A DNA stretch of 64,000 nucleotides from Protonemura montana (Eukaryota > Arthropoda > Insecta > Plecoptera > Nemouridae), in assembly GCA_947568835.1 (NCBI GenBank), contig OX387602.1:16977021-17041020 (forward strand), read 5' to 3'. A program made the position numbers and the translations under genes. Shown here piece by piece: positions 1 to 64,000 of this stretch. Within the stretch, counting starts at the first letter, position 1; each line of letters begins with the position of its first letter. The notes below the pieces were generated by a model. That model worked only from the letters and a program-made list of their open reading frames with translations, was not told the DNA's origin and did no database searches.

Positions 1-2847
1 GGTTGAAAACGAGATCGCTTTTCCGGAAGGTGGGGACATTTTTCCTAACCCGCATATCGCATACACGCGTAGGTATAAAGACACGTCATTTTCTCCGCTA
101 GCTTTTCCTAAGAAATGTAAGACGATATCGAGCACGGCACAGTTTCGTCACGGCACATGAAATATGACAACACTATTCTCTTGGCGACGTGGCTGCTGTG
201 GAAAATCTCACAGGGTGCCAGTAGATTATGCAGACCGAGGTAATTCATGCTCGGATCTGTCCAATATTGCTCATGGTCCGACTACCACGGACAAGTGTGA
301 CAGCTACAACGTGTTTTGTTGCGCCCTTTAATAACGGCTTGTTTTGCATAGATAAATAGAGATCCCATCATAGCAACGTGGTTTGATCTATGAATAATCG
401 ATCACTAGACTGATTAATCGCATCCAGCCATCAGCGTATTTCCGTTCATATTTTTGATGTATACTCCTTTATATATATATATGCGAGGCAGGCAATTTTA
501 TTACCATTACTCGGTAAAGTGCTCCACGCTGAAAGATTGTTCTTATTGTAGTCTTTATTGGTTGGGCGTAAACCTCTAATTTATCCGCGACAGAAAGATG
601 CGTCGTAAAAATGTACACTTCTAAATGTAAGCGTAAAAAGTTGGAATACATTTCTTCACTTTGAAATATTCATCTCCAATTAGCGTCAGCACCAAGCAAG
701 CATCGACTGGCAAAGCTGTTTTTATGAGATACAGTAAAGCTTCAGGTCTCATGCAGCGTCTTATCAAATTTCACGACGTGGACCCAGTTTCTTGCGCTGG
801 TCCCGCGACGGCTTATTCGAATACAAGTACACCTTGGCACGGGGGCCTACAAGGAACACGGTTTCTTGTCGGGTCAGACATTCACCACCCACCCACCAAA
901 GTTGAGACAACGAGATACAAACAATCTACAGCCGCGAGGACGAGCTAATTTACTTACGTTTAATTATGAGGGTTGCAGTAATTCTGGCCTCAGGTGAATT
1001 AAGTTCGAATTCAATAAGCGATTTACTTTCAATCCCCTGGGATGGGATAGGAGTCAGACTTCAGAAGTTCACAATCTACTTCCATGAGATAAGCCTAGTT
1101 TGAAAAGAGCATAGTGCAGTTCGCAAGAAAATCGTGGAAACCCACCCTTCAGTTGACTGGGTAAATATCTTTTATCTATTCTATGTCATCAATCGTGTCA
1201 GGCTGGGCTAGGTCGACTCGCTTGAACCAAATCGTTGACCCAGAAACGAAACTCGCCGCCAAAAAAGAACGCCTTTCCGGATGTAAAAGAGTGGTAGTAT
1301 GGAAATTTAAAAGGAAGATAGGATTCGGAATTCATAATTTTGTATGCTGTAAGTTTTGGTATGTTTCGATATAAAAAGGAATGGGACCCCCTTTTGTAAA
1401 GTCTCATTGAAACAGTTTCGAATAAAGAAAATTGGAGCAGCCCGCCTGCCGACTAGCTTCGAAGCCCGTAAACACGGTTCTATGTTTCACGTGTATAGAA
1501 GTTGACATCGAACGCCATAAAGTGCTCCTGTAGGTTGCCGGGAACTATCAGACACAGCATGGGATGTTTTGTCGCTATCGATAAAGCGAGACAAAACAAT
1601 GGAGTAAAAGGAAATGCTCGCGAGTCAACTCGCTGGCTGAGTGTCTATTGACGTTCAACCAAATCATAATAAAAGTACAAAAAAAGCCGTAGAAACTATA
1701 CTTTAACTAGAAAGAAGTTATGAATGAATAGATTTGCAATCTCTTCCCATTGGCCGGACACTAAAGCTGTCGCGAAACTATTTCCTTGAGGTATTCCGAT
1801 TCGCTGCCTATTAAACCTGGCTCCTCCACCAACAAAGAAAGGAAATTCAAAACGCTGCGTTAACTTTCCAAGAGCCAAACCAGCAGTTCGGAAAAATGGT
1901 AAAACAAAGTTTTAATTTCCACTATATTCTTCTTGGACACTCTGTACGCCTCACAAATTATTTCCCACGAATTTTCCAAACAGATCGTTTTCACACTAAG
2001 TACCCAGTGTCAATTCCAGCTGTGAAAACCCACTTACCACCAGCCAGACAATCACGTGTCCGGCGATTTTTCCGTCCGCCGAGCGGCACTACGAAAGGAT
2101 CGGCGCGGTTTCCCGAGGACGGATCGTCCTGACCGCTCCGGACTATACCACGCCGCCTATGGATCAATAGAAGCAGGCCTATGAGCCCCCTCCCTGTGCC
2201 GCCCCCCTGGCGCCCCTCACGCGCTGCGGCGCCCGGCCCGCTGAGGACCTCACATCACATGCTCCTCCACCACCTTACTTAATTGAGCACCAATATTCGA
2301 GAGTGCATTATGATAGTTGAAGGCCCACCACGTCACAGGTACAGGTGCACCGTTCGCCTGCGACCCCGCCATGAATAATCCAAAGTTCGATCTCTTGTTC
2401 GGATACGAATCATCGCCAGAGCTATTTGGTTCTCTTTTGGACGGTTGATGACTTCCGGATCACTTTTTTGGTGGAAAATTATGGATGCTAAAAGTTTTTA
2501 GGGCTAAAAATGTTTATCATGGTAGTAGAGCGTTTGGCATTGTGTCAAAATACATCTGAATCGGGCACGGTGGACTACTTATGTTTCAATGAAGTATTTT
2601 CTTCCTCGTATGAACCATAGAGTTATGGTTCCAAAACCGACAAGTCAGTCGGTTTGCCAGTTTATGGAACACTTTGCGGCGACCACCCTTGATAATGTTT
2701 AATGCATTTAATGGAAAGCACGTGACCCACGTCCAACGCCCACCACGAACCACCCTCCCCCACCCCACCCCCTAACCAAAACGTGACACCGTGCGAGAAA
2801 GCCACTCCAAGAGACAATTGTTGTTCCAGGAAGTGACGTGACGCCGT
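1..2847. other. Upstream flank of whirlin, no gene recognised
   Basis: No coding region with credible composition or splice sites was found here; the open frames are short and lack domain signals. A GC- and CpG-rich patch at about 2040-2260, and the rise in CpG towards 2800, could be promoter or 5' untranslated material of the downstream whirlin gene. I see no clear TATA box or initiator, so no promoter position is called. The rest is AT-rich and featureless apart from a (TA)n run near 471-482. Confidence 0.4.
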
Positions 2848-3520
2848 ATGGGGGACGAGGGAGAATATGGCGAAATGGCGGAGATCGGAGCTCACTACGG
2901 CGGTGGAGGTCGATGGGTCGGTGGCGGCGGTGGCGGTGCCATCAACAGTCCGCAACACCATCACCTCCACCCGAACAACATGCAGGCTTCGTCGCCGGTC
3001 ACCTCTCGCTATGCACAACGACCGACAGGCAGCTACGAGGCCGAAGACGCTATGGCTCGTGGAGGTGGCAGCAGTTCCCGCGGTCGCTCTGGTCTCTACT
3101 ACTCGCCCCCTGGGACGTCGTACACGATCGTCGAGCGGCCGACGACGGCGCCATCGTCGCAGCACTCCCTGCACCACCCTGGCGCCAGTAAACATCCCCG
3201 TGGAACGTATTTGGGATCGTCGGCTACCTTCAACAATGTCAACAACAGATCACATCCCGCCATGAGCAATGGAAAAAAGAGACCGATATCTCCCGAACAA
3301 GTGTTGAAACTGATGGGCGCTGGTGGTGGCGCTCCGAAGATAACTGCGGGTCATGCCAGTGGACGGAGGAGTGCGGTGTCGAGTCCTGCTAGCAGTCCTG
3401 CCAGTCATCTGCACCACCAGAACGTCCAAGAGGATCTGCTCGTGAGGACGGTGAACATGGTGCGACCGGCGGACTCGCCCCAGGGGTTCGGCATCTGCGT
3501 GAAAGGAGGCAAGGATTCGG
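2848..3520 (+). CDS. WHRN: Whirlin exon 1 (N-terminus and start of PDZ1)
   Basis: Codes residues 1-224 plus one base of codon 225. The ATG at 2848 is chosen because an in-frame TGA lies at 2839-2841. The first 190 residues are Gly-, His- and Ser-rich low complexity, and PDZ1 begins near residue 195 with the GFGI carboxylate-binding loop. The donor is TCGG|GTAATT at 3521. The exon is clearly more GC-rich than its surroundings. An upstream non-coding exon is possible, since TTCCAG precedes at 2824-2829. Confidence 0.88.
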
Positions 3521-6500
3521 GTAATTTCACCAGATTTACCCCTTACATACTTACAGTAGACACAAATTACAAGTGAACATGTTCCGCATGGGAAGACAGC
3601 TGACACGTTGCTAACCAGTCTGGTTGACTTAATTCTAATTGGAAATTATCTAACCAAAATGCCCGCATGTGCAGAACTAACCTGGTGGAAAACAGCCGTG
3701 GCAGATTCGCTCTTTCTTTGGGAACCATTTTAGGATTCAACAAAAGGGGGAACTCTTTCATGTACCGCGCCGATATGGGGGACGTTTGCATTTTGTTTAA
3801 ACTACATTGCAATTTGTGCAAACAGTTTTGTCGGGTTAACGCGGATCCCGTGTGAGGCCTGCAATGGGAAATCAGACATAATATATTTGTGTGTTTATAA
3901 TAATAACCAACCCCTAAACGTGAAACACGAAAGTCACATGAATTAGTGGCCGAGTACCCGAGCGTATCAGCATCTGAGAATTCGCGCTCGCAAACAGTGC
4001 ATTAATTTTGAGTTCACTCGTGGTAATTAATATGCAAAGTAAATCGGCGATCGCCGCCGCAAGCTTGCTGCCAAATTGGCGCTTCTGGTGCACACCACGG
4101 CGTGGGTCTCGGGGAGATGGGGTCGACGATAGCGCACTGCCCGGAAAATGGGCTTCGAGTAAACAACGCGTACTGGTTAGACCCTCCCTTCCGTAGAACG
4201 CCCAAAGCGACGCTCTCGTTCTGATAGCAAAACGCCACTCGATAATTAAGAATGGTTTTGTGAACTCAACTTTGTATATAAATTGTGATTTTCTCATTTC
4301 CGTCAATGGGGAAGCTTTTCCGTAATTTGGTCATATGGAGGATAGAGCGCATTGATATCGGAAAGTTAATACTGGTGTGACTCTAACGCGATGGTGGTGC
4401 CTTAATTGGATCAAGAACGAAATGAAAATTGGACGCTACGTAGACGTGACCATCGTATGGGTTATTGATTGCGGGGAAAAGCTGGAAAAGCTGGGATTGC
4501 GGAAAGGAATGATATGCATGCCGGGTGCTGGTTATTTGGCCACTCGGCGTGGTTTGTGCGTGCCCGTTACTCGCACGTGACTCCCCTGTATACGTGCGAG
4601 TGAATTTATAAACACGTTATCACGTTTTATCATCATTTATTACTGGCCGAATAATATAAAACAAAAAAATTATATAGCAACTTCTAGCGAAATGCATAAC
4701 ATTTTCTTCTGTACACATGCACTATATATATATATATATAAGCGTGACTTTACCACACAATGTTAGAAACACTCACGTCGCATTGTTAGAAACTTTGTCC
4801 AAGCGAACTACTTTTTGATTTTTCTAAACACTGTTTTTTCCTTTTCCCCTTCTGACGGACAGACGTAACAGGTAAGCCAGTGACACAGTTTCTACAAATG
4901 TATAGAAAGTCGTACACAATAACAGTTTGCCATGCTTATCAACCACCTCCAGTTTAAATAATAATGCGCTTTAAGATAGACCACACGATATTGACAACAT
5001 GCTACTTCATAAGTCTGCACATCAGATTTATATTCTTCTTTCCGACGGGCAAAACTTTACCGACCAAACAACTTGGTTTCCAACAAAAATCCATTTCGAA
5101 TTTTTCGAGCTTATACGTAACTGACACGAACCGAGTGCACTGCGAGGCGGAGAAGAAAATCCCCGCGGGGCAACTTGATTGGAAATAAGAATTCCGCCCG
5201 ACGAAATTGTCTAGCCAAGAATTTTTGGAAAAGCTCGTGATTGCATGGCACGCTCGATTTTCCACATTTAACTCATTTCTCAAGATCCGGTCGTGCATTT
5301 TCCCTTGGCTACAACAAAGCAGGCACCGGCATCCTGTCAGCAGTCGCCCGTCCGGCCACCTGATTACTTTGCAAACTTGATAATCAAATATGAAACATCG
5401 ATTGTCAGACGCCCTGACGCTAAAACGTCAACGTAGCTAAACGACAAAGACCACTGAGTTTGTGTTCCGTTTGTAACCACTGTTAAAAGAGTAGATTCCG
5501 TTGTAATCATTTTTCAATTTGCCATGGCCCGTCCCCTTTCATTGTGTGACGTGCCAGGGTGCGTGTCTCATTGCGTCAGGAGTCAGTCCCCTTGTGTCTC
5601 CATTACATAATCTGCCTTCATCGGAACAACATTCCAACACGTTGAACTATTTATGTACGGGAAAAGACAAGCCACTATGGAGGGCTGGTTTGCATAGTTT
5701 TCAATATCTTGATAAAGTCATTCCTAACGCTATGGTTTGAACCATTTTCCGAACTAAGAGTAAAAATGGGAGATCAGGCTGTTTGAAGACTCATGAGTTG
5801 CAAAAGATAGTGCTTCAACTGGAGTTAAAGTAGACTTTCTCGGTGTAAGTAACAACTAAAGGCCAGAGCTGGAAATGATTACAAAACCGGCGTAAAGCTG
5901 CACCGTTTTCGCAACTCAAAGCAGCGCTATAAAGTTGCAGCGAGCCAGTCAAGTTGAAAAGACGTTTCAGCCAGCCCTGTGCTTACACCGTGTACAAATC
6001 CCTTGCCCAAGTTCGAGCCTAGGGTTTGTTTGAAGTGCGGTGTGGGGTGGCTGCCGGCTGTCGAGCGAGAAGGCGCAACCGACGGCTTTTGACTCGGGTG
6101 CGGTTGTTTGGTACTTGCCAGGCAACAGCGTCTACATCTCCCGGGTTGAGGAGAACAGCGTCGCCGAGCGCGTCGGCCTCCGCGCCGGGGACACCATTCT
6201 GGAGGTGAACGGCACTCCTTTCAAGGGAATTTCACACGAAGAAGCACTGAAGGTAAGATGTCTTACTTATATTGGTGTGCCCAAGGGGAGGGTTACGATG
6301 GGGCTTGGGCCCGATCGAATGTGTCGATAATACAAAATTGTATTTCGTATCAGGCAGTAAACAGGAGCGTGGAGAAATCTGAAACCAAGTTATACCATTT
6401 GACGTTCTGTACCTTGCCTGGAGGTCGTGTGGTTTCAATGGCTGGCTTCATGGTAGTGCTTTTAGTGCATTACTAAAATTTCGCTCATATAGTGCCCTAC

Positions 6501-9500
6501 ACCTAAGTGCCTTGCACGCCTGTACTTTCTTTTCTTCGCTCTCTCTCCATTTCTCTCTCTTCCTCTTACACACGTACCTGACAAAGTATGTAAAGAAAAT
6601 TCAGCAGATAATTTAAAGAATACTGCTTTTGTCTCTTGTTCGCTCTTCTCGCACACTTCCCGCAGGAAAATAAATAAACATTGCTTAAAATGAAACCATT
6701 TGGAGAGGCTGAGGCGTCTCTTAGTTGTCTCTCTTACATAATTTCTTTAAAAAACGCTGCAAACTTTTCGTGCCACCTTCATACTCGCAGTATCGACCAG
6801 CCCTTAACCTCTCCACTCTTATTTTCATTTCCTATTTGCTCTTGGCGCGAGTATTTTCATTTCATTGGCGTCACTTTTGTCGGCTGTTCTATCGACGCTT
6901 GATTAAAGCGTAAGCTGCCTGCAAGTCACATGTCTAGAAACCAATTTTAAACAATCGATATAGTAAAAAAGTCGCTCTGATTAAATTTGAACGGTCGTAA
7001 ATAACAATTACTTCTACAATGGATCGTGTAAAACACACTATTCAGGCGCTAACAATGTAATTAACGCGCCAACTCAAGGTTTCAACGATTTTTGCGCGTG
7101 GTGTAACAAAGTTACATTGTGGGTGTCCATCAATTGATGTACAAAAGCTTGGCAGCATGCTTTTTCCTATAATATAGGCTTTCTCAAAGTCATAGCAAGG
7201 CGAAGTAAATATCTCAGCTTTGTATATGATGTGTATATAATGTACATCTATCAAGCTTTATCCTGATGGATGTGTCCTAGTATACGATATTTTCTGGCCA
7301 TGGAAAAGCAATAATTCTCTAGTAAAGTATGCAAATATGGCCTAACATTTTGGCAGCGTGAAGTTGCCAGTCGCTTTTCGACGGTGAAATGAATGCGCGT
7401 TCCATCTGCAGCAAATCGATCCGGGCATCGATCCCAGTATCGATCGTTTTAACGTAACACTGGGTGGCTATCGTGCATACTCGCCTGCTCCATGTATTAC
7501 ACGGGGGTAACGAGACGTTTATGCAAATCGGGGAATGGCAATTTCCTTTCATTCCTATTGAAACACGCTCGGGCAAAATCACGACGCCGTTCGAAAACTG
7601 AACAGCGGGCATTCGATTTCACGTAGCACACACATCGCCGCGTGCGCGGTTTATAGGTTCGCCAGAATGTTTCTATGAATGACGCGTTTCTGTAATGAGA
7701 AAATATTATTATGCATTACAAGTGGCTACAGCTGCGACTAGTGGTTTTGTGTACCAGCATTTAATTGGGAAACTTGATAGTGAAATGACACTTGTATTCC
7801 TAACCGAACGTACCAGTGGTTTAGTATTTTGCTTGCTGAAGAGGCCAACGGTTCATTGAATGGATCTAAATGCATCGGTCTAGAACTATTGTGTTTGTAA
7901 TTTACATTTTCTATTGTGACTTTAGTCATGTCTCGATTTAAATGGTCGAATGATAGGACGAATAATTACATTGTGAAAATTTTCTCTCCGCATCGTGGTG
8001 ATATTATTCACACTTAGCTTCTCCACAACTTTTCTTCGTGACTCCCATGAGCTTTAAGAATACGGCGCTGTAGTTGCGTTCAGCGTAACATGCCAAGCTC
8101 GACGACGACCAGAGAAAAGCGTATACCTATCTACCCGAAAAAAATTACATTTTGCGCAGTCTGAAAAGTGCTTTTATTATGATTAAAATGATAGGATATT
8201 TACCTGAAAGTTAAAATTCTGAACGAGTTGCCAAAAGCTGGTTGGATGAAGCTCACAAAGCTGTGTTATTATACAAATATAAGTCATATATTTTAACAGT
8301 CTGGAACAAATTGGTTTGCCGATACACGAATTCACCCACTCGAGAGAAATCTTGCGGAACACTCTAAACTTATCTAGTTTGTCCCGAAAACGAACGCCGT
8401 ACTGCACTTTCGAACTTATTGATTCGGCTCAATACTGGCGATGCCCGTAAAGCTGATAAACCTGTGTGTCCAACTATCATTTTGATCTTTATAGTGAGCT
8501 CCAATACATTTTCCAGTCCTCTCTTAAGCAATCCCCTGCGGAGTACCTAGACAAACGGCGTGATCTGATAATATTTCAAGACGTCCCTGTATTTCTACGA
8601 GAGTGGCTACTTAGCCCGAGCCGCATTAGTTGGTCAGCGTCCAACTTCCCAACCGACGCCAGCGACGCTAGCGACGCCCACGACGCCCACGTCTCTCAAT
8701 CTGCTACCCTTTGACAGCACCAACCTGTGGATCAAATTGCTGCTGCACATGCAGTATGTGGGAAATGAATGGCAAAATGTTCAACACCACATATATTGCA
8801 ATCTGCGTGCATGATCAAGGAAGCGTGTAATTCAGATTAGGCCGCCACGCTTCCACTCTATTGGAAGGTGGAGTGGCAGTAGCTACAAGTTTCTACTTCT
8901 AGCAGCAGTGAGCTTGGCCATCAATTTTCAACCTTATTAAATAGCAAGCTACTTGTTCTTGCCAGTTGCAAATCCCTAGCGCCGGTCTCATTCGGGATGT
9001 ACATTCAATTTGCAACAGCTCAAAGGTGTGGTGAAAATGTTCTGTTATCCAGTCGTGCGAATGATCGCAAATCTGCATATGGCTACTTTATTAGGATAGT
9101 TAATGCTTCGGGTAACTTCCTACCCGCTCTATATATGTAGGTACTGTATCTTATTGCGTTGCTAGTTTTGCCAGAGTTTCTCTGTGCAATTAAACGTGAG
9201 TATTCTAAACGATCTGCTGGCAGAACGTTGTCTATAAATAGTTTTGAGAGTAATGATCAGTTTCTTGCGGTTATGAATGAATAGGGGGCACGCGAACTCA
9301 ATGAAAGCAAATACAGAGATGTACGGCATATTTAATAATGGACCGATGATTTAGTCTCCCGGAATTCTAATTTTCCGTTGGGTTACCTAAGGTATAACTA
9401 AGATGGATGTCTCAGTTGTTGAAAGGTAAAAGGTGTTCGCCGTCCTGATAAGATTCCGGCAGTGAGGAAACAGCGCGCTGATGACTGATGTTTCGCATCA

Positions 9501-12500
9501 ATCCATCATCATGTGCTAAAAATAGCTCTCCGGATAATTCTCGGCCGAGAGCTATATTTTCCTTTGTGCCCGTTGCTTCAAGCTGTAATGGCTTCAGTAC
9601 AACACCATGAATGTGTTGTTTACGACGCTGTTCACGTAGATATCTAAAAATCAATGCTTCGTTTTCAAAAGCAGAATTTCTGTGCCCTGCAGCGCGGATT
9701 GAGATAGCGTTTTTGGTGGAGGTGCCGGTTTTAAATTTAAGATGTAATTTGCACAGCACTTTACAGTTACTTAATGCTTTCTGTAGATAGAAAAAAAAAT
9801 CTGGGATATTATACTATGGGGGAACTTTTGCGTTTTATGCCAGTTTTATGCTTTAGCCTCAAGCCTGCTTTTGACTGGTTTGCCTACATTTTTTATTCAT
9901 AGTTATCAATTGTTTGTGTTAGTTATAGAAAAGCGTCCACCGAGAAGGAAATGTACAGTTTGGGATTTCTGCCGAAGCGGTCACCTTGCTGGTGGAGGTG
10001 CCAGGCTTAAGCTTATATCTCCGTATCTGCTCTACATCAATTCGTGCTTTTTAAAATCCAAAAATGAACTTTTCAGTGGCGAACGTTATACACCAGTAGT
10101 TGTGTGCCTTCTGAGAAGAAAATGTGAGCTTATTTTTGCCGGCAGAGCGGACTAATGCAGGTGGAGGTGCCGAGTTAAAGCTTTATTCAGAAGCTGTTTT
10201 TTTATATTTCTTATATGCAACCTGAGAATATCCATAGTCTAAGCACCTAAGCCTTGATAATATTAAAATGCCGAAAAAGAAATGCAAAATGTATATTTTC
10301 CGTCAAGAAACTTTTATCATGCCACTATACTTTACAACTTTGGCTTAAAATATACAGCATTCCCTACAAATACAAAGCTCTGCAAGCTAACAGCCGAGAA
10401 AAAAAACAACAAAAAAGCAAGTGTTTGCACTCTTAAAAGATTTCCTACCTTCTTACGAAAAGTTTTCTCCCGTTTCTCTGTTTCAGATGTTGAAATCCAA
10501 CCGTATTCTGAGCATGACTGTAAAAAGCCCGAACCTATTACCTTACGAGCCGCCGCCGGAGCGTCCACCGCCAGGGGCGGGGGCGGGGGCGGGGGCGGGG
10601 GCAGGCAGCGCCCCGTGGATGGTGCGCCAGACGTACTCGTGGATGGACCGGCAAGGGAGGCCCGTGTCACCCCCGCTGGAGTATGCGAGGGCGCCACCCC
10701 CGGTCATCGTTGCACCCCCGCCCAACATGCCCCGGTACTACAGTGCCCGGCCAGGAAAAGACAAGGCCACCCGAAAGGTGCTTATTAAAATACATAAATC
10801 TTTTTTTAGGGAAACTTTTACAATACACGCACTTCTTGTCGACGCCTTTTTTGTTCGGTTGCTGGTTTTTATGTCAAAAGAAAAAAAATTTCTACAAACA
10901 AAGTAGTATTAATAAAGTTTTCTATCGTTTTATAGAAGGTGAAGGCGAGTCATTCAATAGATTCTAGTGTCTGTGAGAGGATAAATTCTTCTTGACATTT
11001 TACTGGGACTTAAAAATCATCTTGACTGGAATGTGCACTTCGGTTTTTGGGTCGATAACCCATAAGAAAATTGGCACAGAAGCTAACTTAGTTTAGCAAG
11101 TTAACTGAAAGGGAAAATAACCCGATCAGCGTTCATTAATGCAGAAAACATTTCGAAAGATTACCGGGATTATTGTTATCGGAGAAAATGCACGAGTTCT
11201 AGAATTCCTTAGACTACTCACACCATCTGTGCTTCACTAAATATACCTCTAAATTAACTTGTGACCTAATTGGATTTTCGATATCGGTTTAGCCAAGCTT
11301 TGAAGTCGAGTCGCCCACAACTATTTAGGCATCCCGCAGAGAGTCTTCCCGTCATCAAAGACGTCTCCGTTTGCAGGTGGACTTGAGCATAGACCCAGGG
11401 CAGAGTCTGGGCCTCATGATTCGGGGCGGTGTCGAGTACAACCTGGGCATTTTCATCACCGGAGTCGACAAAGATTCTGTGGCCGACCGGGCTGGCTTGA
11501 TGGTGAGTACTTTCTCAAATTTCTGCCTCCGTGGTCCCCGATGAATAAGGCCTATGCTAATGTCGCGTCGGTGGATGAGAGAGGAAATGATTTGTGAGGA
11601 CTGGATTCTTCAAAAAAACTTTTACGATGTATTGTCACAACTTTGCGATATATTCAGAGATGTGACTGTTGGCCATGTTATTTTATCAAAATGTGTATAG
11701 ACGGAATTTGTGTAAATCTTGGAGCAAAGCAATCATCTCTCTAAAAATACAGCTAGAAAATATTGTTTTTTTCACATCAAAGCTTGAATGGAAAATGAAC
11801 GTACTCGACTAACATTGTCGTTTATATTGTTATCTACGAGCTTTTCCTGTCGGTTAAACAAAATTGCTCCCCGTCGCTCCCTTGTGTGTCGTTCGCCTGG
11901 GTGATCCCATCCATTATCCACTCACTTGCGCATGCACCGGCATCTGTGTTTGAACAAGGTTTGTCCTTCAAACCGTTTGCCGTGGGCCTAAAAGGTTGTC
12001 ATTTTCCGTTTTCCGTTTCTTACAACGTTCAAGTTTCAATCAATATGTCGACCGCGTGGCCGGGGCGCTATTCATTATGTTTCCAACGCACTGCAGATAT
12101 TGTTACGTCCTGCACGAACAAGTGCGTTTTTATTTCGAAAAACCATGCGACATGGGCACACTTTTTCTTAGACGCTTTGCGTTGCTGTTTCGCTAAGGAT
12201 TTTGCCATTTTCGTTTACCAAGAAACTATGCAAACAGCAAGAAGCTATTAACAAATTAGTTGAAATTTTATTTGCGAATCCACTTAAATCTCGAAGAAAA
12301 TGTAAGTCTTCAGATTGAAGCCCCGCGGGGGTGTCGTTGTAAACTACACGCCTTGTTTTACCTTTGCCACTGAAATCTTATCCTGATAATAATCAACAAA
12401 CAACGCCCCTCGGCACCAAGTTGATCTCTTAATCCTTTCACATTATGAAATGAAAATACACGTCTGCCGAACGCATGTACAGCGGCACATCGGATGGCTT

Positions 12501-15500
12501 TACGCCGTTCGGTTTCGATCTAGACGTGACGTGCGCGAATAAAGGAGCTTTATTTCGCAGCTTTGCTACTAACCTTTCTCAACAATGCCCTTTCGCTATC
12601 CTTGGCATTTTGCCCGGCAGACCCGGCGCCCCGCTCATCATCCATTCAGCTGCTTTATTGAAAATTCTGGCATATATGTGACTAATTAAGAGATTTTTCA
12701 AGTTATGCGAAGCGCGAAGAGTTTTCCGTGGCGTTCTTTTGTCAGTAGGTCTCTGTTCCTGACGTGAGGATTTAGGGTAGCGTTCACGGATTGGATGCAG
12801 CGCGCCGTGCCCAATGATTTCGGGCCGCATTAATCATCGCCGTTTTGGCAACTGCTTTTAAAGAATGATCCGACGTTTTTATTGAATGATATAGTATTGG
12901 AGGCAAAATTCAGTCATGCCAGAGCAGATTTCGATCATTTATTGGCGGGATAGATATTTTTTGGAGCTCGATTAATGATGCTATTGGGCTGTGTTTTATG
13001 AAAGACACTTTGACATGTAACATATTCATGGGCTCAACTCGAGAGCCATAAAGAACCTCGTTTTATATCCGAAAAACACGTTTTCCCAATCGATACCATC
13101 CTTGGCACAACACGTCCCAAGTTTACAGGTACGCACACCGACATTCATTGCCATTTCCAATATTTCTAATAAGAATTCCATCAAACGCGAACACGCACGC
13201 GTCAAAACGGAATGTCATCAACCTTTCATTGCGCCATTCATGAATATTTGATCTTACCTTGCTAGATATATATGATATCGAATTTCCAAATTCTATCACA
13301 TTATTATCGATCCCAGCTTGAAAGGGGGGCAGACATTTCGTGGGCGGCCAGAGAACAGATTGGCATCAAATCGAGTTGTTTATTTCCTCTAGATCGGCGA
13401 CCAGATCCTCGAAGTGAACGGTCAGTCGTTCCTAGACATCAGCCACGACGACGCCGTCAACCAGCTCAAATTCTACAAGAGGATGACTCTGACGGTACGC
13501 GACGTGGGCAAGGTGCCTCACTCGTGTACGGCCTACGACGACTTGGTGGCATGGGAGTCGGCCACGGCACACAGCCCTGGGTATGTTAAAGAAAGTAGAG
13601 GTGGATACGCTGGCAGAGTGGAGGCGCCACCCGCCAAAGCTGACAAACTTGTGCAGTGTAATGTCCTTTCTGCAAATGATTTCTTTGTCACGTAATGCAA
13701 GGTTCGTTCAAAATTTTTCCCCTGGCAACAAAAATTACATTGTACTTGTTTGTTGTTTGATTGTAAAGTATCATTTTTGTCTGACTATTTTGACAAAGAT
13801 CGCTCCCATCTTAACTTACGTTCGAAAATTTGATGTCATGACTGTCATGCTTTGTTTGCGAAGCTACTTATTTGCCTCGTTTTAAAAGCATACGCATACT
13901 GCAGAACGTTATCGAGCTCGTCCCCTAAAAACCATCCCTCCAAACCTTCAATGGTACCTCACCGGGTCACAAAGTTTTGTCTTTCCATGCTACAGGCACA
14001 TGGGAGGCATCCACAAGATGCGCTCGCCGGCGCTTATGATGGTCGAGGAGAAGGCTCGCATCTTGCTCAAGAAGAGCGAGTTTACCACGCTAGCCTACTA
14101 CCAGGAGGAATACGCGGCAAGACAGATGACCATTGAGGCCTTTGTAGCAGTTCTCCTAGAGCTGCTGAACACGCACGAGAAAGTGAGAACATATTGGTTT
14201 ATCGATTGGGAAGGTGCCATACACTGTTAAACGATGTAATGGTTCGGTGATTGGTCGTGTGAGGACGGGTGTAATGATGGGGTGGTGATGGGGATGATGA
14301 TGCATCGGAAGCAGCCTGGGGCTTGGGAGTTGGCACTGGTGTATGAGCACCAAAGGGACCACAGAACCACAGAGCAGGCACATACATACAGAGAATTCAT
14401 CCACCAACTCATGTTTGATAACTAGTTGAGAGGCAATGTCCGAACATCAAACGTTCCAGCCTCTATCCATAAGATAATCACGACGATTTAATTGATGGCT
14501 ACCCATCTGTTACCTGATCCAGCGCAGCGTTTCTTAAACACGTTTCGGCGAATTCAGCTTGCTAAAAGTTCGGCGTCGTAGGTGCATAGATTCTTCCCGC
14601 CCTCCAGGGGCGGATTATAAAGTATGGATTAGATGCCACTGCCAGCACCATGCGAAGGACTGCGATTTTTCCTGAGTTACAATCGATCGCGAAAAAAATA
14701 ATTTCAAAAGTCAGACGCATTTCGACGCTGAGAACTCAGCGCACGCGGGTGACCTCGCTGTGTGAAAGCGGCCCGCCGGGAAATCTTCCCGGTACCCGAA
14801 AGCCCGAAAGGGTCAAAGGTCACGGGCGAACGTTAGTAAAAAACCAGATACAATATTCTGTTGCACAAAGTTTCCTCGAAGTCCTCAATAAGTCAAGATG
14901 TTTTCGTGCTTAGTCGGCCGTGACATGATGCTTCCTGTCGTTTCTTTCAGTATACTCTGTTGACGGAGCTGCGGGAGGTAGTCCTGCCGGAAGACAGAAG
15001 TCGTTTTGACGAGTTGGTCTACCGGCGAGAAGTCGAGGGCCAGCGATGTCGAGACTTCCAAGACATGCTGGACCAGCGGGAACACGAGAAACAAGGCACC
15101 GCGCCGCCTAGGGTAAGAGCTGACCTGTTTATCGAACGCCTATGAGACTGATTGGTTGTCGACCAGGTGGGTAGCGTAGCACGCTAAGACTGTGTTACAT
15201 GATTACATGCCAGTTGAGAAGTGATTACCGCGAATATGGTGAGATAGTGTGCATCGCGTTCATGGCACGAGAGTGCCTACAAGAGGATTTATTGAATGTC
15301 CTTAGTGTAATTAAAATCGCTCCCAGGCTGATCAGTTATCAGAAATTTGAACCTTATTTCGCCACGGGTAATTATTTTGTCTTGCGCTTGGGAAATTATA
15401 GGGTCGTCGATTTATTGTATGTTATTTGAATATGTTAAACGCAAACGCATTTGAAAATATTTATCGATTTTTGTAGGGCGTACAATGCATATTGGAATAT

Positions 15501-18500
15501 TACGTTGCTTGAAATTTTACAACAAAGAATAGAAAATAGAGAATTGATCTAGCTAAATATTTCAGGTCATCCTCGGTTCGTGGTATACATACTGTGCATT
15601 TGATTGCCTAGATCCACACGTGTAGTGTACCTCCACAAAACACTTTTCGCCTTGCCTGTTACTTATTCAACGTGCTCAATTATTTAAGTGGATGATAAAC
15701 TTGGCCAATAAGAATAGCTTCGTCAGTATTGACGTGCCGCGCTCAGAGCAGATCGCACCGTCTCCAGAGGGACTCCAGTCCAACTAAAAGATTTTTAGCT
15801 CGAAAAACCGGCTCGATTCGTTAGCGTTTTGGTGCACGATTTCTATTTATTTTTAGTCCTTTAGTAAAGCAGATTAAAGAGCAAGAGACTAGGTCTACAA
15901 TCAATAGGTTTTGCGAGAAAATGGACCGTGGTTTTTCGAAGTACAAATCAAGAGGTCTTAAAAGATCTGCCAATTGTGAATATCGCCGACTTCGATCCCG
16001 ACCAAAATGCCTACATTACCGGGTTAGTGAACTGAATTTCTAACGTAATTCCATGATGTGCAGAATGCTTTCTTCGAAGGAGTGCAAGGAATTTTTTGCG
16101 ATCAGGGACAAGACCAATCGGAGTCATTTTTTAGAAGATCGTAGTACAATGAGCGCATAGAAACCGACAATTTCTTTCTGTTTACAGCAAAGAGGAGGCG
16201 GTGGTGCAGTCTCCGAACCCAACCACGCGATACTGATGTCAAACCTCCACGACCTACCGGGGCCCGTAAGTATCTACTCGGTAGACACGTTATAACTCTC
16301 TCGCTATATTTTATCAACTCTTTTCTACATTCTTCTTTGTCTCTCTCAACTTATCACCTTTATCTGCATTTTCTATTCTCTTTTAAACCCCGTCACCAAC
16401 ACAATACTCTTGACTCTTGAGGAACACTTAAACCCACTCTGCGACGGCCACTCTCTTCCGGATCTCCTACCAATGACCCGACCTGCAAGCTTTCGTATAT
16501 ACCTTAAAGCCTTCTTACGTACCTACCTCGCAGTTGAAGTTATTCAATTAATGGTTCGAGTCGATCTCTCGAGTGCAGCTTTCGCGATTTTTCACTTCTT
16601 CTTGTCTATTTTCTTGCTCACATTTGTAGGATTGTTGTACATTTTAATCACGAACGCATAGCTGACATTTTTAATGCTTTCCCACATCCTGAATGTCGAC
16701 GTGGCCTCGTGATTATAGTCGCCCTTAAATAATTTAACGAAAAATTACCCCTCAGAATCTAAATTAGAAGCTAATTGACTTCCCTAGCCTGAATTTAACA
16801 TAATGCATGTTAATGTAGTCAGGTACGTGTTTGATATGCAAAATAATTAATAGGCGTAAATACACACTAAAACTTAAAAACACCAAAAATGAACACTTAT
16901 TTAAACACAAAAAAAAGCAAAAACAAATGCGTAGCGAGGAACGGCGGAATCATCAGCCCGCGGATCTCTGCTTTTTGCAAGCATTCCAATACCAAAATAA
17001 AGCGAATATTCGGCCCGCAGGCCAGTGATCGAGATCACAAATTACGAGAGTTTAATGAATTTTGAAATATTATCGGTATTACTTCAGAACTTCGCGAGGC
17101 CAGCGGAGTTAATCTGTCTGGTTGCCGGCGCTGGGAATGTATGGGTGTAAGGGGGTCTAGGGGGCGTAGGGGTGTTTGGGTGCACGGGGGTTTAGAAGGC
17201 GTATATAGAAAGTGTGTGGAGAAGAGGAAAATGGCGTCGTTGGCGTCGGTGGCACGGGGAAAGCGAGGAAGCGTGTTCGCATGCATAGCGTTGGAGTGCA
17301 GCCTTATGTGAGGCGTGAGACGTTGGTATGGTCTCTGGACAATAACTCATACTCGCGATCCCGGATGGCGTATGGGAATGGAGAGATGACAAAATGAAAG
17401 GATCTCTTCGCGTGGGAGCAATGCACTGAGAAATCCGTTTACAGTTTGAGTGTGTGGGCATAGTTTGCTGCTTTTCTAAGGAAATATCACAAATAGGGGA
17501 TAGGTCGTTGCAACTGACTCGGGTATTTTCTCTCACGATTAGGAAAGTTGAAATTGGAAGTTTAGTTTTGATTTCCGTTTTATTGTCATTAAGTTTTTTT
17601 AACTAGCAATAAATAGCTAGATGTCGCAAAATAACGGAGATAATACTGACTGGAATAGATGTCATAATTATCGATAGATTTCACCTGCCGTCTTATTCTA
17701 AGAAAGTGGTAACATTCTAGTTAGCGTTTTTTTTTTTTGAACTCTTCTCCCAGTTTTCGATGCTGGAATCTTGTAACGAATGGATAATTGGGCGTGCTTA
17801 ATTTAACTCATCACAATTGCATGCCGAGCATCATGCTTTCAATTACGGCAATGTTACGCTTCTTTGCTTTGGATATGGTTTTATTTGGTTTGTGTTCTCT
17901 AATAGAGTTGTGCCTGGGGCTAATTGAATCTACACTCCACAAGATAAACTGAGACGCCTCCTACTGTTAAAAATCACTCGTTAAATTAAAATAGTCTAAT
18001 TAAACGAAGACATTGTGATTCGAATCGTAAAAATGAAATCGCTTAGTGCATATTTTAAAAAGTATGTAATATGAAATCATTTAAAAGTAGAATCAGTCAG
18101 ATTATAGATTATAGAAATCATTGATAAGTTGCACATATGCAGCAGTCGCTCATTTGAATGGTGCATGGTCTTGTATTTTGTTTTGATCTTAAGGTTTCTT
18201 TATTATATGATCTCACCCTCTACATTATATATTTCTCACATCTTTTAGCGTCTTGCATGCTTCTCTTCCTCCAGACACGTTCTTTTCGTAGTTCATTTTT
18301 CGATAGCAATATTCGGCTGATTTTACCGTCGTCCTATTTTAGCTCCTCTCGTGAATGCGCCTGGCAAGCATTAGTGCTATGGATTTTTCGAAAATAATTC
18401 TTAAATTAGGGGACATCCTTTCTGGATTTACATTATACTTAACAACATTATGGAGTTGTTAAAAAAAAAAAAAACGGGCTGCTCTTTTTGTTTCTCTGCC

Positions 18501-21500
18501 ATTCAACCGAGATCTATTTACCGAGTCAATATTATTCGCTGCTATCACGAACTGTAGTAATGGTAAATTTCAGCTTTTATAGCAAAACCTTAGCAAATTT
18601 TGATGAAATGTTCTGGCGAATCACGCCATAGAGTCACGATATTCGGTGCTTTGGTGCGGTATTCCGGGAGTTCAAATAAATAATGGATTGGCATAAAGAT
18701 GAACTGCATTAGGCTAATGGAAGACGTGTAATTGCCTTTTCCTTTTTTGAATAATTACCTAAAGAGATTAGTCTTAAGTGGAAGGAAGTCTACAACCACT
18801 AAAGTAATCATTGTTAATCCAGGAATCCACAGAATATTTAAAATTAGATAGCACCATGTTTGTTCTTTTACTGCTGTAATTGACAATGACGTTAGAGGGT
18901 AACGAATCACCTTAATCAACCTCTCTAGACAAAAGGGCGAAGCATGGTCGACGTTTAGAAAATGTTCATTCAATTTCTGATAGCGATGTCCCCTAATTTC
19001 ACCGTCTCTTTCTTTACCGCGACACAGGGACCCGCCAACTAGCTCTGCGTAGTAGTGGCCCTGCGCCCTGAAAGTCCTGAATGTCCTAAATGTCCTGAAT
19101 GTCATTGGATGTCCTCTAAGCCGGGCCACGGCAACGTTTTGGGGTGTTTCCAGCCCGAGTACCGCACGTCCGCGGCCCGTCCGTGCCAGTTCCCCGTCGT
19201 ACCAGAGGCCGGTGCGGGGCCGGGTGCAGGTGCTGGCTTCGTGCCCTATAACGAACCCGAAGAGTTTAGGACGCCGAGTGAGGATTCGGGAGTCGGTATG
19301 AGCCTTGAAATAGCAAACACGCGCGGAACTAGGTGAGAAAACGTACCCCCAAAACAACAAAAATGCTACGTTATACCTACGACATTTTGACAAAGTGATT
19401 GGTCCTATAGTTGAAGTTAAGTTTGGTCTTAAGTGGAAATTGGCGAGGTAGAAGGAAAGTGCCGCGGTAAAATCGTGTAGTTCATTTTTATTGGTGGCTG
19501 CCGGAAACTTTAATCGCTTAGAAGCGGGACGTGTAGCGTTGGTTGGAGCCATTAGAGTCCTGTGAGTGAGGGAGGAAAGCACGTAGTTTGCAACTGACGC
19601 TTGTCATTGGCAAGTTGAAACAGATTGTCGATGCAGGCTTTCAAATTTGACGATGGTGCCTTGTAAGCGAGCTGAAGTTGAACACTCTGCAGGCGCCTTT
19701 GAGTCTGAATCGATCGCACCCTTTTATCAGACTATACATATAGATATATACTAGAAATTAAAATTTCAAACGATTGGAGCTAAAAAGTGCCAAGTCCTCC
19801 TGGCAACAGCTTTTAGTTTGTAAGTAGACAAACATCTTTTTCCATCGATGGCATAATTTAACTTCAAAGGGGCGCAAGTCACGTTTGCTGTTCAATTACA
19901 TTACTAACGTTTTGTATATAACTGACGAGTTTAATTGCTGACGAAATTTCCGTGGTATATAGCAATACTTCCAGAGGCGGAAACGAGAATTACGCCGGTG
20001 GGCAGGGGTGGGCAGGTTCCCCAGCGTCCTCGCAGCATCAACGCACCTCGGACTTGGCTATGTCGAGCGACGGAGACCACGCGCAGGTACACCCACCCAC
20101 CACCCACCACCCACCCCCTTGTAGTTGCCACCCTTTGTACTGGGCCTCTCGGTTGGCCACAAAAAGGAATGACGCCGTCGGCTGCACTGCTCGACGTTGG
20201 CGGAGTCCTCCGCATAATCACGGGCCACGATAATGAGACTGAGAGGACGTCAGGACCCATTGAGTGTCTCCGGAAACTCGGAAAGTATCTCGCGTTGGAC
20301 GGTAGCTTTGTGCTTTGTCAGACGTGCAAACATTTCTTTGCTCTTAACAGAGACGAAAAATAAACTGAGACTTGATTCGCCACAGGATGTGGCTCTCTGG
20401 AGTTACAAATTAGGGATACAAACAGCTTTATTCGTTTTACACGATGCAGGAAAAAAATTAAATGAATGTTTTCGTTTGTTAAGGAACCCAGCACGACTAT
20501 TTCACTCTCTCGTGATTGGGCAAGAAGTTTTGTCTGAGCGCTTCAAAAAGAGGAAAATAACGAAATGATGCAAAAAGCAGAGAAAAAGTATATTCGATGG
20601 GTCTAGAGGTTTTGCCAAATGAATGTATAATTATTTTCGACGTATACGAAGAAGCATTTACTAAAATGAAATTCATCTACAAAAGCTTCCCGACGTAATC
20701 GAGGCAATTCCTTCCCACTAGTACCACACTAAAAAGTACAAACACGCCGTTACAAACGAGTCTTGACAAATGGCTCTATCCCTTTATTACAAATTAGAAT
20801 ACTGACATTCGTTTGTGCACCTTGCGTTTATATGCACGCGGTTTTTCTGATCAAAAGATTTAATTTCGTGCGCCTTTCGTCCTGGAAACGTATTGTTATC
20901 GATAAAAAAAGGTCTGAGCCGAGTAAAAAGCACATTTTCTTTATTGCTGGCCGTTGGGAGCCTTCCAGGGCTCTGTTTAACGTCACGGATGAAAATATTC
21001 TGGGAAATTGATTGTGAAAACGGTTTTTTCATTCTCGTAAGATACTTGCCATATTTTACGAAACCTGTTGCTTGGAAACTCCTAATGGATAGAAATATGG
21101 CAGCACAGTGCACAATCGACTGTTTTTATACTTATTTAGCACCTGAATACTTACTTCATGAGGTCCTCAGAGCGATTTCTGACGCTGGCTCACTCTCTTA
21201 GGCTTTATGCTACACCATGTTTACTTTCGAACTCTGACCAACCTACTCAAAACACCTTCTCTTTACCAATCTTTATTTCCAACAACGACACTCATTTCTC
21301 ACGTTTATTATTACAGTTACTTTATCAAATAGATTTTATTTACTCTGATAGTTGTTACAATTTACGAGCGGTGCAGATAAAGCACCCTGCCTGGCGTGAA
21401 GATGACCTGTACAACGAGATTGATGTTGCGGCTACAGGATTACGGCAGTTGTGAGGGCAACGGACGTCGAAACCGACGCCATTCCAGTCCGGAGGAGTCA

Positions 21501-24500
21501 CGGCGAGGGAGCCTGGACGAGATGGAACACCAGACCTCACACTACGGCCAGGACGCCAACATGGTGAGTGGCACAAGGCGAACGAGTCCCCCCGAAAGAG
21601 CAACTCCCCCGAACGAGGTCCACAAACGTTTACTGGTTCGCATTTCGGCTCATTTGCTTATCGATCATTACTAGCCATTTGGTATAGACATAGGCGCCAT
21701 GTTGATGGAGCTTTGTTGGCCATATCGAAAGAGGAGGCAATTCCGCCTGGTTTTCTATTCTCTTCACTGCTGATTAAACGAATCTTTATAACCTATCTCT
21801 ATGTTTACTTTTACGACCAAGTCGCGATGATTTTTTGGAGGTTTTATTGGAAATTTGATAGCTCTGTTCGATGTAGACATACAATACAGTCCGTATGACC
21901 TCCGTGGATTTCATGTAGTAGTTATGAAAACATAACCACCATTGATAACGAAAGGTTTTGCGTTCATGCAGGCTCATTACAGCACATGCACTCAGTTCCT
22001 ACCAGTTTTCTCTATGTTAGGAATCCAAGCTAATCAGAACGGTGCCATTTAAGACCGTTTTATGAGCCCAAAAGTGTACTTACTTTTGATGGGCCTCATG
22101 GCGCCCTACTCCACATGGCTATCAATTATCGAAAGCCTATCAATAGGTTAGGTCCCAATCGATAGCTATTTTACAAATACTTCGAATACTTTCGGTCGGT
22201 ATTCAACCGAAAGGGATTTCTTGTAAGTCCCTTCTCATTCTTTGCGTTGAGAATACGCATCACATTGGAACACTGGCGACTTGCCCTTTTCACCATCGGC
22301 GACTCTTTTGAAGGGCGAAATTCGTGTTATTAGCTGACACAGATTTCCTTTTAAGCGCTCTTTGCCCATACTGATACATTTGTTTTAGAGTGAAAGTGTT
22401 TTTTATCTTCTTTTTTTTCAAATGAAAGGGAAAGCGAATTATAATAATTCTATTATTTTAATAGTTGTGACGGAGAAAGTGCGTCTATAGATCTATTTAT
22501 ACTTGCCTATACATTAAATATATTGAATTTCAATATCGCTTAGGTTTCTGATGTAGATTTGCATTTTTTTTTTACAAACCGGGATATAGTAAAAAACTTT
22601 TTTGCGAGAATCAATTTTACTAAAAAATAACAATAGTTTTATTCAAAAATAGAATAGCGAATGACAACCACAAAGTGCGTTGCGTTCGCCTAGTCGATAG
22701 TTGGTTGCGTTGACGTAGATTGCCATTGTGAACGCATCATGCGAAACAGTGTATTAAGTGTGCTCTGTGCAACGAATCAGGTTTAAAAGCATTAAGAAAG
22801 GCACAATATCCAAGCACATTACGATGAAGAGAAGATATAGAGAGTAAAGCACTGCAGAGCACAGTATCTATTACGTAAAGAGCCGTGACGAACAGACTGC
22901 GTCAGTATAATTCGTCCAAAACAATAACAATTATGTAGCAATCGCTGAACGAGTACAAATTATAGAGTAAAAATTTACCTTGCTTTACAGAGAAATTGCC
23001 AATTTCTTTGACCAGACTTTGAGGTGTTATGAACTGTTTTCAAATGTTTCTACAGCGACGTAAATTGGCAGCGAATTGCTGCATGTTAATTGAAATCATT
23101 TTGCTATAGTGGTTTTATGAAGACACCTTTTTTTTTTATGTAAATTTACTTGCGCATTATTGGCATTTCCACTGGAATGAATTCAGATTAGGTCTGGCAA
23201 AGTTCATAAATTTCTATGAATAGTAATGAAAACGCGTCCCTTATTTTTCCACTTTGGATGCGTGAGGAGATGATCATCATGAATATTTAACATCATTTTG
23301 TGCTCTTCACCCCAGAACCGCAGCGCACCGATTTCGTATGTCTCATGATAATGTATATGCAGACCTCACCAACCCAGTGCATTTACCGGTAATCAATTCG
23401 CGATAATTGGCCCCACATTTTGTGTATAATAACTTTGTGAGATCAAATAGCCTAGCAGCTTTACGTATAGCGTATCTTAGGCTCTAAAGTTTATCTTGCA
23501 CTGCTCTTCGAAGTTCTTCGGTGGCCTTGTTCAGTTCCCGGGCTGCCGAGTCCCGGAGTTTTCCGGTGGGACACCCGTCGTCCAGGTAGTCCTTCGGAGG
23601 TTCACTCGGACACCGCGCGGACGCGAACTTTGGTCGCGGGATCCGAACCCGCTTCACGTCTTGCAGCCAAGATTCCATCGAGTATCTTCTGTGTTTTTCT
23701 TCCCGTCTGGGGAGAAACAAATTACAGTGTTATTCTCCTCTGCAACTATGTTTGTATTGTATCAGAGGAAGCACGATGTTCAGATAATCCCTGCAGGCCG
23801 TACGTGGCTATTCAAGCCGCCGCCATTCTTTATCTGTAATAAAAGAACATCACATTCGCCGAGAAAGCATCAGGTTGAGTTGAATCTCTGGAGGATCACA
23901 TATACTCTCTGGTGCCATCAAATGTCATCTTGACTGAATTCAACACAGTTTATTTTTTTCACGACCATGTCTTCCGCACTGCCATAGCGCTAATGGTAAA
24001 CTGTCGTCGCGAAAAATGGCCGCCAAATGACTACTTTACCGACAAAAAATGGAGGATGCAACTAGGTGGAGTCACTGTCGTTTCGAGTGTCAAGTCGTGT
24101 GATGTCATGTCAGGTGAAATTTCATGTCGTTTTTTCTCGCAAATTACTGGTATTTGAGTCTAGTTTAATCTCAATTATTCTTTATTAATGCTGAACTGAA
24201 TAATTGATATGCTCGTATTTATTTTTGATTGGTAATTAGTTAATGGTAGAGGTTTGTTAAAAAGGAGGACCGCAAGAACCACACCGTTATTAAGTTTTGC
24301 CGGCTCGTTTGTTAAGCAAAAAGTTTTCACGCTGGCCTTCTGCCTTTACCTATAAACTCAATGGTTCTATAGATTTTCAATGAGGCTTCCCCGAATGTGT
24401 CGTTCAAGTATTATAAGTATTGTCACGAGCGGAATGAATGTGCATTGCATTCCTTACTTCAGGGATGCAATGGAGGTAACTGTTACGGAATGGTGAATTA

Positions 24501-27500
24501 TTGTGATAGAAAATTACTTCTGCATAACGGATTATGATCGAGGCAAAAAACAACCTCGTTTTGAGTCGCTCGGTTACTGTTACGCTTTGTCAAGATAATT
24601 GCACGGCCATTTGCCAGGCAGTTTGTCAATCGTCCACGGGTTAATGAAATTTCATAGGCGTCGTAAATTGTGGCACATTATAGTTTTCCATAACTGTTCA
24701 TCCGAGTTGTTGGCACTTAACTTTTTGATGACACGTCCTCGCAAAAAAAAAAAAAAACAATTTGAACGCAATATTAATCAGTCCCTCACTGAACTTGTTG
24801 AACACCGATCGTTCTTCATTCACAACGAAATTCGTAATCTTCGTGACCCACAGGGGAAAAACCGTAAGCGAGTGAATAAGGTCAATGTTTAAATCGTTTC
24901 TCGAGCACACGAAATTAATCAAGTCTTAACAATACCTTCATTATATCGAGAGAGGCGTGACATGATCGAATTATCGAGCTAACGGAGCTTTTTGTAGAAC
25001 ATGGATGGGCGCACCATTCGTGCAGTTGACAAAGCGAATGTAGTCTTTGTTTTGTTAATTCTTGTCGTCGAGTGAATCAAAGATGGTAGAAAAAGGGTCA
25101 GTGCACAGCAGCATTGCAATGGCAAAAAGCTACGATGCATCACAATGGCAATGGACAACTTAGCAGTGACATACCAAAATCCATAATTTTGCACCCTAAA
25201 GCCATTTGCACATGCATGGCCATCTGCGGCACGCCCATTTAATGTATGGCGTAATATTTTAACCCGTAACTATCTGTAAATGATGCCATTACAAACGTGA
25301 ATCTTGAACTAGAACAGTGGCACATGCGCAAGAACATGGGCAAAAACAAATAAATTGGTTTGCTTGGAATAAATCTGACAACATTTCATACCAAGAAAGA
25401 TCATCTCTGTCGCTCGCTACAAATCTGGCTACATGAACGATTTTGTTTTCGTTAAGTTAAAACCTCTTGATATTGCTTTTTCACCTTATTTCGGTTCGAT
25501 CCGGCGGTATAATCTACCGACTCCCACGACGTGCCTGCTGGGAATGGAACCAGAATCATTAGAGCAAGATCGTTTCGTTCAGTTGATGCTAATTTCACGA
25601 AATAATTGCGCTGGCTGGCTGGTTGGCTCTCTAGCTGGCGCTATAGCCGCTCTTTTCGATGATTATGACGAAGTTGATGATTTGACTGATGGGGATGTCG
25701 GCAGGGCGCGGCCCACAGCATGCAATGACCCGAGAGAAGAAGATCGCAGTCACGCACTCTGCCCACCCGAGGAAAGTGGCACATTCGGAGTTAGCGGCCA
25801 GTTATTAGGGTCATCGCCATTAACAAATGCAGATTCGTTGCGATTCAAGTTAACTCGATTAGCAAATACCCCAACAAAGGAACTCCGCGGAGATGAGCGC
25901 CGCCTGCCCGCGCTGCATCGCTCACTTTCGCCGACTTTTATATTTGAATCCAACAACGCGATAATTGTTTTGTTTGTAATTTTACAATTACTTCCGTTGA
26001 CGATTCGTACAAGCGGTCGCCGGTCACAGTGTTTGCGGGCATTTGTTTAAGAGTTTGAGGTTCAGTTTGTACGCTCCGATGGTTGTGATGAGAATGGAAT
26101 TGGTGTTCCACAACATGACAGCTTCTGGGTCGTTAGAAATCTCGGAGATTTCTTCCGATTGCGATCTGTTTCATGAAAACTTAGAAGAAAAAACCCGTCG
26201 ATTCCATGCCTACTTAAATGTTTCGCGTTTGATCGATTGCGACCACATTTCCTGGGAACATTTCATCGGATATCATTAGTCTGCATAGGTAAGTGTCACT
26301 TTCCTGAATAAATAAGAAACTTCGCATGCCATTTACAGATGGTTTCCTTATATGAAAGTGCACTGGAATTGCGTCAGGAATAAGTGAGAGGATGCCCAGA
26401 TGACGAGTCCAGCTTAAGCGCCATCGCTGCCAACGGAATAAACCTTTTACTTTCAGTGGTGACGATAATGACTAGCTGCCAGGTAAATGTAAATGGATAG
26501 AACTACGTGTGATCAGGTCACAGATATAACCAGTAGATTGCCATGTAAGCCTGTCGATGGGGAGAAAGCTGAAAATGCACTTTCAGTGTTTGATGATGTC
26601 AAAAGACAATGAAGATAAGATTTGCAAGCAAATTAAAAATTACCAAGGCACCGCCTTCGAAACAAGTAATACTGGACTCTATTGGCTATCTGTCGCATTG
26701 CCGCGTTCAATAAATGGATTGAGATGTTGCCAAAACTGAAGACGTATTATATCGAGGTGGCTCTAGATTGCAAAACTTGAAAAGCAGCAAGGAGACTATT
26801 GTACTCTTCGTACTCTCTGTACTCTACGTACACATTTCTACAACGCAAACGTAAGTTGAGCAATAAAATTGTCAGAAAGTCATGAAGCCATGCTGTAGCT
26901 GGCACAGGAAGTCAATGTAGCTCGTCAATAGTCCGTAAATGAAAACTGCATTTCCACTGCATAATCGTTTGCTACCTACCTTCTACGACCTTAAAAATAT
27001 TTCCATTCGATAGTTGATCTTGTATTGTGATTCATCTTTTACTTTCGGTGCCCCCTAAAGGTCAAACCCCCCTTGTATTCATGGATATCGGCGTCACTCA
27101 GTGTCCAGCTCTAGTCCAATCCAGCCCAAGTCTAGTCCAAATAAATTCAGACCAAGGGAAACGAGTGGGAATTCTATGCTAATGAGAGTCTCAGATAGCG
27201 AAAAAAAATGCAACAATCCCGTGCGAACAGGCTGTGTGAGTTCCTGTTCATCCCACACTAAGCCAAGACAGCCATAAACGCGAGAAGAGCACGCATCGTT
27301 TGAGTTCGCGCTCGGTCAAGCTTATGGCCCGGGTTTGAGACCCAACGAGCCCACGTACATACGACATCTTTACGCTGTTGACTCCTGTCATAGAGTAGGG
27401 ATATCACGCTCAATGACCCAGACATAACGGCTTTCAAGCAAACCAGTTTAATATAATAGTATGTCTTATTGTACCGTATATAACCATGTCGAGATGCGTT

Positions 27501-30500
27501 TGAGATTCGGAATTGATCAATAATTTGCCTTGCCAATTTAAATTTACAAACAGATCCTTAACCACAAGAGTTTGCGGTTGGTTGGTAGATGTACAAATGA
27601 AACTAAACGTAACGATGTGTTACCTTGTATACTATAATTTCACAAACAATTTCTATAATGGAAACAATTATCCCACTGCTTGTTATGGGAAATGCAATTT
27701 TTATGAAAGTGTGTTTTTCATTCCCTAACAAATGAAGGTACGTATAAAGGAAACAATAATTATGACATCCTGTGGAAAGAGTTCAATCAGTCCAACGAAG
27801 CGCAAATGGGTGTTGAACCCCTCCAAGGCCAGAAGGGCCCCATACATGTGGGTACCATCCAATAGACGAAATCCCCCCGTTGTCCTGATTTAGATCTAAG
27901 TTATCACTAAGATAACAATCACCGGTGAAATTTGTTTTCTTTGAAAGCGCTGAGTAACATGAGAATCGCGGGAAAACCTTCAATCAAGGTGATTTATATA
28001 ATATGACCTCAAGTTATAGTTAAGCACATGATCATACGGCGTAATAAGAATAAATCTTAACAAGAGTGAGTCATAACTGAAAAGATATCGAGTTCTGATA
28101 TCATATCGATTATGGTTTGGAAACAAAAACGGTATGCCCGCGGGCGAAACGGTAGGATGACGACTACCAAGCCAAAAAGGCTTATGTGTAGTGTTGTTAG
28201 TACCAAGTATCAAACATCACTCTCGCGTAATTGGCCGTTAAAATAAATTGAACTTGGAAATTCGTGAAAACAATTAGAAATCAACAGCCTGAGCCAGAAG
28301 ACCTTGATCCGTGTGTTCAGTCTATAAGATAGAAAATGAGTAATCTTTCATCAAAGGAGGGGCTGCAGTATATGACTGCCTCATAGGCAATTTGGTCGGT
28401 GCATTTGTCACGCAACACATTTAATAAACTCACGCCTGAATCTATCACCGATCACATTATAATTACCATGAATTACCTACCATGAATTTTACAATTTAAT
28501 TGCACCTACTGGCAACGAGCTACCTATAATCGAAGTTTGGCGAGCAAAGACAGGTGTCAAATCTCTCTTCGAATCTCGGTCGTTCGTGTTGATTGACGCT
28601 CAAGTCTGATATTGTTAACCGATTAATTTCGATAAAAGTAGAGATTATGCTAATGACTTGCCGAAATTCAACGTTCACTTTGTAACCTTCGAAAAGGTGT
28701 AATAATACTTGATGCATTTCATACGCGATTTCTTGCACTGCTAGTAAAATTAATAACTGACTAGCTAGTTCAAGGCCAGCACTGACATGCAGCTTAGAAG
28801 CGAAATTAGATGTGGTTTGTTTATTGTAAAGCGTTTTTGCTGTCGTTAAAAGGTAGAAGCTCATAGGAAAAAGTGACCAAAAAAGCCCACTGTCCATCAG
28901 CACCTTTACAACGACGTTTTCATGCAAATTTATATCGAAATGGCACAACGTTGAAACATTACCACGATGTACCGGTGATCAGAGACAGTTGACCACGAGT
29001 GTTTGACAGCTAATGGAAGCCATCGTCAAGGAAATGTCATCACTCAGCCATTTACAAACTAATAAGGAACGAATTTTGCTAGTAATATATCAGTTTAAAA
29101 GGTATTGAAAAAACCCGTCTAAAAACGCACTAAAAAGTTAAAAACCAACAATTAATACAACGTACCAAGACCACGAAACGAGTTGTCGACCACACTGTTG
29201 CAAGCACGAGGACGGTTTGTGACCAGCGTTGTTCACTTGACTGGATTCGGCACGCGTACTACTCGGCCGAAGAACGACCGTGAACTAACCTCACCGCTCG
29301 GCTCGGTTCTGCCTTATGAAGAACCCGAGTCGCAGTCACCGCCACGAACAAACTAGAAAGGCCAGAGCCAGCCAGAGCTAGCCAGAGCTTGCTTGTTTGG
29401 TACCATACACCTTTCGCAGCAACAATGCTCTATTCTGTACACCTTACCTTTACCACGAGGTTTACTAGGCACAGCTCAGATGCTTTGCTCCACGACTCCC
29501 ACACACGATAGCCATGGCATAGTGGCAGTAGGCCACCGGCGATGTTGCCGTCTAAATGAATCTGACATGTGATTGGTGATACAGTGATTCTAATCGTGTT
29601 TATAGAGTGGAAAATCGTGTGTGTGTGTGTGTGTGTGTGTGCGCACCTGATGTCCAGATTCTTATATGTGTGTAACGTGAGAAAGGTTGTCTTGTGTCAA
29701 CTCTATATGCTACTTAATTTGTGTTCAGAAAATAATGCGTCAATCATTTCAGGTGATTGATCCAATTTCACAAACGCCCTCAACTATTAACGAAAAAATG
29801 TCAGTGTTCCAATGATATGCTTACTACATTTGAAAATGTATTGTGTGTTTCTTGATCCTTAATTAATTATTAATCTACTTTGATGACATAATGTGACTTG
29901 ATGTGACTTGTGCTCTAAAATATCTGCGTACATTCTATGCTAGATTTTTTAGAGCTTCTTCGTTTTGATTTTGGTAGAATAGCTTCAAGTGATAGGTAGC
30001 TATACTCAATGATCTCATTGTATTCCTTAGACGTAGAATAGTTATTAGAATAGTAATTACATTTAGAATTAGAGTAATGGTACACATTGGTATTGCCAAC
30101 AATAGGTATGCTAGTAAAATCTCATGAGTATTTTCACTTATTCAGAATGGTTCTAAAATTAAGGAATACCAAACTACAAAGTTATACTTCCAGATCGTTC
30201 ATATGGCAGCTGACATGCTGTAATGGTGGACCTACCGCAATTGCCTAATTTTTCTTCTTCCCATTTTACCAACCGATCAAAATCGAAGCCCATTTTAAAA
30301 GCAACTCATTCTTAATTGTTATTGTTGTTATTATTTCCGTTTTCTTCCATTACCATCTCCACGTTGGCGTGTCATGTTCGTTTCTTCAAGATTCCAGTAT
30401 ATTAACATGCATATTTCCGTTATTCTAATTCGGTAAACTGTCGATACTGTGTGTCGCAATGTGTCAAGGTTATCGCCGAGCTTCAAGGGAAAAACTGATT

Positions 30501-33500
30501 CAGCTGTAGGCTCATTTTGGGCAAGCGAAAAACAGCCCCGAAGTGTCGGGCTAGGGCCGCTACAAAAATGATTGGCGGTTTCAGTGTGGCTACCTCGAAG
30601 GGCTCAGGTCGCAGTTAGGCGGGTGGACGCAGAGGGTGAAATCCTGGTACTGGGGAAGGCCTCTCGTAAGTGAGCCTGGCATCCTCCCTCCCCAACAAAA
30701 ATTTCTCCCCTATTTGACCTGCACTCACCTACACCCCCCAATTACCTCGCATGTCCAATGTTAGTTATTCACTTATTAGAGCTAATTTTTGATATACTTA
30801 TTATAAATACACAAAATTCGTATGCCTATACCCTGGTTCATCGACAGAATAACAACAACAAAATAATTATTCAGCTATTCTTTACAAATAGTTTTAATTT
30901 ATTTATTGCGTTTAGTATTTAAATCATGTGAAAATAAGCATAGCCTGAATGAAGACCATGGCAAACTCTTCCTTCGATGTCGTCTACCAATCCCCAAAGA
31001 ATGTGATAAACTTGTGCCTAACTTTATCCTAAACTTTCAAAAGAAGAGATAGCGCACTGAAGGTTTGGTAGAATGCCATCATAAAATGAATCATAGTATG
31101 ACTTCATGAAAAATAAATCAAGACCATAAATAATAGCTAAAAAGTTTTGCGACTGATATCGACAACTTGAAAGATGGACGAGAAAAACGCCAGCGGAGCG
31201 AAAACGCTGGTTCGCTGTTTCATCTCGCCAAATATTACAATTTACAAATTAGAAAGCCATCTCCGTGTAAGATAATATCCCCTTTCAAGTGCAATTAGAT
31301 CTCCGTTTACTATATTTGCGTGTTGCCTTATTCTCGAGTTCGAAGAGAGTTTATTTTTTGGTAGGGTTTCTTTTTTGGAATAAGATGGATGTGGTTGTAC
31401 AGTGAAATGAATTTAATCATAGCTTTTACGAACGTCTCTGAACTTTTAGAATCTTTAATTGCTGCCTTTAAGCATCTTCATGTAATTCCAATTAGTCTCT
31501 GTACGGCAACTGGGAAACCCATTTTCATCTCTAAACAAGGAAGATTTCCTAGTCACTCTAAACCAACGCAAACCTTTTCATCCCTCTTTTTCTCAATAAT
31601 GAAAGTGGCTGTAAGCAAAGAAAGTGCACTCAACTCTCGGACAGAGACGCGTCTAAAAGAAGCCAGTTTCTAACATTGATTAGGCTCTAGCCAGGCATGA
31701 TCACCTTTCTTCACCGCTAATCAACACATAGACACGATATGCGCCTTTAGAATAGTAATGTAAATATAAAACTGGGTTTGAGAAGCCAGACTCTCACACA
31801 AGGATCTCGAGAGATTCACCACTCTCCGAAGCGCCACAATAACCGTGGCAAAACGCTCCGAGGAACTTTTTTGTTCTAAATAAATGCTTCATTAGCATCT
31901 TAAACATCATTATACAGCGTGGAATGTTTTAGTCCTCACGCGAAGCTAAATGAAGAGCGGCATGGTCAATTGTAACCAGTGAATGACATTGCGTTGTACA
32001 TAGCATGCTTCTTCTTAGAATGGTACCTGGGAAAAATTATGTAGATTCTGGATTAGGTTCCAAAAACACATGCACCGTATTATATATTCATGTTTCAGTT
32101 CGATTATCTTTAAAATAAACTTAAATTACAGGGTAGCTTGGCTAAATCACAAAGAATAAAGCACCAAGATATACAAATTGCAACTGGCTCTCTCTCAAGC
32201 TTTGAAGGACAGTTATGAGTAAAGAACACTGTTTCTAGATGGGAAAATTGGTGGTTCGATCTCAGGGTTTTCTCGTCTCCGATACATAAAAAAAAAAGGT
32301 TTAACAGCACTTTAAATACATTTATTACACATATAATTTCATATCATACTCTTGCAATTGCAAACCTTTACAATTTGTATTTCTTTCTTTGTGTTTAAAG
32401 ATGAACGATTGTAAATTGAAAATTTTTCCTCTCATGATCACATGTCCCTATCTTTTTTGCCGGTACTGCGATATGATTAGAGGGCCAAGCCGACTCCTTA
32501 AGAACACTCCGACAGAATACTTTCACGTTTTATCTTCTCTGTTATGCTTGTTTCTAAACATTTTATTCCGTAGTTTTGTGTTTTTATTAAAATTTGTATC
32601 GTCTTTGAGCCGACTAGCGGATAGTTCTGCATGTTTTTCTATGTCACGCTGTATTAGTTTAGACAAAGGCTATTATAGTCTAGATAATTAGAGGTAGAGT
32701 TAGCCTATATGCAAATAGAACATCTTAAAATTCGTAGAAAGAAATGTGCCAATTTTAATAGAAGTAACTAGAGTTTTTAATGCACAGGCTAAAGAGCAAT
32801 TCGTTTTGTTAGGATGTAGCATAGCGAGAGTGGTGAGTTTAAGCAAACGTCAATGAAATAATGACTGAATTTTAATAATTTAATAGCAATTGACAGTTTT
32901 TAGATCAAGTCAGTTGATATTTGTGGTCTGGAAATTTTCCAACGCCCTTTCAGTGGAGCTACATTAATGGCGGGACATTTCTAAGGCCTAGCTGTGACAA
33001 TTGACGTGAGAGCCAAATCGTTAGGCTATGTTTCGTGTGTTCAGGAGATCGGGCACAAAATGAGTAGAAGTTTCGATATGAAGGAGAACCAAGAGATGCT
33101 GGAGTCTGACGCTTCCGCGATGCGACGTCACCACTCGATGCAAAGACTCTCGAGAGGAGATCTTGCTGATTCAGCAATTGACGAAGAGTTAGTAAGTATC
33201 GTCGTCAATCTTGCCGATGACGAAAAGTAACGGACGCACCACGCGTGATACGACTCTCAAGATGCTCACCGATTTCATGGCTGCGATTTTCTCCGCGGAG
33301 TCAATTTGCTATTTCAAATGGTCGAACTACTTGTTTGTACGCCCCAGATCTTAAGACTTTAGGAGCCGATGTAGGGATTTAGTAATTATGAGATTGGAAG
33401 ACTGGGTTCAGTTTTGGTTTTGCAGTTATGAAATGTGTCAGCAGATTGAAGTGTCCGCGCATGGACGTTGGTATCGCACAAGTTCTATTATATATCTATG

Positions 33501-35389
33501 TTGTTATTCTGTGGTGAAGCCTGGTAGAGGGTGGTCCCAAGCGGGATTAAGGAACTCTTTTGAGATCGGGAAGATGACGTTACTGGAATATTTTGCTCCA
33601 CCCAGTTGACTTGAAAGTCTTTCAAATTACGGTATCTAGGATTTGATCTGCTTCGTTGGAAATTGATTGCGAAGTGGCTGCAGCGTGTCTAGAATAATTA
33701 TTATCTTTAGCATGTTTGAGCAATAACTTACAAGTCAATAAGATAGGAAGAGATAATATTTTTACCTTTACATTGTCATGAAATTATATACAGCTACGTA
33801 ATCTTAGAATTTACCACATTCAATAATTTTCAATAGTGTAGCCTAGGTCAGAGGTAGAGAAGGAATTTGCTTGTTTTTACACTTTCCATATACGTAGATA
33901 TGGACCAGAAATAGGAACCAGATAGTGAATAGTGGTGCACTTAATCCCTATCCATTATTTCTCCCAAATCCCATGTAAAAATGTCACCCCAATTGCAGCA
34001 AGTACTGGAAAACGCCTGCGACCTGTGAGTGAATCAGGTATCTTATCCAAGAACCAATCGTGTTCTATGTTCCAGGCTGCTCTCGTTGTGCCTGATCAGG
34101 AGGGAAACCTGAGAATCACGGTGAAGAAGACGAAACCAATCCTAGGAATCGCAATTGAAGGTGGAGCCAACACGAAGCATCCTTTGCCTCGAATCATCAA
34201 CATTCACGTAAGCTCCTCGCAGTGCATTTTCGCGTTAGTGCGTTTTTGCGATTTCGTTTCGTCGAGGAACTTTCATTGGAGATGGCTCCATGGCACTCAC
34301 CGAGTACATGCCGGCGTTCTTAGTCTCAAATGTGTGTGAGCATAGATTTTCTCCAGAAAGATATCTTGAAAGGGAATGACTAGGATGTCGTTGGATATCG
34401 AAACCCGTTTTGCGTCACTTCCGTTGCTTCTTAATGTCCTATCCACTCTGTTCCCTTCTCTAGGGTTTCTTTCGTGCCTAGTCTAAATAAAAGCATTTTT
34501 TTATACTACCATGGGTGTGCAACCTTTCATATTTTTTTGCATTTTGCAGTATTAAAAAATAATATTACAAGTGTATTGAAGATTTGCTAGCTCTTGATGA
34601 CTAACGACCGGCTGTATCCATGCATTATCCATTGCAGGATAATGGTGCAGCCTTCGACGCGGGGGGCCTGGAGGTTGGGCAGCTCATCCTTGAGGTCGAC
34701 GGGAAAAAGGTGGAAGGTATGGACTTGGGCGCATAATTCTGACCAATTCCGCCAGAGTAGAGCAGAAATGTTCACACCACGCCGATTTTCTTGAACTGAC
34801 TGTGAAACAGACATTTAGGACTTCTGTTTCAAACGGAGACAAACATAAAAGACAACCTACGAAAATTTCATAAACGATGGACATTTGTATAAGTTTGATC
34901 TGTATGTATGGTCTCTGTGGATCGGAGCCGATGCTAGATGTTCTGTTTTGACTGGTTTTTGCCCTGAACAGAGTTGGGGTGTTTGTTGACTAAAATCGAC
35001 CACATAGTCTCTGGCACGTCAAGTCTATGTCACATAAGCAATCTGAAACAAAATTCAACTCCAGGAAGGAGGATTTTGTAATGAGGTATCGGGTTCTTGA
35101 GCCAGAAGCTGCAAAAATTTGCAGATACCCTTTTGCATAACTCATAAGTGGGTTACTGGTACTTAAAACTCTCAGCTCAAAGAAGCAGAGGGTCATCGTA
35201 GGAATGAAATGAAAATAATATTAAGTCGTGTTTCCTTCTCCGTTAGGGATGCACCACCAGGATGTCGCTCGTCTGATCGCCGAGTCGTTCGCCCGACGTG
35301 ACCGCCACGACATCGAGTTCCTTGTGATCGAGGCCAAGAAGTCGAATCTGGAACCGAAGCCGACAGCGCTCATCTTCCTGGAAGCCTAG
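2848..35389 (+). CDS. WHRN: Whirlin / dyschronic PDZ scaffold protein, 15 coding exons
   Basis: Multi-PDZ scaffold related to vertebrate whirlin (stereocilia and periciliary membrane complex) and fly dyschronic (neuronal and synaptic scaffold). Joined exons: 2848-3520, 6122-6252, 10487-10777, 11377-11502, 13393-13580, 13996-14182, 14951-15112, 16188-16265, 19154-19332, 19975-20086, 21438-21563, 33045-33191, 34076-34207, 34638-34716, 35247-35389. All introns are GT..AG, phases match at every junction, and the sum is 2754 nt (917 residues plus stop). PDZ1 is about residues 195-281 (GFGI loop 213-216). PDZ2 is about 366-453 (SLGL loop 375-378). The harmonin-like helical domain is about 478-565. 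PDZ3 is about 811-900 (ILGI loop 822-825). The order and the linker between PDZ1 and PDZ2 match whirlin; human whirlin is of similar length. The N-terminal helical domain of vertebrate long whirlin is not seen. Small exons could still be missing in introns 8 and 11. Confidence 0.92.
3521..6121. other. Whirlin intron 1
   Basis: No second gene, repeat or RNA gene is recognisable. A (TA)n run lies at 4722-4741. The open frames here have no domain signal and low coding character. Confidence 0.5.
4722..4741. repeat. (TA)n microsatellite
   Basis: About ten TA units in intron 1 of the whirlin gene. Confidence 0.8.
6122..6252 (+). CDS. WHRN: Whirlin exon 2 (core of PDZ1)
   Basis: Acceptor TTGCCAG ends at 6121. 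The split codon joins exon 1 as GGC (Gly225), giving the PDZ beta-strand NSVYISRVEE. It contains the GLRAGDTILEVNG signature of PDZ domains. The donor AAG|GTAAGA is a near-perfect consensus. Ends in phase 0. Confidence 0.92.
7413..7446. promoter_or_regulatory. Triple ATCGAT motif at 12-bp spacing
   Basis: ATCGAT occurs at 7415, 7427 and 7439, exactly 12 bp apart, inside a 200-bp patch richer in CpG than the rest of intron 2. An ATGCAAAT octamer follows at about 7520. Such clusters can be enhancer elements; this is inference only. Confidence 0.3.
9715..9726 (+). repeat. GGTGGAGGTGCC core copy 1
   Basis: Exact 12-mer shared with five other sites in the window, all on the + strand. Its complement GGCACCTCCACC resembles the 3' end of a tRNA-like sequence with an encoded CCA. 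Confidence 0.6.
9991..10171 (+). repeat. Tandem unit with GGTGGAGGTGCC cores 2 and 3
   Basis: Cores at 9991-10002 and 10160-10171 are each followed by a TTAA(A)GCTT-like block and preceded by GAGAAG(G/A)AAATGT and (G)CGG blocks about 30-60 bp upstream. This suggests two diverged copies of a unit of about 170 bp. Confidence 0.5.
10487..10777 (+). CDS. WHRN: Whirlin exon 3 (end of PDZ1, Gly-Ala linker)
   Basis: Acceptor CTGTTTCAG ends at 10486 and donor AAAG|GTGCTT starts at 10778; both ends are phase 0. It codes residues 269-365: the last PDZ1 helix and strand (ALK-MLKSNRILSMTV across the junction), a Pro-rich stretch, a poly(Gly-Ala) tract from a GGGGGC hexanucleotide repeat, and the conserved whirlin linker with YSWMDRQGRPVSPP, the counterpart of the YTWVDPQGRSISPP-like block in vertebrate whirlin. 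Confidence 0.92.
10574..10602 (+). repeat. GGGGGC hexanucleotide repeat inside exon 3
   Basis: Four to five imperfect GGGGGC units, read in frame as alternating Gly and Ala. The run of G blocks is of a kind that can form a G-quadruplex on the coding strand. Confidence 0.75.
11377..11502 (+). CDS. WHRN: Whirlin exon 4 (first half of PDZ2)
   Basis: Acceptor CCGTTTGCAG ends at 11376; donor ATG|GTGAGT starts at 11503; phase 0 at both ends. Codes residues 366-407 with the SLGLMIRGG binding loop and the following strand YNLGIFITGVD, diagnostic for the second PDZ of whirlin. Confidence 0.94.
11503..13392. other. Whirlin intron 4
   Basis: No gene, RNA or recognisable repeat is seen. The open frames at 11886-12251 and 12475-12681 lack splice support or domain features. 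Confidence 0.45.
13393..13580 (+). CDS. WHRN: Whirlin exon 5 (second half of PDZ2)
   Basis: Acceptor TTTCCTCTAG ends at 13392; donor TGG|GTATGT starts at 13581. Starts in phase 0 and ends in phase 2. Codes residues 408-469 with GDQILEVNGQSF and the VRDVGKVPH segment that leads out of PDZ2, as in whirlin. Confidence 0.94.
13996..14182 (+). CDS. WHRN: Whirlin exon 6 (harmonin-like helical domain)
   Basis: Acceptor GCTACAG ends at 13995; donor AAA|GTGAGA starts at 14183. The split codon gives Gly470. Codes the first helices of the whirlin HHD2 domain, recognisable by LAYYQEEY and VLLELLNTHEK. Confidence 0.94.
14240..14556 (-). repeat. Old, diverged 5S-derived SINE copy
   Basis: This stretch in intron 6 matches the younger 5S-SINE copies in order: a GATGATGATG-rich block, GAGCACCAAAGGGACCAC, and then the reversed 5S box-C-like ACCCATC...CCTGATCCAGCGCAGCG near 14500-14535. 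It is much decayed and is inferred from shared blocks, not from an alignment. Confidence 0.5.
14951..15112 (+). CDS. WHRN: Whirlin exon 7 (end of helical domain)
   Basis: Acceptor TTTCTTTCAG ends at 14950; donor AGG|GTAAGA starts at 15113; phase 0. Codes residues 533-586 with LLTELREVVLPEDRSRFDEL, the second part of the harmonin-like domain, then a charged tail. Confidence 0.93.
16188..16265 (+). CDS. WHRN: Whirlin exon 8 (short exon)
   Basis: A 78-bp exon of 26 codons (residues 587-612) between acceptor CTGTTTACAG and donor CCC|GTAAGT. Its ILMSNLHDLPGP is in frame with both neighbours (phase 0/0), so it could be skipped without a frameshift. The open frame is too short to stand out on its own; the splice sites and frame are the support. 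Confidence 0.82.
16266..19153. other. Whirlin intron 8
   Basis: 2.9 kb, AT-rich. G-rich on the + strand at about 17140-17300 with short purine-rich repeats. No gene recognised. A TCCTGAATG-type tandem repeat lies at its 3' end (19068-19105). Confidence 0.45.
19068..19105 (+). repeat. 9-bp tandem repeat before exon 9
   Basis: About four imperfect copies of TCCTGAATG just 50-85 bp upstream of the exon 9 acceptor. On the minus strand it reads as a Phe-Arg-Thr repeat in a long antisense frame. Confidence 0.65.
19154..19332 (+). CDS. WHRN: Whirlin exon 9 (disordered linker)
   Basis: Acceptor GTTTCCAG ends at 19153, in phase 0 with exon 8. The donor AG|GTGAGA at 19333 is preferred because its phase 2 exactly matches exon 10; an alternative GTATGA at 19296 would break the frame. 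Codes residues 613-671, including another Gly-Ala tract and the acidic PEEFRTPSEDSG. Confidence 0.8.
19975..20086 (+). CDS. WHRN: Whirlin exon 10
   Basis: Acceptor CTTCCAG ends at 19974; donor CGCAG|GTACAC starts at 20087. The split codon AGA gives Arg672. Codes 37 further residues rich in Gly, Ser and Gln, apparently disordered. Support is phase consistency and the GC rise relative to flanks. Confidence 0.78.
21438..21563 (+). CDS. WHRN: Whirlin exon 11
   Basis: Acceptor CGGCTACAG ends at 21437; donor ATG|GTGAGT starts at 21564; phase 0/0. Codes residues 710-751, Arg/Ser-rich then SLDEMEHQTSHYGQ. Probably part of the disordered segment before PDZ3. Confidence 0.82.
23484..23706 (-). CDS. 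Unidentified antisense terminal exon nested in whirlin intron 11
   Basis: On the minus strand an excellent acceptor (TTTGTTTCTCCCCAG) is followed by 223 nt of open frame ending in TAG. The 74-residue product is hydrophilic and gene-like: it starts REEKHRRYSMESWLQDVK, has a PKDYLDDG segment, and ends in an amphipathic helix with NKATEELRRAV. GC is about 55% against about 38% around it. The first base completes a phase-2 codon, so at least one upstream exon should exist at higher coordinates, but I could not identify it. I do not recognise the family. It may be a nested gene or the end of a gene that begins beyond this region. Confidence 0.55.
25433..26050 (+). other. Open frame of uncertain status, 205 codons
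   Basis: Long + frame in the whirlin intron with a moderately GC-rich middle. It has no domain I recognise, mixed composition, and a clean acceptor or donor is not evident. It could be an exon fragment of the unknown nested gene, regulatory CpG-rich DNA, or chance. Listed so that it is not lost, not as a gene. Confidence 0.15.
29617..29641. repeat. (GT)n microsatellite
   Basis: About twelve GT units in whirlin intron 11. Confidence 0.85.
33045..33191 (+). CDS. WHRN: Whirlin exon 12
   Basis: Acceptor TGTGTTCAG ends at 33044; donor TTA|GTAAGT starts at 33192; phase 0/0. Codes residues 752-800, charged and Ser/Met-rich (KMSRSFDMKENQEM). An internal ATG at 33060 is in frame and could start a short PDZ3-only product if transcription begins inside intron 11. 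Confidence 0.85.
34076..34207 (+). CDS. WHRN: Whirlin exon 13 (first half of PDZ3)
   Basis: Acceptor TGTTCCAG ends at 34075; donor CAC|GTAAGC starts at 34208; phase 0/0. Codes residues 801-844 with RITVKKTKPILGIAIEGGAN, the start of PDZ3 with its ILGI loop. Confidence 0.94.
34638..34716 (+). CDS. WHRN: Whirlin exon 14 (PDZ3)
   Basis: Acceptor CATTGCAG ends at 34637; donor GAAG|GTATGG starts at 34717. Codes residues 845-870 with GLEVGQLILEVDGKKVEG, the PDZ3 core. Ends in phase 1. Confidence 0.93.
35247..35389 (+). CDS. WHRN: Whirlin exon 15 (end of PDZ3 and C-terminus)
   Basis: Acceptor TCTCCGTTAG ends at 35246. Codes the last PDZ3 helix (HHQDVARLIAESFARRD) and strand (HDIEFLVIEAK), then 17 more residues and TAG at 35387-35389. 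No AATAAA lies near; an ATTAAA at about 36863 and AATAAA at 37676 are the first candidates on this strand, so the 3' untranslated region may be long. Confidence 0.93.
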
Positions 35390-38300
35390 CGGCAGTAGTC
35401 TCCTTCCCCGCCGCTCGCAGCGACGCCGCTGGCAACGCGCACCGAATCGTTACGCATCAGCATTGAACTCACTTTCATCTACCTACTACTTCAATTTTCT
35501 TTTCGCCGCCCTCGAAAGTCACGATTGGATTGTTTGACGTCGCCGTCGTCGTCGTCTTCGTTATGTACTCGCTGCCCGGCCAATTCAGTCTCTAATGGAT
35601 ACTTCGTCAAAGCATTTGTATGCGTGATACTTTCTTATCTTTATATTACGGTTTGTTGTTACTTATAAGCCATAAGTCATGAGCATTTAAGACTAACGTG
35701 CTCACGATTTCTGTTGATTTGAAACTAAGTACAAGCATTTATATATCCGTATATATCCGTTTAATTCGCCTCAAGACAAGCCGTGTACCGGACTACCGAT
35801 TAATCCGCTGGTTATGTGCAGCTCCTGTGCTTATTACACTCAAGTCAGCAAGCAGGCTTGAAGTTTGAAAAGCCGCGCACTCTAGACCAAGCCTAGAAAG
35901 AGCGCGTGGCCACGCTTACCGCGCTTGCCTGTAGCACGTGAGGATATCAATCACAATGCATTCTCATCGCTTGTATCATCGCTCTCGTGTATCTGAAACC
36001 AGGTAACATTATAGCCGTCAATGTATCATTCTGTATCGTGACATCCATCACTAATCAGGTTCACTGCTCAATTGTGTGTAAGGCAGAGCTGGTGATCAAT
36101 GAGTCAGCGTGAACAAATTCGACTTGACCAAGAGGGAACGTGTAAGGTTATATAATGTTGTCGGTAAATTACTTCAATTTCTTGATATGTGACTATTGGA
36201 TAGAAAACGATATTTTTGGCAACATTGTTATAGTATTAATTATCTTAGTACTATCAAAGTGAACCAGTGAGTGCCTGAGCAGCCTAAAAACAATTGTGTA
36301 TTACGCTGCTGCATTATTCGCATTGCTTTCCTTTTGAAAATCATTCATTTCTGTGCGTAACGATTCGTCGCAACCAGTGAGGGGGAGGAGGCCACCGACA
36401 AAAAAAACAAAGAAACAAGACTTAAAAATGACATTATAATATAAATATAATGATGATATAAAACGGATAATGTTTCGTTGAAAGTGTAGCATTATCAAGT
36501 GTGCCAAATGATGCTTGCTTCTATACTGCGTCGTGCTTGTTACATAATATCGTTGTGCATCGTTCGTGGTGTTGCATATAGAGAGACTTGGTGCAGTGCT
36601 GTAGCGTTGTTGACCTATGTTTGCCTTTAAAGCTTCGATAGCCAGGTTACCAGCAGATATGAGGAAAATTTTAAAAGTTATCCACGTGAGTTACTTCGAT
36701 TCTCTTTTAAATGACCGATCAATAATACACTAATTTATTACCATGATTTACTAGCAAGTTGTTACTAGTAACCAATAGCAATCAGATACATTTTAGACAC
36801 AAGATAGTAAATTTATTACACATTTTTGTGTTTTCAGAAAAAAAAAACAGTAGTTGATATTAATTAAAAAAAAGTGTCGCCTGCTAACGTCTCTGTGGCA
36901 ATTTAGTTTTGGGTTATATGAATGAAGATAGTATGCTACTGCCTTTTGCATTTTTCAGTGTCAAGCATCTTTGTCAGATGTGAGTATAGGGCCTTTTGTA
37001 AAGGGATGCTTGGCTGCTTGTTGCTCGAGGCGCTAAGAAATTTGTTCATCTGTGGCTGGTTATCTGCAGAAGCATTATTCATGAATCGGGAGTCGAGGGC
37101 AATGTTAAGTTTGCGAAGTACGTGTCTAGTGTTAAAGCTCATGAGAAACAATTGATATTGGTTAGTTTATGCTGTCACGTGCACTTCGATTGCCTGTATT
37201 TGATCTAAATTCAACAGTGTATTTCAATTGGCAACGCAATTCTATTATCTAGATTTTCCTTTTAATTTGGAACGTATTGCTAAAGCTATTCATCCTTTTG
37301 ATCGACAGAACATTTCTAGACATAAAGATATGATAGCCAAACCTCCAAAGGAATACTCTTGACAAAATGGCGCTTCTTCTATGAAGTTTGTGTCTACTTA
37401 TGCAGTAACGATATCAACGTTCTTAACTGAATTAGCTTTTGATGAATTCGAATATTGATTGATTTTTAATTAAGGACGTGCACTTCATAGCACGATGGCA
37501 AAATTTTCTTATATTGCACAACGAAGTCTTTTCAGATAACACGATTAAATTTAAAAAAATACTTACACCCCCCTCCCACCTAACCGCCAACCAAAAAAAC
37601 TAGCACTTACCTACTTATCTCCAGTCACGCCCAATGTTATTATTTATAGATCAGATTTAACACGGAGAAATGAAAAATAAAGTGAAAATATCAATCCTAA
37701 TGCTACAGCCAAACAGTTGCAATTTGAAAAAGTTGATTAGCTATTTTTATTTGAAGGTCATGCATTTATTGCACTTCTATTAGGATGCGTAGATCATGTC
37801 ATAAGCGAAAGGTTTTGTTTTCCAAGACGTTGGTTTAAAATTTTAACCAGTTATACCTTGACGTTCAAGCAAGCTATTGAACTTAATATTTGAATGAATG
37901 TTGTTGATACTAAGGCGTTATAAGGGGTGGTACATACAGAAGGAAGTTGAGTTTTATTTTGTAAATAGGTTGCCAATTTTACAAATGTTAAAACAAAGTG
38001 GGTATGCATAACTGAAGATGAAACTGCAAAATAATAATAATAAAAATAATACTAATTTACATTATTACGAAATATGATATTATACCATAATACGGCAAAT
38101 TTTGAAATGACACAACATATCTCTCATTGCCTTACATGTATGAATATCAGCTAAAATGCAAGAAAAAGTATGTGTTGTCCTCGAAAATACTCTACCTTAT
38201 CCCCGAAAAGAGCCTTTTTTGCAATCCTTATTTTTATTACAAATTGATAATATGTGAATACGGCGAGTGCGCTCCTGATAATATTTGTACTTATGAAACA

Positions 38301-40070
38301 TTGAAAACTTGCCACTACTGTTAAGTTAACTGTTGATTTCACTAAAAAAATATGCCCAGATGCCTATTTTTCAATTTATACTATATAAACGCCGCATGAA
38401 TGATGAAAATTGTAAATATTTAAGTTTGTCTGATATTATTATTACAATAATATTATTATAGTTATTGGAAAGTTGAGTTTAATTAAATGAAACTTCTACC
38501 AAAAAAGCTATTTTGGGGCAATATTTCACTCATGACTTGTCCTAATTGTCTGTGATGAGAATTTTGGTGGAGGTGCCGGGTTGGGATCTTGTTTCAAACG
38601 GATGTGCTAAATAAATAGCTTGGAAATAATTTGGGTTACTAGTCAGGAAGAGTAATGAAACTGGATTGTCAATAGTAAAAATGTAGACAAAACTGAAACC
38701 TAATCTTTAACTAAAACAGAACATCAAAACATAATTTGGAACGATTTGAAGTCGTGTGGCCATCATGTGGCCGCTCAAAATTGATTGAAAAATTCCTGGA
38801 AAATTTTGAAATTTTGTCTTAGACCATATACCTATGATTTCAGTGTCGGCACTTTGTGCTTGCAAGTGCACTTAGGGGTAAATAGCGTGTGCAAAAAAGT
38901 GGTTATTATTCCTGGAGCTGAAATGTGAACTATTTGTCTAGTGTCATTGATTTTCTTGGTGATGTTTTGACTTTTCATACCATGACAGGGGCGATATCTG
39001 TCGACACACTTGGGCTCATTCCTCTTGAGAACTGAGATTGTCCCCTTACCTCCGTCATGGGTAGGTAAAGTACATGTCTAAATTGAGAGCTAGCTTGTAT
39101 TGCTTATTTGGCTACATGGCAATTGTATGGGCCTTAATTTAAAGTAATTTAGAGATTTATGAAGTGATAAGGGTGGTTATTGAATATAATCATTAATTTC
39201 TAAAGGTGGGTATGTTGGAGGTATTCATCAAAGCGATAGAGTGGGTTATTAGTTAGAAAGTGGCGAAGGCTTGAGTCGAAGTAACTGCGTTTGGGGGAGT
39301 TTTTGATGTAGGGAGGAAAGATTTTGTAGATTTTGATGCAGACTTGTAGAGGGTTGTGACTTGTGAGTGAATAGTGTGTGAATATTTCGTTTTTAAATCC
39401 TAGGTTTTTATTAGAGTAGGTGCCTTCCACTCCTAGTGGTTTCTGGGTAACCATATCATTATTACACAGGTGAACCAATTTTAAAATTGTATTGCTGGTA
39501 CATTTTTTGTTGGTAAGCCCATGTAGATCTCCCCCGAAGAAGTATGCAGAGTAGATAGCATCTACCGTGTAGACTGTGTTTCGTTGGCTGTGACTTTTCG
39601 CTGTAAAACCTTTTTTTTTCTCTTCATGCAGAAAAGTGAGTTGAGTGCTTGAAAAGCGGTTAGACTTGGGTGCCTATCACTGATTATGATTGCAAGCTAT
39701 GCAAATCCATTGGTTTCATTATTTGTTTTTCTTTTTTGGTCTTACGGTACATTGTATCATCAGGAAGTGTTAAGAGGAAAACAGATTCGCGCAGATATTG
39801 TAGCACACACTATTGAGTACCAGGCTGTTTAATTCCCTATTTAAATGCTGAAACTGTAATTAATATTTTGTTTTTTAGAGATAATTTAATCCAAAACATT
39901 TTTTTTTCTGTTAACTGTGATGGTAAAAAGGTAACTTGAGCAAAACGAGCATTGTCACATGAAACGTACGAGTACGATGATTCTTGTTCGTCAGGTCTAA
40001 AGACGCCAAGTCACCCTCACAGTAATAGAGTTAGGTCCGTCATGATAGCGATTGTCATCTCTCCGTCACT
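35390..40070. other. Whirlin 3' untranslated/intergenic DNA
   Basis: AT-rich DNA without a recognisable gene. A GGTGGAGGTGCC core lies at 38566-38577. A block at about 37560-37640 shares the order CACTTACCTAC...GCCCAATGTTA...TTTATAGA with 30720-30780, suggesting an old dispersed repeat. The 92-codon minus frame at 39200-39478 has no domain signal. Confidence 0.45.
38566..38577 (+). repeat. GGTGGAGGTGCC core copy 4
   Basis: Exact 12-mer, followed by GGG as in a tRNA-like 3' arm read on the minus strand. Confidence 0.6.
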
Positions 40071-40473
40071 ACTGAACGGGTTGAACAAAGCGCCGTGTCA
40101 GGTATTGGATGGGTGACCATCACACACATGGTCAGTTCTGTTCGGGAGAGAGATTGGAGGGATGAAAGTCAGTACAGCAACTTCATTCGCCTAGCTGATC
40201 AACCTCTTGACAGCATGGATTTGTAGAGGAATCCTGTTGTTCGCATTGTACCGTCCTTCGGAGGGGACGTTAAGCCGGTGTCCACCTTGGTGCTTTTCGA
40301 CAGGAGTAGCTACGTGCCGGCACTTGGTTTCCCCTCCTCCCTTCTATGCTACGTTAGGTTCATCATCATCCTCATCGTCATCCAATCATTCACCGACGCC
40401 ATTCGACCAGTGCCGCAGGGCCAGTTGTCAAAACAGTGCGTCGTTAAACACCACAAATCAATCAATCAATCAA
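40071..40473 (+). mobile_element. 5S-rRNA-derived SINE with target-site duplication
   Basis: The element starts with a 5S-like internal promoter remnant containing GGTATTGGATGGGTGACC (5S box C), continues with a body of about 330 bp including the reverse complement of GTCGACGAGCACCAATGGG-type sequence, and ends in (AATC)n. It is flanked by the 11-bp direct repeat TCTCCGTCACT (40060-40070 and 40474-40484), a clear target-site duplication. The 5S head is truncated at its 5' end, as in LINE-mobilised SINEs. Related copies lie at 46.75, 47.7, 40.93 and 14.3 kb. Confidence 0.85.
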
Positions 40474-40671
40474 TCTCCGTCACTGGCAGGTGAGACCTTA
40501 GGTTATTCTTGCGCTTGATAAGAAACAGAACCTACAGAACGGATTCAAATCAATCACCTGAAACCTATACACGTAATAGACAGGCAAAATACATTGCATT
40601 TGTTTTTGATATGTTATCTATTTCAGTCTACAATTGTCTCAAATCAACACATTTTTGGTGATGGGCCGGCA

Positions 40672-40920
40672 GCCATTGAACATTTATGAACGTCGAAAAC
40701 CCGTCAGCCAATAGGAGCCGAGCATCGCTTGATCGATGTCGGCAAGGCGGGAACGATCGAGCACGTGGCACGTTACGTCATAAGCGCCCTGTTCCGACAA
40801 TACTATTTCGGCGGCTGGGCGCCTGGTACCAAAAGACACTTTTCAGTCTCCATTTTCAGTCGGCATTTCAGGCCGACCCGGTGTCAGCCCTGCGTGTAGG
40901 CAGTCCCGCACCACAACCAA
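40672..40920 (+). repeat. Duplicated CCAAT/E-box/CRE module, copy 1
   Basis: Contains CAGCCAATAGGA (40705), GATCGAGCACGTG (40755), TTACGTCA (40773) and GCCTGGTAC (40821) in the same order and nearly the same spacing as copy 2 at 47.2 kb. The motif set is promoter-like; origin unknown. Confidence 0.6.
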
Positions 40921-40927
40921 CTGCTGT

Positions 40928-40990
40928 TGCTTTAATTTTATTTATGGTGTTTAACGACGCACTGTTTTGGCAACGGGCCCAGTGGATATA
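40928..40990 (-). repeat. 5S-SINE 3'-end remnant
   Basis: TTTAACGACGCACTGTTTTGG followed by CAACGG matches the 3' domain of the 47.7-kb SINE copy; the head is absent. Confidence 0.6.
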
Positions 40991-42023
40991 TATTTGGGGC
41001 AAAAATTTGAAAAAAAATATCAGAGCAAGAAATTTTTTTTGTAGCTGGATTATAGGACGATTGCAGAACGTGTTGATTGATTGATGCCCAAAAAAAGTGC
41101 AAAAGTGAAATGTGCGAAGTGAGAAAATCAAAGAAAGAGTAGACAAACGTAAGAATACTTTGGAAGCGACGGGACTTGGTCTCGGTACCCCCCGCAAGTG
41201 TTATCGTGTGGCACCTGCCGTTACTACGTGTTGCCGGCTCGTTTGCTCAGCAGACAGTTTAACAGTAAGGCTCTGACTATGTAGAGCTATACTATCATAT
41301 GAATCTACTTTATGAATATATCCTATGACTCTTCAATATAAGAGCCGATTTTTCAGTGTTCCGTTACAAACCTAACAGTCATTTAAAGAGTGTTTTTTTT
41401 TATTTATTTATTTATTTTTTTTGCTTGGCAACGGCCAATAAGAAAATGTTTTTGTTTGTTAACTTTAAGAGGCATAGTGGTAACAAAGGTGGTAAGACAC
41501 CATTACCACCATTTCTGGTTTTTTTTCAGCCGATTTCAAGGGCGGTAAAACTTACGCATACCTCAAATCGCTTGCGCTTAGATTTGTGGATTGGCGATAA
41601 AAGAAGCTACATATTATTACACCACAATAATCAGTTCGCTCGCTCGCTGCCTTTGAGGAAACACCGATGCATGTGCGCTTTAATTTTTGAATACAAATGA
41701 ATTTTTAGCTAAGCTGATTATCTACTACAATTTCTGAGCTTTCAAACAGTATTTTCATAATAAGGGATTAACAATAAGGAAGTTTTTTAAAACATTTTTT
41801 AACTTATAGTCATTTGATTATGTTGTCTTAATGTTGCAAATAGCCAGTGCTTGTTATCATTGAGACACGCTGCCCTGATGGCAACAGGTTGGTGGAAGTC
41901 GTATATAAACACTTGATTTTAGACTTGGTAAAAAAAAAAACATGAAAGTTATATTTCGGATCATCTCTCCCCATCCCTTCACTTGATCCATGTTCCAGCT
42001 GAGGGGCTTTAAAAAAAAAATAT

Positions 42024-42093
42024 GAGGTGCCGGGAAGCGAACTGCGGACCCTACGCATTGGAACTCACGACCATCCCACTGCGCTACGAGGAC
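42024..42093 (-). repeat. tRNA-like sequence 1
   Basis: The minus strand shows a perfect A box (TAGCGCAGTGG, 42086-42076), a degenerate B box (GTTCGCTTCCC), and an oligo-T run (42020-42011) placed like a Pol III terminator. Acceptor and T stems do not pair, so it is not a working tRNA gene. Confidence 0.55.
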
Positions 42094-42489
42094 ACATATG
42101 CTGTCATTGATTTGTTATCAATATCCAAGTCAATAAAACAAGATGTAAATAAATCACTTCTAGCAGTAATATTTATGTGTGAATCCTGATGGGTAGGCCA
42201 CTCATCGTACACGTGTGCACTGAGGTCGTGTTTACAGTCCAGGCGTTGGGTGTGCAGTCACTTCAATTTCCACTCAAAAAATATTGAAAAATCAATGGAC
42301 GTTTTTTACGTTTCTTACGTTTATTCTTGATTTTTGAAGATTCGCCCATACTGTGGTCTATGGTGTAGTTTGCACCCCCGAACACGATAGGCTATTATGG
42401 GCACGATTCCGTTATTTTATAGCTTCAAGGTTGGCAGCTCAGCAAGGTGGGTACACGGGTTACCGACCGATGGCCGTGATTTATCGACA

Positions 42490-42700
42490 TTTTAATTGAT
42501 CAAGTACATTTGATATCCCGCAGATTGCGTTTGCGATGACTTTGTGCTTTAACTCGACTGCTGGTTCGGTGATACTTGTTTGGTATGGTTGACCAGGGGA
42601 CTTCACTGCGAGCAACGGGGTTCGACTGGCGTTCCTCCAGTCGGACTTCAAGGCTTGCATTTTCGCGTTAGATCGTGGCAACTGGTGAAAGCCCATTTTT
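42490..42700 (-). repeat. Dispersed repeat, HQLPRS family copy 1
   Basis: Minus strand shares CACCAGTTGCC(A/G)CGATCTA with the + strand at 44.73 kb. In translation both show G(F/Y)HQLPRS followed by a (N/D)AS(R/H)T.LL block, suggesting decayed protein-coding repeat DNA. Confidence 0.5.
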
Positions 42701-42806
42701 TGGAGTGGCCGCGTGCCTCAGCACTGCTTGGTGTTGGGGTCCGGTCCGGCATTTACACATCGTGTAGAAGCGAAACCTTCTCTCTCTATTAGCGCATGGT
42801 TGATAT

Positions 42807-42839
42807 GGTGGTGGTGGTGGTGGTGGTGGTGGTGGTGGT
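42807..42839. repeat. (GGT)n microsatellite
   Basis: About eleven GGT units. Confidence 0.9.
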
Positions 42840-43213
42840 ATTAATGTTGGTAATGTTGGTAGTTTTAGTGCTGTTGGTGGTATTAATACACGTAAATTTC
42901 GTTGCTTGTGATAATGTTTGTTACTTTCTGTATATATGTCGTATGATTATATATTATACTTATAATTGCGAATAAATTATGTATATTTTCATTTTTCCCC
43001 CTTTTCCTACTTCTTCTTACAAATTTACTTTATAGAATTTTTCGTACTTACGTTACATTTCAGTAACAGTACCCATCTTTTCATTTAGCGTTCCCCACCA
43101 TGGCCAATATTGTTTCGTCTATGTTATCACCCCCTGGTAGCCAGGCTAGGAACTAAAACACAATTTGAATTTTTATTCTTGCCCTGGAGGATGATTGGTG
43201 TGATTAAAAAAAG

Positions 43214-43289
43214 ATGTAGGCAACGAGGATCGAACGCAGGACGTTTGATACCTGATGCAACCACATAAACCGCTCGACCACAAGACCCG
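43214..43289 (-). repeat. tRNA-like sequence 2
   Basis: Minus strand: perfect A box TGGTCGAGCGG (43280-43270, tRNA-Leu/Ser style), B box GTTCGATCC (43235-43227), then T7 at 43212-43206. Stems are degenerate. Confidence 0.55.
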
Positions 43290-43575
43290 CTCTCCACGGT
43301 TTTTTGGGATACAAAAACTGTTCAACTGTGACAACTCCGTCAAAAAATCCGAAAAAATCTCAAACACTGCCTACATGATTTTCATTAAAAGATATTTCGA
43401 TGAAACATTATTAACATCAGCTTCAATATTGCCCAACATCGTACAAAATAAAAATACGTTCGAAGTCTTGTACAGTTTACTCATCGTGGATCTTTCACTA
43501 TGTAGGAACAGACTGTCGTATAACACCACTTGGACACCCAGGACGACGGTGCCATACTCTGGCGCTGGCCCTTAG

Positions 43576-43857
43576 GTCTAGCATCAAGCGTATAGGAACG
43601 ATTATAATTAGTGTTACGCATCATCAGCGCCACCTGTTGACAGGATTTTGTACTACACTTTGGACAAATATGTTGATATTTTCCTGCTGTATTTTCATAG
43701 TTATTTTCCGATTAGTTAATGAATTAGATTAAAAATCAGACTTGGAAAATGTCTTCAATTATTACAAGTCCAGAGTATAGTACAAAATCCTGCCAACAGG
43801 TGGCGCTGATGATGCTTAACACTAATTATAATCGTTCCTATACGCTTGATGCTAGAC
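43576..43857. mobile_element. MITE-like element with ~89-bp terminal inverted repeats
   Basis: The left end GTCTAGCATCAAGCGTATA and its right-end complement continue as matched arms for about 89 nt with about four mismatches (43576-43665 and 43857-43768). The internal part is about 100 bp, AT-rich and non-coding. I cannot define a target-site duplication with certainty. Non-autonomous DNA transposon is the best reading. The right end lies 12 bp from the hairpin array. Confidence 0.8.
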
Positions 43858-43869
43858 GTAGGAGCCCGG

Positions 43870-44138
43870 GTGCGTGAGCGACTGGCGCTCCGCGCCAGTC
43901 GCTCACGCACGCTGCTGGGCCCTGGCGCGGAGCGCCAGGGCCCAGCAGCGTGCCGGCGCGCCCGTGCACCTGAGCGCGCTTCGCGCGCTCAGGTGCACGG
44001 GCGCACCGGTGTGCGTCCAAGCGCGCTCCGCGCGCTTGGACGCCCACTCTTGCGCGCTCACGCGCGCGAAGCGCGCGTGAGCGCTACAAAATTGCGGAGC
44101 GCGACTGGCGCGAAGCGCCAGTCGCGCTCCGCAATTTT
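43870..44138. repeat. Array of six perfect GC-rich hairpins
   Basis: Six consecutive perfect inverted repeats: 43870-43910 (19-bp stem), 43911-43949 (18), 43958-44004 (22), 44013-44043 (14), 44054-44084 (14) and 44088-44138 (24). Every loop is exactly 3 nt (TCC, GGA, TTC, TCC, GAA, GAA) and every apex is GCGC-NNN-GCGC. Spacers are 0-10 bp. Stem sequences differ but reuse short blocks (GCGACTGGCGC in hairpins 1 and 6; GCGTGAGCG in 1 and 5). The open frames reported across it are a by-product of palindromy. Not a CRISPR array: no common repeat and no spacers. Confidence 0.97.
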
Positions 44139-44195
44139 CGTGGTATCTACACTGTGCGATCAGAAAAAAAAAATAAAATGTGTGCCACTGCAGTA

Positions 44196-44284
44196 GTTGT
44201 GCTGACGGGATTCGAACCCGGGACCCCGGCAATCTCATGATTATTCACAAGAGGTAGTGCCTTGTACCGCACGACCACGCGGAC
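44196..44284 (-). repeat. tRNA-like sequence 3
   Basis: Minus strand: A box TGGTCGTGCGG, long variable region, perfect B box GGGTTCGAATCCC with a 4-bp T stem, then an oligo-T run with one A (44174-44164). Acceptor stem not paired. Transcription from it would run towards the hairpin array. Confidence 0.6.
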
Positions 44285-44383
44285 ATCTAGTTACACTGGC
44301 ATTTTTATGGTATATAATTTCTTCAGACTGCAGCTACCATATGTGAATACTTTGAATGTCGTATTCCAATAATAAAATATCCT

Positions 44384-44463
44384 GTCGGTGAGCGGGATCG
44401 AACCAGGTCACACTGTAGCTAGATGGTTCCGATGTAACGACATGTCCATTGTGCTACGCAGAC
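44384..44463 (-). repeat. tRNA-like sequence 4
   Basis: Minus strand, 80 nt: A box TAGCACAATGG, B box GGTTCGATCCC; the acceptor ends GTCTGCG and CACCGAC pair at five of seven positions, the best of the cluster. Anticodon arm unclear. Confidence 0.55.
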
Positions 44464-44689
44464 GGTCGCCCCTGCTGTGGTAAACTGAATATATTTTAAT
44501 TTCATATCTGATGTCCCTGTTTACCGGGTTGACTATAGGCACATGTCACTGACGGCACTCAATGTATACTACGTTTGGGAGTCGCATTCTTCTTTGCGTT
44601 TCAGTGAACCATCAATTAAGAAATTCAAGATATTATGACCGACTACGACCGACTTACGCAGCGAGCAAGAATTGGACCTGACCCCCGCA

Positions 44690-44850
44690 CCAAGTAATGC
44701 AAGGGCAATCGTCCACTCCAAAGATACGGGCTACCACCAGTTGCCGCGATCTAGCGTGAAAGTGTCAGCTGATAGGGCCCTCTGCAGGGATGCGAGCCAC
44801 ACCCAGTTGCTTGTTTGTCGTTTTTTATTTTTGCCTTCTTATCCGACCTC
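44690..44850 (+). repeat. Dispersed repeat, HQLPRS family copy 2
   Basis: Inverted relative to the copy at 42.5 kb; shares the CACCAGTTGCCGCGATCTA block and similar translated residues over about 30 codons. Confidence 0.5.
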
Positions 44851-44935
44851 GGCAGCATGGAGATCGCTTCACACTAAATCGCCTCTGCCATGCACTATCA
44901 AAGATTGTGCAAGCTATGTCGTGGAGAACAAAAAG

Positions 44936-45013
44936 CGGAGCGGACAGGACTCGAACGCGGTCACATCCTAATTGCTCTTTCGAGGAGCGACTTTTCCAAC
45001 CGGCCATCGAGAC
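44936..45013 (-). repeat. tRNA-like sequence 5
   Basis: Minus strand: A box TGGCCGGTTGG, B box GCGTTCGAGTCC, T5 shortly downstream. Stems degenerate. Confidence 0.5.
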
Positions 45014-45181
45014 GAGATAATTTCCGATGGAACAAAGAGATACATGAATAGCAGAAGACGACTACAGTGTAATAATGAAAATAGTCAATAATACTTTGAG
45101 AGTTTCGATGGATGAACGAGCGATGCAATATTTGCAGCATTCAATGAATGCCAGTCGCCACTTGATGAAGAACAAAATGAG

Positions 45182-45260
45182 GATCGGGCAGGATTCCAAC
45201 TCGAGATATTTAAGCAATGTCTCCAGGAAGAAGTGGCCGTACCTCACGGCCACTGAGACG
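45182..45260 (-). repeat. tRNA-like sequence 6
   Basis: Minus strand: A box TGGCCGTGAGG, degenerate B box GAGTTGGAATCC, TTTTG downstream. Confidence 0.4.
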
Positions 45261-45393
45261 TGTTGCTATGCCAGAGGAAATAACATATACTTGAGTAGCA
45301 GCTGGCGGGGATCACGGTACACCATCGAGAAGAGATGTTAGTTTTCTCTGTACAGATGAATACATATCCAGCAGTGTTACACACATGTGACTT

Positions 45394-45475
45394 ACCTCCT
45401 TGGAACCAGCGACCCTCTGCACCCCACCCCGAGAGCGATCTTCACTCGCCGCCGAATGGACGCTACGAAGACCGG
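45394..45475 (-). repeat. tRNA-like sequence 7 (very degenerate)
   Basis: Minus strand: partial A box (TAGCGTCCATTCGG) and partial B box (CTGGTTCCAAGG). Confidence 0.3.
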
Positions 45476-45542
45476 CGAGAGTTGCATGACAATACTTTAA
45501 CAATCTTGGTAGGTGATTGATTCTTAGTTAAAAATAGTGCAC

Positions 45543-45600
45543 CAAGCGGGATACGAACCCAGCCCCGTTTATCCTCTGTTCCACTTTCATGTACCTTTTG
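45543..45600 (-). repeat. tRNA-like sequence 8 (3' half)
   Basis: Minus strand B box GGGTTCGTATCCCGC followed by TATTTTTAA; no clear A box. Confidence 0.35.
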
Positions 45601-46750
45601 CAGGAAGTAAATAAAACAAGATATAAAGAAATCACATCTAAAGGTGACTTTTGATGATGAAACAATGCAATGTTGCTATAAATACAAGAGAAATGGGTGG
45701 AAGACCTCAGTGAATTAAGAACTTCGGGGTAAACTAGTGTAATTGAACACTTTAATCGCGCAATGATAACGACGTAGCGTCCAGAAGACGACCCGTCGTT
45801 ATTTTTTTTTTTTTATTTATGTCTTTAAGAGTTTTATGTTATGTTCATATTGATTTTAAATTATTGTATCTTATATTTTCCCGTCATTAATGATTTTTGA
45901 AGCATATCTTATCTTTTCGCACTGAATAAGGTAAACACGCTTACTACATGGTAGTATTGTATTACCACCCCATAGGGATGAGAGAGTTGGTGATAAAAAT
46001 TTCCTACACGTATAGTGTTTGCCATTCAATAAGCATTAAACCCATCAACTTTAAAAGATAAAAATAAACAAGAGTTAAAAGTTTGGAGACGGTTTGTTTG
46101 TCAACCTTTGACAAAACTGTAAATCTAATTTCTTTCCTTTATGACATTTACTTGGGAGTGCAAATACAATATTGGGCAACAATCCTTCCAGCGGCGGGTT
46201 TTAATATGTCCAACTTAATTTATGAGACACGTCCCCATGGTTACACCTAATCAGATACTTCTGTTTTCATCTAAACCTGCTTATTTAACTGGCATTTAGC
46301 ATTGTGAAAACGGTGAGAATAGAAATGGAGAAGTTCGGCTGAAATGTAGGTATTTTTCAGGGTAATTTTGTGCTTTACCGCCGCACGGGTAATTCTTGTC
46401 GGATCGCCTTTTTGATGGTAGTTTTGGATTCCTTGTGCAATTTTGAGTCGATATAGGTGTGGCAACTTGTGTAGCGACGGCTATTTTGGGTGTAGTTGCT
46501 GTTTGAATTTGATGGTTTGTTGCGTTTTGGTCGGGTTGTACTGTGCCGAATGGCGACTATCTGACATGTGGTGGTGTGTTGGTGGTGTGCGATCATTGAT
46601 GCCAACTGTTTGGTTTTCTGGAAATTTCCAGAATTTCTTCTAAGTGTTTTCAAAAACATCTTCAAATATGGCTGTTTTTCCAAGTTTGACCTTGATTTTT
46701 GGAGGTCACATGTGCGGCGGTTTAGCACAATTTTACCTTTTTCAGAAAGG
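45601..46750. other. Intergenic stretch, one unexplained frame
   Basis: AT-rich. A 148-codon minus frame (46375-46821) has a Lys/Arg/Ser/Asn-rich composition like decayed transposon ORFs, but no domain is recognisable and its start lies in the neighbouring SINE copy. Confidence 0.35.
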
Positions 46751-47000
46751 CATCCAGGAAGGTGCAACTCGAACAGCAGGATTTCTCCACAAATCCATGC
46801 AGTCGAGTATTTGATAAGCAAGGCTTATGAAGTCGCTGTACTAACTTTCATTCCTCCAACTTCTCTCCCGAACATAACTGTTCATGTGTATGATGGTCAC
46901 CCATCCAATACCTGACCCAGCGCAGTGTTGCTTAACGTCGGTGATCTCACGAGAACCGGTGTTTCCAGCACGCCAAACCGTTCGGTGTGACGATTCGAGG
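46751..47000 (-). mobile_element. 5S-rRNA-derived SINE, best-preserved 5S head
   Basis: On the minus strand the head reads ACCGGTTCTCG, GATCACCGACGTTAAGCA, ACACTGCGCTGGGTCAG and GTATTGGATGGGTGACC, matching animal 5S rRNA through A box, intermediate element and C box. The body then matches the 40.07-kb and 47.7-kb copies; the 3' part is missing. Confidence 0.85.
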
Positions 47001-47164
47001 AGGGCTCGTAAGCAATTGGATCCGCTGTGTTACTTGATTTGGTCAAGAACTCACATCTAACAAATGCTAACATAGTTAAAATGAATCTAATTAAACATCC
47101 GCAATTAAAGTACGAGAATTTGCAGTTGTTTAGCATCTGCATGCCTGGAAAACATTTGGTCTGT

Positions 47165-47470
47165 GATAGCAGCCGTGGACGCCATTGTTGTTATCACCTC
47201 GATCCACTTCGAAAACCGGTCAGCCAATAGGAACCGAGCTTCAGTCGATCGAATGTACGAGGCGGGGTCGATCGAGCACGTGTTGTGACGTCACTTGCAC
47301 AGCGATGCAGTAGGTTTCAGGCGATACTCTTCTGTCGGCTACTCGCCTGGTACGAAGAGACAAATTTTCGCCTCGTTTTAGACGATTATTTCAGTTTAAC
47401 TTGTCATGGTTGGATTAACCGTACGTATAGGCAGTCCCGCGGCACTCATGCGTACAACGAGTTGCTTCAA
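47165..47470 (+). repeat. Duplicated CCAAT/E-box/CRE module, copy 2
   Basis: CAGCCAATAGGA (47221), GATCGAGCACGTG (47270), TGACGTCA (47286) and GCCTGGTACGAAGAGACA (47345) in the same order as copy 1 at 40.7 kb. Confidence 0.6.
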
Positions 47471-47696
47471 AGTTTTCACAGGCAAACTAAATTTCCTGAC
47501 AACGTCATTCGTTCCCAGCTACTTGACACAATTTTATGAAATATAGCTTTGAATTTTAGGCATAGGCAACGCCTCAAAATATGACCGATCGGGAGATAAA
47601 AATATGTGATGTTCTAACTTTTGTTGCACAACTTTTTGCAAACCTTTATAAGATACGATATTTTCGGCGTTGTAGTGTAATCTTATAGATCTTACA

Positions 47697-48100
47697 GATT
47701 GATTGATTGATTGATTAGTGAAGTTTAACGACGCACTGTTTTGACAACGGACAATGTGGCACTGGTCTAATAGTTCCGGTAGATGAGTGAGTGATGATGA
47801 GAATGATGATTTACCTTCCTAATTAAGAAGGGAGGAGGGGAAACCCGGTGCACGTGACCTACTCCTGTCGACGAGCACCAATGGGACCACTGGCTTAACG
47901 TTCCCTCCGCAATCGAACAATTGAACAATTGGCAGCAATTGAAAAAATTGAAGGACGGTACAACTCGAACCACAGGATTCCTTCACAAATCCATGCTATC
48001 GAGAGGTTGATAAGCAAGGCGAGTTAAGTTGCTGAACTAACTTTCAACCCTCAAACCTCTCTCCCGAACAGAACTGGTCATGTGTATGATGGTCACCCAT
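47697..48100 (-). mobile_element. 5S-rRNA-derived SINE, third copy
   Basis: The (GATT)n tail at 47697-47716 is followed by the TTTAACGACGCACTG 3' domain, the body with GACGAGCACCAATGGGACCAC, and the end of box C (ATGGTCACCCAT) at 48100; truncated inside the 5S head. Confidence 0.85.
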
Positions 48101-48863
48101 ATTTCAGAAGTCAAATCCAAAAGCTGACAACCATGTGAAATGATTTAAAGCATAGATTTAAATTGCAAAAGGGGTTGGATTGTTTCGCTCGCTACGCTCA
48201 TCAAACACATACCATTTCAATGTTTTAATGTCGAATACGATACGGGAAAAATAACTTCAATAACCACAATTAAAAGGTCAAATTAAGTTGCAGGAGGCAT
48301 TTTGCATTACATGCATGCTCCCTTATGATATCAGCGATCAGAGGTGGCGGAGCAGCGATCATATTTCAGAGATCAGCCAGATCAGCGAACTCCAGTCTGC
48401 TAGAGCCTTTCTTGCAGTCTGCATACCTACCGATGATTTTGCATATATATGAGTTGCAAATTTTAGATGGTAAATAAAATAAAAAAAACAACAAGAGGTT
48501 CATGGTTCATGGCACGCTGTGTTCTAATTCATGAATGGTCGAAACGGACTTGTCAATTTTTCATTTTGCAAATTCTATGGCATTTTAAAAACATACATAA
48601 TTCAAGATTCAATCAAGATTTCCTACTATCACGAACTTCATACTTAAAACTCGTTTCCATCTTTCTTCTCATGTAAAACAAAACATTTTTCGACCGACCC
48701 ATCACGCTTAATTTAAAAAAAATGGAGCTCTCAAGGTAAGATTCTTGCTCTCGTAGGCGAGAACTAATACATTCTTTTGGTGTTTGTTTCGATATTTGAT
48801 CATAAAGACGATCACAGAGAAGAAATTTGAAGAAGAATGTAAACTGTGAAGCATTAATTTTTA
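48101..48863. other. DNA before LINE ORF1, possibly LINE 5' UTR
   Basis: AT-rich with a cluster of GATCAG-like hexamers at about 48330-48390. The 5' boundary of the retrotransposon is not visible. Confidence 0.4.
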
Positions 48864-50549
48864 ATGAAGATGACGGATGGTGATGGAAGTGCATCTGCAA
48901 TGGTTAAAGATATCGAACTTTTAAGTGTTATAGAGCTCAAGGCTGAACTGGACAAAAGGGGTGAGTCTAAAGTGGGTTTAAAGGCAGTTCTACTTGAAAG
49001 GTTGAGAAATATCTTATCACAAGATCTTGACAGATCTGTAGAAGAAATGTTAGCGGCAACACCTTGCTCTGAATGTGAGCAATGTGCAGTTTGGAAACGG
49101 CTAGCTGATAATACCGAGCGTGAACTGCAAACTACAAGACGCCTTATTAACGAGATGGAATTACGCTTCAAATTAGTCGAAGAATCTAGTCATCAAAAGC
49201 AAGTTTCGTATGCTAGTATAGTTCGAAATTGTGTCAAAGATGGCGGGAAATTTGATTACTCAAAACATGAAGCAACGAATGGGAAGTTTGAATCACCAAC
49301 TGACGACGAAGTATACGATGTAGACGATGTAGACGAAGATGTCCATGAAGCAAACGATCGGCGATCTGACGATTCTAAGTTCGTTAGCTTCCCGTCACTG
49401 GTTAAAGAACTAAATAAGCAGAAGAATCAAGTGAGTGGTGATCAGAGAGGGAGCTGGTATGATGTCACCAGAAAAAAGTGGAAATCTACACAACGGAAAA
49501 CTAAACACTTTGGATTTGTGGGTGATTCTCCGACCATACCCACAAGTGAAGATGGACCGCTCGATAAGACTTTAAAACGGCACATGGATACACCTCAACT
49601 GGTCGTTCATGAACTAATGGGAGATCTGTTCAGCCAGACAGATGCGTCCTATTCCCTCGGCCACTGTGTGTCCGAGGACATGCTCATGTCCCGCGGAATA
49701 GCGAAAGAGTTCAAATCTCGATTTGGTAGATTAGATGAGCTCATGGCCCAGAAGAAAAAGGTAGGGGAAGTGGCGGTTCTGAAGGAAGGATGTCGATACG
49801 TCTACTACTTGATAACCAAGAAACTAGCATGTGAAAAACCGAATATGCAGGACTTCATTAAAGCTGTGGAAGCCATGAAGAATCATGGTCTAAAGAACAA
49901 TGTGAATAAAATAGGAATACCTCGTTTAGGTAGCGGTCTGGACCGCTTGGAATGGAGGGCAGTCAAAGCAGCTATTGAGAAAACCTACGAACATAGCCAG
50001 GTGGAAATCATAGCCTTCCATCTACCGCCACCCACTATCAAGCGATCGAGCCTAGTGATTGGTGACTCGCTACTCCGCCATGCAGCTACAGAGATCCGCA
50101 TAGGAGGAGTTGGTACAGCAGTCTTCCCAGGAATAAGAATGGGTGAGATATCGAAAAGACTCCATTACCTAAAAATGCAAGGTGAGAGATTCAGCTCGAT
50201 AGTAATCCATGCAGGGACTAACAACGTTTTAAGAGCTAGATCCCCATGCGAAATAGCCAATGACCTGAAGACCGTGATAGAGGAGGGAAAAACACTGTTC
50301 CCCTCAGCCAACTGGGCCGTCAGCGGGGTTCTGTATAGGAGAGATGTTCAAGACAGGTTTATCCAAGCAATCAATCAATGCATAGAATCAGCATGCCAGG
50401 AACAGGGATGGAGGTACGTTGATCCAAACTGCTGGGTCAATAACGATGACCTGACAGTGGACGGACTCCACTTGAATCGAGCAGGATCAAGGAAGCTGGG
50501 AACGCTAATGACCAAAGTAGCTAAATCTCTCAAGAACCAGGGAAACTAA
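48864..50549 (+). CDS. LINE ORF1: SAP - macrodomain (TARG1-like) - SGNH hydrolase
   Basis: 561 residues, uninterrupted, ATG at 48864. A SAP-like helix-turn-helix DNA-binding segment covers about residues 19-52. A Cys cluster CSECEQC lies at 68-74, followed by a likely coiled coil to about 112 and an acidic linker near 150-170. Residues about 245-397 match the macrodomain of TARG1/OARD1, the ADP-ribosyl-glutamate hydrolase: GDLF, CVSEDMLMSRGIA, GEVAVLK, YYLITKK, GSGLDRLEW. Lys319 and Asp360 correspond to the catalytic Lys and Asp of TARG1 and have the same 41-residue spacing. Residues about 395-558 form an SGNH/GDSL hydrolase with Ser402 in GDSL, HAGTNN at 449-454 and Asp533/His536 in DGLHLN. 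Esterase domains are known in CR1/L2-type ORF1 proteins; a TARG1-type macrodomain is not something I know from LINEs. Confidence 0.9.
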   Translation: MKMTDGDGSASAMVKDIELLSVIELKAELDKRGESKVGLKAVLLERLRNILSQDLDRSVEEMLAATPCSECEQCAVWKRLADNTERELQTTRRLINEMELRFKLVEESSHQKQVSYASIVRNCVKDGGKFDYSKHEATNGKFESPTDDEVYDVDDVDEDVHEANDRRSDDSKFVSFPSLVKELNKQKNQVSGDQRGSWYDVTRKKWKSTQRKTKHFGFVGDSPTIPTSEDGPLDKTLKRHMDTPQLVVHELMGDLFSQTDASYSLGHCVSEDMLMSRGIAKEFKSRFGRLDELMAQKKKVGEVAVLKEGCRYVYYLITKKLACEKPNMQDFIKAVEAMKNHGLKNNVNKIGIPRLGSGLDRLEWRAVKAAIEKTYEHSQVEIIAFHLPPPTIKRSSLVIGDSLLRHAATEIRIGGVGTAVFPGIRMGEISKRLHYLKMQGERFSSIVIHAGTNNVLRARSPCEIANDLKTVIEEGKTLFPSANWAVSGVLYRRDVQDRFIQAINQCIESACQEQGWRYVDPNCWVNNDDLTVDGLHLNRAGSRKLGTLMTKVAKSLKNQGN

Positions 50550-53356
50550 TAGGAAGCAGAGGAATTATCCCCCCCAATTTCAGCATTACAATACTCCAAG
50601 TTAACTGTAGGAGTATTATTAATAAGGGGGTTAAATACCAACATCTGATCGACATCCATAACCCAGATGTGGTAATTGGTACTGAATCGTGGCTGAACGA
50701 AGAAATCTCAGACAACGAAGTATTTGGAAGAGACTACATCGTCCACAGAAGAGACAGAGGAAGCAGAGGAGGAGGCGTCTTCATAGCAGTGAAGTCAACA
50801 CTACCAAACTATGGACTGTGGGTCGACGAGACATACGAAATGATCTCAGTGAAAGTAACTTGGGATAAAGCAAACATACAAATAATTGGTATATATAGAC
50901 CTCCTAGAGAGGACTTAAGGATTATAGATAAACTTGATATGTACCTGAGGGACCGTAGCTATAACGGAAATTGTACTACTGTGATAGGCGGAGATTTAAA
51001 TATGCCAAAGTTAAAATGGGATGGAACCATATTAGGGAGTAAGGGAGAACAAGACTTGTTGACAGAATTTATACACAACAATGATTTGGTGCAGGCCGTT
51101 CAGGAAGGGACCAGGCAATGCACAGCAGATAAATGTAACTTACTGGACATATTCCTAGTGCACCCACAGGAAGCGATCAAGTATTGTGACACTGTTGACG
51201 GTATTTCCGATCACAAAGCCGTCGTACTAGAAATCCGGGTTGGTGGGGAAGGGGGGGTCACGAAGACTAGAGCCCCAAAAATAATTAAACAATACAAAAA
51301 TGCAGATGTCCAGGGAATTAGAAACTATCTTGCACATTCATTTAATGACTGGATGTCCTTAGAGACGGATGATGTAGAGGATTATTGGCGGGAATTTAAA
51401 ATCATTGTAAAAATGGCAGAAAAGGAGTTCATCCCAACTAAAAGGTTGCAACGCAATCCTGACCCTATCTATTATACTACAAAAATAAAGTTGCTGAAGA
51501 GAAAATGTGCTAGGCTTTAGAGAAATAGGAAATTTAATAGCATTGTATTCAAGGAAAAATCCCAAGAACTATTTAGACTTAAGAAGGTAGCACTAAACAG
51601 CTATATGAAGAATTTACTAGAGAAAGAAGGAGAAGGACAAGTCTGGAATAAATTTTATAAATACATAAACCAAAAGAAGGGAAGCGTTAACAAGATACCC
51701 ATGCTAGTGAAAAACAATGTACAGGCAATCTCAGATCTAGAAATAGCGGCAATGTTAAACTCACAGTATGCAAGCGTGTTCGGAGAGAGAGAGAAATTTG
51801 ACAGTAGTCAGGTAAAGAATGGAGAAGGTGAAAGTTTTTCAATGAGTTGGGACAGTATATTGAGAGCAGTTCAGGGGCTTAAGAAAAACAGATCCCCCGG
51901 TTTGGACAAAATAAGTAATGACTTCCTTAAACTAGCAAGTAAAGAGATTGCACCTTATCTACTGATACTATTCCAAATCTCCATAAGCTACCACCAAATA
52001 CCATTAGATTGGAAACAAGCGTGTATTATTCCCATACACAAAGCAGGGAGCAAAGACAAACCAGAGAACTATAGGCCTATCAGTCTGACAAGTAGTGTGT
52101 GTAAAGTTGTAGAGACCCTAATCTCTAAATATATTCGACACGAGCTCGATACCAAAGGCACACTAGTATCAGCCCAGCATGGATTCAGAAAATCCTACTC
52201 TTGTGATACTCAATTAGCGGGCTTGATCCAAGACTTGACAGACATAGTTGATGGACGAGGGGAAACAGATGCAGTTTTGATTGAATTTTCCAAAGCCTTT
52301 GATGTGGTTCCCCATAAGAGACTCGTAGAAAAAATTAACAGACTGGGAATTGATGAAAAAATTGTCACCTGGATCGATGAATGGCTAACTGGTAGAACAC
52401 AGAGAGTCAAAGTAGGAGAAAATTACTCTGACGAGCTTCAGGTTACGTCAGGAGTCCCACAAGGGAGCGTATTAGGCCCGCTACTGTTTATTATTTTTAT
52501 CAATGATATAGGTGACAATATAAACTGTAAAATCAGATTATTTGCTGACGATTGCATACTATACAGTGAAATCAAGGACAGTGATGACTCCCATAAATTC
52601 CAAAGGAATATACATGAGATCGAAAAGTGGGTTGGAAAGAACAAAATGAAACTTAACTCCACCAAGAGTCAATTGATAAAATTTACGAACAAAAAGAAAG
52701 CCAATTTTTATCAATATATGCTTAATGACGCAGTACTACAATATGTAGACAAATGTAAATACTTGGGAGTACACATCACAAACAATCTACACTGGAAAGA
52801 ACACATAACCACTACAATTAAAAAAGGAAACAGTAAATTGAGCTTTGTAATGAGACACCTTAAGAAAACTAGTTGGGAAGTGCGAGAGAAAGCCTACACA
52901 AGTATAGTCAGACCTACGCTAGAATATGCTGCTATCATATGGGATCCTTACACACAGCAGCTCTCAAAAGCAATTGAAAGGGTTCAAAGACAAGCGGCAA
53001 GGCACGTACTTCGAAAATACGGTCCGAGGCAAAGTCCAACAGAAATGATTGCAGACTTGGGATGGGAATCGCTTAAACAGAGACGAACTGAGGCGAAACT
53101 GAACGGCTTGTACAAATCAGTTGTGGGGTATAAGTCCTGGGGAGATATTGCTAGGAGGCTGGAGACAGCACAAGACCGCGGAAGATCGGACCACCCTAAG
53201 AAGATGCTGGAAAGGGGCTACAACACAGATATAGGAAAATACTCCTTTCTAGCAGTCAGTGTACGTGCATGGAATCGTCTCCCAAGGGAATTAGTGGATC
53301 CCATAGCAGATAATGTCAACAAATTTAAAACCCAAATTAAAATTCTAAAATTCTAA
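50525..53356 (+). pseudogene. LINE ORF2: APE endonuclease and reverse transcriptase, one stop
   Basis: The frame opens after a TAA at 50522, overlaps the ORF1 stop, and has no ATG before the endonuclease starts near 50582 (ITILQVNCRS). Endonuclease blocks: GTESWL, GIYRPP, GGDLNMP and SDHKAVVLEI. An amber codon at 51518-51520 interrupts the frame; reading continues in the same frame. The reverse transcriptase follows with the fingers block NYRPISLTS, HGFRKSYSCDTQL, motif B SGVPQGSVLGPLLF, and motif C LFADDCILY. Motif A reads LIEFSKAFD, with Glu (52283-52285) where the catalytic Asp normally stands. A C-terminal segment with KYLGVHI, EYAAIIWDPYT and VRAWNRLP is complete. Probably inactive in cis. 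Confidence 0.93.
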
Positions 53357-53436
53357 AATTGTAATTGTACTTAGAGATGATATTAAGATGTTTGTAACCG
53401 AGTATAACATGTAACTCAAAACAAATGTATAAATAA

Positions 53437-53472
<36 letters not shown>
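53437..53472. repeat. (ATT)n tail of the LINE
   Basis: About twelve ATT units directly behind AATAAATT, the kind of simple-repeat 3' end used by CR1/L2-like elements. Confidence 0.9.
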
Positions 53473-53770
53473 ATTATTACAATAAAATACTTTCATCTTC
53501 AACGCAACTCAAACTGTGTCGCGAAGTCCTAGTTTCAATAGTAAAGAAGTTTGTATAATTGTAAGTAGTTAGTTATAGCGCAGGTTATAGGTTATTAGTA
53601 GTTTTCATAATAATAATATAACACCTGAATCCTGTTTGTGAAAAAGTAATATTATAATAATATAATAATATACATTATACAATATACAATATAATTATAT
53701 TTATTTTTGATATAATTATATATTATTATGGTACATGAGTTAAGTGGTTGTTTTCAGAGCCATGGTTTGA

Positions 53771-53977
53771 TGTTATGATGTGTTTTTCGGTTTTGCTCTG
53801 CGTTGAAGAGGTTTGCGGCCCTAGAAAGGGTATCACGTCTCGACGTTTCGACATCTTCAGGATCTTCATCTTCATTCTCCTGAAGATGACGAGCCGTGCC
53901 TTGTCGAAACGTCGAGATCCTTTCCAGGGCCGCAAGCCTCTTCAACGCAGAGCAAAACCAAAAAACACATCATAACA
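53771..53977. repeat. 207-bp fold-back element with hammerhead-like core
   Basis: Arms of about 80 nt (from TGTTATGATGTGTTTTT at 53771 and its complement ending at 53977) match with few mismatches. The central part carries CTGAAGA (53880), a possible stem GACGAG/CTTGTC, GAAA (53906) and GTC (53911), in the order of a hammerhead ribozyme core. The opposite strand has CTGAAGATGTCGAAACGTC. Such motifs are known from Penelope-like elements and retrozymes in animals. Confidence 0.75.
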
Positions 53978-54912
53978 TATTATGGTATATATGCTTTAAT
54001 ATTTATGATTATAAACAAATGGCTTGAACTTTTCCAATACAAGTTTGGATGGGCTTCTTGTTTTAGCTCTACCGATTTTATCTTGAAAGCTGGTAGTAGT
54101 CCACACCCTTCATATTAAAATAATTATATACATTTATTTCCTATTGAATTGGGGATAGAATACGTGTCATGTGTATTTTTTATGTTTCGAGCTAAGGTTA
54201 GGTTAGGTATTAGTAAATTACCGACAAGTTTAAATTATACACAGTTATATTCGAATATCTGCACCACATCAATTTTTCGAAGTTCATTGTCATCGTTCAT
54301 TTTGCAATCGCCTCGAAGGTATGCAACCTGTGGTGCATGAAAGAACTCAGGGAAGTAGACCTTTTAAAAGCCGGGGCCGCACAAGTAGGTATCTCTCACA
54401 TATTCATCTTATATATTATCACATTTTTATCACATATTCATCTTTGCATCATTCGCAACGATCTTACAAAGTGTTACAATCAGCTTGTGTAAAGTGACAT
54501 AGTTATTATAATTCCCACAGTGATTTTGGATCCAATTTCGTTTCTTTCAACCCTTCTTCATAAAAAAAGGAAAACATCTAAAAGCATCTACTCTTCGACA
54601 TCGAAGCAATAAATGTTATGAAGGGTTATTTTGGTCAGGTTTTAGTGTCAAAAGTTAAAACTGCTTCAGCACAAAAATAAGTATAACTTGCTTATCAAGC
54701 AACCTAGAAGATCGATATTTATTTGTCGTACACCTAGCAGCCAGCGTTGCAACTATAAATTGTTAGGCATAGCAACAAAATAACGAATTCATTTAACAAA
54801 AATTTCAACACAGTCGTCACTGTGGTCTTTGCAAATCACTTAGACTTAGCTTTGCAGAGCTAAGCACGAGGTTAAAGTTAAGATAAGGTTACAATTAGGG
54901 ACAAGGTTAGGA

Positions 54913-54961
54913 CTAGGAGCAAGACAAGATTAGTTGGGAACTAATCTTGTCTTGCTCCTAG
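54913..54961. repeat. Perfect 23-bp-stem hairpin with 3-nt loop
   Basis: CTAGGAGCAAGACAAGATT continues to a GGG loop (54936-54938) and returns exactly to 54961. The sequence after it (AGCAAGACAAATATAGTTG) resembles the left arm again, as left by a template switch. Confidence 0.95.
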
Positions 54962-55603
54962 CAAGACAAATATAGTTGAGAAATATAAGTGGTTTGCATT
55001 GCAAAAAAAATGAATACAATTCCCTGACACTTTTACAAAGCTGCTTGTCTAAATAGCTAACCCAACGCACTGTGCTGGAGAGCATTGGAACAAATAAGCA
55101 GCAGCTAGTCAAAAAAGCCAACCTGTTGTATATGAGTCAACAAAGTCGTTTGCTGGGTGCCAGGCGCCGGTGTCTTCACGGCTGCAAGGAAGCCACTGGG
55201 TGTCGAGTTCGACGCCGCCTCCGAGGACTTGACGTATCAATTGATTTAGTAATGTCACATATTTTGCCAGGGATAATATTTTGAAATTAGTAACATACTA
55301 ATAATGTTGTGCAAATGCAATAAAAATTGCAATGAGAATGCAATGCTCTCGGTAATGTAAATAATGTGTTTTACTTTCAAAATTGCGTCTTTTGTTATGA
55401 ATTGTGTCTCGAAGTCTAAATCAAGACACTACTAGCAATTCCCACGCGTACACACTTCTGAGTCAGTGTATTATTATTATTATTATTAAGGTGTTGATAT
55501 CTCCTTGTGTGGGTATCATGTGTTGTCACTGGTGTACCTCAATAACAGGCCTCGTTAACGATGGGGGTGCCAGGCAGGATAATCAAAACCCGTCTTCAAT
55601 TGT

Positions 55604-55615
55604 GGTGGAGGTGCC
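55604..55615 (+). repeat. GGTGGAGGTGCC core copy 5
   Basis: Exact 12-mer, same orientation as the other copies. Confidence 0.6.
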
Positions 55616-56343
55616 GTGACCCATCAAGGTACTCGATCGAGTATTAAAATATAGACCGCCAATTAAATATACTTTATCACAGGCTTTTATTACAAAGAGA
55701 TATACAATTCTCACAATAAAATAGGCGATTATCTTTGAAAAAAAGAGTTGATTTTTGGGAATGTTCAGTTTCTTTGAAAGGTTATGTGATCGTGAAAATG
55801 ATCTACCACTTTGAGGGCTTGGACTAAATGCTGATTTGCAAATTGAAGAAATGCGGGGAGGTAGAAAATGGAATCAATATTTTGAGACTAAAACCGTTTT
55901 TTTAAGAGGAAATTTCTTTCTTTTTGGATTATATGGCTACTAATTCGCAGAAAAATAGGAAATTCAGATTATTTCTTGGAAAAAAAACCATGTAAGCTCG
56001 GTTTGCTTTTCGTCTGTTTTGAAAGGTTTCTAACACTTAAACTACCAAATTAAAAAATAACTGAGAATTTTAAGTAAAGATATGATGGTAAAATATAAGT
56101 TTTGGGGATTTTGATAAATCAGTTACACTTCCAAGTTGAGGTTAATAAGAATGAAATACCATGGTGGGTTCGCCTGAATGATCATGGTGTAAGTACCTAG
56201 AAAAAAAAATTCATTGCAAGAACCCACCCAGAGAGGATCAAATCTCTCAAATCACACAACTTAAAGTAAGGGCATTTGACCGAACCAAATTACAGACAGA
56301 ATGCCAACCGTATAACACAGGTGAAGCTAATCCAGCGTAATTT

Positions 56344-56667
56344 TCATTCTGGTTTCATCGAGTAAACTCCTCGCTGGTAGTTGCTCGGGGAGTTGGACAC
56401 AGAATAGTGGATGCCAGGACCAGCGGCACTGCCTAGATGGCTGCCCAAGTGAGTGGCCACGTAATTGCCCAGGTGGCTGCCGACGTTGCTGCGCATGGCC
56501 AACGAGCTGCGCACGGAGAAGTTGTCGGAGCGCGCGCTGCCTTCGACAGTATTGCCAACTGCCGGCTGCGTACGCAGATTCATGTCTCGCGCTACAGCGT
56601 GGACGTAGGAGATGTGAGGTCTTGTCGCAGGGTTGGCTACAATGCATGAGCCCACTAGCGCGCGTAG
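56344..56667 (-). CDS. NEK7: NEK6/7 exon 5 and C-terminal tail
   Basis: Acceptor TTTCGAGCAG placed so that SDE joins LRALVGSCI as in NEK7. The kinase fold ends near residue 290 ([11 protein letters not shown]); about 75 further residues carry a repeated SHLG motif and end in YSMKPE before TGA at 56346-56344. Confidence 0.9.
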   Translation of the reverse strand, partial: LRALVGSCIVANPATRPHISYVHAVARDMNLRTQPAVGNTVEGSARSDNFSVRSSLAMRSNVGSHLGNYVATHLGSHLGSAAGPGIHYSVSNSPSNYQRGVYSMKPE

Positions 56668-57826
56668 CTGCTCGAAAGAAACAGAAACCACCACATTGAA
56701 AAACTGAGAGGATTTTTCAGGCATGGCACTGATATATCCAATCGCAACTGCCCACTGGGCTCTGGAACTTCAATTTTTAAACTAAAATCTAAACTTTGAG
56801 ACCTTTGGGTTGTGACTGATAACAGAAGACCTTATCCGCACCAGAAAATTGTACCAAAGATGCGCAAAGTTGTTTTGAATATTTTGCAAGCATTGCAAGC
56901 ATTTATAATTTAATTCAGATTTCAATGCGCCCAAGTTATTTCATTAATTGGGTGTGACTTCCCTTGAGGTAAAAGAGTATCATATGTACAAAGGTTGCTA
57001 TTTCCTACTATGGGTTTTTCTAATTCTCTATTTCTGACTTCTGATCCTTGTTATGAAGCTACTTATTCGTACAGCTTTAAAGTCTGCAGGTTAACTTACT
57101 TCGTCTGAGTAAATGTCCGAGGGGATAGGTGCGTACTGGCATTGCTCGATCCTCTTGCAGAGAATGTGCAAGTTCATTTTCTCCCCATAGAATGGGGACA
57201 GCAAGGCGGCCATCTGAAATAAGCGAACGCTTGCTTTCTTAGTACGATGACATTCGCCTGGGCTTTCTTCTGTATCCGATACTGGGAAGAAGCATTTATT
57301 TTTTAGGATCACTGTCTATTGCAATAGGTAGTACAGCGCTAACATCTTCATTACATTTGCAAGAAAGTGATGATTTACCTCGTAGAGAATGCATCCAACC
57401 GACCAAATGTCGCTCTTGTTGTTGTATCCTTGCTCGCGCAGTCGCTCAGGACTCATATAGTACGGCGTGCCAACTAGGGACACAGCGGCCGTCGTCTTCG
57501 AACTGAAGAACCTGCCCAGACCAAGGTCTCCAAGCTTGACCACCCCTTGCCCTGTGATGAACACGTTGGCCGGCTTGATATCTGCAAAGACCAGCGCCCA
57601 GATTTGGGTCACGTCACTTCTAGCAATGTAGACATAACCGATGATCAAACAATGTGCATTGCTTGTTTCTAAGATTCCGTAAACGGGATGTGGGCGATGC
57701 ACAATATCGACGATTCATTACACAAAGACGATTGAAATGTTCTTACAGGCCACATCGCTTACTAAACCTAACCCTAACTGGCCTAACTCGCTCCAGCTAA
57801 ATGACAATTTTTCTCAAATCTAAAAC

Positions 57827-57862
<36 letters not shown>

Positions 57863-58652
57863 ACCTACCCCTATGCATGATGCGTCGCGAGTGCATGTGC
57901 TCCAGCGCGCTGCACAGCTGAACAAAGTACTTCCAGATCGTCTTCTCCGGGATCAGGCGGCGCTGCTTGCGGAAGTGTTTGATCATCCGGGAAAGGTCCC
58001 CGGCGTCAGCCAGCTCCAGGACGATGTATAGGTCGTTTTCCTGGATGAACGAGGCGATGTACCGGATCACGTTTGGGTGGTCCAGTTGCTGGAACAGATA
58101 GGATAATCGTTCTTGAAGTGTATGAAAGATGATTAAAACGGGCCATCGGAAATGCCAAATCTAATTCAAGGATTAAAAAAGTTTGATATTGTACCCACTT
58201 TTATGTGATCAAATACAGTTCTATAAACAGAAATTTGAAAAAATGCAGTTTAGTTGTAGGACGAGAACAATCTTTTCCCCTACAAAAGCGTTAAAAATAT
58301 CAGGCTAAAACAAATTACCCATTTTCGGTATGATCAATGCTTCTTTAAACGTATAAATCAATCATGGTGGATCACAATGGAGACAGACTTGAGAGTAACT
58401 ATAAAATACCTGCAGCAGGTTGATTTCCTTCATGCAGTCCAGCCTCGCCTTGGAGTCCATCATCTCGAAGATGTGCACCTTCTTGAGGGCCACGACTGCC
58501 CCGTCGACGCGGTTCAGAGCTCTGTACACCACGCTGAATTGTCCCTTGCCAATCTTCTTCTCCATGTCGAAGTTGGACAGCGATTTGTAGCTCGACTCTT
58601 CGACGTCGCTCGAATTCACAGCTAATGCTTGAAGTTCCATACTCGAATTCAT
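56344..58652 (-). CDS. NEK7: NEK6/NEK7-type serine/threonine kinase, five exons
   Basis: NIMA-related kinase that in animals acts in mitotic spindle assembly downstream of NEK9. Exons on the minus strand: 58652-58410, 58088-57869, 57581-57379, 57213-57100, 56667-56344; all GT..AG with matching phase, 1104 nt, 367 residues. Start ATG 58652: the only upstream alternative is TTG and an in-frame TAA stands at 58682. Gly-rich loop GKGQFS at 35-40; catalytic Lys57 (VALKKV); HRD with Asp155 split across exons 2 and 3; DLG (not DFG) at 173-175, typical of NEK6/7; activation-loop Ser189 before GTPYYMSPE, the counterpart of the NEK9-phosphorylated serine. Human NEK6/7 are about 300-313 residues; the extra length is a Ser/Gly/His-rich C-terminal tail after residue 290. 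NEK6 and NEK7 cannot be told apart here. Confidence 0.94.
57100..57213 (-). CDS. NEK7: NEK6/7 exon 4
   Basis: Acceptor GCTTATTTCAG; donor GAA|GTAAGT; 38 codons, phase 0/0. Codes [16 protein letters not shown] and [15 protein letters not shown]. Confidence 0.94.
57379..57581 (-). CDS. NEK7: NEK6/7 exon 3
   Basis: Acceptor GGTCTTTGCAG; donor GAG|GTAAAT. Codes [18 protein letters not shown], the activation loop with [13 protein letters not shown], and [12 protein letters not shown]. Confidence 0.95.
57833..57861. repeat. Poly(A)/(T) tract in NEK intron 2
   Basis: About 28 consecutive A residues on the + strand, a few bases inside the intron donor on the minus strand. Confidence 0.85.
57869..58088 (-). 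CDS. NEK7: NEK6/7 exon 2
   Basis: Acceptor TCTGTTCCAG, donor GGG|GTAGGT; ends in phase 1. Codes [10 protein letters not shown], the hinge [16 protein letters not shown] and the catalytic HR. Confidence 0.93.
58410..58652 (-). CDS. NEK7: NEK6/7 exon 1 (coding)
   Basis: 81 codons: short Ser-rich N-terminus, Gly-rich loop and the VALKKV strand to EINLLQ. Donor CTGCAG|GTATTT. A possible acceptor (CACTAG) directly precedes the ATG, so an upstream non-coding exon is likely. Confidence 0.9.
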
Positions 58653-59159
58653 CCTAGTGATGGACAAACGGGCCAACAATTAAAAACCCAATGCTTTTAC
58701 GGCTGGCGTGAGTGAATTTACTCCTAGGTATCTGCCGTGAGCCAACTAAAGTGACTTGTTGCCCTCCTGTGCTTGCACGTCAAACAGGATAAAAAGTGGA
58801 ACTCGTGGACGAGCTGTCGATCGAATGTGGTGTTGTGTTGCAATGCTAATTTACCCGGGACTCCAATCAATATAATGCACTAATATCGCGTGACACATTG
58901 CTAACCATAGTCGATAATTTCAACGGCGGGCTGTAAATCTTCGCCGCGAGCTGCGCGCTCGGGGAACGAAGCCAATTATTTTTGAAATTTGTTGAGAGCA
59001 TAGAGGGGAAGGGGACTGTTTTGAAATGAGAGTGCTTCATCTACTTTCTTGGGCTATGCAGTTACATAAAAAAAAGCTTTTTCATTCTGATAAAATAATT
59101 GTGTGAAAAACAAATTTTATAACGACGCTTACAGTGAATCACAATCTATCTACAACAGT

Positions 59160-59600
59160 TTTCTTCTTGACGACCCTGGACCGAACTGTGCGGTTACGGA
59201 GCGAGTGTAACCCACGAAAGAATGACGGCCACACAAAATAGATGGCGCCATGCTATCTATTGCCAAAGCGAGATCCAAAGCCAGGTGTACTGAGCTCTTG
59301 CCACCAGCTCAACGCAATGAACGTTGGCGCAGGTGTCGGCTTCGGCGTCGGCAGCGCCGCGACGCCGGTTCGCGAGCGTCTGGCCAAGTGCATGCGGCCG
59401 ACGAGATCAGTGCTACGTCGTCCGGGCAACGATGCTGAGCGTCGATCTGAAGCGTCGCGACGCTCATCACAGAGAGAGACAGACGAGGCGAGAGGCGTTG
59501 GTGCGACGGAGATAGATGCGCCTCGTAACAGTGAGCGCGAGCACCGGACGGTTTTGTCGTGTGGCGGGGTGGGAATCGTACAGGTTAGGAAAAAATCTTG
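59160..59600. promoter_or_regulatory. CpG-rich region upstream of the NEK gene
   Basis: GC and CpG rise sharply here, about 0.5 kb upstream of the first coding NEK exon. The 131-codon + frame at 59242-59637 has no protein features and its existence fits the GC content. Best guess is the promoter and a 5' untranslated exon of the kinase gene on the minus strand. Confidence 0.35.
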
Positions 59601-62600
59601 TCATCATCTTAACAAGTCGCAAACGCGAGGAAGTTAATGGGTTAGGATAGATTTGTGCACCGATTTCCAGTGCTCGGCTACGACAAACATTTGGAAAATC
59701 TGGATGACATGTGCGACCGATAGCCGCGCTGAGGTAGGAAACATTTTTGGCCTTCTATTTTTTTTTTTTAGTTTATTCTCAACAACAAAAGTAACATGTC
59801 AATAAAACTAATATCGAATTTATTGCCAAAAAAAGTGTTCAAAAATTGTATTGTATACAGATTGAAACTGGCAAAAAATAGGGAACAGCTTGCAATCGAC
59901 GGGAGATGACATTTACTCATTACATTTTTCCGGGGCAAGCTTATTATTTTAGCATCATTCGGGCAAACGGGTAACGAGGATATGGAAATTTCGCATCGTG
60001 CCCGGCGAGGCATGCTTTTCTCTCCCGGCCCGGCCCGGCCTTATACCATCATACACCGTACCTACCTCGAAGCGTCGAATGCTGATTCTCCTTTAGCAGG
60101 CAAAATGAAAGCAAAATAATATCGCTTGCAGCTAGTATCTATATGCTGCATATCCTGTGAGCGAGCAAAACAGCCATGCCTGCAAGCCTTGGCGGATTTT
60201 CCTGATTACCTAATGCCTGCTTTAGGAAAATGGGGAAAATTGAGAGATGCTGAAAAAAATGAAATGAAAATAAAAAACGGTGTCCTTTGCTTGCTGGTTT
60301 TAGCTCCTCATTTTGGATCACTAGAAAAACCATAAATCCTGTAAAATGAAAATGATAATTTTGTTAGGGGAGTTTTTAAAATATTAAGTTCAGTGGGAAC
60401 CGGCTACTCCTGCATGTAAAAGAGGACGATGACCGACTTTGAATTTTTTGTTGAGCTACCTTTGCAACAATTGGACTGCTACTTATGCCATTTTAATTGA
60501 AATTAACATAAAGTTGATAAATCCGATCTCAAATGAAATTGAAAGAGATGAACGAAAAATTATATAAAATAATAAATATCACCAACGAAAAAACCAATAA
60601 AAAAATCTATTGAAATTACACATTATGAAAAGTGTTTTTATCTTTTACTTCATTGGTCTGACAATTGCTCAACACACATTTCCTGTAACACGAGGACATT
60701 GAAATGTGTTTTTTCATCAATAACCTATTTCGCTTTCATGAGAAAAACAAATTCCAATCACTTCCGCGGCACACGCTACTGATATTAATGCGTGTCGAAG
60801 TGCGTACTGCGACCACTCTGCGAGCTGCCCCCCCCCCCCCTTTCCCCCTTACCCTTCATCTCCCGCGAAGGTGTGAACATGCCGGGCCACCGAGGTGACG
60901 GCTCCAGATGAATAAGTAATGTTGACGAGCACCCACTGCTGCCGGGGCTTTCGGCCGGCCACCACCTATGCTACACGATAAAAACATATTTGACGGAAGC
61001 ATGCCCGTTTATCATGAGTGGGGATTTAATGGCATTCAAATCTCTATAGAGAGCCGCTAGCATCAGTTATTTAAGCGGTGTTTATAAACGAAAAGGATGG
61101 GGTGAATTTGTCAACCCGATTTTGTGTGTTTTATACTGCGAATTTTTGACAGTCATTGTGTCAGGAGGATTTCGGTGTTTGACCAACTCAATATTGCACG
61201 ATAGCTTTTGGTGCTGAATGCACTTTGAGGATGAAATAAGGATGGAGGAAGATGCCGTAATGGAGGTACTTTCCTGGACATCGTTTGCTCTACTTCCTAT
61301 AGAGAAGTAATGTTTTGGAAAAATGCACACACACCATTCTAGATTCGCAAAAAAAAAGTATCGGTCAGTAAAAATGTCAGCGTCGGGATGGAGTCTTCGC
61401 TCACACGGGTAAACCAAGGAATGAAAATAGTTTTCCAGCGATATCGTTCGCTGCAGACGCGTTATAAAAAATGAACCCTAGGTATCCGCATATAGAAGCA
61501 AACGAACTGAACAGTATCCGAATTTCAACATTTTCAATCAACTAGGTTCCTTTTCACGCAGATCCACCGAGGATTTCCTAGATTTTCTCGCACCCTCATC
61601 TGAATAAGAATTTCCTCAGAGAGGGCGCGGAGCCCCGTGCACCGATTGTGCGTGAAAGAAATCAAGAAGGTAAAAAGATTGAACCCCGGTTCCTCAGACA
61701 CCCACCCACTCACCGGTCCAAATCTCGCATCGGCGACGACCCGGCAGGGCTTGCCCGCCCACTCTGTCTAATCGATATCACAAGGAGAGACACTCGTGGC
61801 ATGGATGGGTCGCCCCGAAATCCAGCACCGCTGCATTTGCTCCTGTTGCCTCGTCCACGTCCGTGTCCACGCACAAACACCACTCTCTCCCTCCCTCGAT
61901 ACGTCAGTCGAGCGTTCGACAACCAGCACTGATTATCTGTTTATCAAGGGGTCCGGTCGGCAGCATTCGTTATCTGCGTAACAACAGAACCATGCTGCCG
62001 CCGGTACGAGGTGAAAATTGAGAGTGTTACAGGAAAAACAGACATTCATTTTCGCTGTCAAGCATTTGAGGAAGCAGCGCACGTAGCCCATGCCAAACTG
62101 CTAGCTGGAGTAAATCAGTTTAAGTAATTATTTGTTGGCATAGACCCTTAACGGCGTCGACAGATACGACGCATCCGTGTCCAGGTCGAGACAATTCGTT
62201 AGTAAAACTTTCACAATGGCTCTCCCAACGATGTTTCATCGCTGAGCTGAATTCAATTAATAACTTGTTGCAAACCCAATCAGAGGATGTGCGTAAATTT
62301 GTGCGTGTAGCGAGTACGACTAGCGAGTAATTTATGCCAATGACGTTAAGGCGTCGGTGTAACCCAAGAACGGTGGAAAACATTGAGTTGCGTAATTTAA
62401 AAAACGATCAATTTTGTGATGCAAAACAACAAGTTTTTTTTAAATATTGCCCGGCGAAAGTGTGGGTTCGAAGCGCTGGCTGTGAAATGGGATATAAAAT
62501 GGTCGGTTTCAGATCGCAAATCTTATCAAATTGCATTTTATTACCAAGAGCGCGGCGGGTGACGGTTTGCCCGTGGCGTGACTGCCAGCACTTTGCCGAC

Positions 62601-64000
62601 CAACAGCTTACCAGGCCTGGGAGGAACTCCAGGCGTTGGAAATGAAAGACTCTGTGCTGACGAGCGAAATTAGACCGAATATTATCGCGTGATGACCGGC
62701 CATCAATTAGATCGATGCGAATAGGTCAAACGGTTTGTCGACCAACTTATGGATGGAAGTGTCACACTAAATCTCAGTTAGGTCACCGATGAATTGTAGA
62801 TTGTGGAGGATGTCGTCGTTTTCCGAAAGTGCATGATAATGGCTGACATAACCTGCTGATAAATTATTCACGTGGAATCTTTTTGTACGGTCAAAAACGA
62901 CCACATGCAAGCACGCCAGGTATGTGTTTTAACTTTCAAACAAGGGATAAACAATGTTAGTCCCCAATGCATCACTTTCGGTCTGCAGATACATACTTCA
63001 ATTATCAATGCGTTCATTACATGCTTTATAGCAATTTAACCTACGGTGAACCAAGAACATGCATCAAAAAGTCTTAACTTAATGCCTTAGAGAAATTTCC
63101 AAAAGCCATTTATACTTTAGACAAAAATATATTCAGCCACGTCGTCTAATTTATCCCACCCCTGACACCAAAAGTAAGTTACCGTCCCAACAGCTAGTTA
63201 CAGTTAACTAGAGTTGTGCGTGGGGCCAGCTAGGCGGCAAAAAGTCCGCTAGCTTCTGACGGCATCGGCGTCGGCGGCGTCCGTAAGAAGCGTCGTCATG
63301 AGACAAGACGCGAGGGATGGCAAGGGCGTCGCATCGTGACAGTTCCTAGACAAAGCACGCTGCGGTTAGCCGCTGCGCCCGCCGCAGCCGCAGGCGCAGC
63401 CGCAAAACTGACACGGACATATGCACTGCACGAGTTACTACTACCTAAGCTACAACACAACTACTACTGGCGCAGCCGAGAAGTTGGCATAACAAGCATT
63501 TTAACGAGGTAACTGGCGCGGACAAACTTTAGCAGATTAATCATATGTTGTATATAGCTAACCTAGAAACCATAGCAAAATTAAATTAAATCTTACGCTT
63601 TAAAAAGCGTGTGTACATATTAAGCAGCTTTAACGGAAATTTCATTCTCTCAGGAAAAGTGATGCATGATTCAGCTGTTCTATTTTCTTTTGCGGTGCTG
63701 TCAGAAACTAAAGCTATTTGGTGGAGGTGCCTAACAGCTAACTTTATACACGTCTTCTTACAAGCACGAAAACTACCAAACGTTTTCATCAGTAAGTATC
63801 TTTACATGCGGAACGTAAACGATCTAAATAATGACTGCTGCATCTAGGCACGTGAATCGGAGAGATAAGGAAGGCTACACGCTTAGACCCATTCGTCGAT
63901 TCCACACTGCAATAGATCGTACCTGTAATGTTGTTAATTTAAAGGCAACATTACTGAACGCGGCGAGGAATCTCCGCCATTAAATTTAAAATGATGCCGT
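59601..64000. other. Terminal stretch without recognised genes
   Basis: Mostly AT-rich. A short GGCCC tandem run is near 60025-60042, a C10 run near 60831, a Pro-rich CpG patch at 61690-61930, and a stronger CpG-rich patch at 63230-63430 that may be the promoter of a gene beyond the window. GGTGGAGGTGCC core copy 6 is at 63720-63731. No frame shows a domain. Confidence 0.4.
63720..63731 (+). repeat. GGTGGAGGTGCC core copy 6
   Basis: Exact 12-mer, + orientation, no tRNA-like arm next to it. Confidence 0.6.

Follow-up and report, generated by a model that had tools for sequence, protein, structure and literature searches.

The six short perfect hairpins at 43870-44138 of the Protonemura montana window (the whole 64,000-nucleotide stretch analyzed here, G000:C1:16977021-17041020) belong to a repeat dispersed through the nuclear genome, as a module whose short DNA hairpins undergo concerted rewriting. 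Among its copies the arms change in a coordinated manner, loops become inverted, and mismatches lack a wobble signature, all of which can be read directly from the copies; the best explanation, and in our judgment a probable one, is recurrent template switching at DNA hairpins, aided by a stable C-GRA-G turn.

The sequence-only reading that drew attention to this locus had described six perfect inverted repeats with stems of 14 to 24 bp, 3-nt loops and a common GCGC frame. When the window was scanned for perfect inverted repeats with arms of at least 10 and loops of 0-12, all six were recovered, as they were by a repeat search, and the scan bore out stem lengths, loops and frame as well:

43870..43910, no strand assigned: hairpin 1, 19-bp perfect arms, loop TCC (GGA on the minus strand)
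43907..43953, no strand assigned: hairpin 2, 22-bp perfect arms, loop GGA
43958..44004, no strand assigned: hairpin 3, 22-bp perfect arms, which in several further copies reach 27-28 bp, loop TTC
44013..44043, no strand assigned: hairpin 4, 14-bp perfect arms, which elsewhere reach as much as 22 bp, loop TCC
44054..44084, no strand assigned: hairpin 5, 14-bp perfect arms, loop GAA
44088..44138, no strand assigned: hairpin 6, 24-bp perfect arms, loop GAA

Hairpins 1 and 2 have 4 bases in common, and the inner 11 bp of hairpins 1 and 6 are near mirror images. Besides the array, the window holds three more perfect hairpins with arms of at least 10; five random first-order Markov windows yielded 0, 0, 2, 0 and 1 hairpins of that kind, and five other such windows of the same size contained no perfect hairpin with an arm of at least 14, a control by which a chance origin of the array is rejected. 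An assembly slip is also unlikely, because near-full-length copies stand at 35 or more other places in the genome. Farther along, 54913-54969 contains a perfect hairpin of 23 bp (loop GGG) and next to it an overlapping one of 10 bp (loop CCT), making a zigzag of fold-backs with an apex other than the array's.

When the genome (258 Mb in 34 contigs) was searched with the 501 bases around the array, at least 36 near-full-length matches were found at 78-100% identity, the window included, a copy number that is a lower bound with 40 of 498 candidate matches scored. Left out of the copies were L044 and L045, which begin at hairpin 6, the rearranged L046 (67%), and L047, which has the right flank only. 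Long copies were represented by 20 loci fetched at 8.5 kb, and these delimit a considerably larger unit:

41767..45640, plus strand: shared internal repeat part, about 90-96% identical and present wholly or largely in the 20 other long copies

Allowing 2 mismatches, the left end CAGTGTCGGACTGGC occurs in 14 of these 20 loci, three of which also carry the right end GCCAGTCCGACACTG; the window copy has neither of the two CAGTG... ends. An 8-bp target duplication surrounds two of the three loci with both ends (L017, 6290 bases, and L019, 5582 bases) and is absent from the third, L015. Terminal CAGTG/CAGNG repeats together with 8-bp target duplications make up what we take to be a hAT-type format, and the repeat is like non-autonomous hAT transposons in its ends and, in L017 and L019, in the duplication; these two loci contain no long reading frame, their longest stop-to-stop stretches being 137 and 134 aa. 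It differs from such transposons in that four of the 20 loci (L013, L017, L025 and L027) contain the left end a second time, internally, where the shared stretch stops on its right side, and the element is therefore composite or nested. The array is an internal block of a dispersed repeat that is probably either non-autonomous and hAT-like or composite, and we know of no hairpin array as a feature of the hAT superfamily.

Concerted rewriting shows in the covariation between arms, scored in 35 of the 36 copies (L019 was excluded for its expanded hairpin 5). Standard pairs fill 98.6% of 3975 pair cells, and 25 of 119 pairs have changed on both sides in some copy. Both-sided changes occupy 86 cells, as against 15.4 +/- 3.3 after shuffling that ignores the relatedness of the copies (0 of 500 shuffles as high) and no more than 7 once the partner column has been displaced by 1-3; further pair types number 43 versus 36.5 +/- 2.1 shuffled, a value equalled by one shuffle in 500. 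Parsimony on a tree built from the flanks (742 columns without the array, 9 of 33 nodes below 70% support) gives 51 direct changes from one Watson-Crick pair to another and 80 single-arm breaks, where exchange between copies would inflate the count of 51. A count that does not depend on the tree is that of double changes private to one copy: five are strict Watson-Crick replacements (in L028, L042, L027, L026 and L034) and a sixth has one letter that recurs in L041, set against about 0.09 expected by chance (P of at least six = 5e-10).

Some changes involve more than one pair. In hairpin 4 of L029/L030 three adjacent pairs have changed as a block, a version for which the genome has no other source within 2 mismatches. 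Two close pairs have changed in hairpin 3 of L042, a version matched at up to 3 mismatches only by a one-arm relative at the place of L041 and by its own reverse reading; the one-arm state of one of these two pairs is present in L041, a distant copy. Hairpin 5, which has several multi-base arm versions, is absent from eight copies (L036-L043) and half missing in L035. In L019, at about 4250-4330, it is enlarged by GCGCGCTC repeats and has two GAA apices, and this expansion is a sign of slippage at the hairpin.

The innermost part of the stems behaves differently from the remainder. Private changes in the inner 7 bp amount to 2 in 2905 cells versus 76 in 7900 G/C sites of the flanks (P=2e-8), with no private double change among them, and the outer arms mutate at the flank rate (43/5556, P=0.26). 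Copying from arm to arm keeps pairing and not sequence, so that the core must be constrained or else corrected from other copies.

Loop orientation provides a second record. Of the 207 loops in the 36 copies, 204 are TCC, TTC, GGA or GAA. Hairpin 2 has GGA in 18 copies, TCC in 7, TTC in 6 and GAA in 5; hairpin 3 has TTC in 27 and GAA in 9; and hairpin 4 is found with each of the four words. No inversion was seen in hairpin 1 among 35 scorable copies, in hairpin 6 among all 36, or in hairpin 5 among the copies that carry it. On the flank tree, and omitting the loops TCA, CAA and GAC, parsimony places 11, 5 and 5 orientation changes in hairpins 2, 3 and 4 (21 in all) and none in hairpins 1, 5 and 6. 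Under a model of equal rates that spreads 21 flips over six hairpins, three or more hairpins stayed free of flips in 0 of 200,000 draws, which is to be read with the fact that hairpin 5 occurs in fewer copies than the others. With tips shuffled, the counts for hairpins 2, 3 and 4 are 10.8, 8.0 and 11.8: the orientation of hairpin 2 is without tree signal, whereas hairpins 3 and 4 have some. Frequent flipping would leave such a missing signal, and exchange between copies would do so just as well. Distant copies also have complex versions of hairpin 6 in common (L022/L028; L024/L033, L035 and L043); given these and the signal-less hairpin 2, exchange between copies probably occurs, and the tree-based counts of flips and double changes are consequently uncertain and, in the event of exchange, too high. 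Close relatives differ in orientation: between L025 and L031, with flanks that disagree at 8 of 735 sites, hairpin 2 has turned from GAA to TTC, and this hairpin also differs in orientation within the pairs L038/L039, L012/L017 and L023/L026. A step from TCC to GGA entails three simultaneous base changes, and other loop words occur in just 3 of 207.

Seen genome-wide, the apex is indeed a recurrent motif, as the sequence-only reading had proposed should be checked: the 258 Mb contain 905 exact GCGCTYCGCGC sites versus 183 for the reversed pattern, with GCGCTRCGCGC at 126 versus 205 for its control. When the frame is bordered by A or T on both sides the apex falls to background (20 vs. 19), and its role as a bare 11-base seed is thereby rejected. 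More than half of the sites, 532 of 905, share one longer form with a tandem G-A, and the same form with an inverted loop has 0 sites; a few of the 532 lie in arrays and some in tandem satellites, so they represent fewer than 532 independent events. The cores encountered were CTGGCGC, including variants like CCGGCGC and CTAGCGC, and GCGCGC preceded by A or C. Together with its partner arm, AGCGCGC occurs at 82 sites versus 0 for the control, and by coordinates these belong to the 36 copies, to L046 or to related arrays (L078-L083). As one longer form dominates and the bare apex is at background, descent from a few hairpin cores explains how different stems come to have the same apex, and since the apex merely caps conserved cores, there is no need to invoke repeated de novo seeding. 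What had appeared to be a puzzle, different stems under one apex, is thus accounted for by common descent of the cores with outer arms diverging in concert. The earlier proposal of a snap-back process survives in part: copying of arm onto arm best fits the variation among copies, with its coordinated arm changes and inverted loops, whereas repeated independent seeding on a bare GCGC-NNN-GCGC is not supported, given the background level (20 vs. 19) and the single form of 532 of the 905 sites.

We further looked at 78 apex sites (loci L048-L093 without L070, which is the same place as L064), a nonrandom sample drawn mainly from the first-listed places on C1 and from picked places. In 51 of these the hairpin consists of seven pairs followed by two tandem mismatches, G-A/G-A in 50, with the GAA or GGA loop on the strand of the G-A letters in every one of the 51; at least 11 perfect pairs are present in 9 of the 78, and fewer than seven in 13. 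Single hairpins of other repeat families resemble hairpin 6. A second array, L079 on C3, has five perfect hairpins whose order and cores suggest correspondence to hairpins 1, 2, 3, 4 and 6; the presumed counterparts of hairpins 2 and 3 have quite different arms that are again perfect, and those of hairpins 1 and 6 have their loop orientation unchanged. L080 is like L079 and partly decayed, and L078 and L081-L083 are decayed further. Tandem G-A hairpins are also found on C1 at about 28.85-31.15 Mb, spaced some 1.71-1.79 kb apart in satellite-like arrays. A tip-deleted hairpin 6 (AAATTTGCGGAGC, 6-nt loop) is present in L064, L068, L069, L072, L073 and L075, sited where other repeats cease to share sequence around the array, such that loss of the hairpin center and a junction between families coincide.

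Read on one strand, nearly every loop of the array is GAA or GGA, framed by C and G and resting on G-C pairs. Mini-hairpins of d(GCGAAGC) DNA are reportedly the work of Hirao and co-workers. DNA hairpins with GNA loops have extraordinary stability, with a melting temperature of 78 C for GCGAAGC (PMC4686876). The ViennaRNA DNA parameters assign -5 kcal/mol alike to GAA/GGA, to TTC/TCC and to two control loops, and the argument from stability therefore rests on the cited oligonucleotide work (PMC4686876). The likeness to those mini-hairpins lies in a C-GAA-G or C-GGA-G apex over G-C pairs on one strand, whereas the published ones are synthetic oligonucleotides, and mainly GAA and GGA occur here among the GNA loops.

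The array is bordered on both sides by sequence that had been read as functional or mobile units:

43567..43866, no strand assigned: imperfect inverted-repeat unit (the "MITE" of the earlier reading), terminating in CTAGACGTAGGAGC directly before the array
44200..44290, minus strand: B-box-like sequence adjoining the array, with no tRNA found by ARAGORN or Rfam

The inverted repeat of the former is real, its arms (43600-43665 and 43768-43833) being 94% identical, and similar sequence flanks hairpins in other repeat families. Each arm contains one of two words, AGCGCCACCTGTTG at 43626-43639 and CAACAGGTGGCGCT at 43794-43807, which we take to resemble the CTCF binding motif and which have similar counterparts in L063 and L064. 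The stretch 43619-43815 on the minus strand matches Rfam MIR841 at 43 bits (E 1.4e-6; threshold 200); it is a long foldback and no member of that family. On the other side, the supposed tRNA-like Pol III unit is visible as the motif GGATTCGAACCCGG at 44208-44221 and does not extend to a tRNA: ARAGORN found no tRNA gene in the window, Rfam listed no tRNA over 41700-47100 with E up to 5, and a tRNA gene beside the array is accordingly rejected. An Rfam match at 44206-44220 is a 15-base tmRNA fragment with E 0.06, far under its threshold. Farther along, 46866-46986 on the minus strand is 5S rRNA-like (Rfam, 54.9 bits); of the 20 loci fetched at 8.5 kb, 10 contain parts of the stretch around it, and it probably belongs to a 5S-derived repeat. 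The remains of a non-LTR retrotransposon occupy 48864-53356 on the plus strand, where an upstream frame, in which Pfam recognizes a SAP domain and a GDSL/SGNH hydrolase, precedes frames for endonuclease and reverse transcriptase; what separates SAP from hydrolase presumably is a macro domain by its looks, although Pfam did not find one.

Mismatches offer a direct view of whether pairing is maintained at the RNA level, G-T and C-A being wobble on one or the other transcript. The private single mismatches come to 32 entries, and with one double entry and one gap-facing entry dropped, 30 are distinct and scorable: 5 G-T, 8 C-A and 17 other. The mutation spectrum of the flanks predicts 20, 25 and 55%, or 6.0, 7.5 and 16.5 of 30, and thus there is no excess of wobble among the private mismatches on either strand. 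As the classes match the flank spectrum, selection for wobble in RNA is disfavored. No Rfam family scores above threshold in the array, the only one that does being the 5S rRNA outside it, by which a microRNA or other known RNA is rejected.

In the mechanism that we propose, DNA of the element would become single-stranded during replication, repair or transposition and a hairpin would fold, at which the polymerase could switch template. A within-strand switch would copy one arm onto the other, keeping complementarity and leaving the loop unchanged, and a between-strand switch would turn the loop around as well; new mutations would thus be either erased or written into both arms, yielding near-perfect hairpins with drifting outer arms, in a process that the stable C-GRA-G turn on one strand would aid. 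The polymerase step, its strand and timing, and the help from the turn are what we infer from the copies. The footprints listed for template switching are several compensatory changes at once, changed stems and fully inverted loops, where intra-strand switching keeps the loop and inter-strand switching turns it (PMC8794818); in the array we find changes that keep pairing, changes of several pairs at once and, in hairpins 2, 3 and 4, inverted loops. A comparable activity is that of DNA polymerase theta, which extends a folded-back 3' end in vitro and has been proposed to do so in end joining (PMC11292364), the likeness being same-strand copying from a folded 3' end that gives rise to inverted repeats. 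Some observations speak against switching. Unbiased copying should write near-loop mutations into both arms, and the inner 7 bp are nearly unchanged, so that the core sequence itself is acted on by something; moreover, hairpins 1, 5 and 6 never invert, even though 1 and 6 are long and perfect. The signal-less orientation of hairpin 2, the hairpin 6 versions common to distant copies and the identical ViennaRNA energies of all loops weigh on the same side.

A possible but rather doubtful account is ectopic gene conversion or recombination, in which a broken hairpin is repaired from another copy or from any hairpin of identical core, so that versions become mixed among copies. That palindromic cores make invasion blind to orientation and so generate the inverted loops is a corollary we regard with the same doubt. 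The 905 apex sites are possible donors, hairpin 6 versions are common to distant clades, the orientation of hairpin 2 lacks tree signal, and the inner 7 bp are uniform, as conversion would have it; the private double changes, the L029/L030 and L042 versions without other genomic source, the 532 tandem G-A sites against 0 loop-inverted ones, and the lack of inversion in hairpins 1, 5 and 6 argue the other way. A DNA fold selected for transposition or replication, and kept by stepwise compensatory mutation with no copying step, is unlikely. It would make sense of the inner core and of the fixed loop orientation in hairpins 1, 5 and 6, as well as of the 532 sites with the GRA loop on the G-A strand and 0 inverted, which descent alone may explain; it sits poorly with three-base loop inversions and three-pair changes that lack intermediates, and with private doubles that would mostly have arisen after insertion, when a single copy is presumably unselected.

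Least probable is that an RNA composed of short hairpins is under selection, be it a precursor of small RNAs or a chain of stems transcribed from the Pol III-like unit. Short perfect stems and strong covariation are what such an RNA would display, but loops invert, wobble is not in excess on either strand, the array has neither an Rfam family at threshold nor a tRNA beside it, and individual transposon copies are not expected to be under selection of this type. Selection, the option raised in the sequence-only reading, is possible for the inner core and the orientation of hairpins 1, 5 and 6, while an RNA-level signature is absent. A more speculative reading, toward which we remain skeptical, is that the element uses a strand-specific DNA fold that perfects itself and acts in some single-stranded phase: one strand would carry the GRA turns, joined in the sister families by the tandem G-A mismatches (532 exact sites, 0 with an inverted loop), hairpins 1 and 6 would keep their loop orientation because they are read, hairpins 2-4 would flip freely, and the arms would be rewritten at each passage. 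Parvoviral ends show flip and flop, to which the flipping of the inner hairpins 2-4 would then be somewhat alike. If true, the state of a hairpin would be inherited by copying rather than through selection on each base pair.

A literature search over open-licence papers found no described array of this kind, and the closest systems share individual traits with it. Repeated hairpins, sometimes in tandem and some of them G+C-rich, are known from mitochondrial hairpin and double-hairpin elements, whose stems are conserved and whose loops vary (PMC2800124), whereas here the outer stems vary in concert and the loops are four words; a mitochondrial double-hairpin element is rejected, with the loci lying on 13-33 Mb contigs and four loop words accounting for 204 of 207. 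A further parallel is provided by Monttinen and Loytynoja (2022), who proposed template switching in rRNA and microRNA genes, and whose hairpins are alike in concerted arm changes, multi-pair changes and loop inversion on unchanged arms (PMC8794818). Unlike the cases of that study, ours concerns neighboring hairpins within a nuclear repeat found at many places, and three of the six invert commonly while the other three do not.

The origin and upkeep of long perfect stems has puzzled evolutionary biologists, and the most telling footprint of template switching, compensatory change together with loop inversion, was reported there to be "extremely rare", next to 69 loop-only clusters (PMC8794818). 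With at least 36 copies in which flipping and nonflipping hairpins are neighbors, and with flanks that serve as an internal yardstick, all within one genome, the array offers a natural record of what is probably arm-to-arm switching by the copying machinery. Switching thereby becomes measurable in a single genome, in terms of its rates, tract length, dependence on arm length, and strand.
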